This document shows, one piece after another, positions 1 through 64,000 of a stretch of 64,000 nucleotides of DNA. The translations under genes were made by a program, and so were the position numbers. The DNA is from Klebsiella pneumoniae. GTDB taxonomy: Bacteria; Desulfobacterota; Binatia; UBA12015. Every line of letters begins with the position of its first letter. Within the stretch, counting starts at the first letter, position 1. The notes below the pieces were generated by a model, which had not been told where the DNA came from, ran no database searches, and saw only the letters and a list, made by a program, of their open reading frames with translations. The DNA is taken from the NCBI GenBank assembly GCA_945872365.1, contig CAMBZJ010000008.1, positions 1 to 64,000 of the forward strand, in the 5' to 3' direction.

Positions 1-36
1 CGAGCCAACGCCCCGCCCCACCCCCGTTCCCCTGTC

Positions 37-53
37 CGGTCCGGCCGGGACCG
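37..53. terminator. Weak hairpin downstream of the first ABC permease gene
   Basis: CGGTCC at 37-42 and GGACCG at 48-53 are perfectly complementary around a five-base loop. The element lies 38 bases beyond the stop of the minus-strand permease gene ending at 91. No T-run follows on either strand, so termination is only a guess. Nothing else is recognisable in 1-90. Confidence 0.2.
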
Positions 54-90
54 CGACGAGCCCGCATTTCTCCCAGGCGCCCCCCTCCGC

Positions 91-1188
91 TCAGCGCGCG
101 CTGTGCCTCGTTCGGAACAGCCAGAGACCGAGCAGCAGCGCTCCGAATCCATACAACAAGAGGGCCGAAACCGGAACGGCCATGGCCTCGAGCCCCCGGT
201 CGCGCAGCACCAGGTCGTTCATGCCGTGCATCGCCCAGGTCGTGTAGGCGACCGGCGAGACGTCGCGCAGCCACTGCGGTTCAATCGACTTCGGCCACCA
301 GAGTCCCCCCATGGCCGAGAGAAACATGACGAAGGCGAGGCTCAGCGGCTGCGTCTGCTCACGCGTCCGCGCCAACCCCGCCACCACGAGACCGACCGCG
401 ACCGTGGCGAAGACCACGGCGCTGGCCAGCAGCAGGAAGGCGAGCTTCGAGGATCCGAGCGATACGCCGAACATCCAGTGGCCCCACGCGAAAAGGGCGA
501 TCATCTGCAGGAGGCCGAGGACGAAACGCGCCCCGAGCTTGCCGAGCAGGATCCAGGTGAAGCCGACCGGGGCGACGAGCAGGTGGGGCAGCGTTCCCCA
601 CTCGCGCTCGTCGTGCAGCGACATCGAGGTCCCGAAGATCACCGCGAGCAGCATGAACATGATCGAGAACCCCGGCACGTTCTGCTCGAAGTTGGTGACC
701 TCCTTGCGATTCCCCGTCAGGTTCGACTCGCGCAGCGAGATCCGTTCCTCGTCGAGCGGATCGGCGAGCGCCGCGGCGTCCTTGTCCATGAGAAGGAGAA
801 GGACCTTCACCTGGTTCAGGTCGACGGCCTGCGCCGGGTCGGTGAGCAGTTCGAGCGGCGTCGTCTTGCCCTGGAGATAGCGCTTGCTCAGCCCCTCGGG
901 GAATACGATCGCCGCGGGTGCCCTGTTCTGGTCGCGCACCAGGTGCTCGGCCTCCGCGCGACTCATCGGCTGCACGTCGGCGTACTCGCCGAGCAGTTTG
1001 ATGAAGGTGTTCGCGACCGGGCCCTGGTCGTCGTTCACGACGGGGACGAGAAGCTTCGAGCCCCCGTCGCTCTGGAAGAGGGCCGTCGCGATGATCGAGA
1101 TGACCAGGATCGGTACCAGCAGCGAGAAGACGAAGGCCCAGCGGTCACGGAGAATAAGCCGCAGATCCTTCAGGAACACCGCCAGCAT
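91..1188 (-). CDS. ABC-2 type transporter permease
   Basis: This 365-residue inner-membrane permease has one N-terminal transmembrane helix (about 17-38), a periplasmic domain of about 130 residues, then a block of about five helices (roughly 176-360). That is the layout of the ABC2_membrane_3 family, which exports lipids, drugs or polysaccharides. It is the last gene of a three-gene operon, six bases after the MlaC-like gene, and presumably pairs with the ATPase at 1855-2793. It is a clear paralogue of the permease at 58841-59938: both contain VFPEGLSKRYLQG and EQNVPGF. The substrate cannot be read from sequence, but the MlaC partner hints at lipid. Confidence 0.85.
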   Translation of the reverse strand: MLAVFLKDLRLILRDRWAFVFSLLVPILVISIIATALFQSDGGSKLLVPVVNDDQGPVANTFIKLLGEYADVQPMSRAEAEHLVRDQNRAPAAIVFPEGLSKRYLQGKTTPLELLTDPAQAVDLNQVKVLLLLMDKDAAALADPLDEERISLRESNLTGNRKEVTNFEQNVPGFSIMFMLLAVIFGTSMSLHDEREWGTLPHLLVAPVGFTWILLGKLGARFVLGLLQMIALFAWGHWMFGVSLGSSKLAFLLLASAVVFATVAVGLVVAGLARTREQTQPLSLAFVMFLSAMGGLWWPKSIEPQWLRDVSPVAYTTWAMHGMNDLVLRDRGLEAMAVPVSALLLYGFGALLLGLWLFRTRHSAR

Positions 1189-1194
1189 CGGTCC

Positions 1195-1851
1195 TCAGAA
1201 GTCGTTGTTCGGCTTGTTTTCGAGCTTGTTGCGCAGGCGTTCGAGAAGGACGGCGAAGGAATCCTTCGCGAGCGCCTTGTCGAACTGCGAGCGGAAATTC
1301 TCGGCGAGGCTCACGTCCTCGACGAGGATGTCGGTCGCAACCCAGCCTCCGGATCCCTTCTTCATCTCGTAGTCGACGCCGAACTCGTCCTTCGGCGTGA
1401 TGATCTGGGTCTTCACCGTCGCAGCGGCGCCGTCGATCTTCTCGCCGCGATACCCGAAGTCGGGGGCGTCGAAGAGCAGCAGCCGCTGGACGTAGGTCCG
1501 GACGAAGAGGTCGCGGAAGACCGCCATGAAGTCCTTCACCTGCGCCGGCGAGCGGCCGTCGAGGTGCTTGCCCATCGCCTTGCGCGCCAGCGCATCGGTG
1601 TCGAGGAAGCCGCGCAGCAGGTCCTTCAGGCGGGCGAGCTTGGCGTTGCGGTCGCCGGGGCCGGTGACGATACGGTTGCTCTCCTGCAGCACCTCCCGCG
1701 CGCGCTGCATCGGCCCGCCGGCCACGCCGGCCGCGTCGTCGGCACGCGCCGGCGCCACGATCCCGCCGCAGAGGAGTGCGAGCGCGAGGAGTGCGGTCGC
1801 CGCGCGGTGGCGCGCGGGAAAGATTCTCGAACGGGCTGGGAAGTCGGCCAA
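1195..1851 (-). CDS. MlaC/Ttg2D-family periplasmic phospholipid-binding protein
   Basis: The 218-residue protein begins with a basic n-region and a hydrophobic signal segment ending near PARADD (about residue 38), so it is probably exported to the periplasm. The rest matches the toluene-tolerance Ttg2D/MlaC family: an N-terminal helical part with the characteristic RF/FLDTDALARKAMGKH region, then a beta-rich part. Family members carry phospholipid between outer- and inner-membrane Mla complexes. Here the gene sits between an ATPase (three bases upstream) and an ABC-2 permease (six bases downstream), not with mlaFEDB. Family assignment is good; partnership with the ABC-2 transporter is inferred from the operon. 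Confidence 0.82.
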   Translation of the reverse strand: MADFPARSRIFPARHRAATALLALALLCGGIVAPARADDAAGVAGGPMQRAREVLQESNRIVTGPGDRNAKLARLKDLLRGFLDTDALARKAMGKHLDGRSPAQVKDFMAVFRDLFVRTYVQRLLLFDAPDFGYRGEKIDGAAATVKTQIITPKDEFGVDYEMKKGSGGWVATDILVEDVSLAENFRSQFDKALAKDSFAVLLERLRNKLENKPNNDF

Positions 1852-1854
1852 GAG

Positions 1855-2793
1855 CTAATCCCTCAATTCCTTGCCGGTCAGCTCGATGAACACGGTCTCG
1901 AGCGACACCGGGCTGACGCCGATCTGCACGATCGGCTGGTCCAGCAATCCCTGTCCGCAGAGCTTCGCCAGGAGCGGTTCGGAGCGGCGGGTGTAGAGGC
2001 GCACGATCGACCCGTGCTGCTCGGCGCGTTCCACCTCGGGCAGGCCTTCGAGAAACGGCAGCTCGCGAGTCGGGCCGCCCAGCCTGAGTTCGACGACCTC
2101 GCTCGCCGAAGAACAGGCGAGCAGCTCGGCGGTCGTGCCGAGCGCCACCAGGCGCCCCTCGTCGATGATCGCGATGCGGTCGCAGAGCTCCTCGGCCTCG
2201 GCGAGATAGTGCGTCGTGTAGAGGATCGTGATGCCGCTCGCGCGCAGGTTGCGCACCGCCTCGAAGATGTGGACGCGCGACTGCGGATCGACGCCGACCG
2301 TCGGCTCGTCGAGCAGCACGAGACGCGGCTCGCTCACGAGCGCACAGCCCAGGTTGAGCCGCCGCCGCATCCCGCCCGAGTAGGTCTCGACCCGGTCGTC
2401 GCGACGCGCGCCGAGTTCGACCGCGGCGAGCGCTCGCTCGACGCGGGCCGGCCGCTCCGCGCGCGGTACGCCGTAGATGCGGGCCCAGAAGTCGAGATTC
2501 TCGGCTGCGGTCAGCGAAGGGTAGAGGGCTTCCTCCTGGGGGGCCAGGTTGAGCAGTCTCCGCGCCGCGTGCACGTCGTCGACGACGTGCTTGCCGAATA
2601 CCCAGGCATCCCCGGAGGTTGGACGGATCCGGGTCGAAATCATCGAAAGCGTCGTCGTCTTGCCGGCGCCATTGGGGCCGAGCAGGCCGAAGATCTCGCC
2701 TTCCTGGACTTCGAGCGAGATCCCCCGGACCACCTCCCGCCCGTCGTAGCTGCGGCGCAGATCCCTCGTCAGCACGGCCGGCGGCATCCGCAT
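1855..2793 (-). CDS. ABC transporter ATP-binding protein
   Basis: A 312-residue nucleotide-binding subunit. Walker A GPNGAGKTT is at 39-47, the signature YSGGMRRR near residue 140, and Walker B LVLLDEP follows, with the D-loop and the H-loop in TTHYLAEAEELCD. The C-terminal 90 residues match the DUF4162-like tail of multidrug/lipid ABC-2 ATPases. It is the first gene of the ATPase/MlaC/permease operon. It starts 111 bases after the purA stop, a gap with no clear promoter. Confidence 0.9.
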   Translation of the reverse strand: MRMPPAVLTRDLRRSYDGREVVRGISLEVQEGEIFGLLGPNGAGKTTTLSMISTRIRPTSGDAWVFGKHVVDDVHAARRLLNLAPQEEALYPSLTAAENLDFWARIYGVPRAERPARVERALAAVELGARRDDRVETYSGGMRRRLNLGCALVSEPRLVLLDEPTVGVDPQSRVHIFEAVRNLRASGITILYTTHYLAEAEELCDRIAIIDEGRLVALGTTAELLACSSASEVVELRLGGPTRELPFLEGLPEVERAEQHGSIVRLYTRRSEPLLAKLCGQGLLDQPIVQIGVSPVSLETVFIELTGKELRD

Positions 2794-2904
2794 CCTCGCT
2801 ATCGGTCGCCGCAGCGAGCGTCAATCCGACGGCGGCCGCCCTCTCACCACGTGCGCCTCACCACGTGCGCCGACGCGAGGGGCGACGGGCTGGCCGGGGG
2901 TCGC

Positions 2905-4197
<1,293 letters not shown>

Positions 4198-4207
4198 GCG
4201 ATCGCCC

Positions 4208-5818
4208 TCAGAGCCTGAGCAGCGCGGCCGAGATGATCTCGGGCGCCTCGCGGAGTTCGGCCAGGACTTCGGGCGGTACGGGGTCGTCGACGTGGAAGAG
4301 CGAGACGGCCTGCCCTCCGGTCTTCTCGCGGCCGAGTTCGAGGCCCGCGATATTGACGTGGTGACGGCCGAGCAGCGTCCCTACCCGGCCGACCACGCCC
4401 GGGACGTCGCGGTTGTACAGGGCGAGGATGTACCCGTCGGGAACCGCCTCGAGGGAGAAGCCGTCGAGCTTCACGAGCCGGATCGTCGAGCGTCCGAAGA
4501 CCGCCCCGGCCACCTCGTGGGTGGTGCCCGACGAGAAGCGCACCTTCACCGCGATCCGGTTGCGATAGTCGCTCGGCTGCATCGTCGTCGTCTCGGTGAC
4601 GTGGATCCCGCGCTCGCGCGCGATGACGGGCGCGCTCACGTAGTTCAGGTCCGCCCCGAGCATCGGGAGGAGGAGGCCGCGCAGGATCGCCGCGGTGATC
4701 GCCTTCGTCGGGTGGTCGACGACCTCGCCGCTGTACTCGATCGCCACCTCGACCGGTGCGCCGGCGCACGGCGGCGTGTCGATGCCGCAGAGCTGCCCCA
4801 CGAGCGAACCCAGCTTCTCGCCGAGGACGAGGAAGGGACCGATCACGTCGCGCTGTTCCGGCGTCAGCGCCGGCATGTTCACCGCCGCGGTGATCGCGCC
4901 CCGGGTGAGGAAGGCGACCACCTGCTCGGCGATGGCGATCGCGACGTTCACCTGCGCCTCGCCCGTCGATGCGCCGAGGTGCGGGGTCGCGACGACCTGC
5001 GGCAGCGCGATGAGCGGATCGTCGGCCTTGGGCGGCTCCTCCGCGAAGACATCGATGGCCGCGCCCGCGACGTGGCCCGAGCGGATCGCGTCGGCGAGCG
5101 CCTGCTCGTCGACGATGCCGCCGCGGGCGCAGTTGACGATGCGGACGCCGGGCTTGGTCTTCGCGAGCGCAGCCGCATCGATCAGGTTCTTCGTCTCGGG
5201 GAGAAGCGGCACGTGGACCGTGATGAAGTCCGAGCGGGCGTAGAGTTCGTCGAGGCTCACGAGTTCGACCGCCAGCGGCTTGGTCTGCTCGGTCACGAAG
5301 GGGTCGTAGGCGACCACCTTCATCTGGAGACCCATCGCCCGGTCGGCGACGACGCGGCCGATGTTGCCGAGCCCGATCACGCCGAGCGTCTTGCCCATCA
5401 CCTCGCTGCCGACGAACTTCGAACGCTCCCATCGACCGGCGCGCAGGGCGGCGTTGGCCTGCGGAATGTGGCGGGCGCTCGCGAGCATCATCGAGATCGC
5501 GAGTTCCGCGGTCGTGACGTTGTTGCCGCCCGGCGTGTTCATCACGACGATGCCGCGCCGCGTAGCCGCCGGCACGTCGATGTTGTCCACCCCGATGCCG
5601 GCGCGGCCGATCACCTTGAGGTTCTTTGCCGCGGCGATGATCTCCTCGGTGACCTTGGTGCCGCTGCGCACGATCAGGGCGTCGTAGTCGCCGATGATCG
5701 GCAGGAGTTCCTCTTTCTTCAGGATGCCCCGCTCGTCGACGACGACGTCAGGCGACGCGCGCAGAATCGCCGACCCTTCGGGCGCGAGCGCCTCCGAAAC
5801 CAGGACGCGATGAGCCAT
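4208..5818 (-). CDS. serA: D-3-phosphoglycerate dehydrogenase
   Basis: The 536-residue enzyme oxidises 3-phosphoglycerate to phosphohydroxypyruvate, the entry to serine synthesis. The N-terminal 315 residues are a 2-hydroxyacid dehydrogenase with the NAD motif GLGNIG, NCARGG and the catalytic-His motif TPHLGAST. An intervening ASB domain and a C-terminal ACT domain (about 455-536) follow, the long form typically regulated by serine. The ATG at 5818 was chosen because the protein then begins MAHRVLVSEAL like its family; the frame stays open upstream inside the aminotransferase gene. It lies 20 bases after the class V aminotransferase, a likely partner for the next step. Confidence 0.96.
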   Translation of the reverse strand: MAHRVLVSEALAPEGSAILRASPDVVVDERGILKKEELLPIIGDYDALIVRSGTKVTEEIIAAAKNLKVIGRAGIGVDNIDVPAATRRGIVVMNTPGGNNVTTAELAISMMLASARHIPQANAALRAGRWERSKFVGSEVMGKTLGVIGLGNIGRVVADRAMGLQMKVVAYDPFVTEQTKPLAVELVSLDELYARSDFITVHVPLLPETKNLIDAAALAKTKPGVRIVNCARGGIVDEQALADAIRSGHVAGAAIDVFAEEPPKADDPLIALPQVVATPHLGASTGEAQVNVAIAIAEQVVAFLTRGAITAAVNMPALTPEQRDVIGPFLVLGEKLGSLVGQLCGIDTPPCAGAPVEVAIEYSGEVVDHPTKAITAAILRGLLLPMLGADLNYVSAPVIARERGIHVTETTTMQPSDYRNRIAVKVRFSSGTTHEVAGAVFGRSTIRLVKLDGFSLEAVPDGYILALYNRDVPGVVGRVGTLLGRHHVNIAGLELGREKTGGQAVSLFHVDDPVPPEVLAELREAPEIISAALLRL

Positions 5819-5838
5819 CGTACGACCGCCTCCCGTCT

Positions 5839-7014
5839 TCAGGCCCGAGCCGCGCCCGGCGGCAGGGTTTCGGCGAGGATCTTCTGCGCCGCCCCGACGC
5901 CCCGACCGAACTCGATCGTGACGCCGAAACGCGACAGCGCGAGTTCGAGCGCGGCGAGCATCGTGAGGGTGTCGAAGTCGCCGGTGTATCCGAGGTGGGC
6001 GATGCGCAGCACCTTGCCCTTGAACTGGTCCTGTCCGCCCGCGACCTCGACGCCGAGGGTGTTGCGCAGGTACTTCTGCAACTTCCCGCCGTCGACGCCT
6101 TCGGGCACGAAGACGCCGGTCACCGCCGGGCTCGGGCTGTCGGGCGCGACCAAGCCGAGGCCGATGGCGGTCGCTCCGGCGCGGGTGGCCCGCATGAGGC
6201 GGTCGCAGCGCTCGAAGATCGACGGCAACCCCTCGTCGAGCATCGAGGTGAGGGCCTGCGAGAGGCCATAGATCAGGTTGATCGCGGGCGTGTAGGCGGT
6301 GGTGTTCTGGTGCAGGTTCGTGCGCTCGCGCCGCAGGTCGAAATAGAAGCGCGGCAGTTTCGCGGTCTCGCTCGCGGCCCAGGCCCGTTCCGACAGCGCG
6401 ATGAACGCGAGTCCCGGCGGCAGCATGAACGCCTTCTGGGAGCCGGAGACGAGAACGTCGATGCCCCAGCGGTCCATCGGCACGTCGGTCACGCCGACCG
6501 CAGTGATGCCGTCGACCATGAGCAGCGTGTCGCGCTCGCGGGTGAGGTTCGCGATCGCCTCGATCGGGTGGAGGACGGTCGTCGAGGTCTCGCTCGCCTG
6601 CACCAGCACCGCCCGGGTCTTCGGGCGGCGTTCGAGCGCCGCCGCGATCGCCGACGGCTCGACCGCGCGCCCCCATTCGACGGCTAGTTCCTCGACGTCG
6701 AGCCCGTAGGAGCGGCACATCTTCATCCAGCGCTCGCCGAACTTGCCGCCGTTCACGCACAGCACCGGATCTCCCGGGGAGAGCGTGTTCGTGATCGACG
6801 CCTCCATCGCGCCGGTGCCCGAGGAGGCCAGCACGAGCACGTCGCCGGCGGTCTGAAAGACCTGCTTCAGCTGTTCGCGCACCCCAGCGACGATCTGCTC
6901 GAACTGGGGCGTCCGGTGGTGGATGGTCGGCGCGGCAATCCGCAGCAATACTTCGGCCGGAACGGCCGTCGGACCGGGCGCCAGGAGGTAGTTCTTGAGC
7001 GGACGGAACGCCAT
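5839..7014 (-). CDS. Class V aminotransferase (alanine/serine-glyoxylate type, possible phosphoserine aminotransferase)
   Basis: The 391-residue PLP enzyme belongs to the class V aminotransferase family annotated as alanine-glyoxylate or serine-pyruvate aminotransferase. Diagnostic segments are LAPGPT near the start, HHRTPQF, DGITAVGV and the PLP-lysine region SGSQKAF. The frame is open further upstream, but ATG 7014 follows a GAGG ribosome-binding site and gives the family N-terminus. Position directly before serA suggests it may transaminate phosphohydroxypyruvate, since no conventional serC is seen here. That role is inference. Confidence 0.88.
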   Translation of the reverse strand: MAFRPLKNYLLAPGPTAVPAEVLLRIAAPTIHHRTPQFEQIVAGVREQLKQVFQTAGDVLVLASSGTGAMEASITNTLSPGDPVLCVNGGKFGERWMKMCRSYGLDVEELAVEWGRAVEPSAIAAALERRPKTRAVLVQASETSTTVLHPIEAIANLTRERDTLLMVDGITAVGVTDVPMDRWGIDVLVSGSQKAFMLPPGLAFIALSERAWAASETAKLPRFYFDLRRERTNLHQNTTAYTPAINLIYGLSQALTSMLDEGLPSIFERCDRLMRATRAGATAIGLGLVAPDSPSPAVTGVFVPEGVDGGKLQKYLRNTLGVEVAGGQDQFKGKVLRIAHLGYTGDFDTLTMLAALELALSRFGVTIEFGRGVGAAQKILAETLPPGAARA

Positions 7015-7139
7015 GACGCCTCGACGGTAGCTGTGGGGCCACGGTTCGCAAATCCTCCGACGCGCGGCGCCGGCCACGGGACGTCGGCGCCGACCGGCGC
7101 GGCCGACGACGCGACTCGCCCCGGGGCTGCTTTCGCGCT

Positions 7140-7170
7140 TTGACATTGCGGGGTAGCGCCGTTACCCCGC
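7140..7170 (+). promoter_or_regulatory. Candidate promoter/operator before the TolC-family gene
   Basis: A perfect -35 consensus TTGACA lies at 7140-7145. It is followed by an exact 8-bp inverted repeat, GCGGGGTA at 7148-7155 and TACCCCGC at 7163-7170, with a seven-base loop. The right arm falls where a -10 box would be and is not TATAAT-like. The repeat could be a repressor operator or a leader hairpin. No protein feature requires this stretch to be coding, which supports the later GTG start of the efflux gene. Confidence 0.35.
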
Positions 7171-7175
7171 ACGAC

Positions 7176-9230
7176 GTGTCGGCACGTGCCATCGCTCGTC
7201 TGCGGCGCGCGTCCTGCGCCGCCGCGGCGAGCCTCGTCGTCGTCGCGATCGCCGCGACGATCGCCGCACCGGTCGCGGCCCAGACCCCTTACGGTCGTCC
7301 CGCGGATCCCGCCGGCAGCGGCACGGGCTACGCCGCCGACGAGCCACTCGGGGCGACGCCGGGCGCACGGATGCTGGACGCGCCCGCCGTTCGCCGGCCG
7401 ACGGCGGCGATCCCCGCGGGCAGCGTGCGCGCCGCCGATGCCGGCAACGACCCGCTCGCCTACCCCGATGGGCGCGTCGGCGTAGGCCCCGCAACCGGCA
7501 CGCGCAGGCGCCCCGCGGATCCGCTGCGCGATCCGGCTCTCGTCCGACGTGCGGCGCAACCCACCGAGCGATCCTCGGTCACCTTCCACGGGCCGGTCTC
7601 CGGCCCCGGCATGAACGCCGGGCCGCGCTGGACGCAGCCCAACCTCCCGACCTGGGGACAGGCCTGGCGCGAACAGTTCTCGCCACCCGGGGGCCCGCCG
7701 GCCCTGCCCCAGATCCCGCCCCTCGGGGCGACCCCGGCCCGCTTCACGCTGCGCGAAGCCGTCTCCGCGGCGCTGCAGAACAATCCCGAGCTGATCGCCC
7801 AGTCGCTGGTGCCGGTCATCGAGCAGCAGGGCATCCTCGAGGCCCAGGCCTACTTCGACCCGGTTTCCGGCGCCGAGACCAATTACAACCGTAGCGTGAC
7901 TCCGGCGACCTCCGCGCTCTCGGGCGCAGAGACGGTGGACATCTCGAACTTCAACTGGAACTTCTACGCCCAGAAGAACCTCGCCACCGGCGCGAGTCTC
8001 CGCGTCGACTTCCTGAACAACCGCTTCAAGACGAACTCGGACTTCCAGGGACTCACCCCTCAGTACAAGCCGGAGCCGGTGATCAGCCTGAACCAGCCGC
8101 TCCTGCGCGGCTTCGGCCTCTACTTCACCCGGATGCGGATCAACCTCGCCGAGACGGCGACGGATGCCGCCATCGAGGACTACAAGGCGGCGGTCGCGAA
8201 CTTCATCACCCGGGTCGTGACCGCGTACTGGCGGGTCGTGCTCACGACCGACCAACTCCAAGTGAAGCGCGACGCCCTCGAACTGGCACGCCAGACCGTG
8301 CGCGACAATCGCACGCGCGTCGACGTCGGCGTGCTCCCGCCGGTCGCGGTCAAGGAGAGCGAGGCCGAGGCGGCCCGCCGCGAGGAAGAGGTGATCGTCG
8401 CCGAGAACGCCCTCTTCCAGGCGAGCCGTGTCCTGCAGCAGCTCGTCTACCTGCCGGGCTTCAACGAATACCTGCCGCGGGCCATCGAACCGGTCGAGCG
8501 CCCCTCCGACGAAAGCCTGCGCTTCGACGCCGAGCATGCGCTGCACACCGCCGTCACCGAGCGCAGCGAGGTGCGGGCCGCGCGGCTCAACGTCGAGGCG
8601 AACGAGATGAACGTCGCTCTCGCCAACAACCAGCTCATGCCCAAGCTCGACGCGTTCGGCTCCTACGGCGTGAACTCGCTGTCCGGCGACCCGACCCGGG
8701 AGAACGACCCGCTCAACTTCCGCAGCATCTACGGTGGAACCTACGGCGACGCCCTCGGGCGGCTGCTCTCGAATAACTTCTACCAGTACGGGGGCGGCGT
8801 CCGTCTCGAGATCCCGATCGGCAACGCGGCCGCCATCGCCCAGGCCCAGCGCAGCCGCATCCAGCGTGCCCGCGCCCAGGCCCTCTACCGCCAGCGCATC
8901 TCGGAGGTGAGCCTCGACGTCGGACAGTCGCTGGGCGACGTGAACTCGAACATCAAGCGAATCGAGGCGACGCGGGTCGCACGCGAACTGGCGGAAGAGA
9001 ACCTGCGCAACCAGACGCGTCGCTACGAGGTCGGCATGGTGACGACGACCGACCTGCTCAAGTTCCAGAACGAGGTCACCAACGCCCGCCTGAACGAGAA
9101 CCTCGCACTCATCGACTACAACGACTCTCTGGTCGCACTGGAGCGCGCGCAGGGCACGCTGCTGCGTCGCTTCGACGTCGACGTGGAACCGCGACACGCG
9201 ACCAAGACCCCTTGGTGGGCGCTCTTCTGA
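7176..9230 (+). CDS. TolC-family outer membrane efflux protein
   Basis: The 684-residue protein has a signal peptide (basic n-region, hydrophobic core, probable cleavage after PVAA), then about 180 residues rich in Pro, Gly, Ala and Arg. From ARFTLREAVSAALQNNPEL onward it is an outer-membrane efflux protein with two helical-hairpin repeats and the conserved late segment YEVGMVTTTDLLKFQNEV. TolC proteins are usually 450-500 residues, so the low-complexity N-terminal insert is unusual. Start codon is uncertain: GTG 7176 fits the signal peptide and leaves the inverted repeat at 7148-7170 outside; TTG 7140 is in frame. The end overlaps the ABC ATPase gene by 19 bases. Confidence 0.88.
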   Translation: MSARAIARLRRASCAAAASLVVVAIAATIAAPVAAQTPYGRPADPAGSGTGYAADEPLGATPGARMLDAPAVRRPTAAIPAGSVRAADAGNDPLAYPDGRVGVGPATGTRRRPADPLRDPALVRRAAQPTERSSVTFHGPVSGPGMNAGPRWTQPNLPTWGQAWREQFSPPGGPPALPQIPPLGATPARFTLREAVSAALQNNPELIAQSLVPVIEQQGILEAQAYFDPVSGAETNYNRSVTPATSALSGAETVDISNFNWNFYAQKNLATGASLRVDFLNNRFKTNSDFQGLTPQYKPEPVISLNQPLLRGFGLYFTRMRINLAETATDAAIEDYKAAVANFITRVVTAYWRVVLTTDQLQVKRDALELARQTVRDNRTRVDVGVLPPVAVKESEAEAARREEEVIVAENALFQASRVLQQLVYLPGFNEYLPRAIEPVERPSDESLRFDAEHALHTAVTERSEVRAARLNVEANEMNVALANNQLMPKLDAFGSYGVNSLSGDPTRENDPLNFRSIYGGTYGDALGRLLSNNFYQYGGGVRLEIPIGNAAAIAQAQRSRIQRARAQALYRQRISEVSLDVGQSLGDVNSNIKRIEATRVARELAEENLRNQTRRYEVGMVTTTDLLKFQNEVTNARLNENLALIDYNDSLVALERAQGTLLRRFDVDVEPRHATKTPWWALF

Positions 9231-10195
9231 GCCGACCGGAGGACTCCGGCGACGGAGATCCGGCCGTCCAGACCCGATCGCTGTCGCGCCGCTTCGCCGC
9301 CATCGACGCCGTGAGCGACCTGACGCTCCGGGTCGAACGCGGGCAGATCTTCGGCTTCCTCGGCCCCAACGGCGCCGGGAAGACCACGACCATCAAGATG
9401 CTCTGCGGCCTGCTCGAGCCGACCTCGGGCTCGGCGCGGGTCGCGGGCTGCGACATCCGCACCGAGCGCGACCGCATCAAGCGCGCGACCGGCTACATGG
9501 CGCAGACCTTCTCGCTCTATCCCGACCTGACCGGCGAGGAGAACTTCCGCTTCTTCGGCGGTGTCTACGGCATCCAGGGCAAGGAAGCCGATCACAGGCT
9601 CGACGAGGTCTTCACGCAGCTCGGGATCGACGAGATCCGTCGCGCCGAAGCCGGCACTCTCTCCGGCGGCTGGAAACAGCGGCTCGCCCTCGCCTGCGCG
9701 CTGGTCCACTCGCCACGCCTGCTGTTCCTCGACGAGCCGACGGCCGGCGTGGATCCGAGCCAGCGCCAGCGGATGTGGGACTTCCTCTACGAACTCTGCG
9801 AGGGCGGCACGTCGCTCTTCGTCACCACGCACTACCTCGACGAGGCCGAGCGCTGCCACTCGGTCGGCTTCATGCTCGGCGGACGACTGATCGCCGAGGG
9901 CGCCCCGGCTGCGCTGCGCGAGCGACTGCGCAACCGCCTGGTCGGTGCCGAGGTCCAGCGCGTGGTCGAGGCGACCCGTGCCCTGCGCGGCCTGCCCGGG
10001 GTCGCCGACGTCACGATCCACGGCTACGAACTCCGCGTCCTGTTCGACGAACCGGTCGACTGGGAGGCCGTCGCGGGCCGCCTCCACGAGGTCGCCGAGG
10101 GTGCGGGAGCCCCTCTGCGCCGGGTCTACCCGCTCGACCCGACGCTCGAAGATCTGTTCATCGGCTACGCCCGCGGGCATGCGACGGCGACCTGA
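9212..10195 (+). CDS. ABC transporter ATP-binding protein (efflux)
   Basis: A 327-residue ATPase with Walker A GPNGAGKTT (51-59), signature LSGGWKQRL, Walker B LLFLDEP and an H-loop in TTHYLDEAE. The C-terminal tail resembles the YbhF/CcmA-like drug exporters. The gene starts inside the TolC-family gene and its stop shares a base with the permease ATG (TGATG), so all three are translationally coupled. Confidence 0.92.
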   Translation: MVGALLSRPEDSGDGDPAVQTRSLSRRFAAIDAVSDLTLRVERGQIFGFLGPNGAGKTTTIKMLCGLLEPTSGSARVAGCDIRTERDRIKRATGYMAQTFSLYPDLTGEENFRFFGGVYGIQGKEADHRLDEVFTQLGIDEIRRAEAGTLSGGWKQRLALACALVHSPRLLFLDEPTAGVDPSQRQRMWDFLYELCEGGTSLFVTTHYLDEAERCHSVGFMLGGRLIAEGAPAALRERLRNRLVGAEVQRVVEATRALRGLPGVADVTIHGYELRVLFDEPVDWEAVAGRLHEVAEGAGAPLRRVYPLDPTLEDLFIGYARGHATAT

Positions 10196-11361
10196 TGCGC
10201 AACGTCTACCACCTCGCCCTCAAGGAATTCCTCCACCTCTGGCGGGACCGGCGCACCCTCGTCTTCCTCCTGCTCACGCCGTCGATCCTGACGGTTCTCT
10301 TCGGCTACGCGATCGGCAACCCCAAGGTCACGGCGATCCGCACCCGGGTCCTCGACCGCGACGGCGGTCGGATCGCCAACGAGTACGTCGAGGCGATCTC
10401 GAGTTCGCTCACCTTCAAGCCCGAGATCGTCGAGGACGCGACCGAGGCGGAAGTCGCGCGTGCCGAGGAGGACCTGCGGACGGACCGGATCGCCGCCTAC
10501 GTCGTACTGCCGGAAGGACTCACGCGGGACGCGGATGCCGGGCGCTCGGTCCGCGTGCGCGTGATCGTCGACGGCTCCGACACCTTCGCCGCACCGGCTG
10601 TGCTCCGCGAACTCGGCAGTACCACCGTGCAGCAGAACGCCTTCCTCGCGGCGAACCTCCGGGTACGCGATGGCCGGGCGGTCACGACCGAGGAGGGCCT
10701 TCACCAGGTCGCCCCGATCGAACTCGGGCACGAGCTGCGCTTCAATCCCGAGCTGAAGAGCCAGAACTTCGTCATGCCCGGCGTGATCGGGCTCATCCTG
10801 CAACTGCTCACCGTCATCGTGATGTCGACCTCGATCGCGCGCGAACGCGAACGTGGCACCATGGACCAGCTCGCCGTGACGCCACTCACGCCGGCCGAGA
10901 TCTTCGTGGGGAAGCTGCTGCCCTACTTCCTGATCTCGCTCCTCGTGACGATCAACGTGATGCTGCTCGCGCGCTGGCTCTTCGGCGTCTCGCTCCAGGG
11001 ACACTACCCGGTCGTCGCCGCACTCGTGGTTTCCTTCATCCTCGGCTCGCTCGGCGTGGGCCAGATGATCTCGATCATCTCGCGCAACCAGAGCCAGGCG
11101 GTGCAGCTGGCCGTGACGTTCATCCTGCCGGCCTTCGTCCTCTCAGGGGCCTTCGTGCCGATCGAGACCCAGCCCGAGAGCGTGCGGCCGGTCGCCTACC
11201 TCTTCCCGCTCACCTACTTCTGCCGGGGCTTCCGGGCGGCCCTGCTGAGGCAGGCGACCATGTTCGACGTGCGCGGTGACCTGCTCGCGATGCTGCTCTT
11301 CGTGGTCGCGACCTTCGGTGCGTCGGTGCTCATGCTTCGCGCCCGCCCCGACGCGCGCTGA
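10195..11361 (+). CDS. ABC-2 type transporter permease (YbhS/YbhR-like)
   Basis: A 388-residue inner-membrane subunit starting MRNVYHLALKEFLHLWRD, with one N-terminal helix (about 23-42), a large periplasmic loop, and a C-terminal bundle of about five helices. The segment ARERERGTMDQLAVTPL precedes the second helix, as is typical of ABC-2 exporters. The ATG at 10195 overlaps the ATPase stop by one base. With the TolC-family protein it should form a trans-envelope exporter, but the membrane-fusion (HlyD-type) adaptor normally found in such operons is missing. Confidence 0.9.
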   Translation: MRNVYHLALKEFLHLWRDRRTLVFLLLTPSILTVLFGYAIGNPKVTAIRTRVLDRDGGRIANEYVEAISSSLTFKPEIVEDATEAEVARAEEDLRTDRIAAYVVLPEGLTRDADAGRSVRVRVIVDGSDTFAAPAVLRELGSTTVQQNAFLAANLRVRDGRAVTTEEGLHQVAPIELGHELRFNPELKSQNFVMPGVIGLILQLLTVIVMSTSIARERERGTMDQLAVTPLTPAEIFVGKLLPYFLISLLVTINVMLLARWLFGVSLQGHYPVVAALVVSFILGSLGVGQMISIISRNQSQAVQLAVTFILPAFVLSGAFVPIETQPESVRPVAYLFPLTYFCRGFRAALLRQATMFDVRGDLLAMLLFVVATFGASVLMLRARPDAR

Positions 11362-11378
11362 CAGCCGCAGGGCCGGCG

Positions 11379-11406
11379 CGCAGGGTGCGCGACCTCCCGC
11401 CCTGCG
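11379..11406. terminator. Hairpin between convergent permease and folE genes
   Basis: CGCAGGG at 11379-11385 pairs exactly with CCCTGCG at 11400-11406 across a 14-base loop. It lies between the stop of the plus-strand permease gene and the stop of folE, where a bidirectional terminator would be expected. It has no T-run. Confidence 0.3.
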
Positions 11407-11469
11407 TCGGTCTCGGCTCGCTGCCGAACGAAGGTGCGTGGCCGCCGCCCGACGCGCCGACGAGGACTC

Positions 11470-12024
11470 TCAGCGGCGACGGAGACCGTTGATGAGCGTC
11501 ATGAACTCGTCGCGGGTCGCCTGGTGGTCGCGGAAGACGCCGAACATCGCGCTCGTCGCGACAAAGGAGTTCTGCTTTTCCACACCGCGCATGCGCATGC
11601 AGAGGTGCTCCCCCTCGACGACGACCGCCACGCCCTCGGGCTTGAGCACGTCCATGAGAAGCTGGGCGATCTGCTTCGTCATGCGCTCCTGGACCTGGAG
11701 GCGTCGCGAGTACACGTCGACGATCCGGGCGAGCTTCGAGATGCCGACGATCTTACCCTTCGGGATGTAGGCGATGTGGGCCTTGCCGAAGAAGGGCAGC
11801 ATGTGGTGCTCGCACATCGAGTAGAAGTCGATGTCCTTCATCACGATCATCTCGGAGTACTCTTCGGTGAAGAGCGCCCCCTGGATGATCGCCTCGGGAT
11901 CCTGATCGTAGCCTCGGGTCATCTCGCGCAGGGCGCGGGCGACTCGTTCGGGTGTCTTCAGAAGCCCTTCGCGCTGCGGATCCTCCCCGAGCGCATCGAG
12001 CATCGCGCGGACGTGATCTTCCAC
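11470..12024 (-). CDS. folE: GTP cyclohydrolase I
   Basis: The 184-residue enzyme converts GTP to dihydroneopterin triphosphate, the first step of folate (or queuosine/pterin) synthesis. Zinc-site motifs MCEHHMLPF and EHLCMRMRG are present, as are the central [10 protein letters not shown] and the ending HQATRDEFM. The start is GTG 12024, directly after a strong AGGGGG ribosome-binding site and giving normal family length. It follows the APH-fold gene by only eight bases, so the two are probably cotranscribed. Confidence 0.95.
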
Positions 12025-12032
12025 GGATCCCC

Positions 12033-13154
12033 CTATTTCGTTGGTCGCTTCTCGACCTGCTTGACCTTCTGGTAGCGGCGGTAGTCGTAGCCGGTCGCCA
12101 TGGCGAGCAGCATCGGCTCCATCCCGCCGTCGCGTTCGCGGCGCAGTACCGAGAGGCGATCGAGATGGTCCTTGAACCCGCGCACGGCGAGGCGCTGCTC
12201 GTCGGACTCCGGCCCGTCTCCGAGGACTTCCTCCGGCATGCGGCCTTCGGTGATCGCCGCCAGGCCGGCCTGTGCGCCCGGGGTCGCCATGACCTGCGCG
12301 AGGCGGGTGATCGTCAGGCGCAGGGCCGAAAAGCGCAACTCGTTGGGGAAGGCGTCCCATTCCGCGAGCGAAAGCGTCCGCGCCGATTCGTAGCCGGCGA
12401 TGAGCGCCTCGAAGCGCTTGATGTCGTAGCGGGCGTCGACGAAGCAGAACGCGTTCAGCGCAGTCGCGAGATCGAAGATGAAACGCCCGCGGGAACCCAT
12501 CTCGAAGTCGAGAATGCCCACGACCTTGTCGCCCTTGATGAGCAGGCTGCCCGGGTGCAGTTCACCGTGGATCACACCCTTGGGCAACTTCGTCTCCAGG
12601 TAGCTGCCGAGGTACTCGATCTCCTCGTCCAGAGTGCGGACGATCTTCTTGAAGTACGGCGGTAGCCCACCGCGCGCGTCGGCATAGGTGTCCGCGATCC
12701 CCTCGAAGGTGAACCGGTTCTCGACGCCCTTCTTGTAGCCCTTGCCGATGACGTGGAGTTCCGCGAGCACGCGGCCGATGCCCTCGATCTGGGCCATCGT
12801 GAGTTGCGCGACTTCGATCTGGTGACCGTCGATGTGCTCGTAGGCGATCAGGCTCTGGCCGGCGTAGTCCCGGTAGAGCCGGCTGTTGCGGTCGGCGAGC
12901 GGTTGCGGGCACGGAAAACCATGCTTGCGCAGGAAGAGCAGGAAATCGATCTCGCGCTTGACCTCGATCTCGCCGCGCAGGCCGTCGAAGCGCAGGATCG
13001 ACTTGCCGCGACCCGCCTCGAGCAGGATGTGCCGCGAGGTACCCGCTTGCCGGCACCAGGCCGGCGGAGCCGGGGCGACCGCACTCAGCTTGCCGAGGCC
13101 GTAGTCCTCGGCGATCTCCGCTATGGCGCGTCGGTCGAATGCTGCTTCGGTCAT
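12033..13154 (-). CDS. APH/homoserine-kinase-II-fold protein with degenerate catalytic loop
   Basis: The 373-residue protein has the fold signatures of the aminoglycoside phosphotransferase/ThrB-like kinase superfamily. A nucleotide-binding N-lobe begins around residue 20, a hinge contains IAYEHIDG, and the catalytic loop is at 196-203. Canonical members read HGDxHPGN; this one reads HGELHPGS, so the base Asp is Glu198 and the metal-binding Asn is Ser203. The later metal Asp is kept (Asp216 in ILDFEMG). It may be an altered kinase or a pseudokinase. ATG 13154 gives a normal N-terminus. Substrate is unknown; the folE neighbour gives no firm clue. Confidence 0.75.
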
Positions 13155-13254
13155 CGACGAAAAGCCCTGCCCGGCCCTGCTGACGTTTCTCCGGCGCTCG
13201 CCGTTCGCTCCGGGTTCTCCGCGACACCTCTTGCCAAGCGCACCGGAACGCATT

Positions 13255-13283
13255 CCCTTAAGGCACGCCGGGTGCCGCGTCAA
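13255..13283 (-). promoter_or_regulatory. Candidate sigma-70-type promoter for the APH-fold/folE pair
   Basis: On the minus strand TTGACG (13283-13278) is separated by exactly 17 bases from TAAGGG (13260-13255), about 100 bases before the start at 13154. The -35 is strong; the -10 is poor. It lies in a 166-base non-coding gap that is less GC-rich than its surroundings and holds nothing else I recognise. Confidence 0.33.
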
Positions 13284-13320
13284 CTTTTTCCCGGTTCCGG
13301 AGGGTCTCTGCCGCGCCGCG

Positions 13321-15936
13321 TCAGGGGCGCCGGCGCGGCGCGCGAGGCGCCCGGGTCGGCCGCTTGCCGCTTGCGCTCGGGCGCGGCGACGCACGGCGAC
13401 CCGCGAGGCGGGCGATGATCGCGTCGGCGACCGCTTCGGTGCTGGCCGTGCCGCCGAGGTCTCCGGTGCGGCCACGACGGTTGCGGGTCACCTCGAGGAC
13501 CGCCGCCTGCAGCCGTCCCGCCGCCGCCTCCTCGCCGAGCCGCTCGAGTAGCAGCACCGACGAGAGGATCACCGCAAGCGGATTCGCGCGGTTGCGGCCC
13601 GCGATGCCCGGCGCCGTGCCGTGGACCGCCTCGAAGATCGCGCAGCGGACACCGAGATTCGCCGACGGGGTCACACCGAGACCGCCGACCAGACCGGCAC
13701 AGAGGTCGGAGACGATGTCGCCGTAGAGATTCTCGAGGAGCAGGACGTCGAACTGGCGCGGGTCGAGCACGAGTTGCATGCAGGCGTTGTCGACGATCAT
13801 CTCGTCGTAGGCGATCCGCGGGTGACGCCGTGCGACGCGCCGGGCACAGTCGAGGAATAGCCCGTCGGAGAGCTTCATGATGTTCGCCTTGTGGATCGAC
13901 ATCACCTTGCGGCGGCCATGCTCCTCCGCGAAGCGGAAGGCGAACTCCGCGATGCGCGTCGAGGCCCGAGCGGTGATGACCTTCACGCTCTCGACCACGC
14001 CCGGGGCGATCTGGTGCTCGATGCCGGAGTAGAGGCTCTCGGTATTCTCGCGCACGACGACCAGGTCGACGTGGTCGTAACGCGAGACGACACCGGGGAT
14101 GCTGCGGATCGGACGCAGGTTGGCGTATAGGTCGAAGGTCTTGCGCAGCGCGACGTTCACGCTACGAAAACCGGCACCGATCTGGGTCTCGAGCGGCCCC
14201 TTCAGGGCGACCTTGTTGCGGCGGATCGACTGGACGAGCGACTCGGGAATCGGCGTCCCGTCCTCGAGCAGGGCCTCCCGCCCGGCCCGCTGTCGATCCC
14301 ACTCGATCTCGACGCCGGTCGCGGCGATGACGCGGACCGCGGCCGCGACGACCTCCGGCCCGATGCCGTCGCCCGGGATGAGCGTCACACGGTGGAGCGC
14401 GCGCCGATCCGGCCCCGCCGCGCGGTTGCTCCGCGACGCCTTCGCCGGTCGATCCGCGGATCCGTCGGATGCACGGGCCATGCGGAGCGCGCTAGCACGG
14501 GCGCCGCTGCGCGGCCAAGGCACCCGATCTGGAGCGGCCGGGCGCGCAAACCCGACGACGGGTGGAACCCGCCCTTCGTGCAACGCGATCACCACGTCCA
14601 TGACGTTGGTCCCGGTCGGACCGGTGACCAACCCGCCGCCGTGGCGCGCAAAGAAGCCGAAGGAGTCGTGTGCCGCGAGCGCACGCGCGACCTCGGTCCG
14701 ACCGGCGCGACGAAGGAGGCTGCCGTCGAGGATCGCGCCCGCGGCCGGCGTCGGCCCGTCGACGCCGTCGGTACCCGCCGCGAGCAGGGTCCAGCCGGTC
14801 CCGGCGAGGTGCTCCGCGGCCGCCAGGGCGAATTCCTGGTTGCGCCCACCGCGGCCGCGACTGCCGCTCGCAGCGACGACCGTCTCGCCACCGGCGAGCA
14901 CGCAGAGCGGGCGCCACGGGCGGCGCGGCAGCACCTCGGCAAAGCTCCGCGCCGCCGTGGCCGCCTCGCCCTCGATCGGGTCGGGCAGCCGACGCACCGC
15001 GTAACCGAGCGAGCGGGCGCGCCTGGCCGCCGCGGCAAGGGCGGTCGCGTTGGAGCCGATCACGATCGCCCGCGACCGGGCCACCTCCGGATCGCCCGGC
15101 TTGACCGTCTCACCGCGACCGGGCGAGGCCGCGCCTCGCTCGAGGTGACGCAGGACGGAGCGCGGCACTTCGCTGCGCGCCACCGCCGACAGGAGCAGCG
15201 CGAGAGCCTGCGCGAACGTCGTCGGATCGGCGACGGCGGGCCCCGAGCCGATCGTCGACGGGTCGTCGCCGACGACGTCGGACATCGCGAGCGTCCACAC
15301 CATGCGCGGTGCGGACAGGCGCAGCAGCCCGCCGCCCTTGACGGCGGAAACGTGCTTGCGCACGGCGTTCAGGGCCGCGATCGGCAGGCCCGAGCGAAAC
15401 AGCAGACGCTGCAGCCGCACCTCGTCCGCGTCCGGGATGCCGCGTGCTGGCATCGCGAGAAGCGCCGACGCACCGCCGCTCAGCAGGAGCAGGACGGGCT
15501 CGCCCTTCGGACGCCGCCGCAGGGCCGCGACGAGTCGTCGCGTCGCCGCAAGACTGCCACGGCCGGGGATCGGATGCTCGCCGCGCAGGATCGTGACGCC
15601 ACCGATCCGTTCGGGTGCGGCCGAACGGGAGCGCGCACCGGGGGCACGCGGCGCAATGACGATGCCGCGCACGCCGGGGATTGCGCGGACCGCACCGCGG
15701 GCCATCGCGACCGACGCCTTGCCCGCTCCCGCGATCCAGGGGCCGGGCGGCGGCTCGGGGAGACGACCGCGCCTCGGGGACTCCCCGCGCCGCCCTGCCG
15801 GGCTTCGCTCAGCGCCGCGCAGCCAGCGCCATACGAGCCGCTCGGGGTCGACGGCAAGGAGGGCCGCTTCGAAGATGGCCCGGGCGTCGTCGCGCCGGCG
15901 ACCGGGGCCGTGCGGGTGCTTGCGACGTTCCTTCAG
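13321..15936 (-). CDS. Glycerate 2-kinase (MOFRL) fused to NAD-type isocitrate dehydrogenase
   Basis: One uninterrupted frame encodes two enzymes. Residues about 15-470 are a DUF4147-MOFRL glycerate 2-kinase: AIFEAALLAVDPERL, GAGKASVAMARG, SGGASAL, ending in GPTGTNVMDV. A linker of about 45 residues (470-515) precedes an isocitrate/isopropylmalate dehydrogenase fold: TLIPGDGIGPE, LRKTFDLYAN, VRENTESLYSGIEH, DAxxxQLV-type region, HGTAPGIAG. The sequence is IDH3-like rather than LeuB-like. A basic Pro/Arg tail ends the protein. Kinase homology extends upstream of the first ATG (15705), and the only frame-compatible start is CTG 15936, overlapping the dksA-like stop as CTGA (871 residues). An assembly error joining two genes is possible. 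Confidence 0.8.
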   Translation of the reverse strand: MKERRKHPHGPGRRRDDARAIFEAALLAVDPERLVWRWLRGAERSPAGRRGESPRRGRLPEPPPGPWIAGAGKASVAMARGAVRAIPGVRGIVIAPRAPGARSRSAAPERIGGVTILRGEHPIPGRGSLAATRRLVAALRRRPKGEPVLLLLSGGASALLAMPARGIPDADEVRLQRLLFRSGLPIAALNAVRKHVSAVKGGGLLRLSAPRMVWTLAMSDVVGDDPSTIGSGPAVADPTTFAQALALLLSAVARSEVPRSVLRHLERGAASPGRGETVKPGDPEVARSRAIVIGSNATALAAAARRARSLGYAVRRLPDPIEGEAATAARSFAEVLPRRPWRPLCVLAGGETVVAASGSRGRGGRNQEFALAAAEHLAGTGWTLLAAGTDGVDGPTPAAGAILDGSLLRRAGRTEVARALAAHDSFGFFARHGGGLVTGPTGTNVMDVVIALHEGRVPPVVGFARPAAPDRVPWPRSGARASALRMARASDGSADRPAKASRSNRAAGPDRRALHRVTLIPGDGIGPEVVAAAVRVIAATGVEIEWDRQRAGREALLEDGTPIPESLVQSIRRNKVALKGPLETQIGAGFRSVNVALRKTFDLYANLRPIRSIPGVVSRYDHVDLVVVRENTESLYSGIEHQIAPGVVESVKVITARASTRIAEFAFRFAEEHGRRKVMSIHKANIMKLSDGLFLDCARRVARRHPRIAYDEMIVDNACMQLVLDPRQFDVLLLENLYGDIVSDLCAGLVGGLGVTPSANLGVRCAIFEAVHGTAPGIAGRNRANPLAVILSSVLLLERLGEEAAAGRLQAAVLEVTRNRRGRTGDLGGTASTEAVADAIIARLAGRRASPRPSASGKRPTRAPRAPRRRP

Positions 15937-16400
15937 CCGTTCTCTTCTTCCGACTCGCCGACCGCGAAGCGGCGCAGCCCGCGCTCGTCGTCAGGACGGC
16001 GCATCTGCTTGGCTTCGCGCTCCTGGTCGGACTGGCAGCTGATGCAGAGCCGCGAGAAGGGCAGCGCCTTCAGTCGCTCCTCGGCGATGTCGAGTTCGCA
16101 GACCTCGCACAGGCCGTAGGTCCCCGCCTTGATCCGCCCGAGCGCATCGTCGATCGCCTGGAGTTTCAGGCGGTCGCGGTCGGAGAGGATCAGGCTGATG
16201 TCCCGATCGCGCTCCTCGCTCGCCAGGTCGTAGGTATCCATACCCTCGTCCTTGCTGCCCTCTCGGGTGTATTGCGCGTCGTGCTCGATGCCCTCGAGCA
16301 CCTGCTCGCGCATCGCCAGCAGGGAAGTCTTTGCGGTCTTCAGGAAGGGCTTGCGCAGGACCTTCTTGCCGCCGCCGCGAGTCGAAGCAGTGGATGCCAT
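15933..16400 (-). CDS. DksA/TraR-family zinc-finger transcription factor
   Basis: The 155-residue protein has a Lys-rich N-terminus, a coiled-coil-like middle and a C-terminal four-cysteine zinc finger (CEVC ... CISC). This is the layout of DksA-type proteins that enter the RNA polymerase secondary channel and modulate transcription with ppGpp. The coiled-coil tip acidic residues are not obvious, so whether it acts as true DksA is open. Its stop overlaps the CTG start of the downstream kinase-dehydrogenase fusion. The gap up to rimO (16401-16494) holds no recognised element. Confidence 0.85.
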   Translation of the reverse strand: MASTASTRGGGKKVLRKPFLKTAKTSLLAMREQVLEGIEHDAQYTREGSKDEGMDTYDLASEERDRDISLILSDRDRLKLQAIDDALGRIKAGTYGLCEVCELDIAEERLKALPFSRLCISCQSDQEREAKQMRRPDDERGLRRFAVGESEEENG

Positions 16401-16494
16401 GGGGCGGCGAGCCTAGGCATGGTGCGGCGCCGTGTCAACCTTGGTCGGCGAGAAGCCCTCGGCGAGAGGCCCGGGGCGGGCCAAGCCGCGGTGC

Positions 16495-17859
16495 TCAGTT
16501 CTTCTCCCCGGCGACGCTCCCCTCGAGGTCGTAGGTGCTCGTCCGGGTGATGCGGACCGGCAGGATCCGGCCCTCCTCGAGGGCCGGCGAGCGGGCGAGC
16601 AGGGTGACGCCGTCGATGTCCGCAGCCTGCCCCTGGGTGCGACCGTACCAGCGCCCGTTGTCGAGCCGGCCGCAGACGAGGACCGGCAGGGTTTCGCCGA
16701 GTTGCAGCAGGTTGCGCTCGCGGGCGATGCGCGCCTGGAGGCGCATCGCCCGGCGGCGGCGCGCCTCCTTGGTCTTCTCGGGTACCTGCCCGTCGAGGGT
16801 GCCCGCGGCCGTGTCCTCCTCCTGCGAGTAGCGGAACACGCCCACCCGCTCGAAGCGCATCTCCTCGAGGAAGCCCAGAAGCTGCTCGAAATCCTCCTCG
16901 GTCTCGCCCGGGAAGCCGACGATGAAAGACGAGCGCAGCACGACGCCCGGCACGATCTCGCGGATGCGCCCAACGAGTTCCCGCAGCCGCCCCGAGACCC
17001 CCTCGCGCCCGCGTCGCATGCGGCGCAGGACCGAGTCGCTCGCGTGCTGCAGCGGCATGTCGACGTAGGAGCAGATGCGCGGCTCGCGGGCGATCAGCCG
17101 CAGGAGGTCGTCCCCGACGTGCTGCGGGTAGACGTAGAGCAGCCGGAACCAGTCGATGCCCTCCACCTCGAGCAGCGCCTCGAGAAGCCGGCGGAGGTCG
17201 GCGCCGTCGTCGCGGTCCGCGCCGTAGTTCGTCAGGTCCTGCGCGATCAGGTTCAATTCGCGCACGCCACCGCCCGCGAGCCGCCGCGCCTCCTCGACGA
17301 GCGACGGGATGCTGCGACTCTCCTGGCGGCCGCGGATCTTCGGGATGATGCAGAACGAGCAGGTGCGATTGCAGCCCTCGGCGATCTTGAGAAACGACGT
17401 ATAGAACGGCGTCGACTGGATGCGCGGAGCGTCGGCCGGCGGCAGGACGTGCTGGGCGCCGATGTAAGCCGGTCGCTCCCCGGGCGCATCGAGCAGCCTC
17501 GGCAGGTCCATGAAGTCGCCGGTGCCGACAAAGACGTCCACTTCGGGGATGCTCTCCCGCAGCGACGACCCAAAGCGCTCGGCGAGGCATCCGGTCACGA
17601 TGAGCCGGCTCGCGCGGCCCGCCTCCTTGTGGCGGGCGAGGTCGAGGATCGCGTCGATCGACTCCTCCTTCGCCTCGTCGATAAAGGCGCAGGTGTTGAC
17701 CACCAGCACGTCGGCCTCGGCGGGATCCATCACCAGCCGATGCCCGTCGCGCACGAGCAGGCCCTGCATCACCTCGCCGTCGACGAGGTTCTTCGGGCAG
17801 CCGAGCGAGAGGAAGTGGATCCGCTTGCCGGCGGCGATCGTGGTGTGCGGTTCCGCCAT
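16495..17859 (-). CDS. rimO: Ribosomal protein S12 methylthiotransferase
   Basis: The 454-residue radical-SAM enzyme modifies an aspartate of ribosomal protein S12. It begins with the UPF0004 domain (LSLGCPKNLVDGE, plus further cysteines VNTCAF and TGCLAE). The radical-SAM cluster motif CNRTCSFC is near residue 155, followed by the RimO-specific IPKIRGRQESR, and a C-terminal TRAM domain. Its ATG shares a base with the yajQ stop (TGATG). Confidence 0.96.
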   Translation of the reverse strand: MAEPHTTIAAGKRIHFLSLGCPKNLVDGEVMQGLLVRDGHRLVMDPAEADVLVVNTCAFIDEAKEESIDAILDLARHKEAGRASRLIVTGCLAERFGSSLRESIPEVDVFVGTGDFMDLPRLLDAPGERPAYIGAQHVLPPADAPRIQSTPFYTSFLKIAEGCNRTCSFCIIPKIRGRQESRSIPSLVEEARRLAGGGVRELNLIAQDLTNYGADRDDGADLRRLLEALLEVEGIDWFRLLYVYPQHVGDDLLRLIAREPRICSYVDMPLQHASDSVLRRMRRGREGVSGRLRELVGRIREIVPGVVLRSSFIVGFPGETEEDFEQLLGFLEEMRFERVGVFRYSQEEDTAAGTLDGQVPEKTKEARRRRAMRLQARIARERNLLQLGETLPVLVCGRLDNGRWYGRTQGQAADIDGVTLLARSPALEEGRILPVRITRTSTYDLEGSVAGEKN

Positions 17860-18344
17860 CAGTCGCGCATGTTCGTGAACTGGAGCGGCCGCTTGTAGTC
17901 GGCCGCGCGCAGCGCCTGAATCACCTTCTGGAGCTCGTCGCGCTGCTTCGCGGTGACGCGGACCTGTTCGTCCTGCACCTGCGCCTGGACCTTGAGCTTG
18001 GTCTCCTTGATCAGCTTCACGACCTCGCGGGCGGCGTCGCCGTCGAGTCCCTGGAGCACCTTGATCGTCTGCCGGGCGGTTCCGGCCGAGGCCGGCTCGA
18101 TCTTGCCGTAGTCGAGCGACTTCAGATCGACACCCCGCTTGGCAAGCTTCGCCTGGAGCACCTCGACGACCGCCTTCACCTTGAAATCGTCGTCGGAGTG
18201 GATCTGGATGCCTTCCTTGTCCATCTCGATCTCGGTCTTCGTTCCCTTGAAGTCGTAGCGCTGCAGGATTTCCTTGCGGGTTTGCTGGAGCGCGTTCTGG
18301 ACTTCCTGCGTGTCGACCTCGGACACCACGTCGAAGGACGGCAT
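17859..18344 (-). CDS. YajQ-family nucleotide-binding protein
   Basis: A 161-residue protein starting MPSFDVVSEVDTQEV and ending QFTNMRD, hallmarks of the UPF0234/YajQ family. Members bind nucleotides; in Xanthomonas a homologue binds cyclic di-GMP. ATG 18344 follows the strong ribosome-binding site GGGAGGAAG, although the frame is open upstream. It is embedded in the ftsK-lolA-yajQ-rimO operon. Confidence 0.95.
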   Translation of the reverse strand: MPSFDVVSEVDTQEVQNALQQTRKEILQRYDFKGTKTEIEMDKEGIQIHSDDDFKVKAVVEVLQAKLAKRGVDLKSLDYGKIEPASAGTARQTIKVLQGLDGDAAREVVKLIKETKLKVQAQVQDEQVRVTAKQRDELQKVIQALRAADYKRPLQFTNMRD

Positions 18345-18375
18345 CGGCTCTTCCTCCCTTGCGTCGAAAGGCGGT

Positions 18376-19095
18376 TCAGCGGGCGGGGGACTCCTGCACG
18401 TCGGTCCCCGCCGGCGGCTCGAAGCGGAAAAGCGCCGGGTCGAGCGGCCGGTTGCGGACCAGTCCACGCAGCGCGACGCGCGTCGTGTTCCCGATCGAGT
18501 CGCGGATGATAGCGGCGCGGATGTCGAATGTCACGGGATCGAGCTCGAGTTCGAGCGAGCCGAGCACGGCCTGAGGGTCGTCGAGCGGATCGAGGCGAAG
18601 CCGCACCGAGCCGTCCCCAGCCGGCGCGATGAGCGTCGGGCGGAAGTCGCGCTCCACGCTGGCGACGCCGAGCAGGAAGGACACCGGGGTGCGCGATTCG
18701 AAGGCGTCGCGCAGGGGCGCCCGCAGGACCTGCTTGTCCGCCGGCTGGTGGATCCAGAGGTACTCCCCGTCGCAGACGATCGTCTGCTCGTCGGGCTTCT
18801 CGTAGCGCCAGAGCATCCGCCCCGGGCGCTGGAACCAGACCTTGCCCGAGGAGCGCAGGACCTGGCCCCCGCTCTCGATCTTCATCTCCTGGTCGAAGTC
18901 GGCGGAGAACGTCTCGGTCGCATCATAGCGTCGCTGCACCCGCTGCGTCGCGGTCTCGGCCGAGAGGGCCGGCGAGGTCGGCTTTGCCGGCCCCGCGACC
19001 CGGGCCGCCGCCGGCGCGCGGGCCTCCGACGGAGGCGGCGCAGCGGCGAGCAGGAGGAGGGCGAGGAACGCAGGGCGGCCGGAGCCGGTCTTCAT
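18376..19095 (-). CDS. lolA: Outer-membrane lipoprotein carrier protein
   Basis: The 239-residue periplasmic chaperone would accept lipoproteins from LolCDE and pass them to the outer membrane. It has an N-terminal signal segment (LALLLLAAAPPPSEARA), then LolA-family features: FSADFDQEMKI, GKVWFQRPGRMLWRYEKP and IWIHQP-like region. The ATG at 19095 follows GGAGGG and overlaps the ftsK stop as ATGA. A 25-residue Ala/Pro linker sits between signal and domain. Confidence 0.93.
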   Translation of the reverse strand: MKTGSGRPAFLALLLLAAAPPPSEARAPAAARVAGPAKPTSPALSAETATQRVQRRYDATETFSADFDQEMKIESGGQVLRSSGKVWFQRPGRMLWRYEKPDEQTIVCDGEYLWIHQPADKQVLRAPLRDAFESRTPVSFLLGVASVERDFRPTLIAPAGDGSVRLRLDPLDDPQAVLGSLELELDPVTFDIRAAIIRDSIGNTTRVALRGLVRNRPLDPALFRFEPPAGTDVQESPAR

Positions 19096-21398
19096 CCCTC
19101 CTCGATACGACGCGCGAGGATCTCGCGCACGCCCCGGTGGTCGGCCGGGCTCAGTACCCCTTCCCGCTCCATGCACTCGATCATCCGGGCCGCGCGGTTG
19201 TAGCCCACCTGCAGGCGGCGCTGGAGGTAGGAGATCGAGGCCTTGCCGCTCTCGGTGACGATCCGGACGGCCTCGTCGTACATCTCGTCGTAGGCCTCGT
19301 CGCCGGAGTCCCGGTCGCCACCCGCCGACGCCTCGTCCTCGGGGTCGGCGAGCAGGTCCATCCGGTAGTGCTGCTGCTCCTGGTCGGCGACGAACCGGAC
19401 CAGGCGCTCCACCTCGCCGTCGGACACGTAGGCCCCGTGCAGGCGCTGCAGGTCCGAGCGCCCCGGCGGCAGGAAGAGCATGTCGCCCTCGCCGAGCAGG
19501 TTCTCCGAACCCATGCTGTCGAGGATGGTGCGCGAGTCCACCTTCTGCCGCACGCGGAAGGAGATGCGCGCCGGGAAGTTCGCCTTGATGACGCCGGTCA
19601 GGATGTCGACCGAGGGGCGCTGCGTCGCGACGACCAGGTGCACGCCGGCGGCACGCGCCTTCTGCGCGAGCTGCGTGATCGGCAACTCCACGTCGCGACG
19701 GGTGAGGATCAGGTCGGCGAGTTCGTCGATGATGACGACGATCCGCGGCAGGTGCTGGTGGACCCTGGCCGGCGGGGCGAGGGAAGCTTCGTCGCCCGCC
19801 TCGTCAGTGGTGTCGTCCCCGTCCTCCTCGAGTTCGATGACGGCCGCCGATTCGGCCTCCTCGGCCACAGCCTTGTTGTAGCCTTCGATGTTGCGGACGC
19901 CCTTTTCGCGCATGAGCGAATAGCGTTCGTTCATCTCCCGCACGAGGTTGTTCAGCACGGCGAGCGCCGGCTTGGAATCGGTCACGACCGGGACGATCTG
20001 GTGCGGGATCGCCTCGTAGGTCGTGAGTTCGAGCATCTTCGGATCGATCATGACGAAGCGGACGTCGCGCGGCGTCGCGCGCATGAGGATGCTCGCGATG
20101 AGCGTGTTCAGGAACACCGACTTGCCCGCGCCCGTCGCGCCGGCGACGAGCAGGTGCGGCATGCGGCCGAGGTCGCCGACGACCGCCGCACCGGTCGTGT
20201 CCTTGCCGAGCGCGATCGTGAGCGGCGAGAGCGGCTGCGCGAACGCGTCGGAGGCGACGATCTCGCGCAGCAGGACTTTCTCGCGGCGTGGATTGGAGAC
20301 CTCGATGCCGACGACCGACTTCCCGGGGATCGGGGCGACGATGCGGACGCTCATGGCCCGCATCGCCATCGCGAGATCGTCTTCGAGCGCGACGATGCGT
20401 CCGACCTTGATGCCGGCGTCGGGCTCAAATTCATAGGTGGTGATGACCGGCCCCGGGTGGATCTCGACGACCGAGCCGTGCACACCGAAGGTGTCGAGCT
20501 TGGTTTCGAGGACATGGGCGCTCGCCCGGAGCGCCTCGTCGTCGACCGGCTCCGGGCGATCGACCACCGGGTCGAGAAGGCCGACGTCCGGCAGGCAGTA
20601 GGCCTGTCCCGGGGCGAAGCCGAGGCCGAGTTGGCGACGCGGCGGCGCCTTGGGCGCGGTCGGACGCGGCGGCGCCTTGGCGACGACGACCGGGCCGCGG
20701 CGGGTACCGGCGCGCTCGGCGGCGCGGTCCCGCTCGCGCAGGACGTTCGGCGGCGCCAGTTCCTCGGACCGGGTGAGCAGGATCGGCTCACCCTCGCCGA
20801 CCAGCATGAGATCCGTGCGCCGACCGAGGAGCCGGCGCCAGGCCGATCCGGCCGCGCCGACCGCCCCCCGGCCGAGGCCGGCGGCGACGCCGAGCAGCGA
20901 GCGGCCGGTCGCGATCGCCGCGCACAAGCCGAAGACCGTAGCGGCGATCAGCAACGCACCGGTCGTGCCGAAGCCGTCGCGCAGCAATTCCTGAAGGAAG
21001 CCGCCGACGAGACCGCCGGCCGGCACGCGACGCCAGGAGCCGAGGAGGATCTGGAGGAGAACGGCGCCCGCGAGCACGGCTCCGGCGAGGCACGCCGCAC
21101 GCAGTGGGCCGAGCCCCTGCCAGCGTCCCGCGAAGACGAGGCAGGCCGCGACGACCAGCCCGCCGGGGAGCACGATCGACCACAATCCGAAGAGTTGGAC
21201 GAGAACGTCGGCGAGGGTCGCCCCCGCTTGTCCGATCAGGTTCGTGCGGCGCACCGGGTCGAAGGAGAGCACCGCCATCGCGAGCAGCACCCCGGCGAGC
21301 CCGAGTCCGATCGCACCCGCCTCCCGCGCCATCCCGGGAGGGACTGGCGGCAGCGCGGCCGGGGCCGCTTCGGCGCGCTTGCGCGCGGGAGCGGCCAT
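19092..21398 (-). CDS. ftsK: DNA translocase FtsK/SpoIIIE
   Basis: The 768-residue septal DNA pump moves chromosome ends during division. About four N-terminal transmembrane helices (25-180) are followed by a short linker. The motor then has VLETKLDTFGVHGSV (alpha domain), Walker A GATGAGKSV and Walker B VVIIDELADL. The C-terminal winged-helix gamma domain (SISYLQRRLQVGYNRAARM) recognises KOPS. An acidic stretch of about 45 residues (AESAAVIELEEDGDD...) interrupts the motor between the Walker motifs, a lineage-specific insert. It begins four bases after the RNase J stop. Confidence 0.96.
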   Translation of the reverse strand: MAAPARKRAEAAPAALPPVPPGMAREAGAIGLGLAGVLLAMAVLSFDPVRRTNLIGQAGATLADVLVQLFGLWSIVLPGGLVVAACLVFAGRWQGLGPLRAACLAGAVLAGAVLLQILLGSWRRVPAGGLVGGFLQELLRDGFGTTGALLIAATVFGLCAAIATGRSLLGVAAGLGRGAVGAAGSAWRRLLGRRTDLMLVGEGEPILLTRSEELAPPNVLRERDRAAERAGTRRGPVVVAKAPPRPTAPKAPPRRQLGLGFAPGQAYCLPDVGLLDPVVDRPEPVDDEALRASAHVLETKLDTFGVHGSVVEIHPGPVITTYEFEPDAGIKVGRIVALEDDLAMAMRAMSVRIVAPIPGKSVVGIEVSNPRREKVLLREIVASDAFAQPLSPLTIALGKDTTGAAVVGDLGRMPHLLVAGATGAGKSVFLNTLIASILMRATPRDVRFVMIDPKMLELTTYEAIPHQIVPVVTDSKPALAVLNNLVREMNERYSLMREKGVRNIEGYNKAVAEEAESAAVIELEEDGDDTTDEAGDEASLAPPARVHQHLPRIVVIIDELADLILTRRDVELPITQLAQKARAAGVHLVVATQRPSVDILTGVIKANFPARISFRVRQKVDSRTILDSMGSENLLGEGDMLFLPPGRSDLQRLHGAYVSDGEVERLVRFVADQEQQHYRMDLLADPEDEASAGGDRDSGDEAYDEMYDEAVRIVTESGKASISYLQRRLQVGYNRAARMIECMEREGVLSPADHRGVREILARRIEEG

Positions 21399-21402
21399 CG
21401 CC

Positions 21403-23058
21403 TCACATCTCGAAGACGTGCGGCACGATGAGCGGCCGCCGTCCTCGCGTCTTGGAGAAGAACTTCTTCAATACCCGACGGACCGCGTCCTCGACCTCGA
21501 GCAGATCGGCGCGGGACTCGGGCGTGATCTCGCGCAGCTTGGCGAGGACGGCCGACTTCGCCTCGTCCAGATACGCCTGGTCGCCGTCCCCGGCGAGCAC
21601 GCCGCGGGTGATGAGTTCGGGCCCCGAGGTGATCTCGCCGGTCTGCTGGTGGATCGCGATCACCGCGACCACGAAACCGTCCTCCGACAGGTGGCGACGC
21701 TCGTGCAGCACCTCGAAGTCCACGTCGCCCTCGCCCGTGCCGTCGACCAGCACGCGGCCGGCGACGACCTTCTCCCCGGTATGAGCGCCGGCGTCGTCGA
21801 TTTCGAGGACGTCGCCGTCCTCGAGGAGGATGCAGCGGTCGAGCGGGATCAACCCGGTGTCGGCCGCGAGCCGCCGGTGCTCGGTCAGGTGGCGGTACTC
21901 GCCATGGACCGGGACGAAGAAGCGCGGCCGCACGAGCTGGATCATGGTGCGCAACTCGTCCCGGTAGGCGTGGCCCGACACGTGCACGCCCTCCCGGTCG
22001 CCGGTGTGGATCTGCGCGCCGCGCTTGGCCAGGCGGTTCAGCAGGGAGTGTACGCTGCGCTCGTTGCCGGGGATGACGCGCGACGACAGGATGACGGCGT
22101 CGCCCTCCCCCACCGTGAGCTGCTTGAACTGGCCGTCGGAGAGGCGCGAGAGCGCCGACGTGGGCTCACCCTGCGAGCCCGAGATGAGCACGGTCAGGAG
22201 GCGCGGGTCGATTCGCATCGCCTCGTCGGTCGAGACGAAGCCACCCTGCGGCAGTCGGAGGTAGCCGATGTCGCCGGCGAGCCGCGTACTGTCCTCGAAG
22301 CCGCGCCCCGCGACCGCGATGCGCCGGCCGCAGGCGGCGCTCGCGTCGATCACCTGCTGCACGCGGTGCAGGTGCGAGGCGAAGGTGGTCACGAAGACCT
22401 TGCCGGGCACGACGCGGATGAGTTCCTCCATGCGCGGCCCGACATCGCTCTCCGAACCGCACTCGCCGTCGTGCTCGGCGTTCGTCGAGTCCGAGAGCAG
22501 CAGCAGCACGCCGCGTCGGCCCCACTCGGCGAGGCGCTCGAGGTCCGAGGTGCGGCCGTCGATCGGACGCGGGTCGATCTTGAAGTCACCGGTGTGGATG
22601 ATCACGCCCTGGGGCGTCGTGATCGCGACCGCCACCGAGTCGACGATCGAGTGCGTCATGTGGATCGGCTCGACCCCGAACGGACCGACATCGACGCGCA
22701 CACCCGGCTCGACCATCTCGATCGGCACCGAGACGTTCGCCCGACGCAGCTTCTCGCGCGCGAGCAAGGTCGCGAAACGCGGACCGAACACGGGCACCGG
22801 AAACTCGGCGAGCAGGCGCGGCAGCGCACCGATGTGATCCTCGTGGCCGTGCGTCAGGACGACGCCTTGCAGCAGCCCGGGGCGCTCGCGAAGGTAGGTG
22901 ACGTCGGGCAGCATCAGGTCGATGCCGAGACCGGGGCGATCCGGGAAGAGGACGCCGCAGTCGATCGCGATCGCCGCACCCTCCGATTCCACGAGGAGCA
23001 TGTTGAGCCCGACTTCGCCGAGCCCACCGAGCGGGACGATACGCACCGCCGCCGGCAT
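21403..23058 (-). CDS. Ribonuclease J
   Basis: The 551-residue metallo-beta-lactamase/beta-CASP ribonuclease acts in 5'-to-3' and endonucleolytic mRNA decay and rRNA maturation. The metal motif THGHEDHIG lies near residue 70, and GDFKID, the beta-CASP segment SGSQGEP and HVSGHA follow. The start MPAAVRIVPLGGLGEVGLN matches the family. It heads the operon continuing into ftsK, lolA, yajQ and rimO. Confidence 0.95.
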   Translation of the reverse strand: MPAAVRIVPLGGLGEVGLNMLLVESEGAAIAIDCGVLFPDRPGLGIDLMLPDVTYLRERPGLLQGVVLTHGHEDHIGALPRLLAEFPVPVFGPRFATLLAREKLRRANVSVPIEMVEPGVRVDVGPFGVEPIHMTHSIVDSVAVAITTPQGVIIHTGDFKIDPRPIDGRTSDLERLAEWGRRGVLLLLSDSTNAEHDGECGSESDVGPRMEELIRVVPGKVFVTTFASHLHRVQQVIDASAACGRRIAVAGRGFEDSTRLAGDIGYLRLPQGGFVSTDEAMRIDPRLLTVLISGSQGEPTSALSRLSDGQFKQLTVGEGDAVILSSRVIPGNERSVHSLLNRLAKRGAQIHTGDREGVHVSGHAYRDELRTMIQLVRPRFFVPVHGEYRHLTEHRRLAADTGLIPLDRCILLEDGDVLEIDDAGAHTGEKVVAGRVLVDGTGEGDVDFEVLHERRHLSEDGFVVAVIAIHQQTGEITSGPELITRGVLAGDGDQAYLDEAKSAVLAKLREITPESRADLLEVEDAVRRVLKKFFSKTRGRRPLIVPHVFEM

Positions 23059-23073
23059 CTAGTCGCCGCCGAC

Positions 23074-23088
23074 AGGGGTGCTACCCCT
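23074..23088 (-). other. Short hairpin in the RNase J leader
   Basis: AGGGGT at 23074-23079 pairs with ACCCCT at 23083-23088 around a three-base loop, 16 bases before the rnj ATG (minus strand). No good ribosome-binding site lies between hairpin and start, so the structure may affect translation initiation. The rest of the 268-base gap between the divergent rnj and ssb genes shows no other clear element. Confidence 0.25.
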
Positions 23089-23326
23089 TCGGCCTCCACC
23101 CAGCACCACCACCCAGACGGCAGGCTACGAGCCGGACCCCGGGATGTCAACGCGGCAGGGGTTTCCGGCGATCGCTGGCGCGGACACGCGGCCGCGGCCA
23201 CTCTCCCGGGGCCGCGACGGGCTGGTACGGCTCTTGGAAAGGTTTGCCCCGACGGCGCACCGGGTGTAACGCGGAACGCGCCGCCCACCGGGAATCCCCC
23301 CGGGCTGGCACCAGGAGGCGAACACC

Positions 23327-23755
23327 ATGTCGGTCAACAAGGCGATCCTCGTCGGGCGGCTAGGCGCCGATCCCGAGATGCGTTTCACCGGAACTGGGCG
23401 CGCAGTATGCAACTTCCGCATCGCGACCGACAGCGTGTGGAAGGACCGCGACGGCAACCGGCAGAAGCGCACCGAGTGGCACAAGATCGTCGTCTGGGGT
23501 CCGCAGGCGGAGACCTGCGGCAAATACCTCGCGAAGGGCCGCGAGGTCTACGTCGAGGGCGAACTGCAGACCCGCAGCTACGACAAGGAAGGCCAGAAGC
23601 ACTACTCGACCGAAATCGTGGCGCAGACGGTGCGCTTCCTCGGCGGGGGTGCCGAGCGCGGCGCCGGTCGCGAGATGGGCGACCAGGAGCCGATGGGTGG
23701 CGGGATGGGCGGCGGCTTCGACGCACCGGGCCCTGACGACGACGTCCCCTTCTGA
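23327..23755 (+). CDS. ssb: Single-stranded DNA-binding protein
   Basis: The 142-residue protein has an N-terminal OB fold ([39 protein letters not shown]; residues 1-108). A short Gly/Met-rich linker leads to the acidic tip DDDVPF, which in SSBs recruits replication and repair proteins. AGGAGG precedes the ATG. It is transcribed divergently from rnj. Confidence 0.97.
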
Positions 23756-23857
23756 ACGGATGTGTGCCCTTCGCGTCGCACGAAGCGGCGCCTTGCGGGC
23801 CGCGGGGGCAACCTCGCGGCCCGTCGTGTTCGTGGGGGCCGCCCCGGTCGTCGCTCC

Positions 23858-24514
23858 TCAGAGCATTCCGCGCTCGGCGAAGCTCGCCCATGAAAGTTGC
23901 CCGACGACGACGTGGTCGAGGATGCGGATGCCCAGCAGTTCGCCCGCGGCCCGCAAGCGCCCGGTGAGCGTCGTGTCCTCCGGCGAGGGCTCGGGATCGC
24001 CGCTCGGGTGATTGTGCACCAGGATCAGCGCGGCCGCCGCCTCGCGGATGGCGCAGCGGAACACCTCGCGCGGGTGCACCAGGCTCGCGGTGAGCGTGCC
24101 CTCGGAGATCCGCACCTCGCGCATCAGGCGCCCCTTGCCGTCGAGCATGAGGACGTAGAAGCGCTCCTGCTTAAGACCGGCGAGTCGTGGATGGAAGTGT
24201 CGCCACACCGCCTCGCTGCGGGTGATCGGCTCGCCCGGTTCGAGCGCGCGGTGGTCGGCACGGCGGCCGAGCGCGATCGCCGAGCACAGCGCGACGGCGC
24301 GGGCGGCACCCACGCCGGGCAGGGTCGCGATCTCGGCGGGACTCGCGGCGGCCAGGTCCGAGGCCGTCGGGTAGACGGCCGTCACGCGCTGCGCCGCGGC
24401 GCGCGCGCGAGAGCGGTGCCCGGCCGCTCCGAGGACGAATGCCACGAGGTCGGCGAGCGATAGCGACTCGACGGCGTCGACGGCGCGGGCTTCGGCTTCG
24501 CAGGCGGCGTGCAC
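23858..24514 (-). CDS. radC: RadC-family JAB-domain DNA repair protein
   Basis: The protein has a helix-hairpin-helix region (IATLPGVGAARAVAL) followed by the MPN/JAB domain with the metal motif HNHPSGDPEPSPED. The biochemical role of RadC proteins is unsettled. The start is uncertain: GTG 24514 begins where family similarity begins, giving 218 residues. The frame remains open to 24793, but the extra residues are Arg/Cys-rich and look like noise. Under this start, 24515-24770 holds nothing I recognise. Confidence 0.85.
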   Translation of the reverse strand: MHAACEAEARAVDAVESLSLADLVAFVLGAAGHRSRARAAAQRVTAVYPTASDLAAASPAEIATLPGVGAARAVALCSAIALGRRADHRALEPGEPITRSEAVWRHFHPRLAGLKQERFYVLMLDGKGRLMREVRISEGTLTASLVHPREVFRCAIREAAAALILVHNHPSGDPEPSPEDTTLTGRLRAAGELLGIRILDHVVVGQLSWASFAERGML

Positions 24515-24770
24515 GACCGGAGGACGCGAGCGAGGACCGTGCCAGAGGCGCGGGCGTCCGGGCCGTGCGTTCGCCGACGGGCACGCAACCGTGCGCAACG
24601 CTGGCGCAACGCGGCGTTGCGCCGGAGACGCAGGCCGCCGGGCCGGCCTCCGAGTACACGGCGTTGTCCCGGCCCGCCTGCCTCGACCGCCGGCGCATGC
24701 GGCAGGTCGCCGCGCGACGCACGACCCGCCGTCGCACCCGGCGGGTCGACGCGCGCCGCCGGTTCTCGTC

Positions 24771-26009
24771 TCAGTCCGCTGCGCGACGCACAAGGAGTCC
24801 CTTCAGGTACGGCCCCTCGGGGTGCGCCGCGAGAACCGGGTGGTCGACGTCGGCGCCAAGCTGCGCCAAGATTTCGAGCCGGGTCGGCGAGGCCGCGGCG
24901 GTCGACACCGCGTGCGCGAACGCGTCCATCACGACGTGCGGCGAACAGCTGAATGTGAGCAGCAGCCCGCCTGGCGCAAGCGCGCGCAGGGCTCGCCGGT
25001 TCAGGTCGCGGTAGGCGCGCACCGCTCGGTCGCGATCGGCACGGTGCCGTGCAAACGGCGGCGGATCGAGCACGACCAGGTCGAAGGCGGCGAGATCGCG
25101 CGATTCCTCGAGCACGTCGAATACGTCGCGGCCGATCCACTCGGCGCGGGCCTCGTCGAGGCCCGAGAGCGCCCACGCCTCGCGCGCGAGCGCGAGCGCC
25201 GGCCCCGAGGTCTCGACCGAGACCACCCGCTCGGCGCCGCCGAGCCCGGCATGGATCGCAAAGCCGCCGGTGTAGGCGAAGGCGTTGAGGACCCGCTTGC
25301 CGCGCGCGAGGCGCCCGAGCAGCCGGCGGTTCGCGCGCTGGTCGAGAAAGAAGCCGGTCTTCTGCCCGCCGCGCACGTCGACGAGAAAACGCGCACGCCC
25401 CTCGGCGATCTCGATGCGCTCGGGCGGTTCCGCGCCGTCGGCGACCCCGCTGCGGTCGGCCAGGCCCTCCTCGCGGCGCGCACCGCCGGTCGAGCGCTCG
25501 AAGACGCCATCGGGCCGGATCGACGCCGCGAGGGCCTCGAGGATCTCGCCGCGCAGCCGTTCGGCGCCGGCCGTCAGCAATTGCAGGACGGCGTTGCGAC
25601 CGTACACGTCGATCACCACGCCCGGCAGGCCGTCGCCCTCGCCGTTCACCAGGCGGAAGCCGCCGCCCTCGACGAGGCCGAAGCCGCGGCGCAATTCCAG
25701 GGCGTCGGCGATCCTGCGGCGCACCAGGTCCGCGTCGATGCGCTCCTCGCGGCGCGAGAACATGCGCACAGCGATAGAGCCGCGCGGATTCCAGGTGCCG
25801 ACGCCGAGGAGCGCATCGTCGGCACTCGAGACCCTCGCGAACGCACCAGGCGACTCGTCGCCGGACAACTCGGCGATCGCGCCGGAGAACACCCAAGGGT
25901 GCCCGCCGCGGGCGGGTCCGTCCTTGCCGGGCTTGAGCCGGACGTCGAGTTCGAGTCCGGGCGGCAGGTCACGGCCTGCGCGGGAGTGCTGCTGACGGGC
26001 ATTGCTCAT
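24771..26009 (-). CDS. RlmI-like class I SAM-dependent rRNA methyltransferase
   Basis: The 412-residue protein begins with a PUA-like domain (LKPGKDGPARGGHPWVFSGAI). A Rossmann methyltransferase follows, with VLNAFAYTGGFAIHAGLGGA as SAM motif I and LDPPPFAR as the NPPY-like active-site motif, and the family segment FFLDQRANR. Relatives methylate cytosine in 23S rRNA (RlmI, m5C1962). ATG 26009 overlaps the moaC stop as ATGA. Confidence 0.92.
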   Translation of the reverse strand: MSNARQQHSRAGRDLPPGLELDVRLKPGKDGPARGGHPWVFSGAIAELSGDESPGAFARVSSADDALLGVGTWNPRGSIAVRMFSRREERIDADLVRRRIADALELRRGFGLVEGGGFRLVNGEGDGLPGVVIDVYGRNAVLQLLTAGAERLRGEILEALAASIRPDGVFERSTGGARREEGLADRSGVADGAEPPERIEIAEGRARFLVDVRGGQKTGFFLDQRANRRLLGRLARGKRVLNAFAYTGGFAIHAGLGGAERVVSVETSGPALALAREAWALSGLDEARAEWIGRDVFDVLEESRDLAAFDLVVLDPPPFARHRADRDRAVRAYRDLNRRALRALAPGGLLLTFSCSPHVVMDAFAHAVSTAAASPTRLEILAQLGADVDHPVLAAHPEGPYLKGLLVRRAAD

Positions 26010-26515
26010 CGCTTGCACTTCCAGTCTCCGCTGCGCCCGCCGCTCTTGGCCACGAGGCAGACGTCTTCGATGACCATGTCGCGGTCGATCGCCTTGCACA
26101 TGTCATAGATCGTGAGCGCGGCCGTCGTCGCCGCGACCAGCGCCTCCATCTCGATGCCGGTGCGCGCCTCGACCCGTGCCTCGGATTCGATCGCGACCCG
26201 ACCGGCGCGCTGATCGACGGTGATGCGAACGTCGACGAAGTCGAGTCCGATCGGGTGGCAGAGCGGGATCGTCTCGCCGGTGCGCTTGGCGGCCATCACC
26301 CCGGCGATCCGCGCGGTCGCCAGCACGTCGCCCTTGGCGATCGCCCCGGCGGCGATCGCGCGCGCGGTCGCCCGCTCCATCCGCACCGCCGCCCGGGCCA
26401 CGGCGACGCGCCGGGTGACCGGCTTGTCGCCGACGTCGACCATGCGGGCCCGGCCCTGCACGTCTACATGAGTGAGGCCACGGCTCGCGGCCGCCTTCCG
26501 GGTCGTCCTCGGCAT
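26006..26515 (-). CDS. moaC: Cyclic pyranopterin monophosphate synthase
   Basis: The 169-residue enzyme of molybdenum-cofactor synthesis converts the MoaA product to cyclic pyranopterin monophosphate. The active-site region KGDVLATARIAGVMAAKRT...PLCHPI is complete, as is the C-terminal MCKAIDRDMVI...KSGG. The ATG 26515 gives normal length. No other moa gene is in the window, though two molybdopterin-binding proteins are encoded (34473-35605, 51812-52537). Confidence 0.96.
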   Translation of the reverse strand: MPRTTRKAAASRGLTHVDVQGRARMVDVGDKPVTRRVAVARAAVRMERATARAIAAGAIAKGDVLATARIAGVMAAKRTGETIPLCHPIGLDFVDVRITVDQRAGRVAIESEARVEARTGIEMEALVAATTAALTIYDMCKAIDRDMVIEDVCLVAKSGGRSGDWKCKR

Positions 26516-26665
26516 CGACCGGTTGCTAGCATGCGCAAGCGGCAGCCTCCCGCGCCCCCTTCGGAGGAAGCGCCGTGGTGGCGCGGCGGGCACGTCGAAC
26601 CCGGCCGCGCGGCGACGCGCGCGGCCGATTGCCCGCCCCGAGCGCAGCCGATAGCGTCGGGTGCC

Positions 26666-28084
26666 ATGACGAACGACGCAGCCAACGACTCCAGGGCCGA
26701 GACCGTCCGGTTTCTCGGCGCGGCCGGCACGGTCACCGGTTCCAAGCACCTCCTCTCCATCGCAGGCCGCCGCGTGCTGCTCGACTGCGGCCTCTTCCAG
26801 GGACTCAAGGCGCTGCGCGAGCGCAACTGGCGGAACTTCCCGTTCGATCCGGCGGCGCTCGACGCGGTCGTACTCTCGCATGCGCACATCGATCACTCCG
26901 GCGCGCTCCCGCTGCTGGCACGCCAGGGCTACCGCGGCGCGATCCACTGCACGTCGGCGACCGCGGAACTGCTCGAACCGCTACTGCTCGACGCCGCTCA
27001 CCTGCAGGAGGAGGAGGCCCGCTTCGCGAACCGCCACCGCACCTCCAAGCATGCCCCGGCGCTGCCGCTCTACACCGAGACGGACGCGAAGCGGGCGCTG
27101 GGGCTGCTGCGTCCGCACGGCTACGCCGAGGAATTCACGGTCGCCGACGGCATCCGGGTCGTCTACCGCCGCGCCGGCCACATCCTCGGATCGGCGACCG
27201 TCTCGGTCGCCTGGGGAAACCGCGGCGCCGAGCGCCGCCTGCTCTTCTCCGGCGACCTCGGCCGCTACGAGCGCCCCATCCTGCGCGATCCGGACCCGAT
27301 CCCCGAGGCCCCCGACGTCCTGCTCGTCGAGTCGACCTACGGCGACAAGATCCACCCGGAGAATCCCTCGCGGGAACTCGCCCGCGTGGTGAAGGAAGCC
27401 GCCGAGCGCCGTGGCGCCATCATCATCCCGGCCTTCGCGATCGACCGCACCCAGGAACTGCTCTACGTGCTGCACGACCTTCAGGAGCGCGGTGAGGTAC
27501 CGGTGCTGCCGCTCTACGTCGACAGCCCGATGGCAATCGAGGTGACGTCGATCTACGCGCGCCACGTCGAGGACCACGACATCGAAATGACGCGCCTCGA
27601 AGGCAGCGCTTCCCCGCTCTCCCCGCGCAACGTACGCATGCTGCGCACGCCCGAAGAGTCGAAGTCGCTCAACAACGCCTCCGGGCCGATGATCATCATC
27701 TCGGCGAGCGGCATGGCGACCGGCGGGCGCGTGCTGCACCACCTGGTGCGCCGCCTGCCCGACCCGTCGACGACCGTGCTCTTCGCCGGCTACCAAGCCG
27801 CGGGAACCCGTGGTCGCTCGCTCGTCGAGGGGGCGCGCACGCTGCGGGTCTTCAACCAGGAGGTCGTCGTCCGGGCCCACGTCGAGAAGATCGACGGCTT
27901 CTCCGCCCATGCCGACCAGCAGGAGATCCTGCGCTGGCTGCGCACCTTCCCCGCGGCGCCTCGTGCGACTTGGTGCGTCCACGGCGAGGCCCAGCCCGCC
28001 GACACCCTGGCCTCGGTCATCCGCCATGAACTCGGCTGGCAGGCGCGCGTCGCGGAGGACGGCGCCACCGTCCCGATCGCCTGA
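26666..28084 (+). CDS. Metallo-beta-lactamase/beta-CASP RNA-processing-type hydrolase
   Basis: The 472-residue protein has the metal motif HAHIDHSGALP (near residue 70), a beta-CASP domain (PAFAIDRTQELLY, VDSPMAIEV, ISASGMATGGRVLHH) and the C-terminal RMMBL segment GFSAHADQQEILRWL. This is the CPSF-like hydrolase family. Bacterial members are presumed nucleases, but targets are unknown. ATG 26666 starts MTNDAANDSRAE. The 150-base gap before it, shared with divergent moaC, has no strong promoter. Confidence 0.9.
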   Translation: MTNDAANDSRAETVRFLGAAGTVTGSKHLLSIAGRRVLLDCGLFQGLKALRERNWRNFPFDPAALDAVVLSHAHIDHSGALPLLARQGYRGAIHCTSATAELLEPLLLDAAHLQEEEARFANRHRTSKHAPALPLYTETDAKRALGLLRPHGYAEEFTVADGIRVVYRRAGHILGSATVSVAWGNRGAERRLLFSGDLGRYERPILRDPDPIPEAPDVLLVESTYGDKIHPENPSRELARVVKEAAERRGAIIIPAFAIDRTQELLYVLHDLQERGEVPVLPLYVDSPMAIEVTSIYARHVEDHDIEMTRLEGSASPLSPRNVRMLRTPEESKSLNNASGPMIIISASGMATGGRVLHHLVRRLPDPSTTVLFAGYQAAGTRGRSLVEGARTLRVFNQEVVVRAHVEKIDGFSAHADQQEILRWLRTFPAAPRATWCVHGEAQPADTLASVIRHELGWQARVAEDGATVPIA

Positions 28085-28147
28085 GGCGCAGGGCGGGCGT
28101 CGCCACGCGAACGACCGATGCGGGCCGCGCGCCGGCCGCCGGTCGGG

Positions 28148-28981
28148 TCAGCCCTCGAGGGCTCCCGACGCCGCGATCGCCGCGAGCACCCGGTCGCGCC
28201 AAGCCGGCCGACAGACGACGAACTCGTGGTTCTTCGGATCGCGCGAGTTGTAGCGGTGCTCTTCGCCGCGCAAGCGGCACACCGTCCAGCCGAGCGCGCG
28301 CGCGACGGTCTCCGGCGCGCAGGTGTCCCACTCCTTCAGCCCGACCTTGTGCACATAGACGTCGGCTTCGCCCTGGAGGATGAGCGCCGTCTTGTAGCCG
28401 GCGCTGCCGAACGGCGTCGGCGCCGCGGCACCGAGGCGATCGCAGAACGCGGCCACCCACGGCGGCGTGTGGCTGCGGGAGACGACCACGCGTGGGCTTG
28501 CCGGGCCGGGATCCCCGCCCGGCAGCAGGGCGGCCGCCGGTGCACCCTCGATCCCGGCGCGGGGTGGCGCACCGGAACCCTCGGCGACCCCCCACAAGAG
28601 GCGCCCGAGCGAGGGTAGAGCGACCGCTGCGAGCGCGCAGCGGCCATCGACCGCCAGTGCCACGTGCACCGCCCAGTCGTCGCGGCCCTGGCTGAACTCC
28701 CGCGTCCCGTCGAGCGGATCGACGATCCAGCAGCGCCGGCGTGCGAGGCGCGCCGGGGAATCGGCGGTCTCCTCGCTGAGCAGCCCGTCCTCGGGGAACC
28801 GGCCACGGATGAGTCCCTGCAGCAGGCCGTCGGCGGCCTGATCGCCGATGTCGGCGAGCATGTCGCCCTGCCAGCGTCCGCTCTCGCGAAGGGCGAGGAC
28901 GCGCAGGCCGGCCTCGCGCGCGGCGGCGGTGGCGAATTCGAGGTCGCGTACCGGGTCGATGGGAGTGGCTGCGCTGGACAT
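28148..28981 (-). CDS. cysQ: 3'(2'),5'-bisphosphate nucleotidase (CysQ-like)
   Basis: The 277-residue member of the inositol-monophosphatase superfamily carries the metal motifs LSEET, DPLDGTREF and the later WDTCAP. The YKTALILQGEADVYVHK region points to the CysQ branch, which removes phosphate from PAP left after PAPS-dependent sulfation or reduction. ATG 28981 was preferred over the open upstream frame. cysC and three PAPS-linked genes lie within 35 kb, so the assignment fits the context. Confidence 0.85.
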   Translation of the reverse strand: MSSAATPIDPVRDLEFATAAAREAGLRVLALRESGRWQGDMLADIGDQAADGLLQGLIRGRFPEDGLLSEETADSPARLARRRCWIVDPLDGTREFSQGRDDWAVHVALAVDGRCALAAVALPSLGRLLWGVAEGSGAPPRAGIEGAPAAALLPGGDPGPASPRVVVSRSHTPPWVAAFCDRLGAAAPTPFGSAGYKTALILQGEADVYVHKVGLKEWDTCAPETVARALGWTVCRLRGEEHRYNSRDPKNHEFVVCRPAWRDRVLAAIAASGALEG

Positions 28982-29121
28982 GGGGTGCTTGCTCCACCAA
29001 CGGCGGCGACGGGTCAAGCACGCGCGGCGCGAAAGCGGTTTGACCGCGCCGCCGCCACCGGGCATACCTCCGACACGGCAACGCGGCCCCCGACTGCGCA
29101 AGCGCCTTCGGGGGGAGCGTC

Positions 29122-30291
29122 GTGCCGCGGGTCGGACGGCTGGCCGCGGCGACGGAGGATCCGGCCGGCATCATGCGCGCGGGGGTGGCGGTGAAAGCGA
29201 ACGGGCGGCACGACCATCGCAGTTGGATCGCGGTCGGACTGCTGCTGCTGGCCGCGTGCGGCCCGCCGGTGCGACCGGCGGACGGCCGGATGGCACAGGA
29301 TGCGTCGCTCCAGGCGGCGCGCGCGCGCGGCTGGGCCCACCTGGTGGACCGGCTCGTCGCTGACGGCGTAGACCGACGACAGGTGGCGCGCGTCTTCTCG
29401 GACCCGCGCATGCCGCCCTTCGACGGGATGGAATTCCGCGTGCCGAAACCGAGTCGGGGCGGCGGTGGTCACGGCGGCGGGGTGAATTCCGCGGAAGTCG
29501 CGGGGGCGCGGCGTTGTCGGGCTCAATACGCGTCCGCCTTCGAGGAGACCGAGGCGCGCACCGGCGTACCGGGAAACGTCATCGCGGCGCTGCTCCAGGT
29601 CGAGACGGGTTGCGGTCGCAATACCGGCACGCACCGGGTCCTGCCCGCCCTCGCCCGGCTCGCGATGGCCAATGAACCGAACAACCTCTCGCTCAACCTC
29701 TCGATCCGCAGCGAGGGCGCCGACGGCGCGGAGGAGGCGAACGACATCGAACACCGGGTGAAGTCCCGGGCCCACTACCTCGAGAAGACCTTCTACCCCG
29801 AGGTCCGCGCGACGTTCGAGGTCGCGCGCCGCATGGGGGTCGAGCCGCTCGAGCTGCGCGGGTCGTTCGCCGGCGCCTTCGGGATCCCGCAATTCCTGCC
29901 CTCGAGCTACCTGCGCTGGGGCCGCGACGGGAACGGCGACGGCCGGGTCGACCTGCGCGAACCCGAGGACGCGATCGCCTCCTGCGGCAACTACCTGGCG
30001 AGCAACGGCTGGAGGCCCGGCATCGACGCGGAGGGCCGGCGCAAGGTGATCTGGCACTACAACCACTCCCAGGCCTACGTGAGCAAGGTGCTCGGCATCG
30101 CGAACCGCGTCGGGCCGGTCGGAGGAGACAGCCGTCGCGACGTCGAGCGACGCCTCCAGGTCACCCGCGCGCGCCCGGCACCCCGCGCCGACCTCGATGC
30201 ACGCGCACCGGCGATTCCCCCGCCTCCCTTCGAGGTTCGACCCTGGGCCCTCGCGCCGCGTCCGCCGATCACCTGGTACGGGCGTCGCTGA
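29122..30291 (+). CDS. Lytic murein transglycosylase B-like lipoprotein
   Basis: The 389-residue protein is a probable outer-membrane lipoprotein (lipobox LLAAC), then an SLT_2 domain with QVETGCGRNTG carrying the catalytic Glu, GAFGIPQFLPSSYLRWG and SNGWRPG. MltB enzymes cleave peptidoglycan to 1,6-anhydroMurNAc ends. GTG 29122 has a good GGGGGAG ribosome-binding site but makes the signal n-region long. ATG 29173 would give a more normal signal peptide. No peptidoglycan-binding domain follows. Confidence 0.88.
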   Translation: MPRVGRLAAATEDPAGIMRAGVAVKANGRHDHRSWIAVGLLLLAACGPPVRPADGRMAQDASLQAARARGWAHLVDRLVADGVDRRQVARVFSDPRMPPFDGMEFRVPKPSRGGGGHGGGVNSAEVAGARRCRAQYASAFEETEARTGVPGNVIAALLQVETGCGRNTGTHRVLPALARLAMANEPNNLSLNLSIRSEGADGAEEANDIEHRVKSRAHYLEKTFYPEVRATFEVARRMGVEPLELRGSFAGAFGIPQFLPSSYLRWGRDGNGDGRVDLREPEDAIASCGNYLASNGWRPGIDAEGRRKVIWHYNHSQAYVSKVLGIANRVGPVGGDSRRDVERRLQVTRARPAPRADLDARAPAIPPPPFEVRPWALAPRPPITWYGRR

Positions 30292-30293
30292 AG

Positions 30294-30369
30294 CCGTCCC
30301 GCGACACCGTCCCGCGACACTGTCCCGCGACACCGTCCCGCGACGCCCCGACGCCCCGACGCCCCGACG
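30294..30369. repeat. Two adjoining tandem repeats (13-bp x4, 8-bp x3)
   Basis: Immediately after the mltB-like stop, the 13-bp unit CCGTCCCGCGACA occurs four times head to tail (30294-30345) with one or two substitutions. It is followed without gap by three exact copies of CCCCGACG (30346-30369). The array ends one base before a TTGACA hexamer. Such arrays often vary in copy number between strains. Confidence 0.85.
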
Positions 30370-30370
30370 A

Positions 30371-30424
30371 TTGACACCCGCGGGGGTGATCGGTAGCGCA
30401 ACGCCCGGCGCCCGAACCGGGCGT
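30371..30424 (+). promoter_or_regulatory. Candidate promoter, palindrome and leader hairpin before cysC
   Basis: A perfect TTGACA (30371-30376) is followed after 17 bases by TAGCGC (30394-30399), a poor -10. The spacer contains the palindrome CCCGCGGG (30377-30384). Just downstream, ACGCCCGG (30401-30408) and CCGGGCGT (30417-30424) form a perfect 8-bp stem. The cysC ATG at 30487 has AAGGAAGGAAG before it. Sulfur-responsive control is plausible but unproven. Confidence 0.35.
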
Positions 30425-30486
30425 CCGCGGCGTCGGCGACGGGATCGCCCGGGCCGCCCCCCAGCCGCAAGGAAGGAAGATCGAGC

Positions 30487-31113
30487 ATGAGCAGCGCACC
30501 TCAGCAGCCGAAGTCGACGAACATCGTCTGGCATCCGGGCCAGGTCACCCGCGATGACCGCCAGCGCATCACCGGCCACCGGGGCTGCACGGTGTGGTTC
30601 ACCGGACTTTCCGGTTCGGGCAAGTCGACGATCGCGGTCGCGGTCGAGAAGTCGCTTTGGGACCGCGGCGTTCGCTCCTACATCCTCGACGGCGACAACA
30701 TCCGCCACGGCCTGAACAACGATCTCGGGTTCTCGCCCGAGGACCGCACCGAGAACATCCGCCGCATCGGCGAGGTGGCCAAGCTCTTTACCGACGGCGG
30801 GGTCCTGAACCTGACCGCGTTCATCTCGCCCTACCGCAGCGACCGCGACCGCGTCCGCTCGATCATGGGCGAGGGCGACTTCATCGAGGTCCACGTCGAC
30901 TGCCCGGTCGAGGAGTGCGAGCGGCGCGACGTGAAGGGCCTGTACGCAAAGGCACGCGCCGGCAAGATCCCGGAGTTCACCGGCATCTCCGCCCCCTACG
31001 AGGCGCCCGAGAAGCCCGAACTCGTCCTCGAGACGGCGAAGCTCTCCGAGGAGCAGAGCGTCGCCAAGGTACTCGAGTACCTCGAAAAGAACGGCTACAT
31101 CGCCAAGGCCTGA
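30487..31113 (+). CDS. cysC: Adenylylsulfate kinase
   Basis: The 208-residue enzyme phosphorylates APS to PAPS, the activated sulfate used by sulfotransferases. P-loop GLSGSGKST is at 40-48, [17 protein letters not shown] follows, and [13 protein letters not shown] and [17 protein letters not shown] complete the family signature. It is a free-standing kinase, not fused to CysN. It leads a small operon with the nitroreductase gene four bases downstream. Confidence 0.97.
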
Positions 31114-31117
31114 GCCG

Positions 31118-31786
31118 ATGAAGGTCGCGCCGCCCCCCGCGGTGGTGGACGTCGGCTCGATCGGCGAGGACGTCCGCCTGCTCGAGGGGCTGCGCACTTC
31201 GTGCGCGATCCGGCGCCTGCGACCCGACCCGGTGCCGCCGGCGCTGGTGCGCAAGATCTGCGAAGCGGGGACGTTCGCGCCGAGCGGGGGCAACCGCCAG
31301 CCGTGGAACTTCATCGCGGTCATGGACCCGGAGCGCCGCGCCTGGGTCGCCGAGCGCTACCGCGCGGTCTTCGAGCCCTACATCGCTCCCGCCGTCGAGG
31401 CCGCGCGTTCGCCGGACTACCCAGCCGAGAAGCGCAAGGTGCTGGCCGGTGCGGTGCACCTCTGCCGGACGCTCCACGAGGTGCCGGTGCACCTCTTCGT
31501 CGCGGGGCGCACCCGTCGCGGCCAGCCGCAGCCCCAGGCGCTGTTTCCCGCGATCCAGAACATCCTTCTCGCCTGCCGCGCCGTCGGACTCGGGGCCTCG
31601 CTCACGACGATCCACCTGAGCTTCCGCGAAGAGGTCGACGCCTGGCTCGGGCTTCCACCCGACCGGCCCTCGATCGCGCTGCTGCCCATCGGCTGGCCGG
31701 TCGTTCCCTACCGCCGTCCGGTGCGACGCAGCATCGACGAGTGCCTGTTCTTCGATCGCTGGGAGGAGCGCCCGGGCAGTCGCTGA
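31118..31786 (+). CDS. Nitroreductase-family FMN oxidoreductase
   Basis: The 222-residue protein shows the family's [16 protein letters not shown] and the FMN-contacting [12 protein letters not shown], plus the C-terminal LPIGWP. Such enzymes reduce nitro groups, quinones or flavins with NAD(P)H. The substrate is not deducible. It is cotranscribed with cysC and its stop lies one base from the start of a perfect 17-bp inverted repeat. Confidence 0.88.
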
Positions 31787-31787
31787 A

Positions 31788-31832
31788 CCGACAATCGCCG
31801 CCGGGGACTCGAGCACCGGCGGCGATTGTCGG
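31788..31832. terminator. Perfect 17-bp inverted repeat after the nitroreductase gene
   Basis: Left arm 31788-31804 and right arm 31816-31832 are exact reverse complements (CCGACAATCGCCGCCGG and its complement). The 11-base loop itself contains CTCGAG. The element begins one base after the nitroreductase stop. No T-run follows, so it would be a U-less terminator, an mRNA-stabilising hairpin or a protein-binding site upstream of trxB. Confidence 0.6.
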
Positions 31833-31862
31833 GCGGGCTGCTCGACCGTTAGAGAACGCAGC

Positions 31863-32807
31863 ATGTCGCAGAACGCCATCGAGAAGGTCGTCGTCCTCGG
31901 CTCCGGCCCGGCCGGTCTCACCACGGCCCTCTACGCGGCCCGAGCCAATCTCTCGCCCCTGGTCGTCGACGGCATGCAGCCCGGCGGACAGCTCACGATC
32001 ACAACCGACGTCGAGAACGTCCCCGGCTTCCCCGACGGCGTCATGGGGCCCGAGATGGTCGATCTGTTCCGCCGCCAGGCCGAGCGCTTCGGGACGCGCT
32101 TTCTCGCGGCCGAGGTGACCGACGCCGACCTCGCGCGCCGCCCGTTCCGGCTCTCGCTCGCCGACGGCTCGACGCTCTCCACCGAGACGCTCGTCGTAGC
32201 GACCGGCGCCTCGGCGAAGCTGCTCGGGATTCCCGCCGAAACCCGGCTCATGGGCCACGGGGTGTCAGCCTGCGCGACCTGCGACGGCTTCTTCTTCAAG
32301 GGCAAGGAACTCGTGATCGTCGGCGGCGGCGACACCGCGATGGAAGAGGCGATCTTCCTCACGCGCTTCGCGACCAAGGTCACCGTGGTGCACCGCCGCG
32401 ACCACTTGCGCGCCTCGAAGATCATGCAGGAGCGAGCGCGGGCCAACCCGAAGATCACCTTCGTCTGGGACAGCGCGATCGCGGACATCGAGGGTACGCC
32501 GGAGACCGGCGTGAGCGCGGTCGTGCTCGAGAACGTGAAGACCGGCGCCCGCACGACCCTCGCCGCCGAGGGCGTCTTCGTCGCGATCGGCCACGAACCG
32601 AACACGCGGCTGTTCCGCAGCAAGCTCGACATGGACGAACGCGGCTACCTGGTCACGAAACCGCGCACGACCGCGACCAACGTGGACGGCGTCTTCGCAG
32701 CCGGCGACGTCGCCGACCCGAGCTACCGCCAGGCGGTCACCGCGGCGGGCACGGGTTGCATGGCGGCGATCGACGCCGAGCGCTTCCTCGAGTCCGCGGG
32801 CCACTGA
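31863..32807 (+). CDS. trxB: Thioredoxin reductase
   Basis: The 314-residue flavoenzyme transfers NADPH electrons to thioredoxin. The FAD motif is [16 protein letters not shown], the redox-active disulfide is CATC (137-140), the NADPH motif is [10 protein letters not shown], and the C-terminal FAD motif is [10 protein letters not shown]. Length is standard. It stands as a single gene after the inverted repeat and is convergent with the CDF transporter. Confidence 0.96.
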
Positions 32808-32820
32808 GCCGACCCGCGAG

Positions 32821-32868
32821 CCCGGCCCGCGCCGGCACCCGGCCTGCGCCGGCACCCGGCCCGCGCCG
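32821..32868. repeat. 17-bp GC-rich tandem repeat, about 2.8 copies
   Basis: CCCGGCCCGCGCCGGCA (32821-32837) recurs with one change at 32838-32854 and partially at 32855-32868. It lies in the 82-base gap between the convergent trxB and CDF genes. Each unit is itself partly self-complementary, so the array may fold as a terminator. Confidence 0.7.
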
Positions 32869-32889
32869 CCGGCCGCCGCCGGCCGACGC

Positions 32890-33951
32890 TCAGGTGTTGC
32901 GCGGCGCCTTGTCCATCTGGGCCCGCCAGAAAGCCTCGTCGGTGAGCGTCGCCTCGTCCACCGTGAGGGCGGGCCAGGAGCGGAACGGCTCGCGCCGCAC
33001 CGGGCAATCGGCGACGTCGCACACCGGGCAGAGTCGGCGGTGGCACGGGTCGGTGTGGAAGACGATGTCGCCCTCGATTCCGGGCTGCTCCATCACGCGC
33101 CGCTCGTAGTCCTCGACGAACTCGTGCGCCTCCTCGACCGTCCAGAACTCGGGCACGATCAGGTGCGCGTCGGCGTGGGTGTCGCGCCCGAAGCGGATCG
33201 CGCGAAGTCGGTGGATGCGGATCACGCCCGCAACGCGCGTCGCCTCGCAGGCGGCGACCACCCGGGAGAGCAACTCCGTATCCTCCTCGTCGAGGAGCCC
33301 GCCCGCCGCATGGCGGACGAGCTTGATGCCGGTCCAGGCGAGGTTCACGGCGACGAGCAGCGCCGCGGCCGGATCGAGCCAGGCGAGCCCGGTGAGCCGG
33401 ACCAGGATCAGGCCGAGGACGACGCCGACGCTCGTCTTGAAGTCGGAGATCACATGTTCGCCGTCGGCGACGAGCGTGAGCGAATTCGCCTTCTTGCCGG
33501 TCGAGACGAGGAACCAGCCGAGCAGCAGGTTCACGACGCCAGCGGCGACCGTGAGCAGGAGCCCGAGATCGACCGCGCCAATCCTGGGGCCAGCGATCAG
33601 GTCCTCGATCGCGTACCAAAGGATCAGGGCGGCGGCGAAGGAAATCAGGCCGCCCTCGAAGACCGCGCTGAAGTACTCGATCTTGCCGTGACCGTAAGGA
33701 TGCTCGCGGTCGGCCGGACGGGCGGCGAAGGAGAGCCCGCCGAGAGCAAACATCGCGGCCACGACGTTGGCGATCGACTCGAGCGCATCGGAGTAGATGG
33801 CGGCCGACCCGGTCTGCCAGTAGGCGAAGAACTTGACCCCGAGCAGGAGCGAGCCCACGACGAGCGAGGTCAAGCCGGCGCGCAGGCGCATGCGCTTCTC
33901 GGCCTCGAACGCGAGGGAGGCCGATTCGGTCGGCTGCGCCTGATCCGCCAT
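32890..33951 (-). CDS. Cation diffusion facilitator transporter with C-terminal cysteine motif
   Basis: The 353-residue protein has about six helices in the first 220 residues. Metal-site motifs are the helix 2 segment YSDALESIANV and helix 5 LVADGEHVISDFKTS, plus HPYGHGKIEYFSA. A cytoplasmic domain (about 225-290) carries THADAHL. CDF proteins export Zn, Fe, Mn or Co in exchange for protons. After this domain comes an unusual four-cysteine cluster, C303-x4-C308-x2-C311-x4-C316, within a 60-residue tail. ATG 33951 has AAGG before it; GTG 33984 is an alternative. Confidence 0.88.
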   Translation of the reverse strand: MADQAQPTESASLAFEAEKRMRLRAGLTSLVVGSLLLGVKFFAYWQTGSAAIYSDALESIANVVAAMFALGGLSFAARPADREHPYGHGKIEYFSAVFEGGLISFAAALILWYAIEDLIAGPRIGAVDLGLLLTVAAGVVNLLLGWFLVSTGKKANSLTLVADGEHVISDFKTSVGVVLGLILVRLTGLAWLDPAAALLVAVNLAWTGIKLVRHAAGGLLDEEDTELLSRVVAACEATRVAGVIRIHRLRAIRFGRDTHADAHLIVPEFWTVEEAHEFVEDYERRVMEQPGIEGDIVFHTDPCHRRLCPVCDVADCPVRREPFRSWPALTVDEATLTDEAFWRAQMDKAPRNT

Positions 33952-34053
33952 CACGCCCTTGGATGCCGTCTGCGCGGCGGCCACGCAAGCCGCGCCCCCG
34001 GCATCGAGCCGTGCTCCGCGGAGCCGCGCCGGCCCGGCGGCGGCCCGGTTCGC

Positions 34054-34476
34054 CTAGGCGAACTCCTCGCGATGGTAGGCGACCCAGAGCGCGCTGCCGA
34101 CCGATCCGCCGATCGCCACGGCGAAGTACCCGGCTATCACCGCGACGGGCGGCACTTCCGTCCCGGTCTTGAAGTACCAGAACAGCGCGAGGTTCAGCGG
34201 CACCCAGAGCGCATAAGCGATCGAGAGCGGGATCGCGCCGGTGGAGCGGCGCCAGAGTGCGAGCGCGTAGGCCGCGAGGAACGCCGCGAGCAGCCCGCCC
34301 AGCAGCAGGTTGGGCACCACACCCTCGATCCTGCGACCGAGCAGCACGATGCCGCCGAGTGCGGGGTTGCGCAGCCACTGCAGGGCCTTGCTCGCGTTTG
34401 AAAGCGCGAGCAGTCCGAAGAGGATGGCCATCGCGTCGGGAAGACCGCGCCGCCGCGGGGAGTCGTCACGCTTCAT
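34054..34476 (-). CDS. Small four-helix membrane protein, unknown function
   Basis: The 140-residue protein has about four predicted transmembrane helices (AMAILFGLLALS, VVPNLLLGGLLAAFLAAYALAL, IPLSIAYALWVPLNLALFWYF, VAVIAGYFAVAIGGSVGSALWV) and a basic N-terminus. I do not recognise a family. Its ATG overlaps the stop of the broken molybdopterin oxidoreductase frame (ATGA), so the two were probably one operon. Confidence 0.6.
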   Translation of the reverse strand: MKRDDSPRRRGLPDAMAILFGLLALSNASKALQWLRNPALGGIVLLGRRIEGVVPNLLLGGLLAAFLAAYALALWRRSTGAIPLSIAYALWVPLNLALFWYFKTGTEVPPVAVIAGYFAVAIGGSVGSALWVAYHREEFA

Positions 34477-35605
34477 CCGCCAGCTCTCCCGTCCTCGGCG
34501 GTGCCCGCCGACGTCGCTCCCTGCGGAAGTCCCGACCAGGAACCGGGATCGGGTGGCCCGCTCGCCCGGCGCACCTCGACCGGGAGGCCGGTGAGGTGCG
34601 CCATGCCCGAGACCCGCTCGAGGCGATCGGCACCGTCGGCCGCCAGGATGTTCACGTTCACGCCGCGGGTGCGGCTCGCCACGCCGAGTCCCGCGGCGTG
34701 CTGGTGTCCCCAGCCGTGCGGCAACGCGACCGTGCCGGGCTGCAGGTCGTCGAGCAGGTCGACCGGCAGGCGCACCGTCGCTGTCTCCGAGACCACGTCG
34801 GCGTAGTCGCCCGAGGCAAGTCCGAGGCGGGCGGCGTCCGCCGGGTGGACGTAGAGGCGGTTGGTGTCGCGCCCCCCGCTCACGAAACTCCGCCCGTGGC
34901 GATCAGCTCGTTCAGGAACGCGAGGAAAAAGAACGGGTCGGTGTCCGGGCGGATGAAGACGTGGTCGGTCGCGACCCGCGCGGTCTCCGTGCGACGCGGA
35001 TCGACCACCCAGACCCGCCCGCCACGCGCCGCCACGTCGCGGATCCGCCGCGACGGGTTCGGCACCTGCAGGAAGCTCCACTTCGAGACGACCGGGTTGC
35101 CGCCGACGACGATCAGGCACTTCACCCGGTCGATGTCGGGGAACGGCTGGGTAAGCGCGAATCCGTAGACCTCGCGCGCGACCGCGAACTTGTTCGCGCA
35201 GTCCTGCGTCGCCGAGGCGTACATGCTGCGCGAGCCGATCCCGTCCATGAAGCCCTGGGCGAAGATCGGGTGGAGCACGCTGAAGCCCGCCGCCGTACCG
35301 ACGTACATCGCGATCGCGTCGGGGTCGTGCTCGCCGACGAGATGCTTCACGCGCGACCCGATGTCGGCGAGCGCCTCCTCCCAGGTGGCCTCGCGCCAGC
35401 TCGACCCCTCGCGCTTCATCGGCGTGCGGAGCCGGTCGGGCGACCCTAAGATGCGGTGCTGTTTGAGCCCCTTCGGACAGCCGAAGCCTCCGGTCGCGAC
35501 ATGGGCGGGATCGGGGCGGATGTCGACCACCCGCCCGTCCGCCACGTCGACTTCGAGTCCGCAGAGCGCTTCGCAGATGCGGCAGAAGGTGGTCTTCGTC
35601 TCCAT
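34473..35605 (-). pseudogene. Molybdopterin-dependent oxidoreductase, internally deleted and frameshifted
   Basis: The N-terminal part (35605-34880, about 241 residues) is a good Fe-S/molybdopterin domain: C-x2-C-x3-C (FCRICEALC), then GFGCPKGL, QDCANKFA, VGGNP and VVDPRRTETA. It stops soon after FLAFLNELIATGG. In another frame (about 34895-34473) follows a typical C-terminal molybdopterin dinucleotide-binding domain: RDTNRLYVHPADAARLG, LPHGWGHQH, NVNILAADGADRLE. Full-length relatives are about 700 residues, so some 300 or more residues from the middle are missing. This looks like a pseudogene; an assembly collapse is possible. Confidence 0.75.
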
Positions 35606-35674
35606 GGTCACGGCCGAGGCCGGCACCATGGCACCACGCGGGCCGGCTGTCCACGAGGTCGGGCGCGGGCCGGA

Positions 35675-36448
35675 TCAGAGCCGCACCGGGATCCCGCGAT
35701 CCCGGAGATACTCCTTGCACTGGCGGATCGTGAGTTCCCGGTAGTGGAAGATCGAGGCAGCGAGCACCGCGCTTGCATGCCCGCTCGCGAGCCCCTCGTG
35801 GAGGTGCTCGACCGTGCCCGCGCCGCCCGAGGCGATGACCGGCACGCCGACCGCATCGGAGACCGCCCGGGTAAGGCCGATGTCGTAGCCCTCCTTCGTG
35901 CCGTCGCGGTCCATGCTGGTCAGAAGGACCTCGCCCGCGCCGCCATCGGTCAGGCGACGCGCCCACTCGATCGCGTCGAGCCCGGTCGGCCGGCGACCGC
36001 CGTGCGTGAAGACCTCCCAGCGGGGCGCGCCGTCGGGCCCGGGGTCGACGCGCTTGGCGTCGATCGCGACGACGATGCACTGCGTGCCGAATTTCGTGGC
36101 GGCGCGGCGCACCAGATCGGGGTCGGCGACGGCGGCGGTGTTGATCGACACTTTGTCGGCCCCGGCGCGCAGCAGCGTGTGGATGTCGTCGAGGGTGCGC
36201 ACGCCACCTCCCACGGTGAGCGGCATGAAGCAGCGCTCCGCCGTCGCCCGCACGACGTCGAGGATGATCGCGCGCTCCTCGTGCGAGGCGGTGATGTCGA
36301 GGAAGCAGAGTTCGTCGGCACCCTCGCGATCGTAGCGCTCGGCGATCTCGACCGGGTCGCCGGCGTCGCGCAGCCCGACGAAACTCACGCCCTTCACGAC
36401 GCGGCCGTTCTTCACGTCGAGGCAGGGAATGATGCGGCGGGCGAGCAC
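35675..36448 (-). CDS. hisF: Imidazole glycerol phosphate synthase, cyclase subunit
   Basis: The 257-residue TIM-barrel subunit makes IGP and AICAR from PRFAR using ammonia channelled from HisH. Residues [20 protein letters not shown] open the protein with catalytic Asp in LDVK. Phosphate sites VGGGVRT and ASGGAG, and the second catalytic Asp in TSMDRDGT, are present. GTG 36448 is one base after the hisA stop and gives normal length. It ends the hisB-H-A-F run. Confidence 0.97.
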
Positions 36449-36449
36449 C

Positions 36450-37217
36450 TCAGGTGCCCCCGCGCCGGGCCGCTCCCGAGGCGAGGGCGACGGCGTCCGG
36501 CAGCCGGATCGCACCCTCGTAGAGCGCCCGCCCGATGATCACGCCGGAGAGGTTCGCGCCGGCGTCGAAGGCGGCGCGCGCACGTCGCACGTCGTCGAGC
36601 GTCGCAACGCCGCCGGAGACGATGACCGGCACGGTGGTGGCCATCGCGAAGGCGACCGTCGCGTCGAGGTTCGCCCCTTGGCCGGTGCCGTCGCGGCGGA
36701 TGTCGGTGTAGACGATCGCCGCCGCGCCGGCCCGGACCGCCGACTCGGCGACGCGCGCCGACGTGATCTCGGCGTCCTCGAGCCATCCCTCGACCGCGAC
36801 CTTGCCGTCGCGCTCGTCGATGCCGACCGCGATCCGCCCCGGCCACCGGGCACAGGCGTCCTCGAGCACCGCCGGATCGCGTGCCGCAGCGGTCCCGAGA
36901 ATCGCCCGCTCCGCCCCGGCTTCGAGGACGCGCGCGATCGCATCGCCGTCGCGCAATCCTCCGCCCACCTGCACGGGAATGCGCAACGCCGAGCAGATCG
37001 CGGCGATCACCGAACCGTGCGAGCGTTCGCCGCGCGCCGCACCGTCGAGGTCGACCACATGCAGCCGCGTGGCGCCCTCGGACTCCCAGCGACGCGCCAT
37101 GGCCACCGGGTCGTCGCCGTAGACCTTCTCGGCGGCGAAGTCGCCCTGCACCAGGCGCACGCAGCGCCCCCCGCGCAGGTCGATCGCCGGGATCGCCTCG
37201 AAGGACCGCGCGATCAC
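36450..37217 (-). CDS. hisA: ProFAR isomerase
   Basis: The 255-residue TIM-barrel enzyme performs the Amadori isomerisation of ProFAR to PRFAR. The start contains [17 protein letters not shown] with the catalytic Asp, then VGGGLRD, the second Asp in [10 protein letters not shown], and SGGVATLDD. The ATG overlaps the hisH stop as ATGA. Confidence 0.97.
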
Positions 37218-37870
37218 GCCGGGACGGCCACCCGCGACGGGCTCTCGGCCGCGCGGACGAAGTTCCGGAGCAGGCGCAGCCCGGTCGACTGGCTCTTCTC
37301 CGGGTGGAACTGGGTAGCGAAGAGGTTGTCGCGCGCGACGGCCGCGGTGAAGTCCTCGCCGCCGTACTCACAGGTCGCGGCCACGACCGCGGGATCGGCG
37401 GGTCGCGCGAAGTAGGAATGGACGAAGTACACCCAGGCGCCGTCCTCGAGCCCGTCGAGGGGGCCGCCGGGGCGGCGGATGCGCAGTGCATTCCATCCCA
37501 TGTGGGGGATCTTCACCGCGCCCGGCCGGAAGCGCACCACGCGACCGCCGAGCACGCCGAGGCCGGCGACCGGGCCGAACTCGTCGGATTCCTCGAAGAG
37601 GATCTGCATCCCGACGCAGATGCCGAGGAAGGGTCGCCCGGAGTCGGCCGCCGCGCGCACCACGTCGACGAGGCCGGACGCCTCGAGACTCGCCATGCAG
37701 GCGCCGAAGGCGCCCACGCCCGGCAGCACGACCGCGCGCGCTCTCTCGATCGCCGCACGCTCGCCGGTGACGCGGACGTCCACGGCGCACCCGGCGTCCG
37801 CCGCGGCGCGTTCGAGCCCCTTGGCCGCGCTCCTCAGGTTGCCGACCCCGTAGTCGACGATCGCGATCAC
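37214..37870 (-). CDS. hisH: Imidazole glycerol phosphate synthase, glutaminase subunit
   Basis: The 218-residue class I glutamine amidotransferase supplies ammonia to HisF. The triad is visible as Cys in LGICVGMQ and His/Glu in QFHPEKS. The start IAIVDYGVGNLRS is canonical and uses GTG 37870, which overlaps the hisB stop as GTGA. The frame is open far upstream inside hisB, but that part is shadow sequence. Confidence 0.96.
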   Translation of the reverse strand: MIAIVDYGVGNLRSAAKGLERAAADAGCAVDVRVTGERAAIERARAVVLPGVGAFGACMASLEASGLVDVVRAAADSGRPFLGICVGMQILFEESDEFGPVAGLGVLGGRVVRFRPGAVKIPHMGWNALRIRRPGGPLDGLEDGAWVYFVHSYFARPADPAVVAATCEYGGEDFTAAVARDNLFATQFHPEKSQSTGLRLLRNFVRAAESPSRVAVPA

Positions 37871-38517
37871 AGGACGCCCTTGGTCGACAGCACCCCCGCG
37901 ACCCGCGGATCGAGCGAGGTCGCCTGGTCCATCGCGCGGCCGAAACCCTTGAACGTCGCCTCGATCATGTGGTGCGGGTTGCGACCGCGCACGCAGTCGA
38001 CGTGGAGGTTCATCTTCAACTCGTTCACGAACGCGAGCAGGAAGTCGTGCACGAGCGAGGTGTCGAAGGTGCCGACGCGCTCGCGCCCCGGATCGAGTTC
38101 GTAGACGAGGTAGGGCCGGCCGCTCAGGTCGACCACGACCGAAACCAGCGCCTCGTCGAGCGGAACCGAGGCCTGGCCGAAGCGACGGATGCCCGTCTTC
38201 GCCCCGAGCGCGTCGCGGAAGGCCTGCCCGAGCGACAGGCCGACGTCCTCCACGGTGTGGTGCTGGTCGACCTCGAGGTCGCCCTGCGCCTCGACTTGCA
38301 GGTCGAAGAAGCCGTGCTTCGCGAAGAGTTCGAGCATGTGGTCGAGAAAGGCGACCCCGGTACGGATGCGCGAGGCCCCCGTACCGTCGATCGCGAGTTC
38401 GACCGAAACCGTGGTCTCGCGCGTCCGCCGATCGATCGAGCCGCGGCGACTGGCTGCCGCTCCCCGCGCCCGGCCCTTCGCGACCGCCTTCCCCTTGCCC
38501 CTTTTCGCCGTCGCCAT
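37867..38517 (-). CDS. hisB: Imidazoleglycerol-phosphate dehydratase
   Basis: The 216-residue monofunctional dehydratase has the two histidine-rich metal motifs, FLDHMLELFAKHG with DQHHTVEDVG, and LVHDFLLAF with RNPHHMIEATFKGF. The first 26 residues before RRTRETTVSVEL are an Ala/Lys/Arg-rich extension absent from most homologues. It opens the hisB-H-A-F cluster. The divergent membrane gene at 38637 separates it from hisD. Confidence 0.96.
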   Translation of the reverse strand: MATAKRGKGKAVAKGRARGAAASRRGSIDRRTRETTVSVELAIDGTGASRIRTGVAFLDHMLELFAKHGFFDLQVEAQGDLEVDQHHTVEDVGLSLGQAFRDALGAKTGIRRFGQASVPLDEALVSVVVDLSGRPYLVYELDPGRERVGTFDTSLVHDFLLAFVNELKMNLHVDCVRGRNPHHMIEATFKGFGRAMDQATSLDPRVAGVLSTKGVL

Positions 38518-38636
38518 CGGCGGTTTTTCGCATACCGAAGGCGAACGCGCGACCCGGCGCCCGGGGCGGCGCCCGCCTGCTCCGCAGCCGCGCGCATCGC
38601 TTCACTGCCCCCCGGAAGGCTGCTAGGAGGGCGGCC

Positions 38637-39230
38637 ATGTCGATGTCGATTCCGACCGTGACGGAGACTTATGGCCACGCCTGGCAGGAGTTGAAGCGCT
38701 GCTTCCTCTCGCTGCTCGGCGTGACCATCGCCTGGTCGCTCGTGCTCGGCATCGGCGGCCGCCTGCCGCGCGGCCCGGTCAACCTCGCGTGGCATTCCCT
38801 CGTGGTCGGCCCGGTCGGGATCGGCGCGCTCTGGGCCTACCTCCGGGTCGCACGCGGCGAAACGCCTTCGCTCGACGACCTCCTCGTCGCGGTACGACGC
38901 AACTACCTGCAGGCGGTGCTGCTCTCCGTCCTGATGGGCCTCGTGGTCGGTGCGGGCATCCTGCTCTTCGTGATCCCCGGAGTGTGGGCCGGGCTGCGCC
39001 TGTCTTGGGCGCCGTTTCTCATGCTGGACGACCACCTCGGCGCCGTCGACGCGATGAGTTCGAGCTGGAACCTGACCTACGGGCACGGACTGCGCCTGTT
39101 CGGGATCTGGTCGATCGCGGCACTCCTGGCGATCCTCGGCGCGATGCTCTTCCTGGTCGGCACGATCCCCGCTTCGATGTGGTCGCAGGTCGCCGTCGCC
39201 TCGTACTACGTGGCGATCAGGGGGCGCTGA
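38637..39230 (+). CDS. Multi-helix membrane protein, DUF975/YciC-like
   Basis: A 197-residue integral membrane protein with about four to five helices and the pattern VIPGVWAGLRLSWAPFLMLDDHLGAVDAMSSSWNLTYGHGLRLFG. The short amphipathic segment (DAMSSSWNLTYGH) is typical of DUF975/YciC-like proteins of unknown function. It sits alone on the plus strand, interrupting two halves of the histidine cluster. Confidence 0.7.
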   Translation: MSMSIPTVTETYGHAWQELKRCFLSLLGVTIAWSLVLGIGGRLPRGPVNLAWHSLVVGPVGIGALWAYLRVARGETPSLDDLLVAVRRNYLQAVLLSVLMGLVVGAGILLFVIPGVWAGLRLSWAPFLMLDDHLGAVDAMSSSWNLTYGHGLRLFGIWSIAALLAILGAMLFLVGTIPASMWSQVAVASYYVAIRGR

Positions 39231-39287
39231 GACGACGCTCCACGGTTCCCGGGCGAAGCGACACGCCGCGCCGCGCAGGAGCCGGCG

Positions 39288-40676
39288 CTACCCGGCGCGC
39301 TTGCGCGGGGCACGCGGACGCGGGGGCACCTTCGCGGCGACCCGCCTGCCGCGCCCGGCCCGGCCGCGGGCAGCGGCGAAGGGCCCACCCTCGACGCGCC
39401 GCGCGACGGCGGCCGCGTGGGCGGACAGGCCCTCCATCGCGGCGAGTCGCAGGAGCGGCGGCGCGAGTCGTGCCAGGGCACGGGGTGGCGCCTCGATGAT
39501 GCTCGTCCGCTTCACGAAGTCGTACACGCCGAGCGGCGACGAGAAGCGCGCCGTGCCGCCGGTCGGCAGTACGTGGTTTGGTCCGGCGAGGTAGTCGCCG
39601 AAGGCCTCCGGCGTCGAGTGCCCGAGGAAGATCGCACCGGCGTGCCGGATCCGCGGCACGAGCCGGGCCGCGTCGCGCACCGCGAGCTCGAGGTGCTCCG
39701 GCGCGATCTCGTTCGCCAGCTCGACCGCTTCGTCGAGGTTGCGGGTGACGATGACGAAGCCGTGGTCGCGGATCGAGCGGCGTGCGATCGCGGCACGCGG
39801 CAGGGTCGCGAGTTGCTCCTCGACGGCGCGCTGCAGCGCCGCGGCGAGCGAAGCGCTCGGCGTGAGGCAGAGGGCGCTCGCCTGAGCGTCGTGCTCCGCC
39901 TGGGCGAGCAGGTCCGCCGCGACGAGCGACGGGTCGGCCTGGGCGTCGGCGACGACGAGCACCTCGCTTGGACCCGCGATCATGTCGATGCCGACGCTGC
40001 CCGATACGAGCCGCTTCGCGGTCGCCACCCAGGCGTTCCCGGGACCGACGATCTTGTCGACGCGCGGTACCGAGCGGGTGCCGAAGGCGAGCGCGCCGAT
40101 CGCCTGGGCACCGCCGACGCGGACGAGGCGATCGACGCCGGCGACCCAGCAGGCCGCGAGCAGTGCCGGCGACTCCCCGCCGGCGTGCGGGGGCGACACC
40201 GCGATCACCTCGTCGACGCCGGCGACCCGGGCCGGGATCGCGTTCATGAGCACCGACGAGGGATAGAAGGCGCTACCGCCGGGCACGTAGAGGCCGACCC
40301 GCTCGAGCGGCCGGATCTCCTGGCCCAGCACGACGCCGAGGGGGTCGCGGTAGCGGAAGGAGCGCTCGCGTTGGCGCAAGTGGAACGAGCGGATGCGGGC
40401 CGCGGCGAGTCGCAGGGCGCGCAGGTCGGCCGCCGGCAGTTCCCGGCAGGCGTCGCGCATCGGCTCACGTCCGACCACCAGGTCGCGCTGCGCCACGCGA
40501 ACGCGGTCGAAGCGCAGCGTCGCCGCCGCGAGGGCGCGATCGCCGCGGCGGCGCACGTCGTCGAGGATCGCGCGCACCACCGGCTCGACGCCGGCGTCCA
40601 TGATCTCGCCACGCCGTGCGAGGCGGCGGCGGAGCGCCGCGAAGTGCGGATCGGTCGTGCGCAGGACGCGGATCAC
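39288..40676 (-). CDS. hisD: Histidinol dehydrogenase
   Basis: The 462-residue zinc enzyme catalyses the last two oxidations of histidine synthesis. Motifs include VPGGSAFYPSSVLMNAIPA, VDKIVGPGNAWVATAK, IDMIAGPSEVLV, AQAEHDAQA and PEHLEL. A C-terminal tail of about 40 residues (RRVEGGPFAAARGRAGR...KRAG) is rich in Arg/Lys/Pro and beyond the family norm. Its ATG overlaps the murA stop as ATGA, so no hisG lies between them. Confidence 0.96.
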   Translation of the reverse strand: MIRVLRTTDPHFAALRRRLARRGEIMDAGVEPVVRAILDDVRRRGDRALAAATLRFDRVRVAQRDLVVGREPMRDACRELPAADLRALRLAAARIRSFHLRQRERSFRYRDPLGVVLGQEIRPLERVGLYVPGGSAFYPSSVLMNAIPARVAGVDEVIAVSPPHAGGESPALLAACWVAGVDRLVRVGGAQAIGALAFGTRSVPRVDKIVGPGNAWVATAKRLVSGSVGIDMIAGPSEVLVVADAQADPSLVAADLLAQAEHDAQASALCLTPSASLAAALQRAVEEQLATLPRAAIARRSIRDHGFVIVTRNLDEAVELANEIAPEHLELAVRDAARLVPRIRHAGAIFLGHSTPEAFGDYLAGPNHVLPTGGTARFSSPLGVYDFVKRTSIIEAPPRALARLAPPLLRLAAMEGLSAHAAAVARRVEGGPFAAARGRAGRGRRVAAKVPPRPRAPRKRAG

Positions 40677-42142
40677 GACCCGGCCGTGGGGCGCCGCCCC
40701 GGCGCCTGCACCAGGGCGACCGGCCCGGGCGCCGCGACCGCATGCGCGCCGGCCGGCGCTGCGACCGGGTGGAACCCGGGAGGCCGAGCACCGGCCGGGG
40801 CCTGCGCCGGCCGCGCGTCGTCTTCGCCCTGTGCGGCATGGCTCGCCGACGTCGCCTCGGTCGGGCGCTCACGCACCCGCTCGATGTCGGCGCCAAGGCC
40901 CGCCAGCTTCTGCTCGAGGCGCTCGTAGCCCCGGTCGAGGTGGTAGACCCGCTGCAACTCGGTCGTGTTGCTGGCGCCGAGCGCCGCGACGACGAGGCAG
41001 ACGCTCGCGCGGAGGTCGGTCGCCATGACCGGTGCGCCCTCGAGCGGACCACCGCCGTGCACCACCGCGGTGTGGCCGTCGATCCGGATGTCGGCGCCCA
41101 TGCGGACGAGCTCCTGGACGTGCATGAAGCGGTTCTCGAAGATCGTCTCGGTGATCTTGCTCGCCCCCTCGGCGAAGCACATGAGCGCCATCATCTGCGC
41201 CTGTAGATCGGTCGGGAAGCCCGGGTGCGGTGCCGTGCGGACATCGACCGCGCGCAGGCGCCGGTCGCTGCGCACGCGCACGGCCCCGGGGAGTTCGTCG
41301 ATGCCCACGCCGGCGCGGCGCAGCAGTTCGATCGCCGCGGAGAGGTGCTCCGCCCGGGCCCCGTTCACCACGACGTCCCCACCCGCAGCCGCCACGGCCA
41401 TGAGGAAGGTCCCGGCCTCGATCCTGTCGGGGACGACGGTGTGGCTGCAGCCCCCGAGCGCCTCGCGCCCCTCGACGGTGATCGTCGAGGTGCCGTCGCC
41501 GTGGATGAGCGCGCCCATCGCGCGGAGCATGTCGGCGAGATCGACGATCTCCGGCTCGCGGGCCGCGTTGTCGATGATTGTGGTGCCGCTCGCGAGAGAG
41601 GCCGCCATCATGACGTTCTCGGTCGCACCGACCGACGGCATCTCGAAGGTGATGTGCGCCCCGCGCAGCCGCGGGCGACCGTCGGAGCCGCGCGGTGCAC
41701 GCGCCTCGACGTAGCCATGCGAGTGGTGGATCGACGCGCCCATCTGCTCGAAGGCCGCGAGGTGGATGTTCACCGGGCGACTGCCGATCGCGCAGCCCCC
41801 GGGCGTCGCGACCCGCGCCTCGCCGAAGCGCGCGAGCAGCGGGCCGAGCGCGAGGAAGGAGGCCCGCATCGTCTTCACGAGATCGTAGGGCGCCTCGAAA
41901 CTGGTGATGTTCCTGGCGGCGAGGACGACGCTGCCGTCATGGTTGGGCTCGACCTCGACCCCGAGTTGCTCGAGCAGCCGCTCGGTCGTGACGCAGTCCA
42001 CGACCTTCGGCACGTTGCGGATGCGACAGGTGCCCGGCGTGAGCAGGGATGCGAACAGGATCGGAAGCGCCGCGTTCTTGGCCCCCCCGACCTCGACCTC
42101 GCCGGCGAGCCTCAACCCACCGCGAATCACGATCGCGTCCAT
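40673..42142 (-). CDS. murA: UDP-N-acetylglucosamine 1-carboxyvinyltransferase
   Basis: The 489-residue enzyme catalyses the first committed step of peptidoglycan synthesis. Lys22-Asn23 (GGAKNAALP) and the catalytic Cys117 (GGCAIGSRP, site of fosfomycin attack) are present, with YVEARAPRG and the C-terminal HLDRGYERLEQKLAGLGADIERV. About 65 extra C-terminal residues rich in Pro, Ala and Gly extend past the normal end. It lies 58 bases after prmC and is coupled to hisD. Confidence 0.95.
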   Translation of the reverse strand: MDAIVIRGGLRLAGEVEVGGAKNAALPILFASLLTPGTCRIRNVPKVVDCVTTERLLEQLGVEVEPNHDGSVVLAARNITSFEAPYDLVKTMRASFLALGPLLARFGEARVATPGGCAIGSRPVNIHLAAFEQMGASIHHSHGYVEARAPRGSDGRPRLRGAHITFEMPSVGATENVMMAASLASGTTIIDNAAREPEIVDLADMLRAMGALIHGDGTSTITVEGREALGGCSHTVVPDRIEAGTFLMAVAAAGGDVVVNGARAEHLSAAIELLRRAGVGIDELPGAVRVRSDRRLRAVDVRTAPHPGFPTDLQAQMMALMCFAEGASKITETIFENRFMHVQELVRMGADIRIDGHTAVVHGGGPLEGAPVMATDLRASVCLVVAALGASNTTELQRVYHLDRGYERLEQKLAGLGADIERVRERPTEATSASHAAQGEDDARPAQAPAGARPPGFHPVAAPAGAHAVAAPGPVALVQAPGRRPTAGS

Positions 42143-42200
42143 GTCGCCCCCTCTCCCGTTCGATTGCCGTCCGCGCGGCGGCCGCTGCCGGTTCGCGCCC

Positions 42201-43090
42201 TCAGGCGAGCGGATCGCGTCGTGCCACCACGACCCGGTCCCGACCCTCGATGTCCCTCACGACGGCAGGATCCCGCCAGATGTCCGACGAGAAGCATTCG
42301 ACCGCGGCGGCCCCCTGCCCGGCTCCGATTTCGCAGGCGAGAAATCCCCCCGGCCGCAGAACCCCGGCCGCCTGCCCGACGAGCGCTCGCACTACACCTA
42401 AACCGTCGGGATCGCCACCCGCGAGCGCCGCCACGGGCTCGAAAGCGAGTTCCGGCGGAGCGGCGACCATGTCGTCGGGCGAGAGGTAGGGAGGGTTCGA
42501 GAGCACCAGGTCGAGCGACGCGGGCGCCATGGCGGAGAGCAGGTCGGCCCGCAGCGCGACGACCGGCCACTGCAGGGCGGCCCGGTGCCGGGCGACGTTG
42601 GCGGCGGCGACCCGGAGCGCGCCCGCAGAGCGATCGGTGGCGAAGACGATCCCGCGGGAGCCCGGCGGAGCCGAGGTCGCGAGGGCGAGCGCGATCGCGC
42701 CGCTGCCGGTGCCGACGTCGGCGACGCGCCAAGGCCGACCTCCCGGCGTCGACGGCGAGCGCACGATCGTCTCGAGGGCCACCTCGACGAGACGCTCGGT
42801 CTCGGGCCGGGGAACGAGAACACGGGGATCGACCGCGAGGTCGAGCGACCAGAACTCGCGCTCCCCGAGAAGGTAGGCGACCGGCTCCCGGCGCCGTCGC
42901 CTCCCGACGAGCGCCGCAAAGGCCGCGGCGTCCTGCGGCCCGAGGAGCAAGCGTCGCTCGGCGACGATCCGGGCGCGCGAGAAACCGAGCACCGCGCCGA
43001 GGAGCAACTCCGCGTCGAGCCGCGGGCTCTCGCTGCCGGCCGCGGAGAGCGTCGCTGCGGCGTCCTCGAGCGCGCTGCCGACGGTCGCGC

Positions 43091-43094
<4 letters not shown>
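42201..43094 (-). CDS. prmC: Peptide chain release factor N5-glutamine methyltransferase
   Basis: The 297-residue SAM methyltransferase modifies the GGQ glutamine of release factors; its substrate gene prfA is directly upstream. Motifs are [11 protein letters not shown] (N-terminal helical domain), [42 protein letters not shown] and LSNPPYLS. The only start giving the normal N-terminal domain is CTG 43094, overlapping the prfA stop as CTGA and preceded by GGAG at 8-base spacing. No ATG, GTG or TTG occurs in frame in the prfA overlap nearby. Confidence 0.93.
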
Positions 43095-44155
<1,061 letters not shown>

Positions 44156-44214
44156 GGATCAGGCCGACGCGGCGTCGCGCGGGCGCCGACGCGCGCGCCG
44201 GCGCAGGTGCGGGA

Positions 44215-44442
44215 TCAGGCGCCCGCCGGAGCGGCGGGGTCCTTCTTCTTGCCGTAGCGACGGTTGAAGCGGTCGACGCGGCCCGCGACGTCCATGAGCT
44301 TCTGCTTGCCGGTGTAGAACGGGTGGCACTGCGCGCAGACTTCGACGTGCAGCTTCTCGGCGGTCGAGCGGGTCTCGATCACGTTGCCACAGCTGCAGGA
44401 GATCTGCGTGGCCTCGTAGCGGGGATGAATGCCTTCTTTCAT
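44215..44442 (-). CDS. rpmE: Ribosomal protein L31 (zinc-binding form)
   Basis: A 75-residue protein starting [20 protein letters not shown]. It has four zinc-ligand cysteines at 16, 18, 36 and 39 and the family ending [25 protein letters not shown]. The cysteine-bearing form is the zinc-replete C+ type. It lies between glpK and prfA. Confidence 0.97.
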
Positions 44443-44476
44443 GGTCCGCTGCCGCTAGCACCCCCGGCGGGGGCCT

Positions 44477-46039
44477 TCAAACCACCTTGCGCCGTCGGGC
44501 CCGCGGCTTGGCGCCCGTCGGACCCGCCGCCGGCGCCGACGCGGGGCGCAACCGGGCCCGCTCGACCGCCGCCTTCCAGCCCGCGTAAAGGCAGGCCCGC
44601 TCCCCCGGCTTCGCCCGGGGCCGGAAGACCCGGTCGCGCCGGCGCATCCGGTCGAGGTCGCCGGGTCGCCAGACCCCGGTGCCGAGACCGGCGAGGTAGG
44701 CGGCACCGAGGGCGGTCGTCTCGACGATTTTCGGACGGTCCACCGGCACGCCGATCTGATCGGCCTGGAACTGCATCAGGAAGTCGTTCGCAGCGGCGCC
44801 GCCGTCGACGCGAATCTCGCTCACGCCGCGCGGGAAGCCGGCGGTGCGCATGTCGGCGTCCATCGCCTCGATCACGTCGCGGCTCTGGAAGGCGATCGAC
44901 TCGAGGGCCGCGCGCACGACGTGCGCCCGGGTCGTGCCGCGGGTGAGGCCGACGATCGCACCGCGCGCCTCGGAGTCCCAGTAGGGAGCACCGAGGCCGA
45001 CGAAGGCCGGCACGACGTACACGCCGTCGCTGCCGGTCACGCTCGTGGCGATCTTCTCGGTGTCGGCCGCGCGGGCGACGATGCCGAGTCCGTCGCGCAG
45101 CCACTGCACGACGGCGCCGCCGACGAAGACGGACCCCTCGAGGGCGTAGGCCGGGCCGCCGTCGGGTGCACAGGCGATCGTCGTCAGCAGCCCGTTCTTC
45201 GAACGCACCGCGCGGTCGCCGGTCGACGTCAGCACGAAGCAGCCGGTGCCGTAGGTGTTCTTCACCATGCCGGGGCGCACGCACTGCTGGCCGAAGAGCG
45301 CCGCCTGCTGGTCGCCGGCGATGCCGGCGATGGGGATCGACGTGCGGCCGAGCACGCCCGGCGCGGTGCGGCCGAAGTCGCCGCTCGAGGGGCGCACCTC
45401 GGGCAGGACCTGTACCGGCACCCCGAGCATCGCGAGCAGCTCAGGATCCCAGCGACGGCGGTGGATGTCGAAGAGCATCGTGCGCGAGGCGTTGGTGAAA
45501 TCGGTCGCGTGGACCGCGCCACCGGTCAGCTTCCACACGAGCCAGCTGTCGATCGTGCCGAAGGCTAGCTTGCCGCGAGCAGCCCGGGCCGCCGCACCGG
45601 GCACGTTGCGCAGCAACCACTCGAGCTTCGTGCCGGAGAAGTACGCGTCGAGCACGAGCCCGGTGCGCGACGCGACGAGCGGCAGACGTCCCGCCGCACG
45701 CAGCGCGTCGCAGCGCTCGGCGGTGCGGCGGTCCTGCCAGACGATGGCACGGTGCAGCGGCCGGCCGGTCTCGCGATCCCACAGGACGGTCGTCTCGCGC
45801 TGGTTCGTGATGCCGATGCCCGCGAGCGCGCCGGGCTCGATGCCGGCCCCGCGCACCGCCGCCCGCAGCACGCGGAGCGAGACGCGCCAGATCTCCTCGG
45901 CGTCGTGCTCGACCCATCCGGGCCGCGGAAAGTGCTGGCCGAACTCGCTGTAGGCGCGGCCGACGACACGCCCGAGCCGGTCGAGGACGAGCGCCGTGCT
46001 CCCTGTGGTTCCCTGGTCGATCGCCGCGACGTACGCCAT
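44477..46039 (-). CDS. glpK: Glycerol kinase
   Basis: The 520-residue FGGY kinase converts glycerol to glycerol 3-phosphate. It has the ATP-binding [48 protein letters not shown] and GTGCFVL. The ATG at 46039 directly follows GGAGGGCGG; open frame upstream is not needed. The last 25 residues form an Arg/Lys/Pro-rich tail. No glpF or glpD lies nearby. Confidence 0.95.
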
Positions 46040-46215
46040 CCGCCCTCCTGCGACGAGTTTCGTGGAACGCCACCCCCGGGAAGTCAATCGAAGCGAAGCC
46101 CCGACCGGGCCCCCACCCTCCGGGGCGGATCCGGCCCCGCCGCTTGATCCGACCTTCGCGATCGGGATAGCCCTGCGTCGGGAGACTCGGAAGTCCCCCG
46201 ACGGAGGTGCAACGG

Positions 46216-47583
46216 ATGGAGTTCTCGCGCAGAGCATGGCTCGCTGCAGCCGCCCTGGCCGCAGCGACGACGCTGTCCCCCGATACGACCCGCGCCGACC
46301 AGGCGGCGACGAGTGCGCCGGCCGTCGCCCCGGCCGCTTCCGCCGCGACGCTGGGCAAGGAGAACTGGCAGACCGCGGAGGGACTGCTCCCGCCCGAAGT
46401 CCTCGAGCACTACAAGAAGGGCGAGTACCAGAACCGGATCGTCGACTGGCCGATGGGTAAGTATCGGTTCGAGAAGGCCTTCGAGGACGCGACGCAGGCC
46501 AACCGCGGCAAGTACGACGTGAACGAGGCCGGCACGATCATCGACAAGGCGACCGGCAAGCAGCCGCCGCTGGTCTACGGCTTCCCCTTTCCCGACGTCG
46601 ACGCGAAGGATCCGAGGGCGGGCATCAAGATCCTCTGGGACTCGTATTACGCCTACTGGTACCAGGGGAACAGCCACAACGACGTGCGCCTGGTGTGGGT
46701 GAATCCGACCGGGATCGACCGCGAGGCCGGCCAGGAGGTGTACTTCCTCTACTACGACGGGCAGTCCGAGGCGTATCGCATCCCGAACCCGCAGAACCTG
46801 CTCATGCAGTTCATCGCGACCACCACGTCGCCGACCGACCTGCAGGGAACGACCGCCCTCGCCTGGCGCTACCGCGATGCCGACAAGCGCGACTCCACCT
46901 GGGCCTACGTGCCGTCGCTGCGCCGCACGCGCGCCGTGTCGCCGACCAACCGCTCCGACGGCTTTCTCGGCTCCGACATGAGTTCCGACGACGGTCCGTT
47001 CTTCGACGGCAAGCCCGAGGACTTCGAGTGGAAGGTCGTCGAGGCCAAGGACCAGTTGCGCTACGTCGACCCGTTGAGCCTCGAGGGCAAGGCCAACCAG
47101 CGCTGGCTGCCGAACGGCGGCTGGCGGTCGTCCTGGCCGAAGGATCTCCCCTCGGTCGGATTCCAGGACCCCGCCTGGAAGGGTCTGCCGTGGGCGCCGG
47201 TCGGTCCGCAGCTCGCGAAGCGACCGATGTGGATCATCGAGGCGACGCCCAAGGACAAGTACTACCTCTACGGCAAGGTCCAGCTCTACGTCGACAAGGA
47301 GACCTACCAGGGCGCCTTCAACCGCAAGTTCAGTTGGCAGGGCGACCTGATGAACACCTACTACGTGCTCGGCATGATCAACCGGCCCAACACCCGCCCC
47401 GACGGCCAGGAAGACTGGATCTGGGCGTCAAACATGGGCTACCAGACGGCCGAGAACGTCAAGATGAATCGCGCCACCGTCAGCGGACTCATGGTCGACT
47501 CGAAGGACCCGGCGAGCGACCGGCGACTCATGTTCGACCCCGCGTTCTTCGACTTCAACGCGCTGCAGCGCTTCGGCAAATAG
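46216..47583 (+). CDS. DUF1329 family exported protein
   Basis: The 455-residue protein starts [12 protein letters not shown], a twin-arginine-like signal ending near TTRADQ. It shows the DUF1329 pattern: [30 protein letters not shown] and the [26 protein letters not shown] region. DUF1329 proteins are found in environmental Proteobacteria and resemble lipoprotein-carrier folds. Function is unknown, with links to lipid or hydrocarbon handling. ATG 46216 is preferred because GGAGG lies eight bases upstream; GTG 46207 overlaps that site. A 7-bp inverted repeat (46176-46182, 46197-46203) abuts the ribosome-binding site. Confidence 0.9.
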
Positions 47584-47589
47584 ACCCCG

Positions 47590-47616
47590 GGGCGGGTCCG
47601 CAACCGGGATCCGCCC
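47590..47616. terminator. Hairpin between convergent DUF1329 and cyclophilin genes
   Basis: GGGCGGGTCC (47590-47599) pairs with GGATCCGCCC (47607-47616) over ten positions including one G-T pair. The loop is seven bases. It fills the 33-base gap between the two convergent stops, the usual place for a bidirectional terminator. No T-run. Confidence 0.5.
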
Positions 47617-48267
47617 TCACCGCGTCGGCGGCGGCGAGCGCCGGATCGACTCGATGGCGACCGGTGGATCGAGTTGCTGACCACGCGTCGGCGAGGCCTG
47701 GATCGCGCGCACCACGTCCATCCCGGCGACCACGCGACCGAAGGCGGCGAAGCCTTGGCCGTCGGGGTTGCGCGGCCCCCCAAAATCGAGCGCGGGCTGG
47801 TCGCCGATGCAGACGAAAAAGTCGGACGTCGCGGTGTCGGGATCGGAACGCGCCATCGAAAGGGTCCCGTCGAGGTGGCGCAGGCCGGTGGCGCTCGTTC
47901 GTTCGAGGGCGATCGGGGGAAAGCCCTGCACGGCCCGCGCGGGCGACGGTCCGCCCTGGACGACCTCGATGCGTACGGCGTCGCGTGGCTGGTTTTCCGG
48001 GGTGACCGCGCGGTGGAAGCGGCCACCGTCGAAGAGACCGGCGTCCAGATAGCGCAGGAAGTTGGCGACGGTCGCGGGGGCGCGGCCGGGGTCGAGTTCG
48101 GCGGTGATCGCGCCGAGCGCGGTCCGGATCTCGATCCGGACGGGAGGAGCGGGCCCCGGCCGCGATCGACAGGCGAGCGCGCCGAGCGCGAGCGCGATCC
48201 CGAGCACCGCCGGCGGTCGCATGCGCCGAACCCGGAGCCCCGCAGCGCGGAAAAAAGCCATTGCCAT
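47617..48267 (-). CDS. Cyclophilin-type peptidyl-prolyl isomerase lipoprotein
   Basis: The 216-residue protein has a lipoprotein signal (ALALGALAC) and a cyclophilin domain: IRTALGAITAELDPGRAPATVANFLRYLDAGLFDGGRFHRAV, GTLSMARSDPDTATSDFFVC, FGRVVAGMDVV. The loop after FHRAV is altered and longer than the usual FHRVIPGFMIQGGD. Members catalyse proline isomerisation in envelope protein folding. Start ATG 48267 gives a long n-region (about 20 residues before RRMRPP); the ATG encoding MRPPAVLG is an alternative. Confidence 0.85.
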   Translation of the reverse strand: MAMAFFRAAGLRVRRMRPPAVLGIALALGALACRSRPGPAPPVRIEIRTALGAITAELDPGRAPATVANFLRYLDAGLFDGGRFHRAVTPENQPRDAVRIEVVQGGPSPARAVQGFPPIALERTSATGLRHLDGTLSMARSDPDTATSDFFVCIGDQPALDFGGPRNPDGQGFAAFGRVVAGMDVVRAIQASPTRGQQLDPPVAIESIRRSPPPTR

Positions 48268-48326
48268 CGGCGCTGTAATATGACGGCATCATCGGGCAAC
48301 GCCAAGTCCAGCCCGGGAGAGAGACG

Positions 48327-49706
48327 ATGGCCCGACGAAAGCCGACCCGCCCGATCCCCGCATCCCTCTCGCTTCCCTCGGGCGACGGGTCGCTGTCGCG
48401 CAGGGAGTTCCTCGCGGGAATCGCGGCCGCGACCGGCGCGCTCGCGCTCGGCGGTTGCGGCGACACCGCCTCCTCCGCGGGAGACGATCCCGAGGCGAGG
48501 CCCCTGCCCGCGCCCGGCGCCTCCGGCATCGAGCACGTCATCGTCCTGATGATGGAGAACCGCTCCTTCGACCACTTCCTCGGCTGGGTACCGGGTGCCG
48601 ATGGCGTGCAGGAAGGCCTGCGCTACGCCGACAAGTCGGGCCTCGTGCATCCCACGTTCCCGCTCGCTCCGGACTTCCAGAACTGCCGTTTCCGCGATCC
48701 CGACCACTCCTATGCGGGAGGACGCGAGCAGTTCGCCGACGGTACCAACGACGGCTGGCTTCTCGCGGGCACCGACGACGTCTTCCCGATCGGCTACTAC
48801 GAGCAGGGCGACCTCGCGTTCCTCGGCTCCGCCGTGCCCGCGTGGACCACGCTCGACCGCTACTTCTGCGCAATCCTCGGACCGACCTACCCCAATCGCA
48901 TCTTCATGCACGCGGCCCAGACCGACCGCAGGCGCAACACCTACGACGTCTCGACGCTGCCGACGATCTGGGATCGGCTCGCCGCGGCCGGCTTGACCGG
49001 TCGCTACTACTACAGCGACCTGCCGGTGACCGCGCTGTGGGGCGGGGCCCTCTCCGGCATCTCCACCCCGATCGACGCGTTCTTCGAGGATGCCGCCGCC
49101 GGACGACTGCCGCACGTGTCCTTCGTCGATCCGGAGTTCGTCGGCGAGGGGCAGGGCGTCTCCAACGACGACCACCCGATGGCCGACGTGCGCAACGGCC
49201 AGGCGCTCCTGAACCGTATCTACGAAGCGGTCGTCTCGAGCCCGAACTGGCCCGGGACGGTGCTGGTCGTCAACTACGACGAGTGGGGCGGCTTCTACGA
49301 CCACGTGCCGCCGCCGCTCGCCCCGCGCACCGCGTGGGACGAGACGATCGCCAACGACGGACGCCTCGGATTCCGCGTGCCCTCGCTGGTCGTGTCGCCT
49401 TTCGCGCGACGCGGTTTCGTGGGCCATGCGCAGTACGACCACACCTCGGTGCTCGCGATGATCGAGTGGCGCTGGGGGCTCGAAGCGCTCTCGGCCCGCG
49501 ACGCGAGCGCGAATAACCTGGCCGCGGTGCTCGACTTCGCCCACCCGGACACGCGGGCCCCCCGCTTCGATGTACCGAGCGGCCCCTTCGGCAGCGCCTG
49601 CGGAACCGGTGGCGCCGAACTTGCCGCGAACGCAGCATCCGCCATCCGCCCGGAACTCGCCGGCCTCGCCGAGCTCGCCGCCCGCTACGGGTTCCGCCGC
49701 CGCTGA
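48327..49706 (+). CDS. Tat-exported phospholipase C/acid phosphatase-family phosphoesterase
   Basis: The 459-residue enzyme begins with a twin-arginine signal (SRREFLAG) whose hydrophobic core ends in a lipobox-like LALGGC, so it may be a Tat lipoprotein. The phosphoesterase domain has the metal/nucleophile motif GIEHVIVLMMENRSFDHFLG, DYDEWGGFYDHV-type site (NYDEWGGFYDHVPPP), and VSPFARRGFVGHAQYDHTSVLAMIEWRWGL. Homologues hydrolyse phosphatidylcholine or phosphomonoesters. It is divergent from the cyclophilin gene; the 59-base gap contains TAATAT but no matched -35. Confidence 0.92.
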   Translation: MARRKPTRPIPASLSLPSGDGSLSRREFLAGIAAATGALALGGCGDTASSAGDDPEARPLPAPGASGIEHVIVLMMENRSFDHFLGWVPGADGVQEGLRYADKSGLVHPTFPLAPDFQNCRFRDPDHSYAGGREQFADGTNDGWLLAGTDDVFPIGYYEQGDLAFLGSAVPAWTTLDRYFCAILGPTYPNRIFMHAAQTDRRRNTYDVSTLPTIWDRLAAAGLTGRYYYSDLPVTALWGGALSGISTPIDAFFEDAAAGRLPHVSFVDPEFVGEGQGVSNDDHPMADVRNGQALLNRIYEAVVSSPNWPGTVLVVNYDEWGGFYDHVPPPLAPRTAWDETIANDGRLGFRVPSLVVSPFARRGFVGHAQYDHTSVLAMIEWRWGLEALSARDASANNLAAVLDFAHPDTRAPRFDVPSGPFGSACGTGGAELAANAASAIRPELAGLAELAARYGFRRR

Positions 49707-49708
49707 TC

Positions 49709-49740
49709 GTCCGCACGGCGGACCGCGCCGCGGCCGCGGC
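49709..49740. terminator. Hairpin and palindrome between convergent phospholipase and CobS-like genes
   Basis: GTCCGC (49709-49714) and GCGGAC (49718-49723) form a tight hairpin with a three-base loop just after the phospholipase stop. The 14-base perfect palindrome GCCGCGGCCGCGGC follows at 49727-49740. Together they fill most of the 54-base convergent gap. Terminator function is inferred from position. Confidence 0.4.
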
Positions 49741-49760
49741 TGCACGGCGAGCGCGGGTCT

Positions 49761-50621
49761 TCAGCCCGCCGCGAGGGCCCGCGCGAGCAGCGCACAGAGC
49801 ACGAGCACGGTCGTCTCGGCGAGTTCACCGCCGGCCTCGATCGAGACCCGGCTCGCGCCGCCGCGGCGATGCGCGAGGATGCGCAGCCCGATCGTCTGCG
49901 CGGCGACCGCGAAGAGCAGCCCCAGTCCCACCGCGTTGGCGAGCGCGAGCGTCATCGCCATGGCGCTCACGCTCGCGTTGCCGAATTCACGGAAGGTGCA
50001 GCCGCGACAAAGCGTCGCGGCGAACCCGTCCCCGGGACGTGGGATCGAGCCGTAGGCCTGCACGACCAGCGCCCAGCGTCCGAGCAGCGCGGCGAGCACG
50101 ACCGCGATCCCGAGTGCCCGGCCGGCGAGCGCCGCGACGGCCAGCGCCTTGGCGACCAGCAGGAGCGCCGTCGCGAGACTCCCTGCGGCGAGGGCCCCGG
50201 CCCCGGGCACGCCCCTCGCGTCGGCATCGGCGTCGACGTCCGAGAGCCCGGCTTCCGCGACGAGACCACCGTCGACCGGTCCTTCGTCGGGGGTTTTTCC
50301 CGCGTCACCGGAGACCAGGGCCGCGATTCCGAGCAGTACCGCGCGCGGTCCACCTCCCCCCTGCAGGAGGGCAAGCGCGCCCACGACGAGTGGAGCGACC
50401 AGCACGGCCGGCAAGAAGGCGCCCGCCCCCCGTTCGATCGCCGCGACCAGCAACCCATACAGGAGGCCCAGTGCCGGGAAGAAAAGCGTCCCGTGCGCGA
50501 GGTCCGCGCTCGCCGACTCGTCGAGTCCGGCGAGCCATCGCACGGCCGCGCGCAGCGCCGGCAGGAACGGAAAAGGGGCCTCGCGCACCGATGCCGATTC
50601 CTGCTGCGCCTCGTCGTCCAT
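49761..50621 (-). CDS. Divergent CobS-like (cobalamin 5'-phosphate synthase family) membrane protein
   Basis: The 286-residue protein has about six helices. The order of segments recalls adenosylcobinamide-GDP ribazoletransferase (CobS): an N-terminal FLPALRAAVRWL region, LGRWALVVQAYGSIPRPGDG in the middle and RRGGASRVSIEAGGELAETTVLVL at the end, where CobS has a GxTGDxxGAxxE motif. The hallmark DGLADTxDG stretch is not recognisable; GDAGKTPDEGPVDGGL occupies its place. No other cob gene is nearby. The function should be considered unproven. ATG 50621 was chosen. Confidence 0.5.
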   Translation of the reverse strand: MDDEAQQESASVREAPFPFLPALRAAVRWLAGLDESASADLAHGTLFFPALGLLYGLLVAAIERGAGAFLPAVLVAPLVVGALALLQGGGGPRAVLLGIAALVSGDAGKTPDEGPVDGGLVAEAGLSDVDADADARGVPGAGALAAGSLATALLLVAKALAVAALAGRALGIAVVLAALLGRWALVVQAYGSIPRPGDGFAATLCRGCTFREFGNASVSAMAMTLALANAVGLGLLFAVAAQTIGLRILAHRRGGASRVSIEAGGELAETTVLVLCALLARALAAG

Positions 50622-50664
50622 CGAGCCCAGCGATAGCGTGCCGCGGCGCCGCGGCAAGGCGGTC

Positions 50665-51756
50665 TCAGGCCCCGAGCCCGTCGAACCAATCGAGGATGCG
50701 CACGTTCTCCGAGCGCGGGTAGGTATGCGAGAGATCCGCGATCTCGCGGTAGACGACAGCGGCCCCGGCCGCGCGCAGCGTCGCATGGGTCTCGCGGGCC
50801 ATCTCCACCGGGAACAGGAAATCCCTCGCCCCGTGCACCAGGTAGATCGGCATGCCGCGCGCGCGACCGAGGTTGCCGAGGGCCTCGTTCACCGGGTGCA
50901 GCACGCCGCAGAGCGGCGCGATCGCCCGGTAGACGCCAGGGTGGGCGAGGCCGTAGACGAGCGCGAAGGTGGCGCCGTCCGAGAGCCCGGTGAGCAGGAT
51001 GCGCCGACGATCGATCGGCCAGCGGTTCGCGATCCAGCCGAGGATCGAGAGCAGGCCTTCGCCCTCGATCGCGCCCCAGGTCTGGTCCACCGCGGTGGGT
51101 GCGACCAGCATCCAATCGCGGCTGCGCGCCTCCCGCAGCCAGGTCCAGAGGAAGTCGCGACCGTTGCCCGACCCGCCGTGCAGGGCGACGAGCAGCGGAC
51201 GCGGTCGCTCGGGCGCACGCCCCTCCGGCACGTAGAGCGAGAAGCCGCCGTGGTGGCCGCTCGGCCCGACGTGGACGAGTCCGGTCGCGGGCCCCTCGGC
51301 GTCGGCACGACGCGGCGCTCGATCCGGCACGATCGCCCCCGGCAGATCCCAGAAGCGGGCGAACGACGGGAGCGTCGCGCGCAAACCGTAGAAGCATTCC
51401 TGGGCGCGCGCGGCATGGTGGAGGGCTGCGAGCACGCGTTCGATCCGCGCGAGGGGCGGCGCCGATGACAGCGACGACAGGGCTTCGCAGGATCGCTCGG
51501 TGTCCGCGAAGCCGGAGTCGAAGCGCTCGGCCCACGGAGCGAGTCCGGCGGGCGTTCGTGCCGCGTCGAGCGCACGCCGGACGCTGCGGAACAGCGGCGC
51601 ATGGACGCTCTCGGCACGGGCGGCGATTTCGTCGAGGATGTCGGGCGACAGGCGCTCCCCGCTGGACTCCAGCCAGAGGAGGAAGTCCCGTGCCCCGTGG
51701 GCCGCCGCGAGAGCCGATCGCAGGTAGCCCTTCTCTTCCGGACCGAAATCGCCCAT
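50665..51756 (-). CDS. Alpha/beta-hydrolase, esterase/PHB-depolymerase-like
   Basis: In this 363-residue protein the hydrolase lies in the C-terminal half (about 170-363). The oxyanion loop is LLVALHGGSGNG, the nucleophile elbow GLSDGATFA, the Asp is in LVHGARDFLFP and the His in DLSHTYP. The first 165 residues are a helical domain with no match I recognise. No signal peptide is visible, so it is probably cytoplasmic. Substrate is unknown. Confidence 0.8.
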   Translation of the reverse strand: MGDFGPEEKGYLRSALAAAHGARDFLLWLESSGERLSPDILDEIAARAESVHAPLFRSVRRALDAARTPAGLAPWAERFDSGFADTERSCEALSSLSSAPPLARIERVLAALHHAARAQECFYGLRATLPSFARFWDLPGAIVPDRAPRRADAEGPATGLVHVGPSGHHGGFSLYVPEGRAPERPRPLLVALHGGSGNGRDFLWTWLREARSRDWMLVAPTAVDQTWGAIEGEGLLSILGWIANRWPIDRRRILLTGLSDGATFALVYGLAHPGVYRAIAPLCGVLHPVNEALGNLGRARGMPIYLVHGARDFLFPVEMARETHATLRAAGAAVVYREIADLSHTYPRSENVRILDWFDGLGA

Positions 51757-51811
51757 TCCGCTCCCAGATTGCGCCACTCCCGGGCCCGAGGAAAGAGCGC
51801 TAAGGAAGGGA

Positions 51812-52537
51812 ATGCCTGCGCAGGACGAACGAGATCCTTCCGGCGTCGATCCGCGGGTGCTCGCGGCCCGCCTCCGGCTCCGCGAGCGCTTCCTGGAGCG
51901 CACCGCCGCGACGCCTTCGCTCTCCGACCCCGGCCCCCTCGGACACGGGCCGCCGAACCGACACGGGATGCCGAAGCTGCCACCGGGCCAGACGGCGGCA
52001 AAGCCGGGCAAGTGGCCGGTGCTCGACCTCGGCATCACGCCGGACCTCACCGAGTCGAACTGGACGCTGCGGGTGGACGGCGCCTGCGCGAACCCGTTCG
52101 TCCTCGACTGGCAGGGCCTGCTCGCCCTGGAGCAGGTCGACGACACGAGCGATTTCCACTGCGTCACCGGCTGGTCGCGTCTCGACGTCCCGTGGCGCGG
52201 CGTGCGCCTGTCCACCGTGTGCGCCCTCGCGCTGCCCGACGATGCGGCGACCCACGTCCTCTGCCACGGCCACGACGGCTACTCGACGAACCTGCCGCTC
52301 GCCGAGGCGCTGAAGGACGACGTGCTGCTCGTCCACGGTGCCGACGGACGGCCGCTCGCGCTCGAACACGGCGGGCCGGTCCGCATGATCACGCCGCAGC
52401 TCTGGGCCTGGAAGGGGGCCAAGTGGATCGCGCGGCTGGAGTTGCTGCCCGGGGACCAGCCCGGCTTCTGGGAGCGCAACGGCTATTCCAACACGGCCCA
52501 CCCCTGGCGCGACGATCGCTACTCACGCCTGCGCTGA
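51812..52537 (+). CDS. Sulfite-oxidase-fold molybdopterin oxidoreductase, cytoplasmic
   Basis: The 241-residue protein is an Oxidored_molyb (YedY/MsrP-like) domain. WTLRVDGACANPFVLDWQGLLAL leads to the Mo-ligand Cys117 in DFHCVTGWS, then WRGVRLSTV and VRMITPQLWAWKGAKWIARLEL. MsrP homologues are Tat-exported; this one has no signal peptide, and instead a charged N-terminal extension of about 70 residues. A cytoplasmic redox role is inferred. It is divergent from the esterase gene. Confidence 0.88.
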   Translation: MPAQDERDPSGVDPRVLAARLRLRERFLERTAATPSLSDPGPLGHGPPNRHGMPKLPPGQTAAKPGKWPVLDLGITPDLTESNWTLRVDGACANPFVLDWQGLLALEQVDDTSDFHCVTGWSRLDVPWRGVRLSTVCALALPDDAATHVLCHGHDGYSTNLPLAEALKDDVLLVHGADGRPLALEHGGPVRMITPQLWAWKGAKWIARLELLPGDQPGFWERNGYSNTAHPWRDDRYSRLR

Positions 52538-52572
52538 GCAGCGACCGAGACGCGCGAACGGCGCGCGCGACG

Positions 52573-52618
52573 GCCGCCCCCTCGCACGCGACCGCGGGGC
52601 GGCGAAAAAAATCGCCGC
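52573..52618 (+). other. Two overlapping, mutually exclusive hairpins
   Basis: GCCGCCCC (52573-52580) pairs with GGGGCGGC (52596-52603). GCGGCGA (52599-52605) alternatively pairs with TCGCCGC (52612-52618) around a six-A loop. The two stems share bases 52599-52603. The element is after the oxidoreductase stop and 58 bases before the next small gene. A terminator or a switch-like leader are both possible. Confidence 0.35.
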
Positions 52619-52676
52619 TTCGGGGTGCGAAGGACTCGATCCGGGCGAATCCGGCGTTACGATCCGCGGCGGGTCC

Positions 52677-52943
52677 ATGGGAACCGATCGGGAAGACGGC
52701 CGCTTCGAAGGCCAAAGTGCCGACCGCGGGAGTCCTGCGGCGACCGACGTCGCGGCGACCGGAAAGGTCGAGGCGGGCGAACTGCCGGTCCGGATCCGGC
52801 CCGCCGTGGCCGTGGTGCTGGCAATCGGGGCCGTGATCTCGGTCGCCTCGTTCATCCTCGATCCCCCGCCGGAGATCCGCTACGGTCTGGTCGGCTTGAT
52901 CGCCGTCCTTTACTTCCTGACCAAGGTTCGCCATTGGCTCTGA
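52677..52943 (+). CDS. Small two-helix membrane protein, unknown
   Basis: The 88-residue protein has a charged N-terminal third and two hydrophobic segments (AVAVVLAIGAVISVASFIL and YGLVGLIAVLYFLTKVRHWL). No family is recognised. The start ATG has no strong ribosome-binding site. It is kept because the two helices and the codon use look real. Confidence 0.5.
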   Translation: MGTDREDGRFEGQSADRGSPAATDVAATGKVEAGELPVRIRPAVAVVLAIGAVISVASFILDPPPEIRYGLVGLIAVLYFLTKVRHWL

Positions 52944-53006
52944 GACCCGGGGCCGGCCGGGATCGGAGCGAGCGCCCGTTCGGGGTGTGCGGAGAGCGGA
53001 CGAACG

Positions 53007-53741
53007 ATGCAGCCACGGCCTGAAACCGCGCGACATATCGACGAGATCGGCACGAAGCTCTTCGCCGGACTCGGCAGCAACGCGATCTCGGTCGAAGTCT
53101 ATGGCAGTGCCGCGAGCGACGACTTCGCCCCGCGACACTCCGACGTCAACCTGTTCATCGCCCTCCATAACGTCTCGTTCGCCGATCTCCGCCTGATCGG
53201 CACCGTGCTCCAGCGCGAGTCGGACCGGCTCGGGCTGCGCTTCGCCACCCCGCTGGTGGTCCGCCCGGACTTCCTCGATACCGCCGGCGACTCCTTCCCG
53301 ATCGAACTCACCGACATGCGCCTGCGCCATCGCCTGCTCGCCGGGGCGGACCTGATCCCCCGGCTGCTCATCCCGGCGGAGGCGCTGCGCACCGCGGCCG
53401 AGCGCGAGGCCCGGACCACCCTGCTGCGCCTGCACAGCCTCGCGATCCACCGGCCGCAGGACTTCCACGTGCGCGAGGCGCTGGCCCAACTCGTCTCTGC
53501 CGTGGTGGTCATCTGCAGCGCGCGCCTCGACGCGCCGACGATGCGCTTGCCGCGGCAGCCGGAATTGCTGCGCCGAACGAGCGAGCAGGCCGGCGTGAAC
53601 CTCTCGCACTTCGAGCAGCTCCACGAGATGCGCGAAGGCCGACGCGCCTGGCCCGAGGATCTCGATCTCGACCGGTTCCTCGACGCCCTGATCGACGAGA
53701 TGGAGGCCCTGGTCCGGGCGATCGATGCGCACCGCGTCTGA
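53007..53741 (+). CDS. Nucleotidyltransferase-fold protein (possibly inactive)
   Basis: The 244-residue protein has a pol-beta-type nucleotidyltransferase domain: VYGSAASDDF (Gly33-Ser34) and SDVNLFI, in which the second metal Asp of the usual DxD is Asn48. A helical domain follows, as in kanamycin-nucleotidyltransferase-like proteins. Such D-to-N forms are common in this sub-group and activity is unclear. Its end overlaps the TPM gene by 17 bases. Confidence 0.75.
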   Translation: MQPRPETARHIDEIGTKLFAGLGSNAISVEVYGSAASDDFAPRHSDVNLFIALHNVSFADLRLIGTVLQRESDRLGLRFATPLVVRPDFLDTAGDSFPIELTDMRLRHRLLAGADLIPRLLIPAEALRTAAEREARTTLLRLHSLAIHRPQDFHVREALAQLVSAVVVICSARLDAPTMRLPRQPELLRRTSEQAGVNLSHFEQLHEMREGRRAWPEDLDLDRFLDALIDEMEALVRAIDAHRV

Positions 53742-54621
53742 GATCGCCGCGAAGGATCCGCGCCGCGCGCGCCGATCCCGACTCTCCCCGCTCGCCGGAC
53801 TGCTCGCGGTCGCGGCGCTGGCGTGGCTGCCCCTCGTCTCGCCGCGTCCCGCAGCGGCCCAGGCAAAGCACATCGACGTGCCCCCGCCCGGGGGCTTCGT
53901 GTCGGACTTCGCCGGGGTGGTCGAGCCGGCGACCCGGCAACGGCTCGAACTCCTGATCCAGGAACTCAAGCAGAAGACCGGGGCCGAGATCGCCGTCGTG
54001 ACGCTGCGCTCGACGCAGCCCGAGACCATCGACGATTACGCGATGGCGATCGCCGAGCGCTGGAAGCCCGGCGTCGCCGGCAAGGACAACGGCGTCGTCT
54101 TCCTGGTCGCGACGGACGACCGCAAGATGCACATCCTGACGGGCTACGGGGTCGAGGGCCCCCTGCCCGACGGCAAGGTCGGGGCGATCCGAGACCAGCT
54201 GGTGGTCCCGGCGTTCCGGCAGGGCGACTTCTCCCGCGGCATCTCCGACGCGACGATGGCGCTCGCGGGCGCGATCGCGAACGACGCCGGGGTCACGCTC
54301 ACCGGACTGCCCAAGCGCACGCGCGCCGCACCGCAGGAGATCAGCCTGTTCCAGTTGCTGTTCCTGCTCCTGCTCTTCTTCATCATCATGCGGCTCATGA
54401 TGGGAGCCGCTGGTCAGAACGCCCGGCCTGGTTACGGATACGATCCGCACGATCAGGGATTCTCGCGCTCCGGATGGCGGCGCGGTGGATTCGGCGGCGG
54501 CTTCGGCGGTGGCCTGGGCGGTGGATTCGGGGAGGTTTCGGGTGGCAGTGGAGGCTTTGGTGGATTCGGTGGATTCGGCGGCGGTCGCTTCGGAGGAGGC
54601 GGCGCCGGAGGGAGTTGGTGA
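53725..54621 (+). CDS. TPM-domain exported protein (YgcG-like)
   Basis: The 298-residue protein has a long basic n-region, a hydrophobic signal ending PAAAQA (about residue 46), and a TPM domain at about 55-180 (GFVSDFAGVVEPATRQRLELLI, KTGAEIAVVTL, DNGVVFLVATDDRKMHILTGYGVEG). A transmembrane helix follows at about 212-232. The last 55 residues are almost entirely Gly, Phe, Ser and Arg repeats. TPM proteins are often encoded with LemA, which follows one base later here. Confidence 0.9.
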   Translation: MRTASEIAAKDPRRARRSRLSPLAGLLAVAALAWLPLVSPRPAAAQAKHIDVPPPGGFVSDFAGVVEPATRQRLELLIQELKQKTGAEIAVVTLRSTQPETIDDYAMAIAERWKPGVAGKDNGVVFLVATDDRKMHILTGYGVEGPLPDGKVGAIRDQLVVPAFRQGDFSRGISDATMALAGAIANDAGVTLTGLPKRTRAAPQEISLFQLLFLLLLFFIIMRLMMGAAGQNARPGYGYDPHDQGFSRSGWRRGGFGGGFGGGLGGGFGEVSGGSGGFGGFGGFGGGRFGGGGAGGSW

Positions 54622-54622
54622 A

Positions 54623-55213
54623 ATGATGAACGATCGCAGAGGAAGAATCGGTCTGGGTTTCGCAGGTCGAGGGCTCGTCGCCCTCGCGGCCCTGATGCTG
54701 GGCTCACAGCTCGCCGGGTGCGGCTACAACACGCTCGTCTCGCAGAAGGAGGCGATCGGTGGCCAGTGGTCGCAGGTCGAGAACCAGTTGCAGCGGCGCA
54801 ATGACCTGATCCCGAACCTGGTCGAGGTGACCAAGGGTTACGCGACCCACGAGAAGGACGTCTTCGACAACATCGCCAAGGCCCGCGCGCAGATGCTCGG
54901 CGCGAAGACCAAGGACGCACAGATCGACGCCGCCAACTCCATGTCGGGCGCCCTCGGTCGGCTGCTCGCGCTCGCCGAGGCCTATCCGCAACTCAAGGCC
55001 GACACCCAGTTCGCGCGGCTCTCGGACGAACTCGCCGGCACCGAGAACCGGATCGCCACCGAACGGCGGCGCTACAACGACATGGTCCAGACGTTCAACA
55101 CGTCGGTGAAATCGCTGCCGACATCGCTCTGGGCGGGCTGGGCCGGCTTCCAGCCGGAGAAGTACTTCGAGGTCGCCCCCGGGGCGCAAGCTGTCCCGCA
55201 GGTCAAGTTCTAG
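54623..55213 (+). CDS. lemA: LemA-family lipoprotein
   Basis: The 196-residue protein has a signal ending in the lipobox QLAGC (Cys33) and a LemA four-helix domain: GQWSQVENQLQRRNDLIPNLVEVTKGYA, FDNIAKAR, NRIATERRRYNDMVQTFNT and the C-terminal GFQPEKYFEV. LemA proteins are conserved but poorly understood envelope proteins. It is coupled to the TPM gene. Two in-frame ATGs (54623, 54626) are equally possible. Downstream are two strong hairpins. Confidence 0.94.
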   Translation: MMNDRRGRIGLGFAGRGLVALAALMLGSQLAGCGYNTLVSQKEAIGGQWSQVENQLQRRNDLIPNLVEVTKGYATHEKDVFDNIAKARAQMLGAKTKDAQIDAANSMSGALGRLLALAEAYPQLKADTQFARLSDELAGTENRIATERRRYNDMVQTFNTSVKSLPTSLWAGWAGFQPEKYFEVAPGAQAVPQVKF

Positions 55214-55227
55214 GCGGCTCGACCGGC

Positions 55228-55250
55228 GCCGTGCGGGCCGCCCGCACGGC
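55228..55250. terminator. Perfect 10-bp hairpin after lemA
   Basis: GCCGTGCGGG (55228-55237) and CCCGCACGGC (55241-55250) form a perfect stem with a three-base loop, 15 bases after the lemA stop. No T-run follows. It is probably a terminator of the nucleotidyltransferase-TPM-lemA unit. Confidence 0.55.
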
Positions 55251-55261
55251 ACGCGGTCCGC

Positions 55262-55292
55262 GGACGCGCGGAGAATCGTCCTCCGCGCGTCC
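55262..55292. terminator. Perfect 12-bp hairpin between lemA and the TOPRIM gene
   Basis: GGACGCGCGGAG (55262-55273) and CTCCGCGCGTCC (55281-55292) are exact complements around a seven-base loop. The element is 12 bases beyond the first hairpin and 26 bases before the TOPRIM gene ATG, so it would lie in that gene's leader if transcribed from upstream. Confidence 0.5.
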
Positions 55293-55318
55293 ACCCGCCC
55301 GACACCCACCCCGACGCC

Positions 55319-56146
55319 ATGTCCTACGCCACGACGAATACGCGTCTAGCGGACTGCCGCGAACACGGCGCCGGCTCCGGCGCGGAGCTCTTCGTGGTCG
55401 AGGGCGAGTCGGCCTCCCGCGCGGTCGAGAGCGTGCGCGACGCACGCCTCCAGGCGGTGCTGCCGATGCAGGGCAAGCCGCTGAACGCGGTGAAGGCTTC
55501 GCGCAAGACGGTCGCTGCGAATGCGCTCTTCGCGGCCCTCGTCGAGGCGATAGGCACCGGTTGGGACGACGCCTTCGACCTCTCCGCCGCCCGCTACGAC
55601 CGGGTCGTGCTGCTGACCGATCCCGACGCCGATGGGATCCACTGCGGCGTGCTGCTGCTCATGTTCTTCCACCGCTGGATGCGCCCCTGGCTCGACGACG
55701 GACGCCTCCTCGCGGTGCAGGCGCCGATGTTCGAGATCGTGCCCGCGACCGGTGCGCCGATCCGCGCGTACACCGAGGAGGAGTACCGGGAGCAGCTCGA
55801 AGAACTCGGGCGTTCGGGGGCCGGGATCGAGTCGAAGATACGGCACCGCGGGCTCGGCAGCATCGACCCGGGTACGCTGCGGACGTGCTGCGTCGTGCCG
55901 GAGACGCGTCGGGCGTTCCGGCTCCGGGCGGAGGACGCGGTGGCGGCGATCGACGTGTTCGCGCCGGGGATGGGGGGAAAGGCCGCGGGCGGGCGCGAAG
56001 GTTCGGGGAGCAGTAAACTCGCAGGGGCGAAGAACTCCCTGCGCGACGGGCGGTCGGCGAAGGCGGACGCGCAGCAACTGCCGTTATTCGGGGAGGCGGG
56101 CAAGGCTCCGCGACGCGGATCGGGCGGACGAAACCAGAGTTCGTGA
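55319..56146 (+). CDS. Stand-alone GyrB/ParE C-terminal half (TOPRIM) protein
   Basis: The 275-residue protein corresponds to only the C-terminal half of a type IIA topoisomerase B subunit. RLADC and LFVVEGESAS carry the TOPRIM Glu, AVLPMQGKPLNAVKAS follows, and LTDPDADG keeps all three acidic metal residues. RHRGLGSIDPGTLRTCCVVPETRRAFRLRAED matches the GyrB C-terminus. The GHKL ATPase and transducer domains are absent, and the upstream 105 bases show no remnant. After the domain a Gly/Ser/Lys-rich tail contains QLPLF (253-257), which resembles the sliding-clamp-binding consensus QLxLF. The open frame and intact catalytic residues argue against decay. Function unknown. Confidence 0.8.
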   Translation: MSYATTNTRLADCREHGAGSGAELFVVEGESASRAVESVRDARLQAVLPMQGKPLNAVKASRKTVAANALFAALVEAIGTGWDDAFDLSAARYDRVVLLTDPDADGIHCGVLLLMFFHRWMRPWLDDGRLLAVQAPMFEIVPATGAPIRAYTEEEYREQLEELGRSGAGIESKIRHRGLGSIDPGTLRTCCVVPETRRAFRLRAEDAVAAIDVFAPGMGGKAAGGREGSGSSKLAGAKNSLRDGRSAKADAQQLPLFGEAGKAPRRGSGGRNQSS

Positions 56147-56228
56147 CGGGACGGACGACGACCGTGCGTTTCAGCGCGGCCGGTGTAAGCTCGCAGCCCG
56201 CGGACATCCAGCTCAACCGGAGGCCTTC

Positions 56229-57158
56229 ATGAGCAACGCGATCGAGTGGCCCGAGAAGACCCGGGAACTCCACAGCCACCACTTCGACTCCACGATCTGG
56301 AACGACATCGCGTTTCGCGACGACGACGTCGTCATCGCCACCTACGCCAAGTCGGGCACGACGTGGATGCAACAGATCGTCGCCCAACTGCTCTTCGACG
56401 CCGACCCCGGCGTCGCCGTGGCCGAGATGTCGCCGTGGGTCGACCTGCGGGTACCGCCCAAGGCGGTGAAGCTGCCGCTGCTCGAGGCGCAGACGCACCG
56501 GCGCTTCATGAAGACCCACCTCCCGGTCGATGCGCTGCGGTTCGCCCCGCAGGCGAAGTATCTCTACGTTGGCCGTGACGGACGCGACGTCGTCTGGAGC
56601 ATGTACAACCATCACGTCAACGCGAACCAGTCGTGGTACGACGCGCTCAACGACACCCCGGGGCGCGTCGGTCCCCCCATCGAGCCGCCGCCGGCCGACA
56701 TCCGGCAATACTGGCGGGAATGGTTCGATCGTGACGGCCATCCGTTCTGGCCGTTCTGGGAAAACGTGCGGAGTTGGTGGGCGATCCGCGACCTGCCCAA
56801 TGTGAAGTTCGTCCACTTCGCCGACCTGAAGAAGGACATGGCGGGGGAGATCCGCGGGATCGCGGACTTTCTCGGCATCGACATCGACGAAGCGCGGTGG
56901 GACGACATCCTGACGCATTGCTCGTTCGAGTGGATGAAGAAGAACGCCACGAAGACCGTCCCCCTCGGCGGCGCCTTCTGGGACGCCGGGGCCGAGGTGT
57001 TCATCAACAAGGGCGTCAACGGGCGGTGGACCGAGTCGCTCACCCCGGCCGAGGCGGCGGCCTACGAGGAGCGCAGCCGGGCCGAACTCGGCGACGCCTG
57101 CGCCCGGTGGCTTGCGGTCGGCGGCCCCGTCAAGAGCTCGGTGAGCCCGCGGGGATGA
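56229..57158 (+). CDS. PAPS-dependent sulfotransferase (Sulfotransfer_1)
   Basis: The 309-residue protein resembles cytosolic-type sulfotransferases. The 5'-phosphosulfate loop is TYAKSGTTWMQQI, the 3'-phosphate motif YVGRDGRDVVWSMYNH, and the C-terminal KGVNGRWTESLT corresponds to the RKGxxGDW loop. It transfers sulfate from PAPS to a hydroxyl or amine acceptor. No membrane segment. PAPS could come from the cysC product at 30487; acceptor unknown. ATG 56229 follows GGAGG. Confidence 0.92.
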   Translation: MSNAIEWPEKTRELHSHHFDSTIWNDIAFRDDDVVIATYAKSGTTWMQQIVAQLLFDADPGVAVAEMSPWVDLRVPPKAVKLPLLEAQTHRRFMKTHLPVDALRFAPQAKYLYVGRDGRDVVWSMYNHHVNANQSWYDALNDTPGRVGPPIEPPPADIRQYWREWFDRDGHPFWPFWENVRSWWAIRDLPNVKFVHFADLKKDMAGEIRGIADFLGIDIDEARWDDILTHCSFEWMKKNATKTVPLGGAFWDAGAEVFINKGVNGRWTESLTPAEAAAYEERSRAELGDACARWLAVGGPVKSSVSPRG

Positions 57159-57181
57159 GCGGCGGCGCAGGCCCTGGCCTC

Positions 57182-57202
57182 GTCCGGCCCCTTCGGCCGG
57201 GC
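57182..57202. terminator. Hairpin after the sulfotransferase gene
   Basis: GTCCGGCC (57182-57189) pairs with GGCCGGGC (57195-57202) including one G-T pair, with a five-base loop. It follows the sulfotransferase stop by 23 bases and has no T-run. Confidence 0.4.
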
Positions 57203-57213
57203 CATCTGCACGA

Positions 57214-57243
57214 TTGACCCCACCCGCCCGCGTGCCGTACTCG
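57214..57243 (+). promoter_or_regulatory. Candidate promoter for the DUF4345 gene
   Basis: TTGACC (57214-57219) and TACTCG (57238-57243) are 18 bases apart. Transcription would start almost at the ATG (57249), so the mRNA could be leaderless; no ribosome-binding site is visible. The -10 is weak. Confidence 0.25.
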
Positions 57244-57248
57244 GGCCC

Positions 57249-57617
57249 ATGGACCTGCGACGCCTCTTCCTTGCCGCCAACGCTCTCCTCTGGATCCTCT
57301 ACGGCCTGTTCTGCCTCGCCCGTCCTGGCTTCCTCGACGAGGCGGCCGGGATCGTCGCACGCACGACCACCGCGACCACCGAACTCCGTGCGATGTACGG
57401 TGGCCTGCAGGTCGCGATCGGGGCCATGGCGGCGGCCGCGCTGCTGCGGCCGGCACTCGAAGGCGCGGCAATCGGTGCAATCGGATCGCTCGCCGCGGGG
57501 CTGTTCACCGGGCGCGCGATCGGCGCGCTCGTCGACGGCGGGTTGTCGAGTTACACGGTCGGCGCACTCATGCTCGAGAGCACGCTCGCCTTCCTCTCGC
57601 TCCGGCTACTGCGCTGA
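57249..57617 (+). CDS. DUF4345-type small membrane protein
   Basis: The 122-residue protein has four hydrophobic helices: LFLAANALLWILYGLFCL, LQVAIGAMAAAALL, AAIGAIGSLAAGLFTG and VGALMLESTLAFLSL. The segment TTELRAMYGGLQVAIG is the characteristic core of the DUF4345 family (unknown function). The gene stands alone after the sulfotransferase and ends 46 bases from the convergent methyltransferase gene. Confidence 0.8.
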   Translation: MDLRRLFLAANALLWILYGLFCLARPGFLDEAAGIVARTTTATTELRAMYGGLQVAIGAMAAAALLRPALEGAAIGAIGSLAAGLFTGRAIGALVDGGLSSYTVGALMLESTLAFLSLRLLR

Positions 57618-57663
57618 CGAGCCGCGGGCGGGGATGCGTCGCCGGCGCGACCCGCGCGCACGC

Positions 57664-58650
57664 CTAACGCGAACCCAGCACCCGGCCGCGCAACTCGCCC
57701 AAGCGCGAGGCGAGCCAGCGCTTCGCGTCCTGCCCGCGCAACCCGAAAAGCTCGGTGCGCTGCGCCTCGAGACAGCGGTCCTTCTCGGCGATCCAGCCCT
57801 CGGCGAAGCGCTCCGTCCGCTCGGCCGCACGGGCGCGCGGCGTCATGAACTCAGCCGCGGCGATCCCGGGCTCGACGGCCTCGAGCACGAGCACGTACTC
57901 CGAGAGGCAGCCCTTGGTCAGCGAGACGTCGAGGAGCCGCAGTGCCAGTCCCGACTCGGTCGCGGATCGCCGCAGCAGCGCGATCATCGAGTCGTAGCTG
58001 AAGACGTGCTGGTGGATGTTGTCGTCGCGGTGGCGTTCGAGGACCGCGAGCGCTGCCGCCTCGTTCGCGCCGAGCAGTGCACGCGTCGGCTCGTCGAGAT
58101 CGAGGGTGCCGGTCGCCCACATCGTCTCGAGCACTCTCCGCAGGCTCTCGGGGTCGGGAAAGAGGCCCGGGTTCCAGGCGAGCGCGAAGGCTAGGATGTG
58201 CTCGTCGACGCTGCGGCGACGCGACGCGGCCGCGTCGTCGATCAGGTGCTGGACCGGCGTGATCGCGCGCACCCGGTCCAGGCAGTGCTGCGGCGCCGGG
58301 AACGCCATGTAGAGGATCCCGCCACTGCGGAGTTTGCGACGCCAGAGCCGCAGCGTCCCGAGCGGGTCGACCAGGTGCTCGACGACGTGGTTCGCGACGA
58401 TGAAGTCCTGGCTCGCGTCGGGGATCGGCGCGAGTTCCTCCGCGGACGCGACGACTCCCACCTCGACCAGTTCCGCCACGTCGGGGAAGGCACGGCGCAA
58501 TTCCTCGGTCGTCAGGGTGTCGACATAGACCACCTTCGCCTGCCCCGCGGGCACCCGCAGCGGTGCGTCGAGCGCGCCGATCTCAAGGCCGGAGCCCGAG
58601 AGATAGGGGACGAAAAACTCGCGGTTGGTTCGAATGTCGAGCGTGGGCAT
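57664..58650 (-). CDS. Class I SAM-dependent methyltransferase
   Basis: The 328-residue protein opens with SGSGLEIGALDAPLRVPAGQAKVVYVD, the SAM motif I form found in methyltransferases of glycan gene clusters. FIVANHVVEHLVDPLGTLRLWRRKLRSGGILYMAFP is the methyltransf_11-type motif IV-V. The C-terminal third is charged and helical. Acceptor unknown. ATG 58650 starts MPTLDIRTNREFF. The 190 bases upstream to the orphan permease gene contain no clear promoter. Confidence 0.85.
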   Translation of the reverse strand: MPTLDIRTNREFFVPYLSGSGLEIGALDAPLRVPAGQAKVVYVDTLTTEELRRAFPDVAELVEVGVVASAEELAPIPDASQDFIVANHVVEHLVDPLGTLRLWRRKLRSGGILYMAFPAPQHCLDRVRAITPVQHLIDDAAASRRRSVDEHILAFALAWNPGLFPDPESLRRVLETMWATGTLDLDEPTRALLGANEAAALAVLERHRDDNIHQHVFSYDSMIALLRRSATESGLALRLLDVSLTKGCLSEYVLVLEAVEPGIAAAEFMTPRARAAERTERFAEGWIAEKDRCLEAQRTELFGLRGQDAKRWLASRLGELRGRVLGSR

Positions 58651-58840
58651 GTTCACTCCGGCGGCGGCGATCGGGCCGCGCCGGCGGCGGCGGCGTCGAC
58701 GACGCTGACGTCGCCGATCACGCCCGGCGGACCCAACGGCGACGACCGACGTAGACCCTATCGGCCGACGGGTCGCCGGTGCAAATCTCGACGCCGTGCA
58801 GCAGCGAGGACGACCCTTGAATGCACCGCCGGGACACGGC

Positions 58841-59938
58841 TCAGCGCGTGGCGAAGCGCGCGCGGAAGAGGCGGAACCCGACCGCGAGCAGGATCGCACC
58901 CTGCAGGAAGAGGAGGCCCGAAGGGCGCAACACCGCGGCGAGGCCTCGGTCGCGCAGCACGAGATCGACGAGTCCGCCCATCGCCCAGCGCGAGGGTGTC
59001 CAGTCGGCGAGCGCCCGCATCCAGCCGGGTTCGACGTGGAGCGGCCACCACAACCCGCCGATCGCGGCGATCGGCAGGACGAGTGCGAGTGCGATCGGCA
59101 ACGCCTGCTCCAGCGAGCGCGCGAGCCCGGCCGCGAGGGCGCCCAGGCCCACGGCCGCAAACGAGATGGCGGCGACCAGCAGGAGCAGTGCCGCCGGCGA
59201 CGTGCCGAGCGAGATGCCGAAGACGAGTGCTCCCCAGGCGAGCAGTGCGAGCAGTTGGACCGCGCCGACGACCATCCGCGACGCGGCCTTGGCGAGCAGG
59301 ATCCCGGTGAAGCCGACCGGCGCGACGAGCAGTCGGTGGATCAGCCCCGACTTCGCCTCGACCTGCAGGGCGGCCGCCGTCGCATAGACCACCGAGAGCA
59401 GCGTGAACATGACCGCGAAGCCCGGTACGTTCTGCTCGTGGGACCGCCGCGCGATCCGGGCGCCGGTCAGATTCGTCTCGTGGACTTCGAGTCGCGGATT
59501 GCCCACCGGGTCGGCGATCTCGGCGGCGTCGCGGCTCGTCAGGAGGAGCGCCACCTTGACGCGGTTCACGCCGACGCCCTCGGCCGGGTCGGTCAGCAGG
59601 AGGATGTCGCTCGGTCGACCCTGCAGGTAGCGCTTGCTCAGGCCCTCGGGGAACACGACCGCGGCGGCCGCACGACCGCGGTCGCGGACCATCGCCTCGG
59701 CTTCCGCGCGCGAGGTCTCCAGCACGTCGGCATGCTCGCGCAGCAGCTTCACGAAGGTGCGAGCAACGGGTCCCTGGTCGTCGTCGACGACCGGGACGAG
59801 CAGCGGCGGGCGCTTGCTGCTCTGGTAGCGGGCGGCGCTGAAGACCGTGATGAAAAGGATCGGACCGAGCAGGAGCCAGACCACCGCACCCCGGTCGCGC
59901 AGCAGCAGGCGCAGCTCGTTCAGGAACACCGCGCTCAA
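58841..59938 (-). CDS. ABC-2 type transporter permease, orphan paralogue
   Basis: The 365-residue permease is the same length as that at 91-1188 and plainly homologous: VPVVDDDQGPVARTFVKLLREHAD, VFPEGLSKRYLQG, EQNVPGFAVMF, LLVAPVGFTGILLAK and LVDLVLRDRGLAA. One N-terminal helix, a periplasmic domain and about five C-terminal helices are present. No ATPase gene adjoins it here; it lies 70 bases after the sulfotransferase stop and may share that operon. Either it uses an ATPase encoded elsewhere (possibly that at 1855-2793), or its partner lies outside the window. Confidence 0.85.
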   Translation of the reverse strand: MSAVFLNELRLLLRDRGAVVWLLLGPILFITVFSAARYQSSKRPPLLVPVVDDDQGPVARTFVKLLREHADVLETSRAEAEAMVRDRGRAAAAVVFPEGLSKRYLQGRPSDILLLTDPAEGVGVNRVKVALLLTSRDAAEIADPVGNPRLEVHETNLTGARIARRSHEQNVPGFAVMFTLLSVVYATAAALQVEAKSGLIHRLLVAPVGFTGILLAKAASRMVVGAVQLLALLAWGALVFGISLGTSPAALLLLVAAISFAAVGLGALAAGLARSLEQALPIALALVLPIAAIGGLWWPLHVEPGWMRALADWTPSRWAMGGLVDLVLRDRGLAAVLRPSGLLFLQGAILLAVGFRLFRARFATR

Positions 59939-60008
59939 CGCCGGCTCCGCTGCAGAAGGCTTCGCGACGGAGTCCGGTTCACCCCGTCACCCCGGGCGAC
60001 CGGATTCG

Positions 60009-61241
60009 TCAGAGCCCGAATCGCCGAGCGTAGGCGCCATAGCGAGCCGTCTCCTCCTCGGCGTCGAGACCGAATTCGTCGAGGGAGTATTGGTGGCGCC
60101 CACGGCGATCCTTGGGGTTCTCGGCGAGATAGGCGCGCATCCGGCCCTCGAAGGCCGGGGTGAACTCCACGTCGAAGGCCTCGTAGATCCCGCGCACGAC
60201 TCCGACGGGGTCACGCATGAGGTCGCGGTACAGTACGTCGAACACCCGGCGGGGCGCGATGGCGCCCGCGTCGCGGGCGCGCAGGGCCCGTTCGAGTCCG
60301 CTCCACCAGCGGCGCGTCATCTCCGCGCCGACCCCGACCGGATCGACCTCGTCGCTGAAGACGCTGCGCAGCGCGACCGTCAGGCTCGCGAGCGAACCGA
60401 CCACTTCGAGCGGGGCGCGATGGGTAAAAACGAGTCCCGCGTCCGGGTAGTTGGCCACCAAGGCCTCGATGCCGAAGAGATGGGCGGGAGCCTTGAGCAC
60501 CCAGTGCGGCGACGGCGCACCCCAGTCCAGGTGCTGCAGGAAGCGGCGGTGCCAGTGGTAGGAAGCCGTCAGGTCATGCGCCTCGAGCCACGTCTCGTAG
60601 GACGGAACGTGGTACATGGTCTGGAACTGGAGGCCGAGGAAGCAGTGGCTCGAGATGACGAGACACTCCTCGGGCAGCAACGCCCCGGTCGGATGGATCT
60701 TCTGGAACTCCGGGGCGAGCCGATGAAACCAGCGGATCTGGCGGTCGGCCAGTCCGATGCGGGGATCGCGCCCGGCAAGGCTGCGCCGCGGCGGCGGCGA
60801 CGGGTACATCATCTCCCACCCAAGCGGCGCGCGGGCCGCGGGATCCTGAGCGAGCAACCCGTGCAGCAGCGTCGTGCCAGTGCGCGGGAGGCCGGTCACG
60901 AAGATCGGCCGGCGGATCGGCTGGCCGGCGATCTCGGGATGGCGCCGCAGATCGTCCTGCATGCGCAGTCGGCTCGAGAGCAGGCGCACGATGTCCTTGC
61001 GGGCCGCGATGCGCCCGACCAGGTTGAGCCCAGCCTCCGCTTCGAGAGAGGCGACGACGCGACCGAGCGGCTCGCGGAAAGCGTCGTCGCCGAAGTCCTC
61101 GAGCCCGGTGCGACGACGCGCGGAATCGACGAACGCATCCACGTCGAGCCGAACCAGCGGAAGACCGGCCCGCGTCGCCGCACGGCCGCCCTGGTTCAGC
61201 GCCCGGAAGAGCGCCGGCCCCTGGAATCGCGCCGGGATCAA
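60009..61241 (-). CDS. Sulfotransferase family protein (Sulfotransfer_3)
   Basis: The 410-residue protein has the phosphosulfate-binding loop PIFVTGLPRTGTTLLHGLLAQDP after an about 100-residue N-terminal helical region. The 3'-phosphate motif is LVFTHRAPLEVVGSLASL, with KAPAHLFGIEAL between. The start is TTG 61241: it overlaps the upstream stop as TTGA and is preceded by GGGGAGGAGG. It is the third gene of the CDP-alcohol phosphotransferase/HpnL-like/sulfotransferase run. A lipid acceptor is an inference from these neighbours. Confidence 0.9.
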   Translation of the reverse strand: MIPARFQGPALFRALNQGGRAATRAGLPLVRLDVDAFVDSARRRTGLEDFGDDAFREPLGRVVASLEAEAGLNLVGRIAARKDIVRLLSSRLRMQDDLRRHPEIAGQPIRRPIFVTGLPRTGTTLLHGLLAQDPAARAPLGWEMMYPSPPPRRSLAGRDPRIGLADRQIRWFHRLAPEFQKIHPTGALLPEECLVISSHCFLGLQFQTMYHVPSYETWLEAHDLTASYHWHRRFLQHLDWGAPSPHWVLKAPAHLFGIEALVANYPDAGLVFTHRAPLEVVGSLASLTVALRSVFSDEVDPVGVGAEMTRRWWSGLERALRARDAGAIAPRRVFDVLYRDLMRDPVGVVRGIYEAFDVEFTPAFEGRMRAYLAENPKDRRGRHQYSLDEFGLDAEEETARYGAYARRFGL

Positions 61242-62266
61242 GGCGCCTCCTCCCCGGCAAAAGAGCCGATACCGGCCATGCCGACTTCGGCCTGCCATGC
61301 GACCAGGCCGGGCAGCCCCAGCAGCAGGTCGCGCGCGCGCTTGCTCAGGGAGAGTGCGAGACAGGTCTCCGGGGGGATTCCGAGCGCGCCCCCGAGGACC
61401 AGGTAACCGCCCTCCTGGACTCCCAAGGCCCCGGGCACCGCGAAGGCGGCCGCCCGGACCGCCTGCACCAGGCTCTCGAGAATCAGCGCGCTCGGCACGT
61501 TGGCCGGGATACCCAAAAAGCGCAGGGCGAGCCAGACCTCCCCCGCCCCGGCGAGCCAAGCCGCGAGGTGCCACCCGAAGGACCGGCGGAGCGCGCGCCG
61601 GTCCGCATAGAGTTCCCCGATCGACCGGTCGAGTTCCTCGGCCCGCACGCCGAGCGATGCGCCCCGCACCCGGTCCGTCATGCGCCCGAGGAGGCGCGCG
61701 CCCGGGCCGAACAGGCCCCGTCGCTGCAGGAGGAAGAAGCCGCCCACCATGCCGGCCATCAGGACGGCCCCCAGCGCCGCCACGAGGCTGAGACGCCCGG
61801 CGCCGATGCGCCCGACCAATATCACCACTCCGAGAAACGAGAACGCGACCAGACTGAGCGCGACGAGCGTCATATCGACGACGACGCTCGCACCGGCCGG
61901 CCCCGAGCGGACCCCGCGTCGGCGAAGCATGCCGGCACGCACGATGATCCCGCCGATCTGCAGCACCGGAAGGAGCGAGTTCACCGACTCGCCGATCCAG
62001 CGGCCCCGGACGAATTCCGCCGCGGGCGGCCGCTCCGACGGTGGAACGAGCGCGCGCCAGCCGAAGGCGTCGAGCACGAGCGGCACCAGATGGAAGGCGG
62101 CGACGACGAGAAGCCCACCACCCGCCACGCGGAGCGCGGCGAGCACGTCCCCGAAGCCATGCCAAGCGATGATGCCAGTGAAGAGCGCGATCCCGACCGC
62201 GAGGCCCAAGCCGAAGGCGCCGCGCTTCTTCGCGGGGCTGCCGTCGCCGGCCCCGGCGGAGGTCAT
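61238..62266 (-). CDS. HpnL/LPG-synthase-TM-like integral membrane protein
   Basis: The 342-residue protein has about seven to eight helices and the UPF0104/lysylphosphatidylglycerol-synthase transmembrane pattern. RGRWIGESVNSLLPVLQIGGIIVRAGML lies in the first half and SLVQAVRAAAFAVPGALGVQEGGYLVLGGALGIPP in the second. Relatives include HpnL of hopanoid clusters and LPG flippase domains. It overlaps genes on both sides by four bases (ATGA upstream, TTGA downstream), so it is translated with a CDP-alcohol phosphotransferase and a sulfotransferase. A lipid-translocating role is inferred. Confidence 0.85.
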   Translation of the reverse strand: MTSAGAGDGSPAKKRGAFGLGLAVGIALFTGIIAWHGFGDVLAALRVAGGGLLVVAAFHLVPLVLDAFGWRALVPPSERPPAAEFVRGRWIGESVNSLLPVLQIGGIIVRAGMLRRRGVRSGPAGASVVVDMTLVALSLVAFSFLGVVILVGRIGAGRLSLVAALGAVLMAGMVGGFFLLQRRGLFGPGARLLGRMTDRVRGASLGVRAEELDRSIGELYADRRALRRSFGWHLAAWLAGAGEVWLALRFLGIPANVPSALILESLVQAVRAAAFAVPGALGVQEGGYLVLGGALGIPPETCLALSLSKRARDLLLGLPGLVAWQAEVGMAGIGSFAGEEAP

Positions 62267-62877
62267 GCGCCTCCCGCAGCGTCTTCGCGGCGGACGCGAA
62301 GGAGTTGCGCGACGGTCAGCGCGGCGAAGATCGGCGCACCCACCCCGGCTGCGGCGACGAACCAGCGCAATCCGCCGAACCAGGTGATCGGGGCGACCAA
62401 GTACAGGATGTCCTCGATCTCGAACGCACCCGCCGACGGTTGCCGGAACCCGACCTCCGCGCCGCGACGGCGCGCGAGTTCGCTGCGCGACCGGAAGATG
62501 ACGATCAGGGCCGCGCCTGAGAGAAGGCCCAGGACCGGTGCGACGCCGCCGAGCGGCCCGTGGCGCAGCCCGAGGCCCATGCCGACGAAGGTCGCGAGCT
62601 TGACCATGAGATCGGCGACGCGATCGTAGACGTGCCCGAACTCCGAGGTCTGCCCGGTGGCGCGGGCAAATTCCCCGTCGGCGTGGTCGAGCAGCATGGA
62701 CACCGCGTAGAGCAGCGCGCCGAGGTTGGCCTGGTGGTATCCCCCGTGCGCGAAGCACAGGGCCCCGAGCAGGCCGCCCCCGAGGGCAACGGTGGTGATG
62801 TGGTTGGGGCGCAGTCCGGTACCACGCAACGGCAGCACCAAGGCCTCGGCGACCCTGCTGTCAATCGTCTTCGCCAA
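62263..62877 (-). CDS. CDP-alcohol phosphatidyltransferase family protein
   Basis: The 204-residue membrane enzyme carries the complete motif D-x2-DG-x2-AR-x8-G-x3-D-x3-D (DHADGEFARATGQTSEFGHVYDRVAD). This motif binds two metals and transfers a CDP-linked phospho-alcohol head group or lipid. About six helices surround it. Head group and acceptor cannot be read. TTG 62877 is preferred because GGAGG lies seven bases before it; GTG 62883 would place that site too close. It heads the overlapping three-gene run. Confidence 0.88.
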   Translation of the reverse strand: MAKTIDSRVAEALVLPLRGTGLRPNHITTVALGGGLLGALCFAHGGYHQANLGALLYAVSMLLDHADGEFARATGQTSEFGHVYDRVADLMVKLATFVGMGLGLRHGPLGGVAPVLGLLSGAALIVIFRSRSELARRRGAEVGFRQPSAGAFEIEDILYLVAPITWFGGLRWFVAAAGVGAPIFAALTVAQLLRVRREDAAGGA

Positions 62878-62953
62878 CCCCACCCCTCCCCCGGACGGCC
62901 CGCTTCTAGCACCACCCTCGGTACCGCGTCGAGGCCGCGCCGCTTGGCCGAGG

Positions 62954-64000
62954 TCAGGCGGGCGCGTGCGGCCGTCGAGCGAGTTCCTGCAGGATGCGCG
63001 CATGCTCCGCGCGCGTCAGGCGATAGCGCGACAGGAACACGAGCGTCATCAGCCACAGACCGAACAGGCCGGGTCCGACGATCCAGCCGAGAGCGGTCGC
63101 CTGCTCCGGGGCGACCACCGGCGGCGGCTCGCCCGGGGTCGGGCGCGGAAAGTGGATGAGATCGAGCGCCAAGCCGGCGAGGAAGGTGCCCACGCCGGTC
63201 GCCGCCTTCGCCGAGAAGGCGATCGCCGAGGAGAAGATTCCCTCGCGTCGACTGCCGTGTTCGAGCTCGTTCTGGTCGATCGTGTCGCTGATCATCGACC
63301 CGATCAGGATGCCGATCGACACGGCGCACGCGACCATGAACGCCGAGTGCGCGACCAGCACCGCGAGCAGGCGCGAGCTGCCGTTGGCCGGCATCAGGCC
63401 CGCCAGGCGCAGGAAGACCGGCAGCGGCCCGACGAAGACCGCCGCCGTCGCGAGTGCCAGCGCGGCGTGACGCTTGTCGAACCTCACGCTGATCGGCCGC
63501 GCGAGGGCCGCGCCCACGGCGACCCCCATGACCAGCGCGGGAACGAAGGCCGCGAGCTGCTCAGGCGCGAATTCCCAGAAGTACGAGTTCAGGTAGAGAC
63601 CGAAGATGTCGGTGAAGGCACCGCCGACCGAGGCGAAGAGCGAGGCGACGACCAAGGTCCGGTAGGACGGGTTGCCGAGGGCCTCGCCGACCTCCGCGCG
63701 CAGCCGTCGCAGGCTGAACGGACCGGCGGACGGCGGACTCCTGAGCCCGGGAATCAGGCGATGGGTGCCAAGTGCACACAGGAAGATCGCCGAGCCGATC
63801 ATCGCCGCCCCGGTCGCCGACCAACTCGCGTAGCCGGCGCGGTTGCGCAGTCCGTCGGCGAGTTTTGCGCCCGGCGCCATCAGCCACAGGTAGGCGAGAA
63901 GCGTGATCACGACCGCCCCGGTCCAGCCGAAGAGATGGCGCCACGCGAGCAGCGAGGTGCGCTCGTCGTAGTCGGGCGTGAGCTCCGCCACGAGGGAGTT
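62954..64000 (-). CDS. MFS/GPH (MelB-like) transporter, 5' end beyond window
   Basis: Partial: 348 residues lie inside the window and the frame continues past its right edge. The first visible residues NSLVAELTPDYDERTSL match the conserved loop after helix 4 of glycoside-pentoside-hexuronide:cation symporters. About eight helices follow, plus SDTIDQNELEHGSRREGIFSSAIAFSAKAATG, the family's C-terminal-half loop. Transported substrate unknown. It is 76 bases upstream of the CDP-alcohol phosphotransferase gene and probably in the same operon. Confidence 0.88.
   Translation of the reverse strand, partial: NSLVAELTPDYDERTSLLAWRHLFGWTGAVVITLLAYLWLMAPGAKLADGLRNRAGYASWSATGAAMIGSAIFLCALGTHRLIPGLRSPPSAGPFSLRRLRAEVGEALGNPSYRTLVVASLFASVGGAFTDIFGLYLNSYFWEFAPEQLAAFVPALVMGVAVGAALARPISVRFDKRHAALALATAAVFVGPLPVFLRLAGLMPANGSSRLLAVLVAHSAFMVACAVSIGILIGSMISDTIDQNELEHGSRREGIFSSAIAFSAKAATGVGTFLAGLALDLIHFPRPTPGEPPPVVAPEQATALGWIVGPGLFGLWLMTLVFLSRYRLTRAEHARILQELARRPHAPA

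Follow-up and report, generated by a model that had tools for sequence, protein, structure and literature searches.

The usual view of gyrase and topoisomerase IV is of fixed two-subunit systems, with a B subunit that links ATP to strand passage. One gene in the window, the whole 64,000-nucleotide stretch of DNA that was analysed, encodes only the cleavage half of such a B subunit. This raises the question of whether half a topoisomerase subunit is a broken gene or a protein in its own right, and what it might do without its ATPase. The stand-alone gene is real, conserved and apparently undescribed; a literature search found no description of a stand-alone GyrB C-terminal half. An earlier note on this DNA had suggested that the protein could be a previously undescribed factor, and its interpretation is supported in part. 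The protein is not isolated but represents one branch of a wider free-standing family, here defined as the stand-alone GyrB C-terminal-half family.

Gene and Protein Architecture

The 275-residue protein matches the Pfam Toprim family with an E value of 1.1e-11, and a match to DNA_gyraseB_C (PF00986) at E 1.9e-4 falls below that family's cut-off (Table 1). Alignments to the NCBIfam GyrB/ParE models, which are about 640 positions long, start at about position 400 and cover only the C-terminal half. Neither Pfam nor NCBIfam finds a GHKL ATPase or transducer domain in the protein, and none is present in the sequence preceding the gene. Directly upstream is a LemA gene that ends at 55213, preceded by a TPM-domain gene, and there is therefore no hidden ATPase part. 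The earlier description of a protein reduced to the TOPRIM and C-terminal parts is thus borne out, and column comparison shows that the final GyrB segment (LMG..V.PR..FI...A, the last ~25 residues) is missing in the stand-alone clade as well.

Table 1. Features of the stand-alone gene and its product (positions in the window).
Feature	Positions	Strand	Remarks
Stand-alone GyrB C-terminal-half gene	55319..56146	+	ATG to TGA, 275 aa; genus orthologues L008 and L009; ~30-member family
TOPRIM domain, residues 23-118	55385..55672	+	Pfam PF01751; fold match (predicted) to GyrB/ParE cleavage cores
Catalytic Glu28 in VEGES	55400..55402	+	Shared by nearly every row, stand-alone or full-length; no variation among 29 stand-alone rows
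DPDADG metal-binding motif, Asp101/Asp103/Asp105	55619..55636	+	Invariant in 29/29 stand-alone rows
Shortened GyrB C-terminal domain, residues 175-223	55841..55987	+	PF00986 positions 8-56 of 63; column comparison
Genus-specific low-complexity tail	55970..56143	+	Predicted disordered, pLDDT <50 for 218-274 (AlphaFold2); tail dN ~0.6-0.8
QLPLF, candidate beta-clamp-binding motif, residues 253-257	56075..56089	+	Kept in three species by different codons

An AlphaFold2 model, which rests on a shallow alignment of five rows, has a confident core at about residues 7-217 followed by a disordered tail. The predicted core matches solved GyrB/ParE cleavage cores (Foldseek E 3e-20; VIA Z ~21-24), and the nearest solved relatives by sequence are also GyrB/ParE cleavage-core structures. 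As modelled, the full TOPRIM-plus-tail fold is like that of these solved cores.

For E. coli, GyrB47 (residues 393-804) has been described as a stable recombinant fragment (PMC7897471). Like the GyrB47 and ParE30 constructs, the window protein combines a TOPRIM with a C-terminal domain and has the E and DxDxD acids, the H after DxDxDG, and the K and N of GKxLN. Unlike them, it is the product of a natural stand-alone gene, with ~35% identity, changed motifs, loss of the last ~25 residues and a genus-specific QLPLF tail. It resembles ParE in lacking the ~170-residue insert of long GyrB, but falls outside the ParE/GyrB clade (SH-aLRT 100), and the planctomycete carriers of its relatives that were examined have no ParC/ParE. 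Part of a B subunit is also encoded by a separate gene in phage T4, whose topoisomerase II includes gp39 and gp60 (the chain in 8yo3 is named gp39-gp60). The T4 pieces, however, together form the only B subunit of that phage, whereas the window genome has a complete GyrB and a complete ParE and no free ATPase half was found in it.

Catalytic Residues and Family-Specific Changes

E28, D101, D103, D105, H108, K53 and N56 are invariant in the 29 stand-alone sequences and common to GyrB/ParE. The chance of finding all four acids among the 35 invariant columns of 213 is 6e-4. The catalytic Glu and three Asp that the earlier note had picked out are thus not only kept in this protein, but are under selection across the family.

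Several other motifs have changed, some of them at residues that almost all full-length subunits share. EGDSAGG has become EG[ED]SAA, with E or D at position 30; PL[R/K]GK has become PMQGK, with Q at position 51 in 90% of the members; DADxDGxHI has become DPDADGIHC; KGLGEMN has become RGLAAID-like; and T191 is replaced by C, with the LPGK lead-in also lost. The window protein carries all the signatures of the family: VEG[ED]SAA, MQGKPLNA, DPDADGIHCG and RGLxxID, an ORF start ~10 residues before LxDC, and no ATPase. The altered motifs and the missing last ~25 residues could mean a changed active site or a lost GyrA interface, and it is chiefly because of the PMQGK and GLAAID changes and the lost C-terminal segment that the mechanism calls for caution.

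P102, C109 and C191 (nucleotides 55622-55624, 55643-55645 and 55889-55891) are new to the stand-alone clade, in which they are invariant, and are not found in GyrB/ParE. The two cysteines might be structural or bind metal.

Relatives and Distribution

The two other genus members sampled have the short gene as well, at 72-75% identity and with the same start and length class, so that the truncated architecture does recur in the clade as the earlier note had asked. In 11 other genomes of the same family, only full-length GyrB/ParE were found, at identities of at most 38%, and a scan of 394 more genomes from the phylum produced no strong match. About 30 more free-standing relatives, at ~45-55% identity, come from one planctomycete lineage and from a Thiodictyon plasmid. 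In the reading frames around these relatives, the match begins ~10 residues before the LxDC motif, and the ATPase region is absent from the frames around each of them. Two planctomycete matches (L065 and L084) reach their stop codon slightly sooner, by a few codons, and contig ends truncate some others.

Among planctomycete metagenome-assembled genomes (MAGs), 33 of the 98 genomes around the one lineage have a free-standing copy. The distribution is patchy and requires at least ~3-5 gains or losses on the GyrB tree, a count that may be inflated by genes missing from incomplete MAGs. In this lineage (relatives of G058 and G060), gyrase is seemingly the sole type IIA enzyme, and roughly a third to half of the genomes carry the stand-alone half.

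Plasmid pTs417 of Candidatus Thiodictyon syntrophicum encodes a stand-alone relative of 226 residues and 50.7% identity (WP_100922781.1), which RefSeq annotates by domain only, as a “toprim domain-containing protein”. Like the window protein it is free-standing; unlike it, it is plasmid-borne and has no QLPLF tail. PRTRC and conjugation-like genes surround it. The neighbours at this locus (L045, NZ_CP020371.1 167498-184130), PRTRC-system genes together with genes for an RNB-domain ribonuclease and a helicase, suggest a plasmid maintenance context. A phage origin was considered and rejected, since viral and phage matches were ordinary type II topoisomerases at ~24-40% identity, none of them near the stand-alone clade.

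Phylogeny and Selection

In a tree with 32 full-length GyrB/ParE, the 29 stand-alone sequences group in a single clade (SH-aLRT 100), separate from both GyrB and ParE rather than placed inside either. The three genus sequences make up a sub-clade (99) and the planctomycetes another (94). The tree is compatible with a single origin and later transfer between distant phyla.

Within the genus, the core has a dN of ~0.13 and a dS of ~0.46-0.49, a ratio of ~0.27, and by these substitution rates is under purifying selection. The tail drifts, with a dN of ~0.6-0.8 as opposed to 0.13 in the core. Over the TOPRIM columns of 15 planctomycetes, mean identity is 65% for the stand-alone proteins vs. 93% for GyrB of the same genomes.

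Genome Context

The genome is 3.12 Mb in size and 97% complete. The full-length gyrB and parE whose presence elsewhere the earlier note had proposed to check are both there: a complete GyrB (an 817-residue frame) adjoins GyrA, and a complete ParE (a 637-residue frame) is found together with ParC. A split gyrB whose ATPase half is encoded elsewhere was rejected, as the genome has no stand-alone PF00204 match. A third GyrA-like partner was likewise rejected, as only two PF00521 genes are present. In another genome of the same family (G003), a third GyrA-like/GyrB-like pair lies side by side at a contig end (L010, G003:C19:1-3279), in addition to gyrase and topoisomerase IV.

Downstream of the gene are sulfotransferase and DUF4345 genes. 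DUF4345 is found near the gene in all three genus members, and the LemA-TPM pair is adjacent in two of them. The TPM-domain gene followed by LemA, at 53725-55213 of the window, is kept in genome G001 (L105). Comparison of neighbourhoods by all-against-all BLAST revealed no conserved neighbour of the stand-alone family, which is consistent with a partner encoded elsewhere. An operon partner was therefore rejected: the planctomycete neighbourhoods have in common only lineage-local genes, among them those for a MocA oxidoreductase, a sigma-factor-like protein and DUF1559 pilin-like proteins. A role as an anti-phage defence TOPRIM protein was also rejected, as no PADLOC defence family matched the protein at E values up to 0.1.

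The QLPLF Tail

All three genus members retain QLPLF inside an otherwise unconserved tail, with different codons in each: CAA CTG CCG TTA TTC, CAA TTG CCG CTC TTC and CAG CTT CCG CTC TTC. A random tail of 51 residues with the same composition would match QLxLF with a chance of ~3e-4. The clamp-binding consensus is QL[S/D]LF or, more generally, QxxLF (PMC12309361). QLPLF fits the general form, with P in place of S/D at position 3, and sits in the tail predicted to be disordered. DinB of the same genome has QMSLF, and an ImuB-like protein has QLDLF near its C-terminal part. Mycobacterial ImuB reportedly has QLPLW, and proline at the third position would then be tolerated.

From its sequence, clamp binding by QLPLF is plausible for this genus only. 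Among 136 related frames (some loci counted twice), no comparable motif was present in the last 60 residues outside the genus. The idea of a clamp-binding motif thus survives for the three genus orthologues and fails for the ~30 distant free-standing relatives; as a family-wide feature, the motif was rejected. Clamp tethering consequently cannot be the core function of the family, and clamp binding would at most have been added in this lineage.

Proposed Mechanism and Alternatives

The TOPRIM domains of type IIA enzymes supply metal ions, and the tyrosine comes from GyrA/ParC. With every acid conserved in the stand-alone half, action on a host A subunit is the most economical proposal. The protein would dock on the host GyrA (or ParC), displacing GyrB/ParE, and provide the metal ions with which the tyrosine of GyrA/ParC cleaves DNA. 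Without an ATP-operated entry gate, such a complex would cleave and reseal DNA and at most relax it passively, with no supercoiling. The protein would then serve as a topoisomerase II'-like relaxase or modulate the pool of holoenzyme. A further step, confined to this genus, would be binding of the DnaN clamp by the disordered tail through QLPLF, which would bring the activity to sites of replication or repair.

There is a precedent in E. coli topoisomerase II', an active complex of GyrA and a C-terminal fragment of GyrB. By analogy, the expected active complex here would also consist of GyrA and an ATPase-less GyrB half; unlike topoisomerase II', which contains a truncated gyrB product, the half comes from a dedicated, divergent gene. 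In nearly all of the planctomycete carriers examined, GyrA and full-length GyrB are each present once and ParC/ParE are absent, and any A-subunit partner there must therefore be GyrA. The exceptions are G782 without a GyrB match, G766 without a GyrA match and G761 with GyrA split between contigs, which are assembly gaps, as well as G749 with two GyrB-type matches.

The gene at 55319-56146 is quite possibly, if short of probably, a natural counterpart of the 47-kDa C-terminal GyrB fragment, an ATPase-free B subunit of a type IIA topoisomerase. This estimate is a joint one that covers the ATPase-free B subunit, docking on GyrA/ParC, the topoisomerase II'-like or modulator role and clamp tethering in the genus. 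The architecture, the invariant metal-binding acids, the purifying selection, the single free-standing clade and the lack of a conserved neighbour are observed, and the fold is predicted; docking and role would follow from analogy with known type IIA enzymes.

A protein of this kind might also act without cutting DNA, as a regulator that takes the place of the B subunit on GyrA/ParC and dampens or diverts the activity of the holoenzyme. The PMQGK and GLAAID changes and the lost C-terminal segment would suit such a function, as would an evolutionary rate much faster than that of GyrB in the same genomes and a patchy presence that fits a dispensable modulator. However, the family evolves fast and yet none of its four metal-binding acids varies. 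A pure competitor would have no need of them, which makes this reading unlikely. The opposite possibility, that the protein is a metal-dependent DNA nuclease or nickase that works without GyrA like other TOPRIM nucleases, takes account of the intact E/DxDxD set and of a stand-alone gene with the new invariant residues P102, C109 and C191. The earlier note had read the retained acids as arguing for a working nuclease or relaxase-like enzyme, a GyrA/ParC partner or a topoisomerase regulator. But the accessory domains of other TOPRIM nucleases are of different kinds, and this protein still has the GyrB-type core with the greater part of the C-terminal domain; in addition, it has no defence family match, and the type IIA TOPRIM relies on the GyrA/ParC tyrosine. 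An independent nuclease is possible but less likely, and we consider it distinctly improbable.

The residues at positions 30 and 51, which we take to be equivalent to the quinolone-resistance positions D426 and K447 of E. coli GyrB (our own numbering), raise the possibility that a B-like subunit altered at these sites shields or replaces poisoned gyrase. In 90% of the members Q stands in place of R/K at position 51, and position 30 holds E or D, but these changes are accompanied by many others, and no antibiotic or toxin gene is linked to the family in the neighbourhoods examined. Protection from gyrase poisons is accordingly a long shot. Hardly credible at all is the idea that a duplicated gyrB/parE is decaying and has left this fragment, or that the assembly is at fault. 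It would account for the presence of only half of a known gene, but the genus members share the start, length class and neighbours (DUF4345 in 3/3, LemA-TPM in 2/3), the core dN/dS is ~0.27, and one monophyletic stand-alone family spans three distant lineages. An assembly break or pseudogene was rejected on the basis of this genus conservation, synteny and dN/dS; the relatives are not full-length at this locus, which is the case that the earlier note had named as a refutation.

Significance

That a gene for the cleavage half is conserved, and that its catalytic acids have been retained in several lineages, implies either type IIA complexes without an ATP gate or regulation of gyrase by subunit exchange. 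In the most far-reaching version of the preferred reading, an ATPase-free B subunit as a dedicated protein would let GyrA (or ParC) work as an additional topoisomerase that needs no ATP, a third type IIA assembly beside gyrase and topoisomerase IV to which one genus would have added a fork-tethering clamp tail; as a whole, this is rather unlikely. The genus-specific clamp motif makes the fork-tethered version directly testable. In the gyrase-only lineages that lack topoisomerase IV, the stand-alone half could bear on the balance between supercoiling and decatenation.
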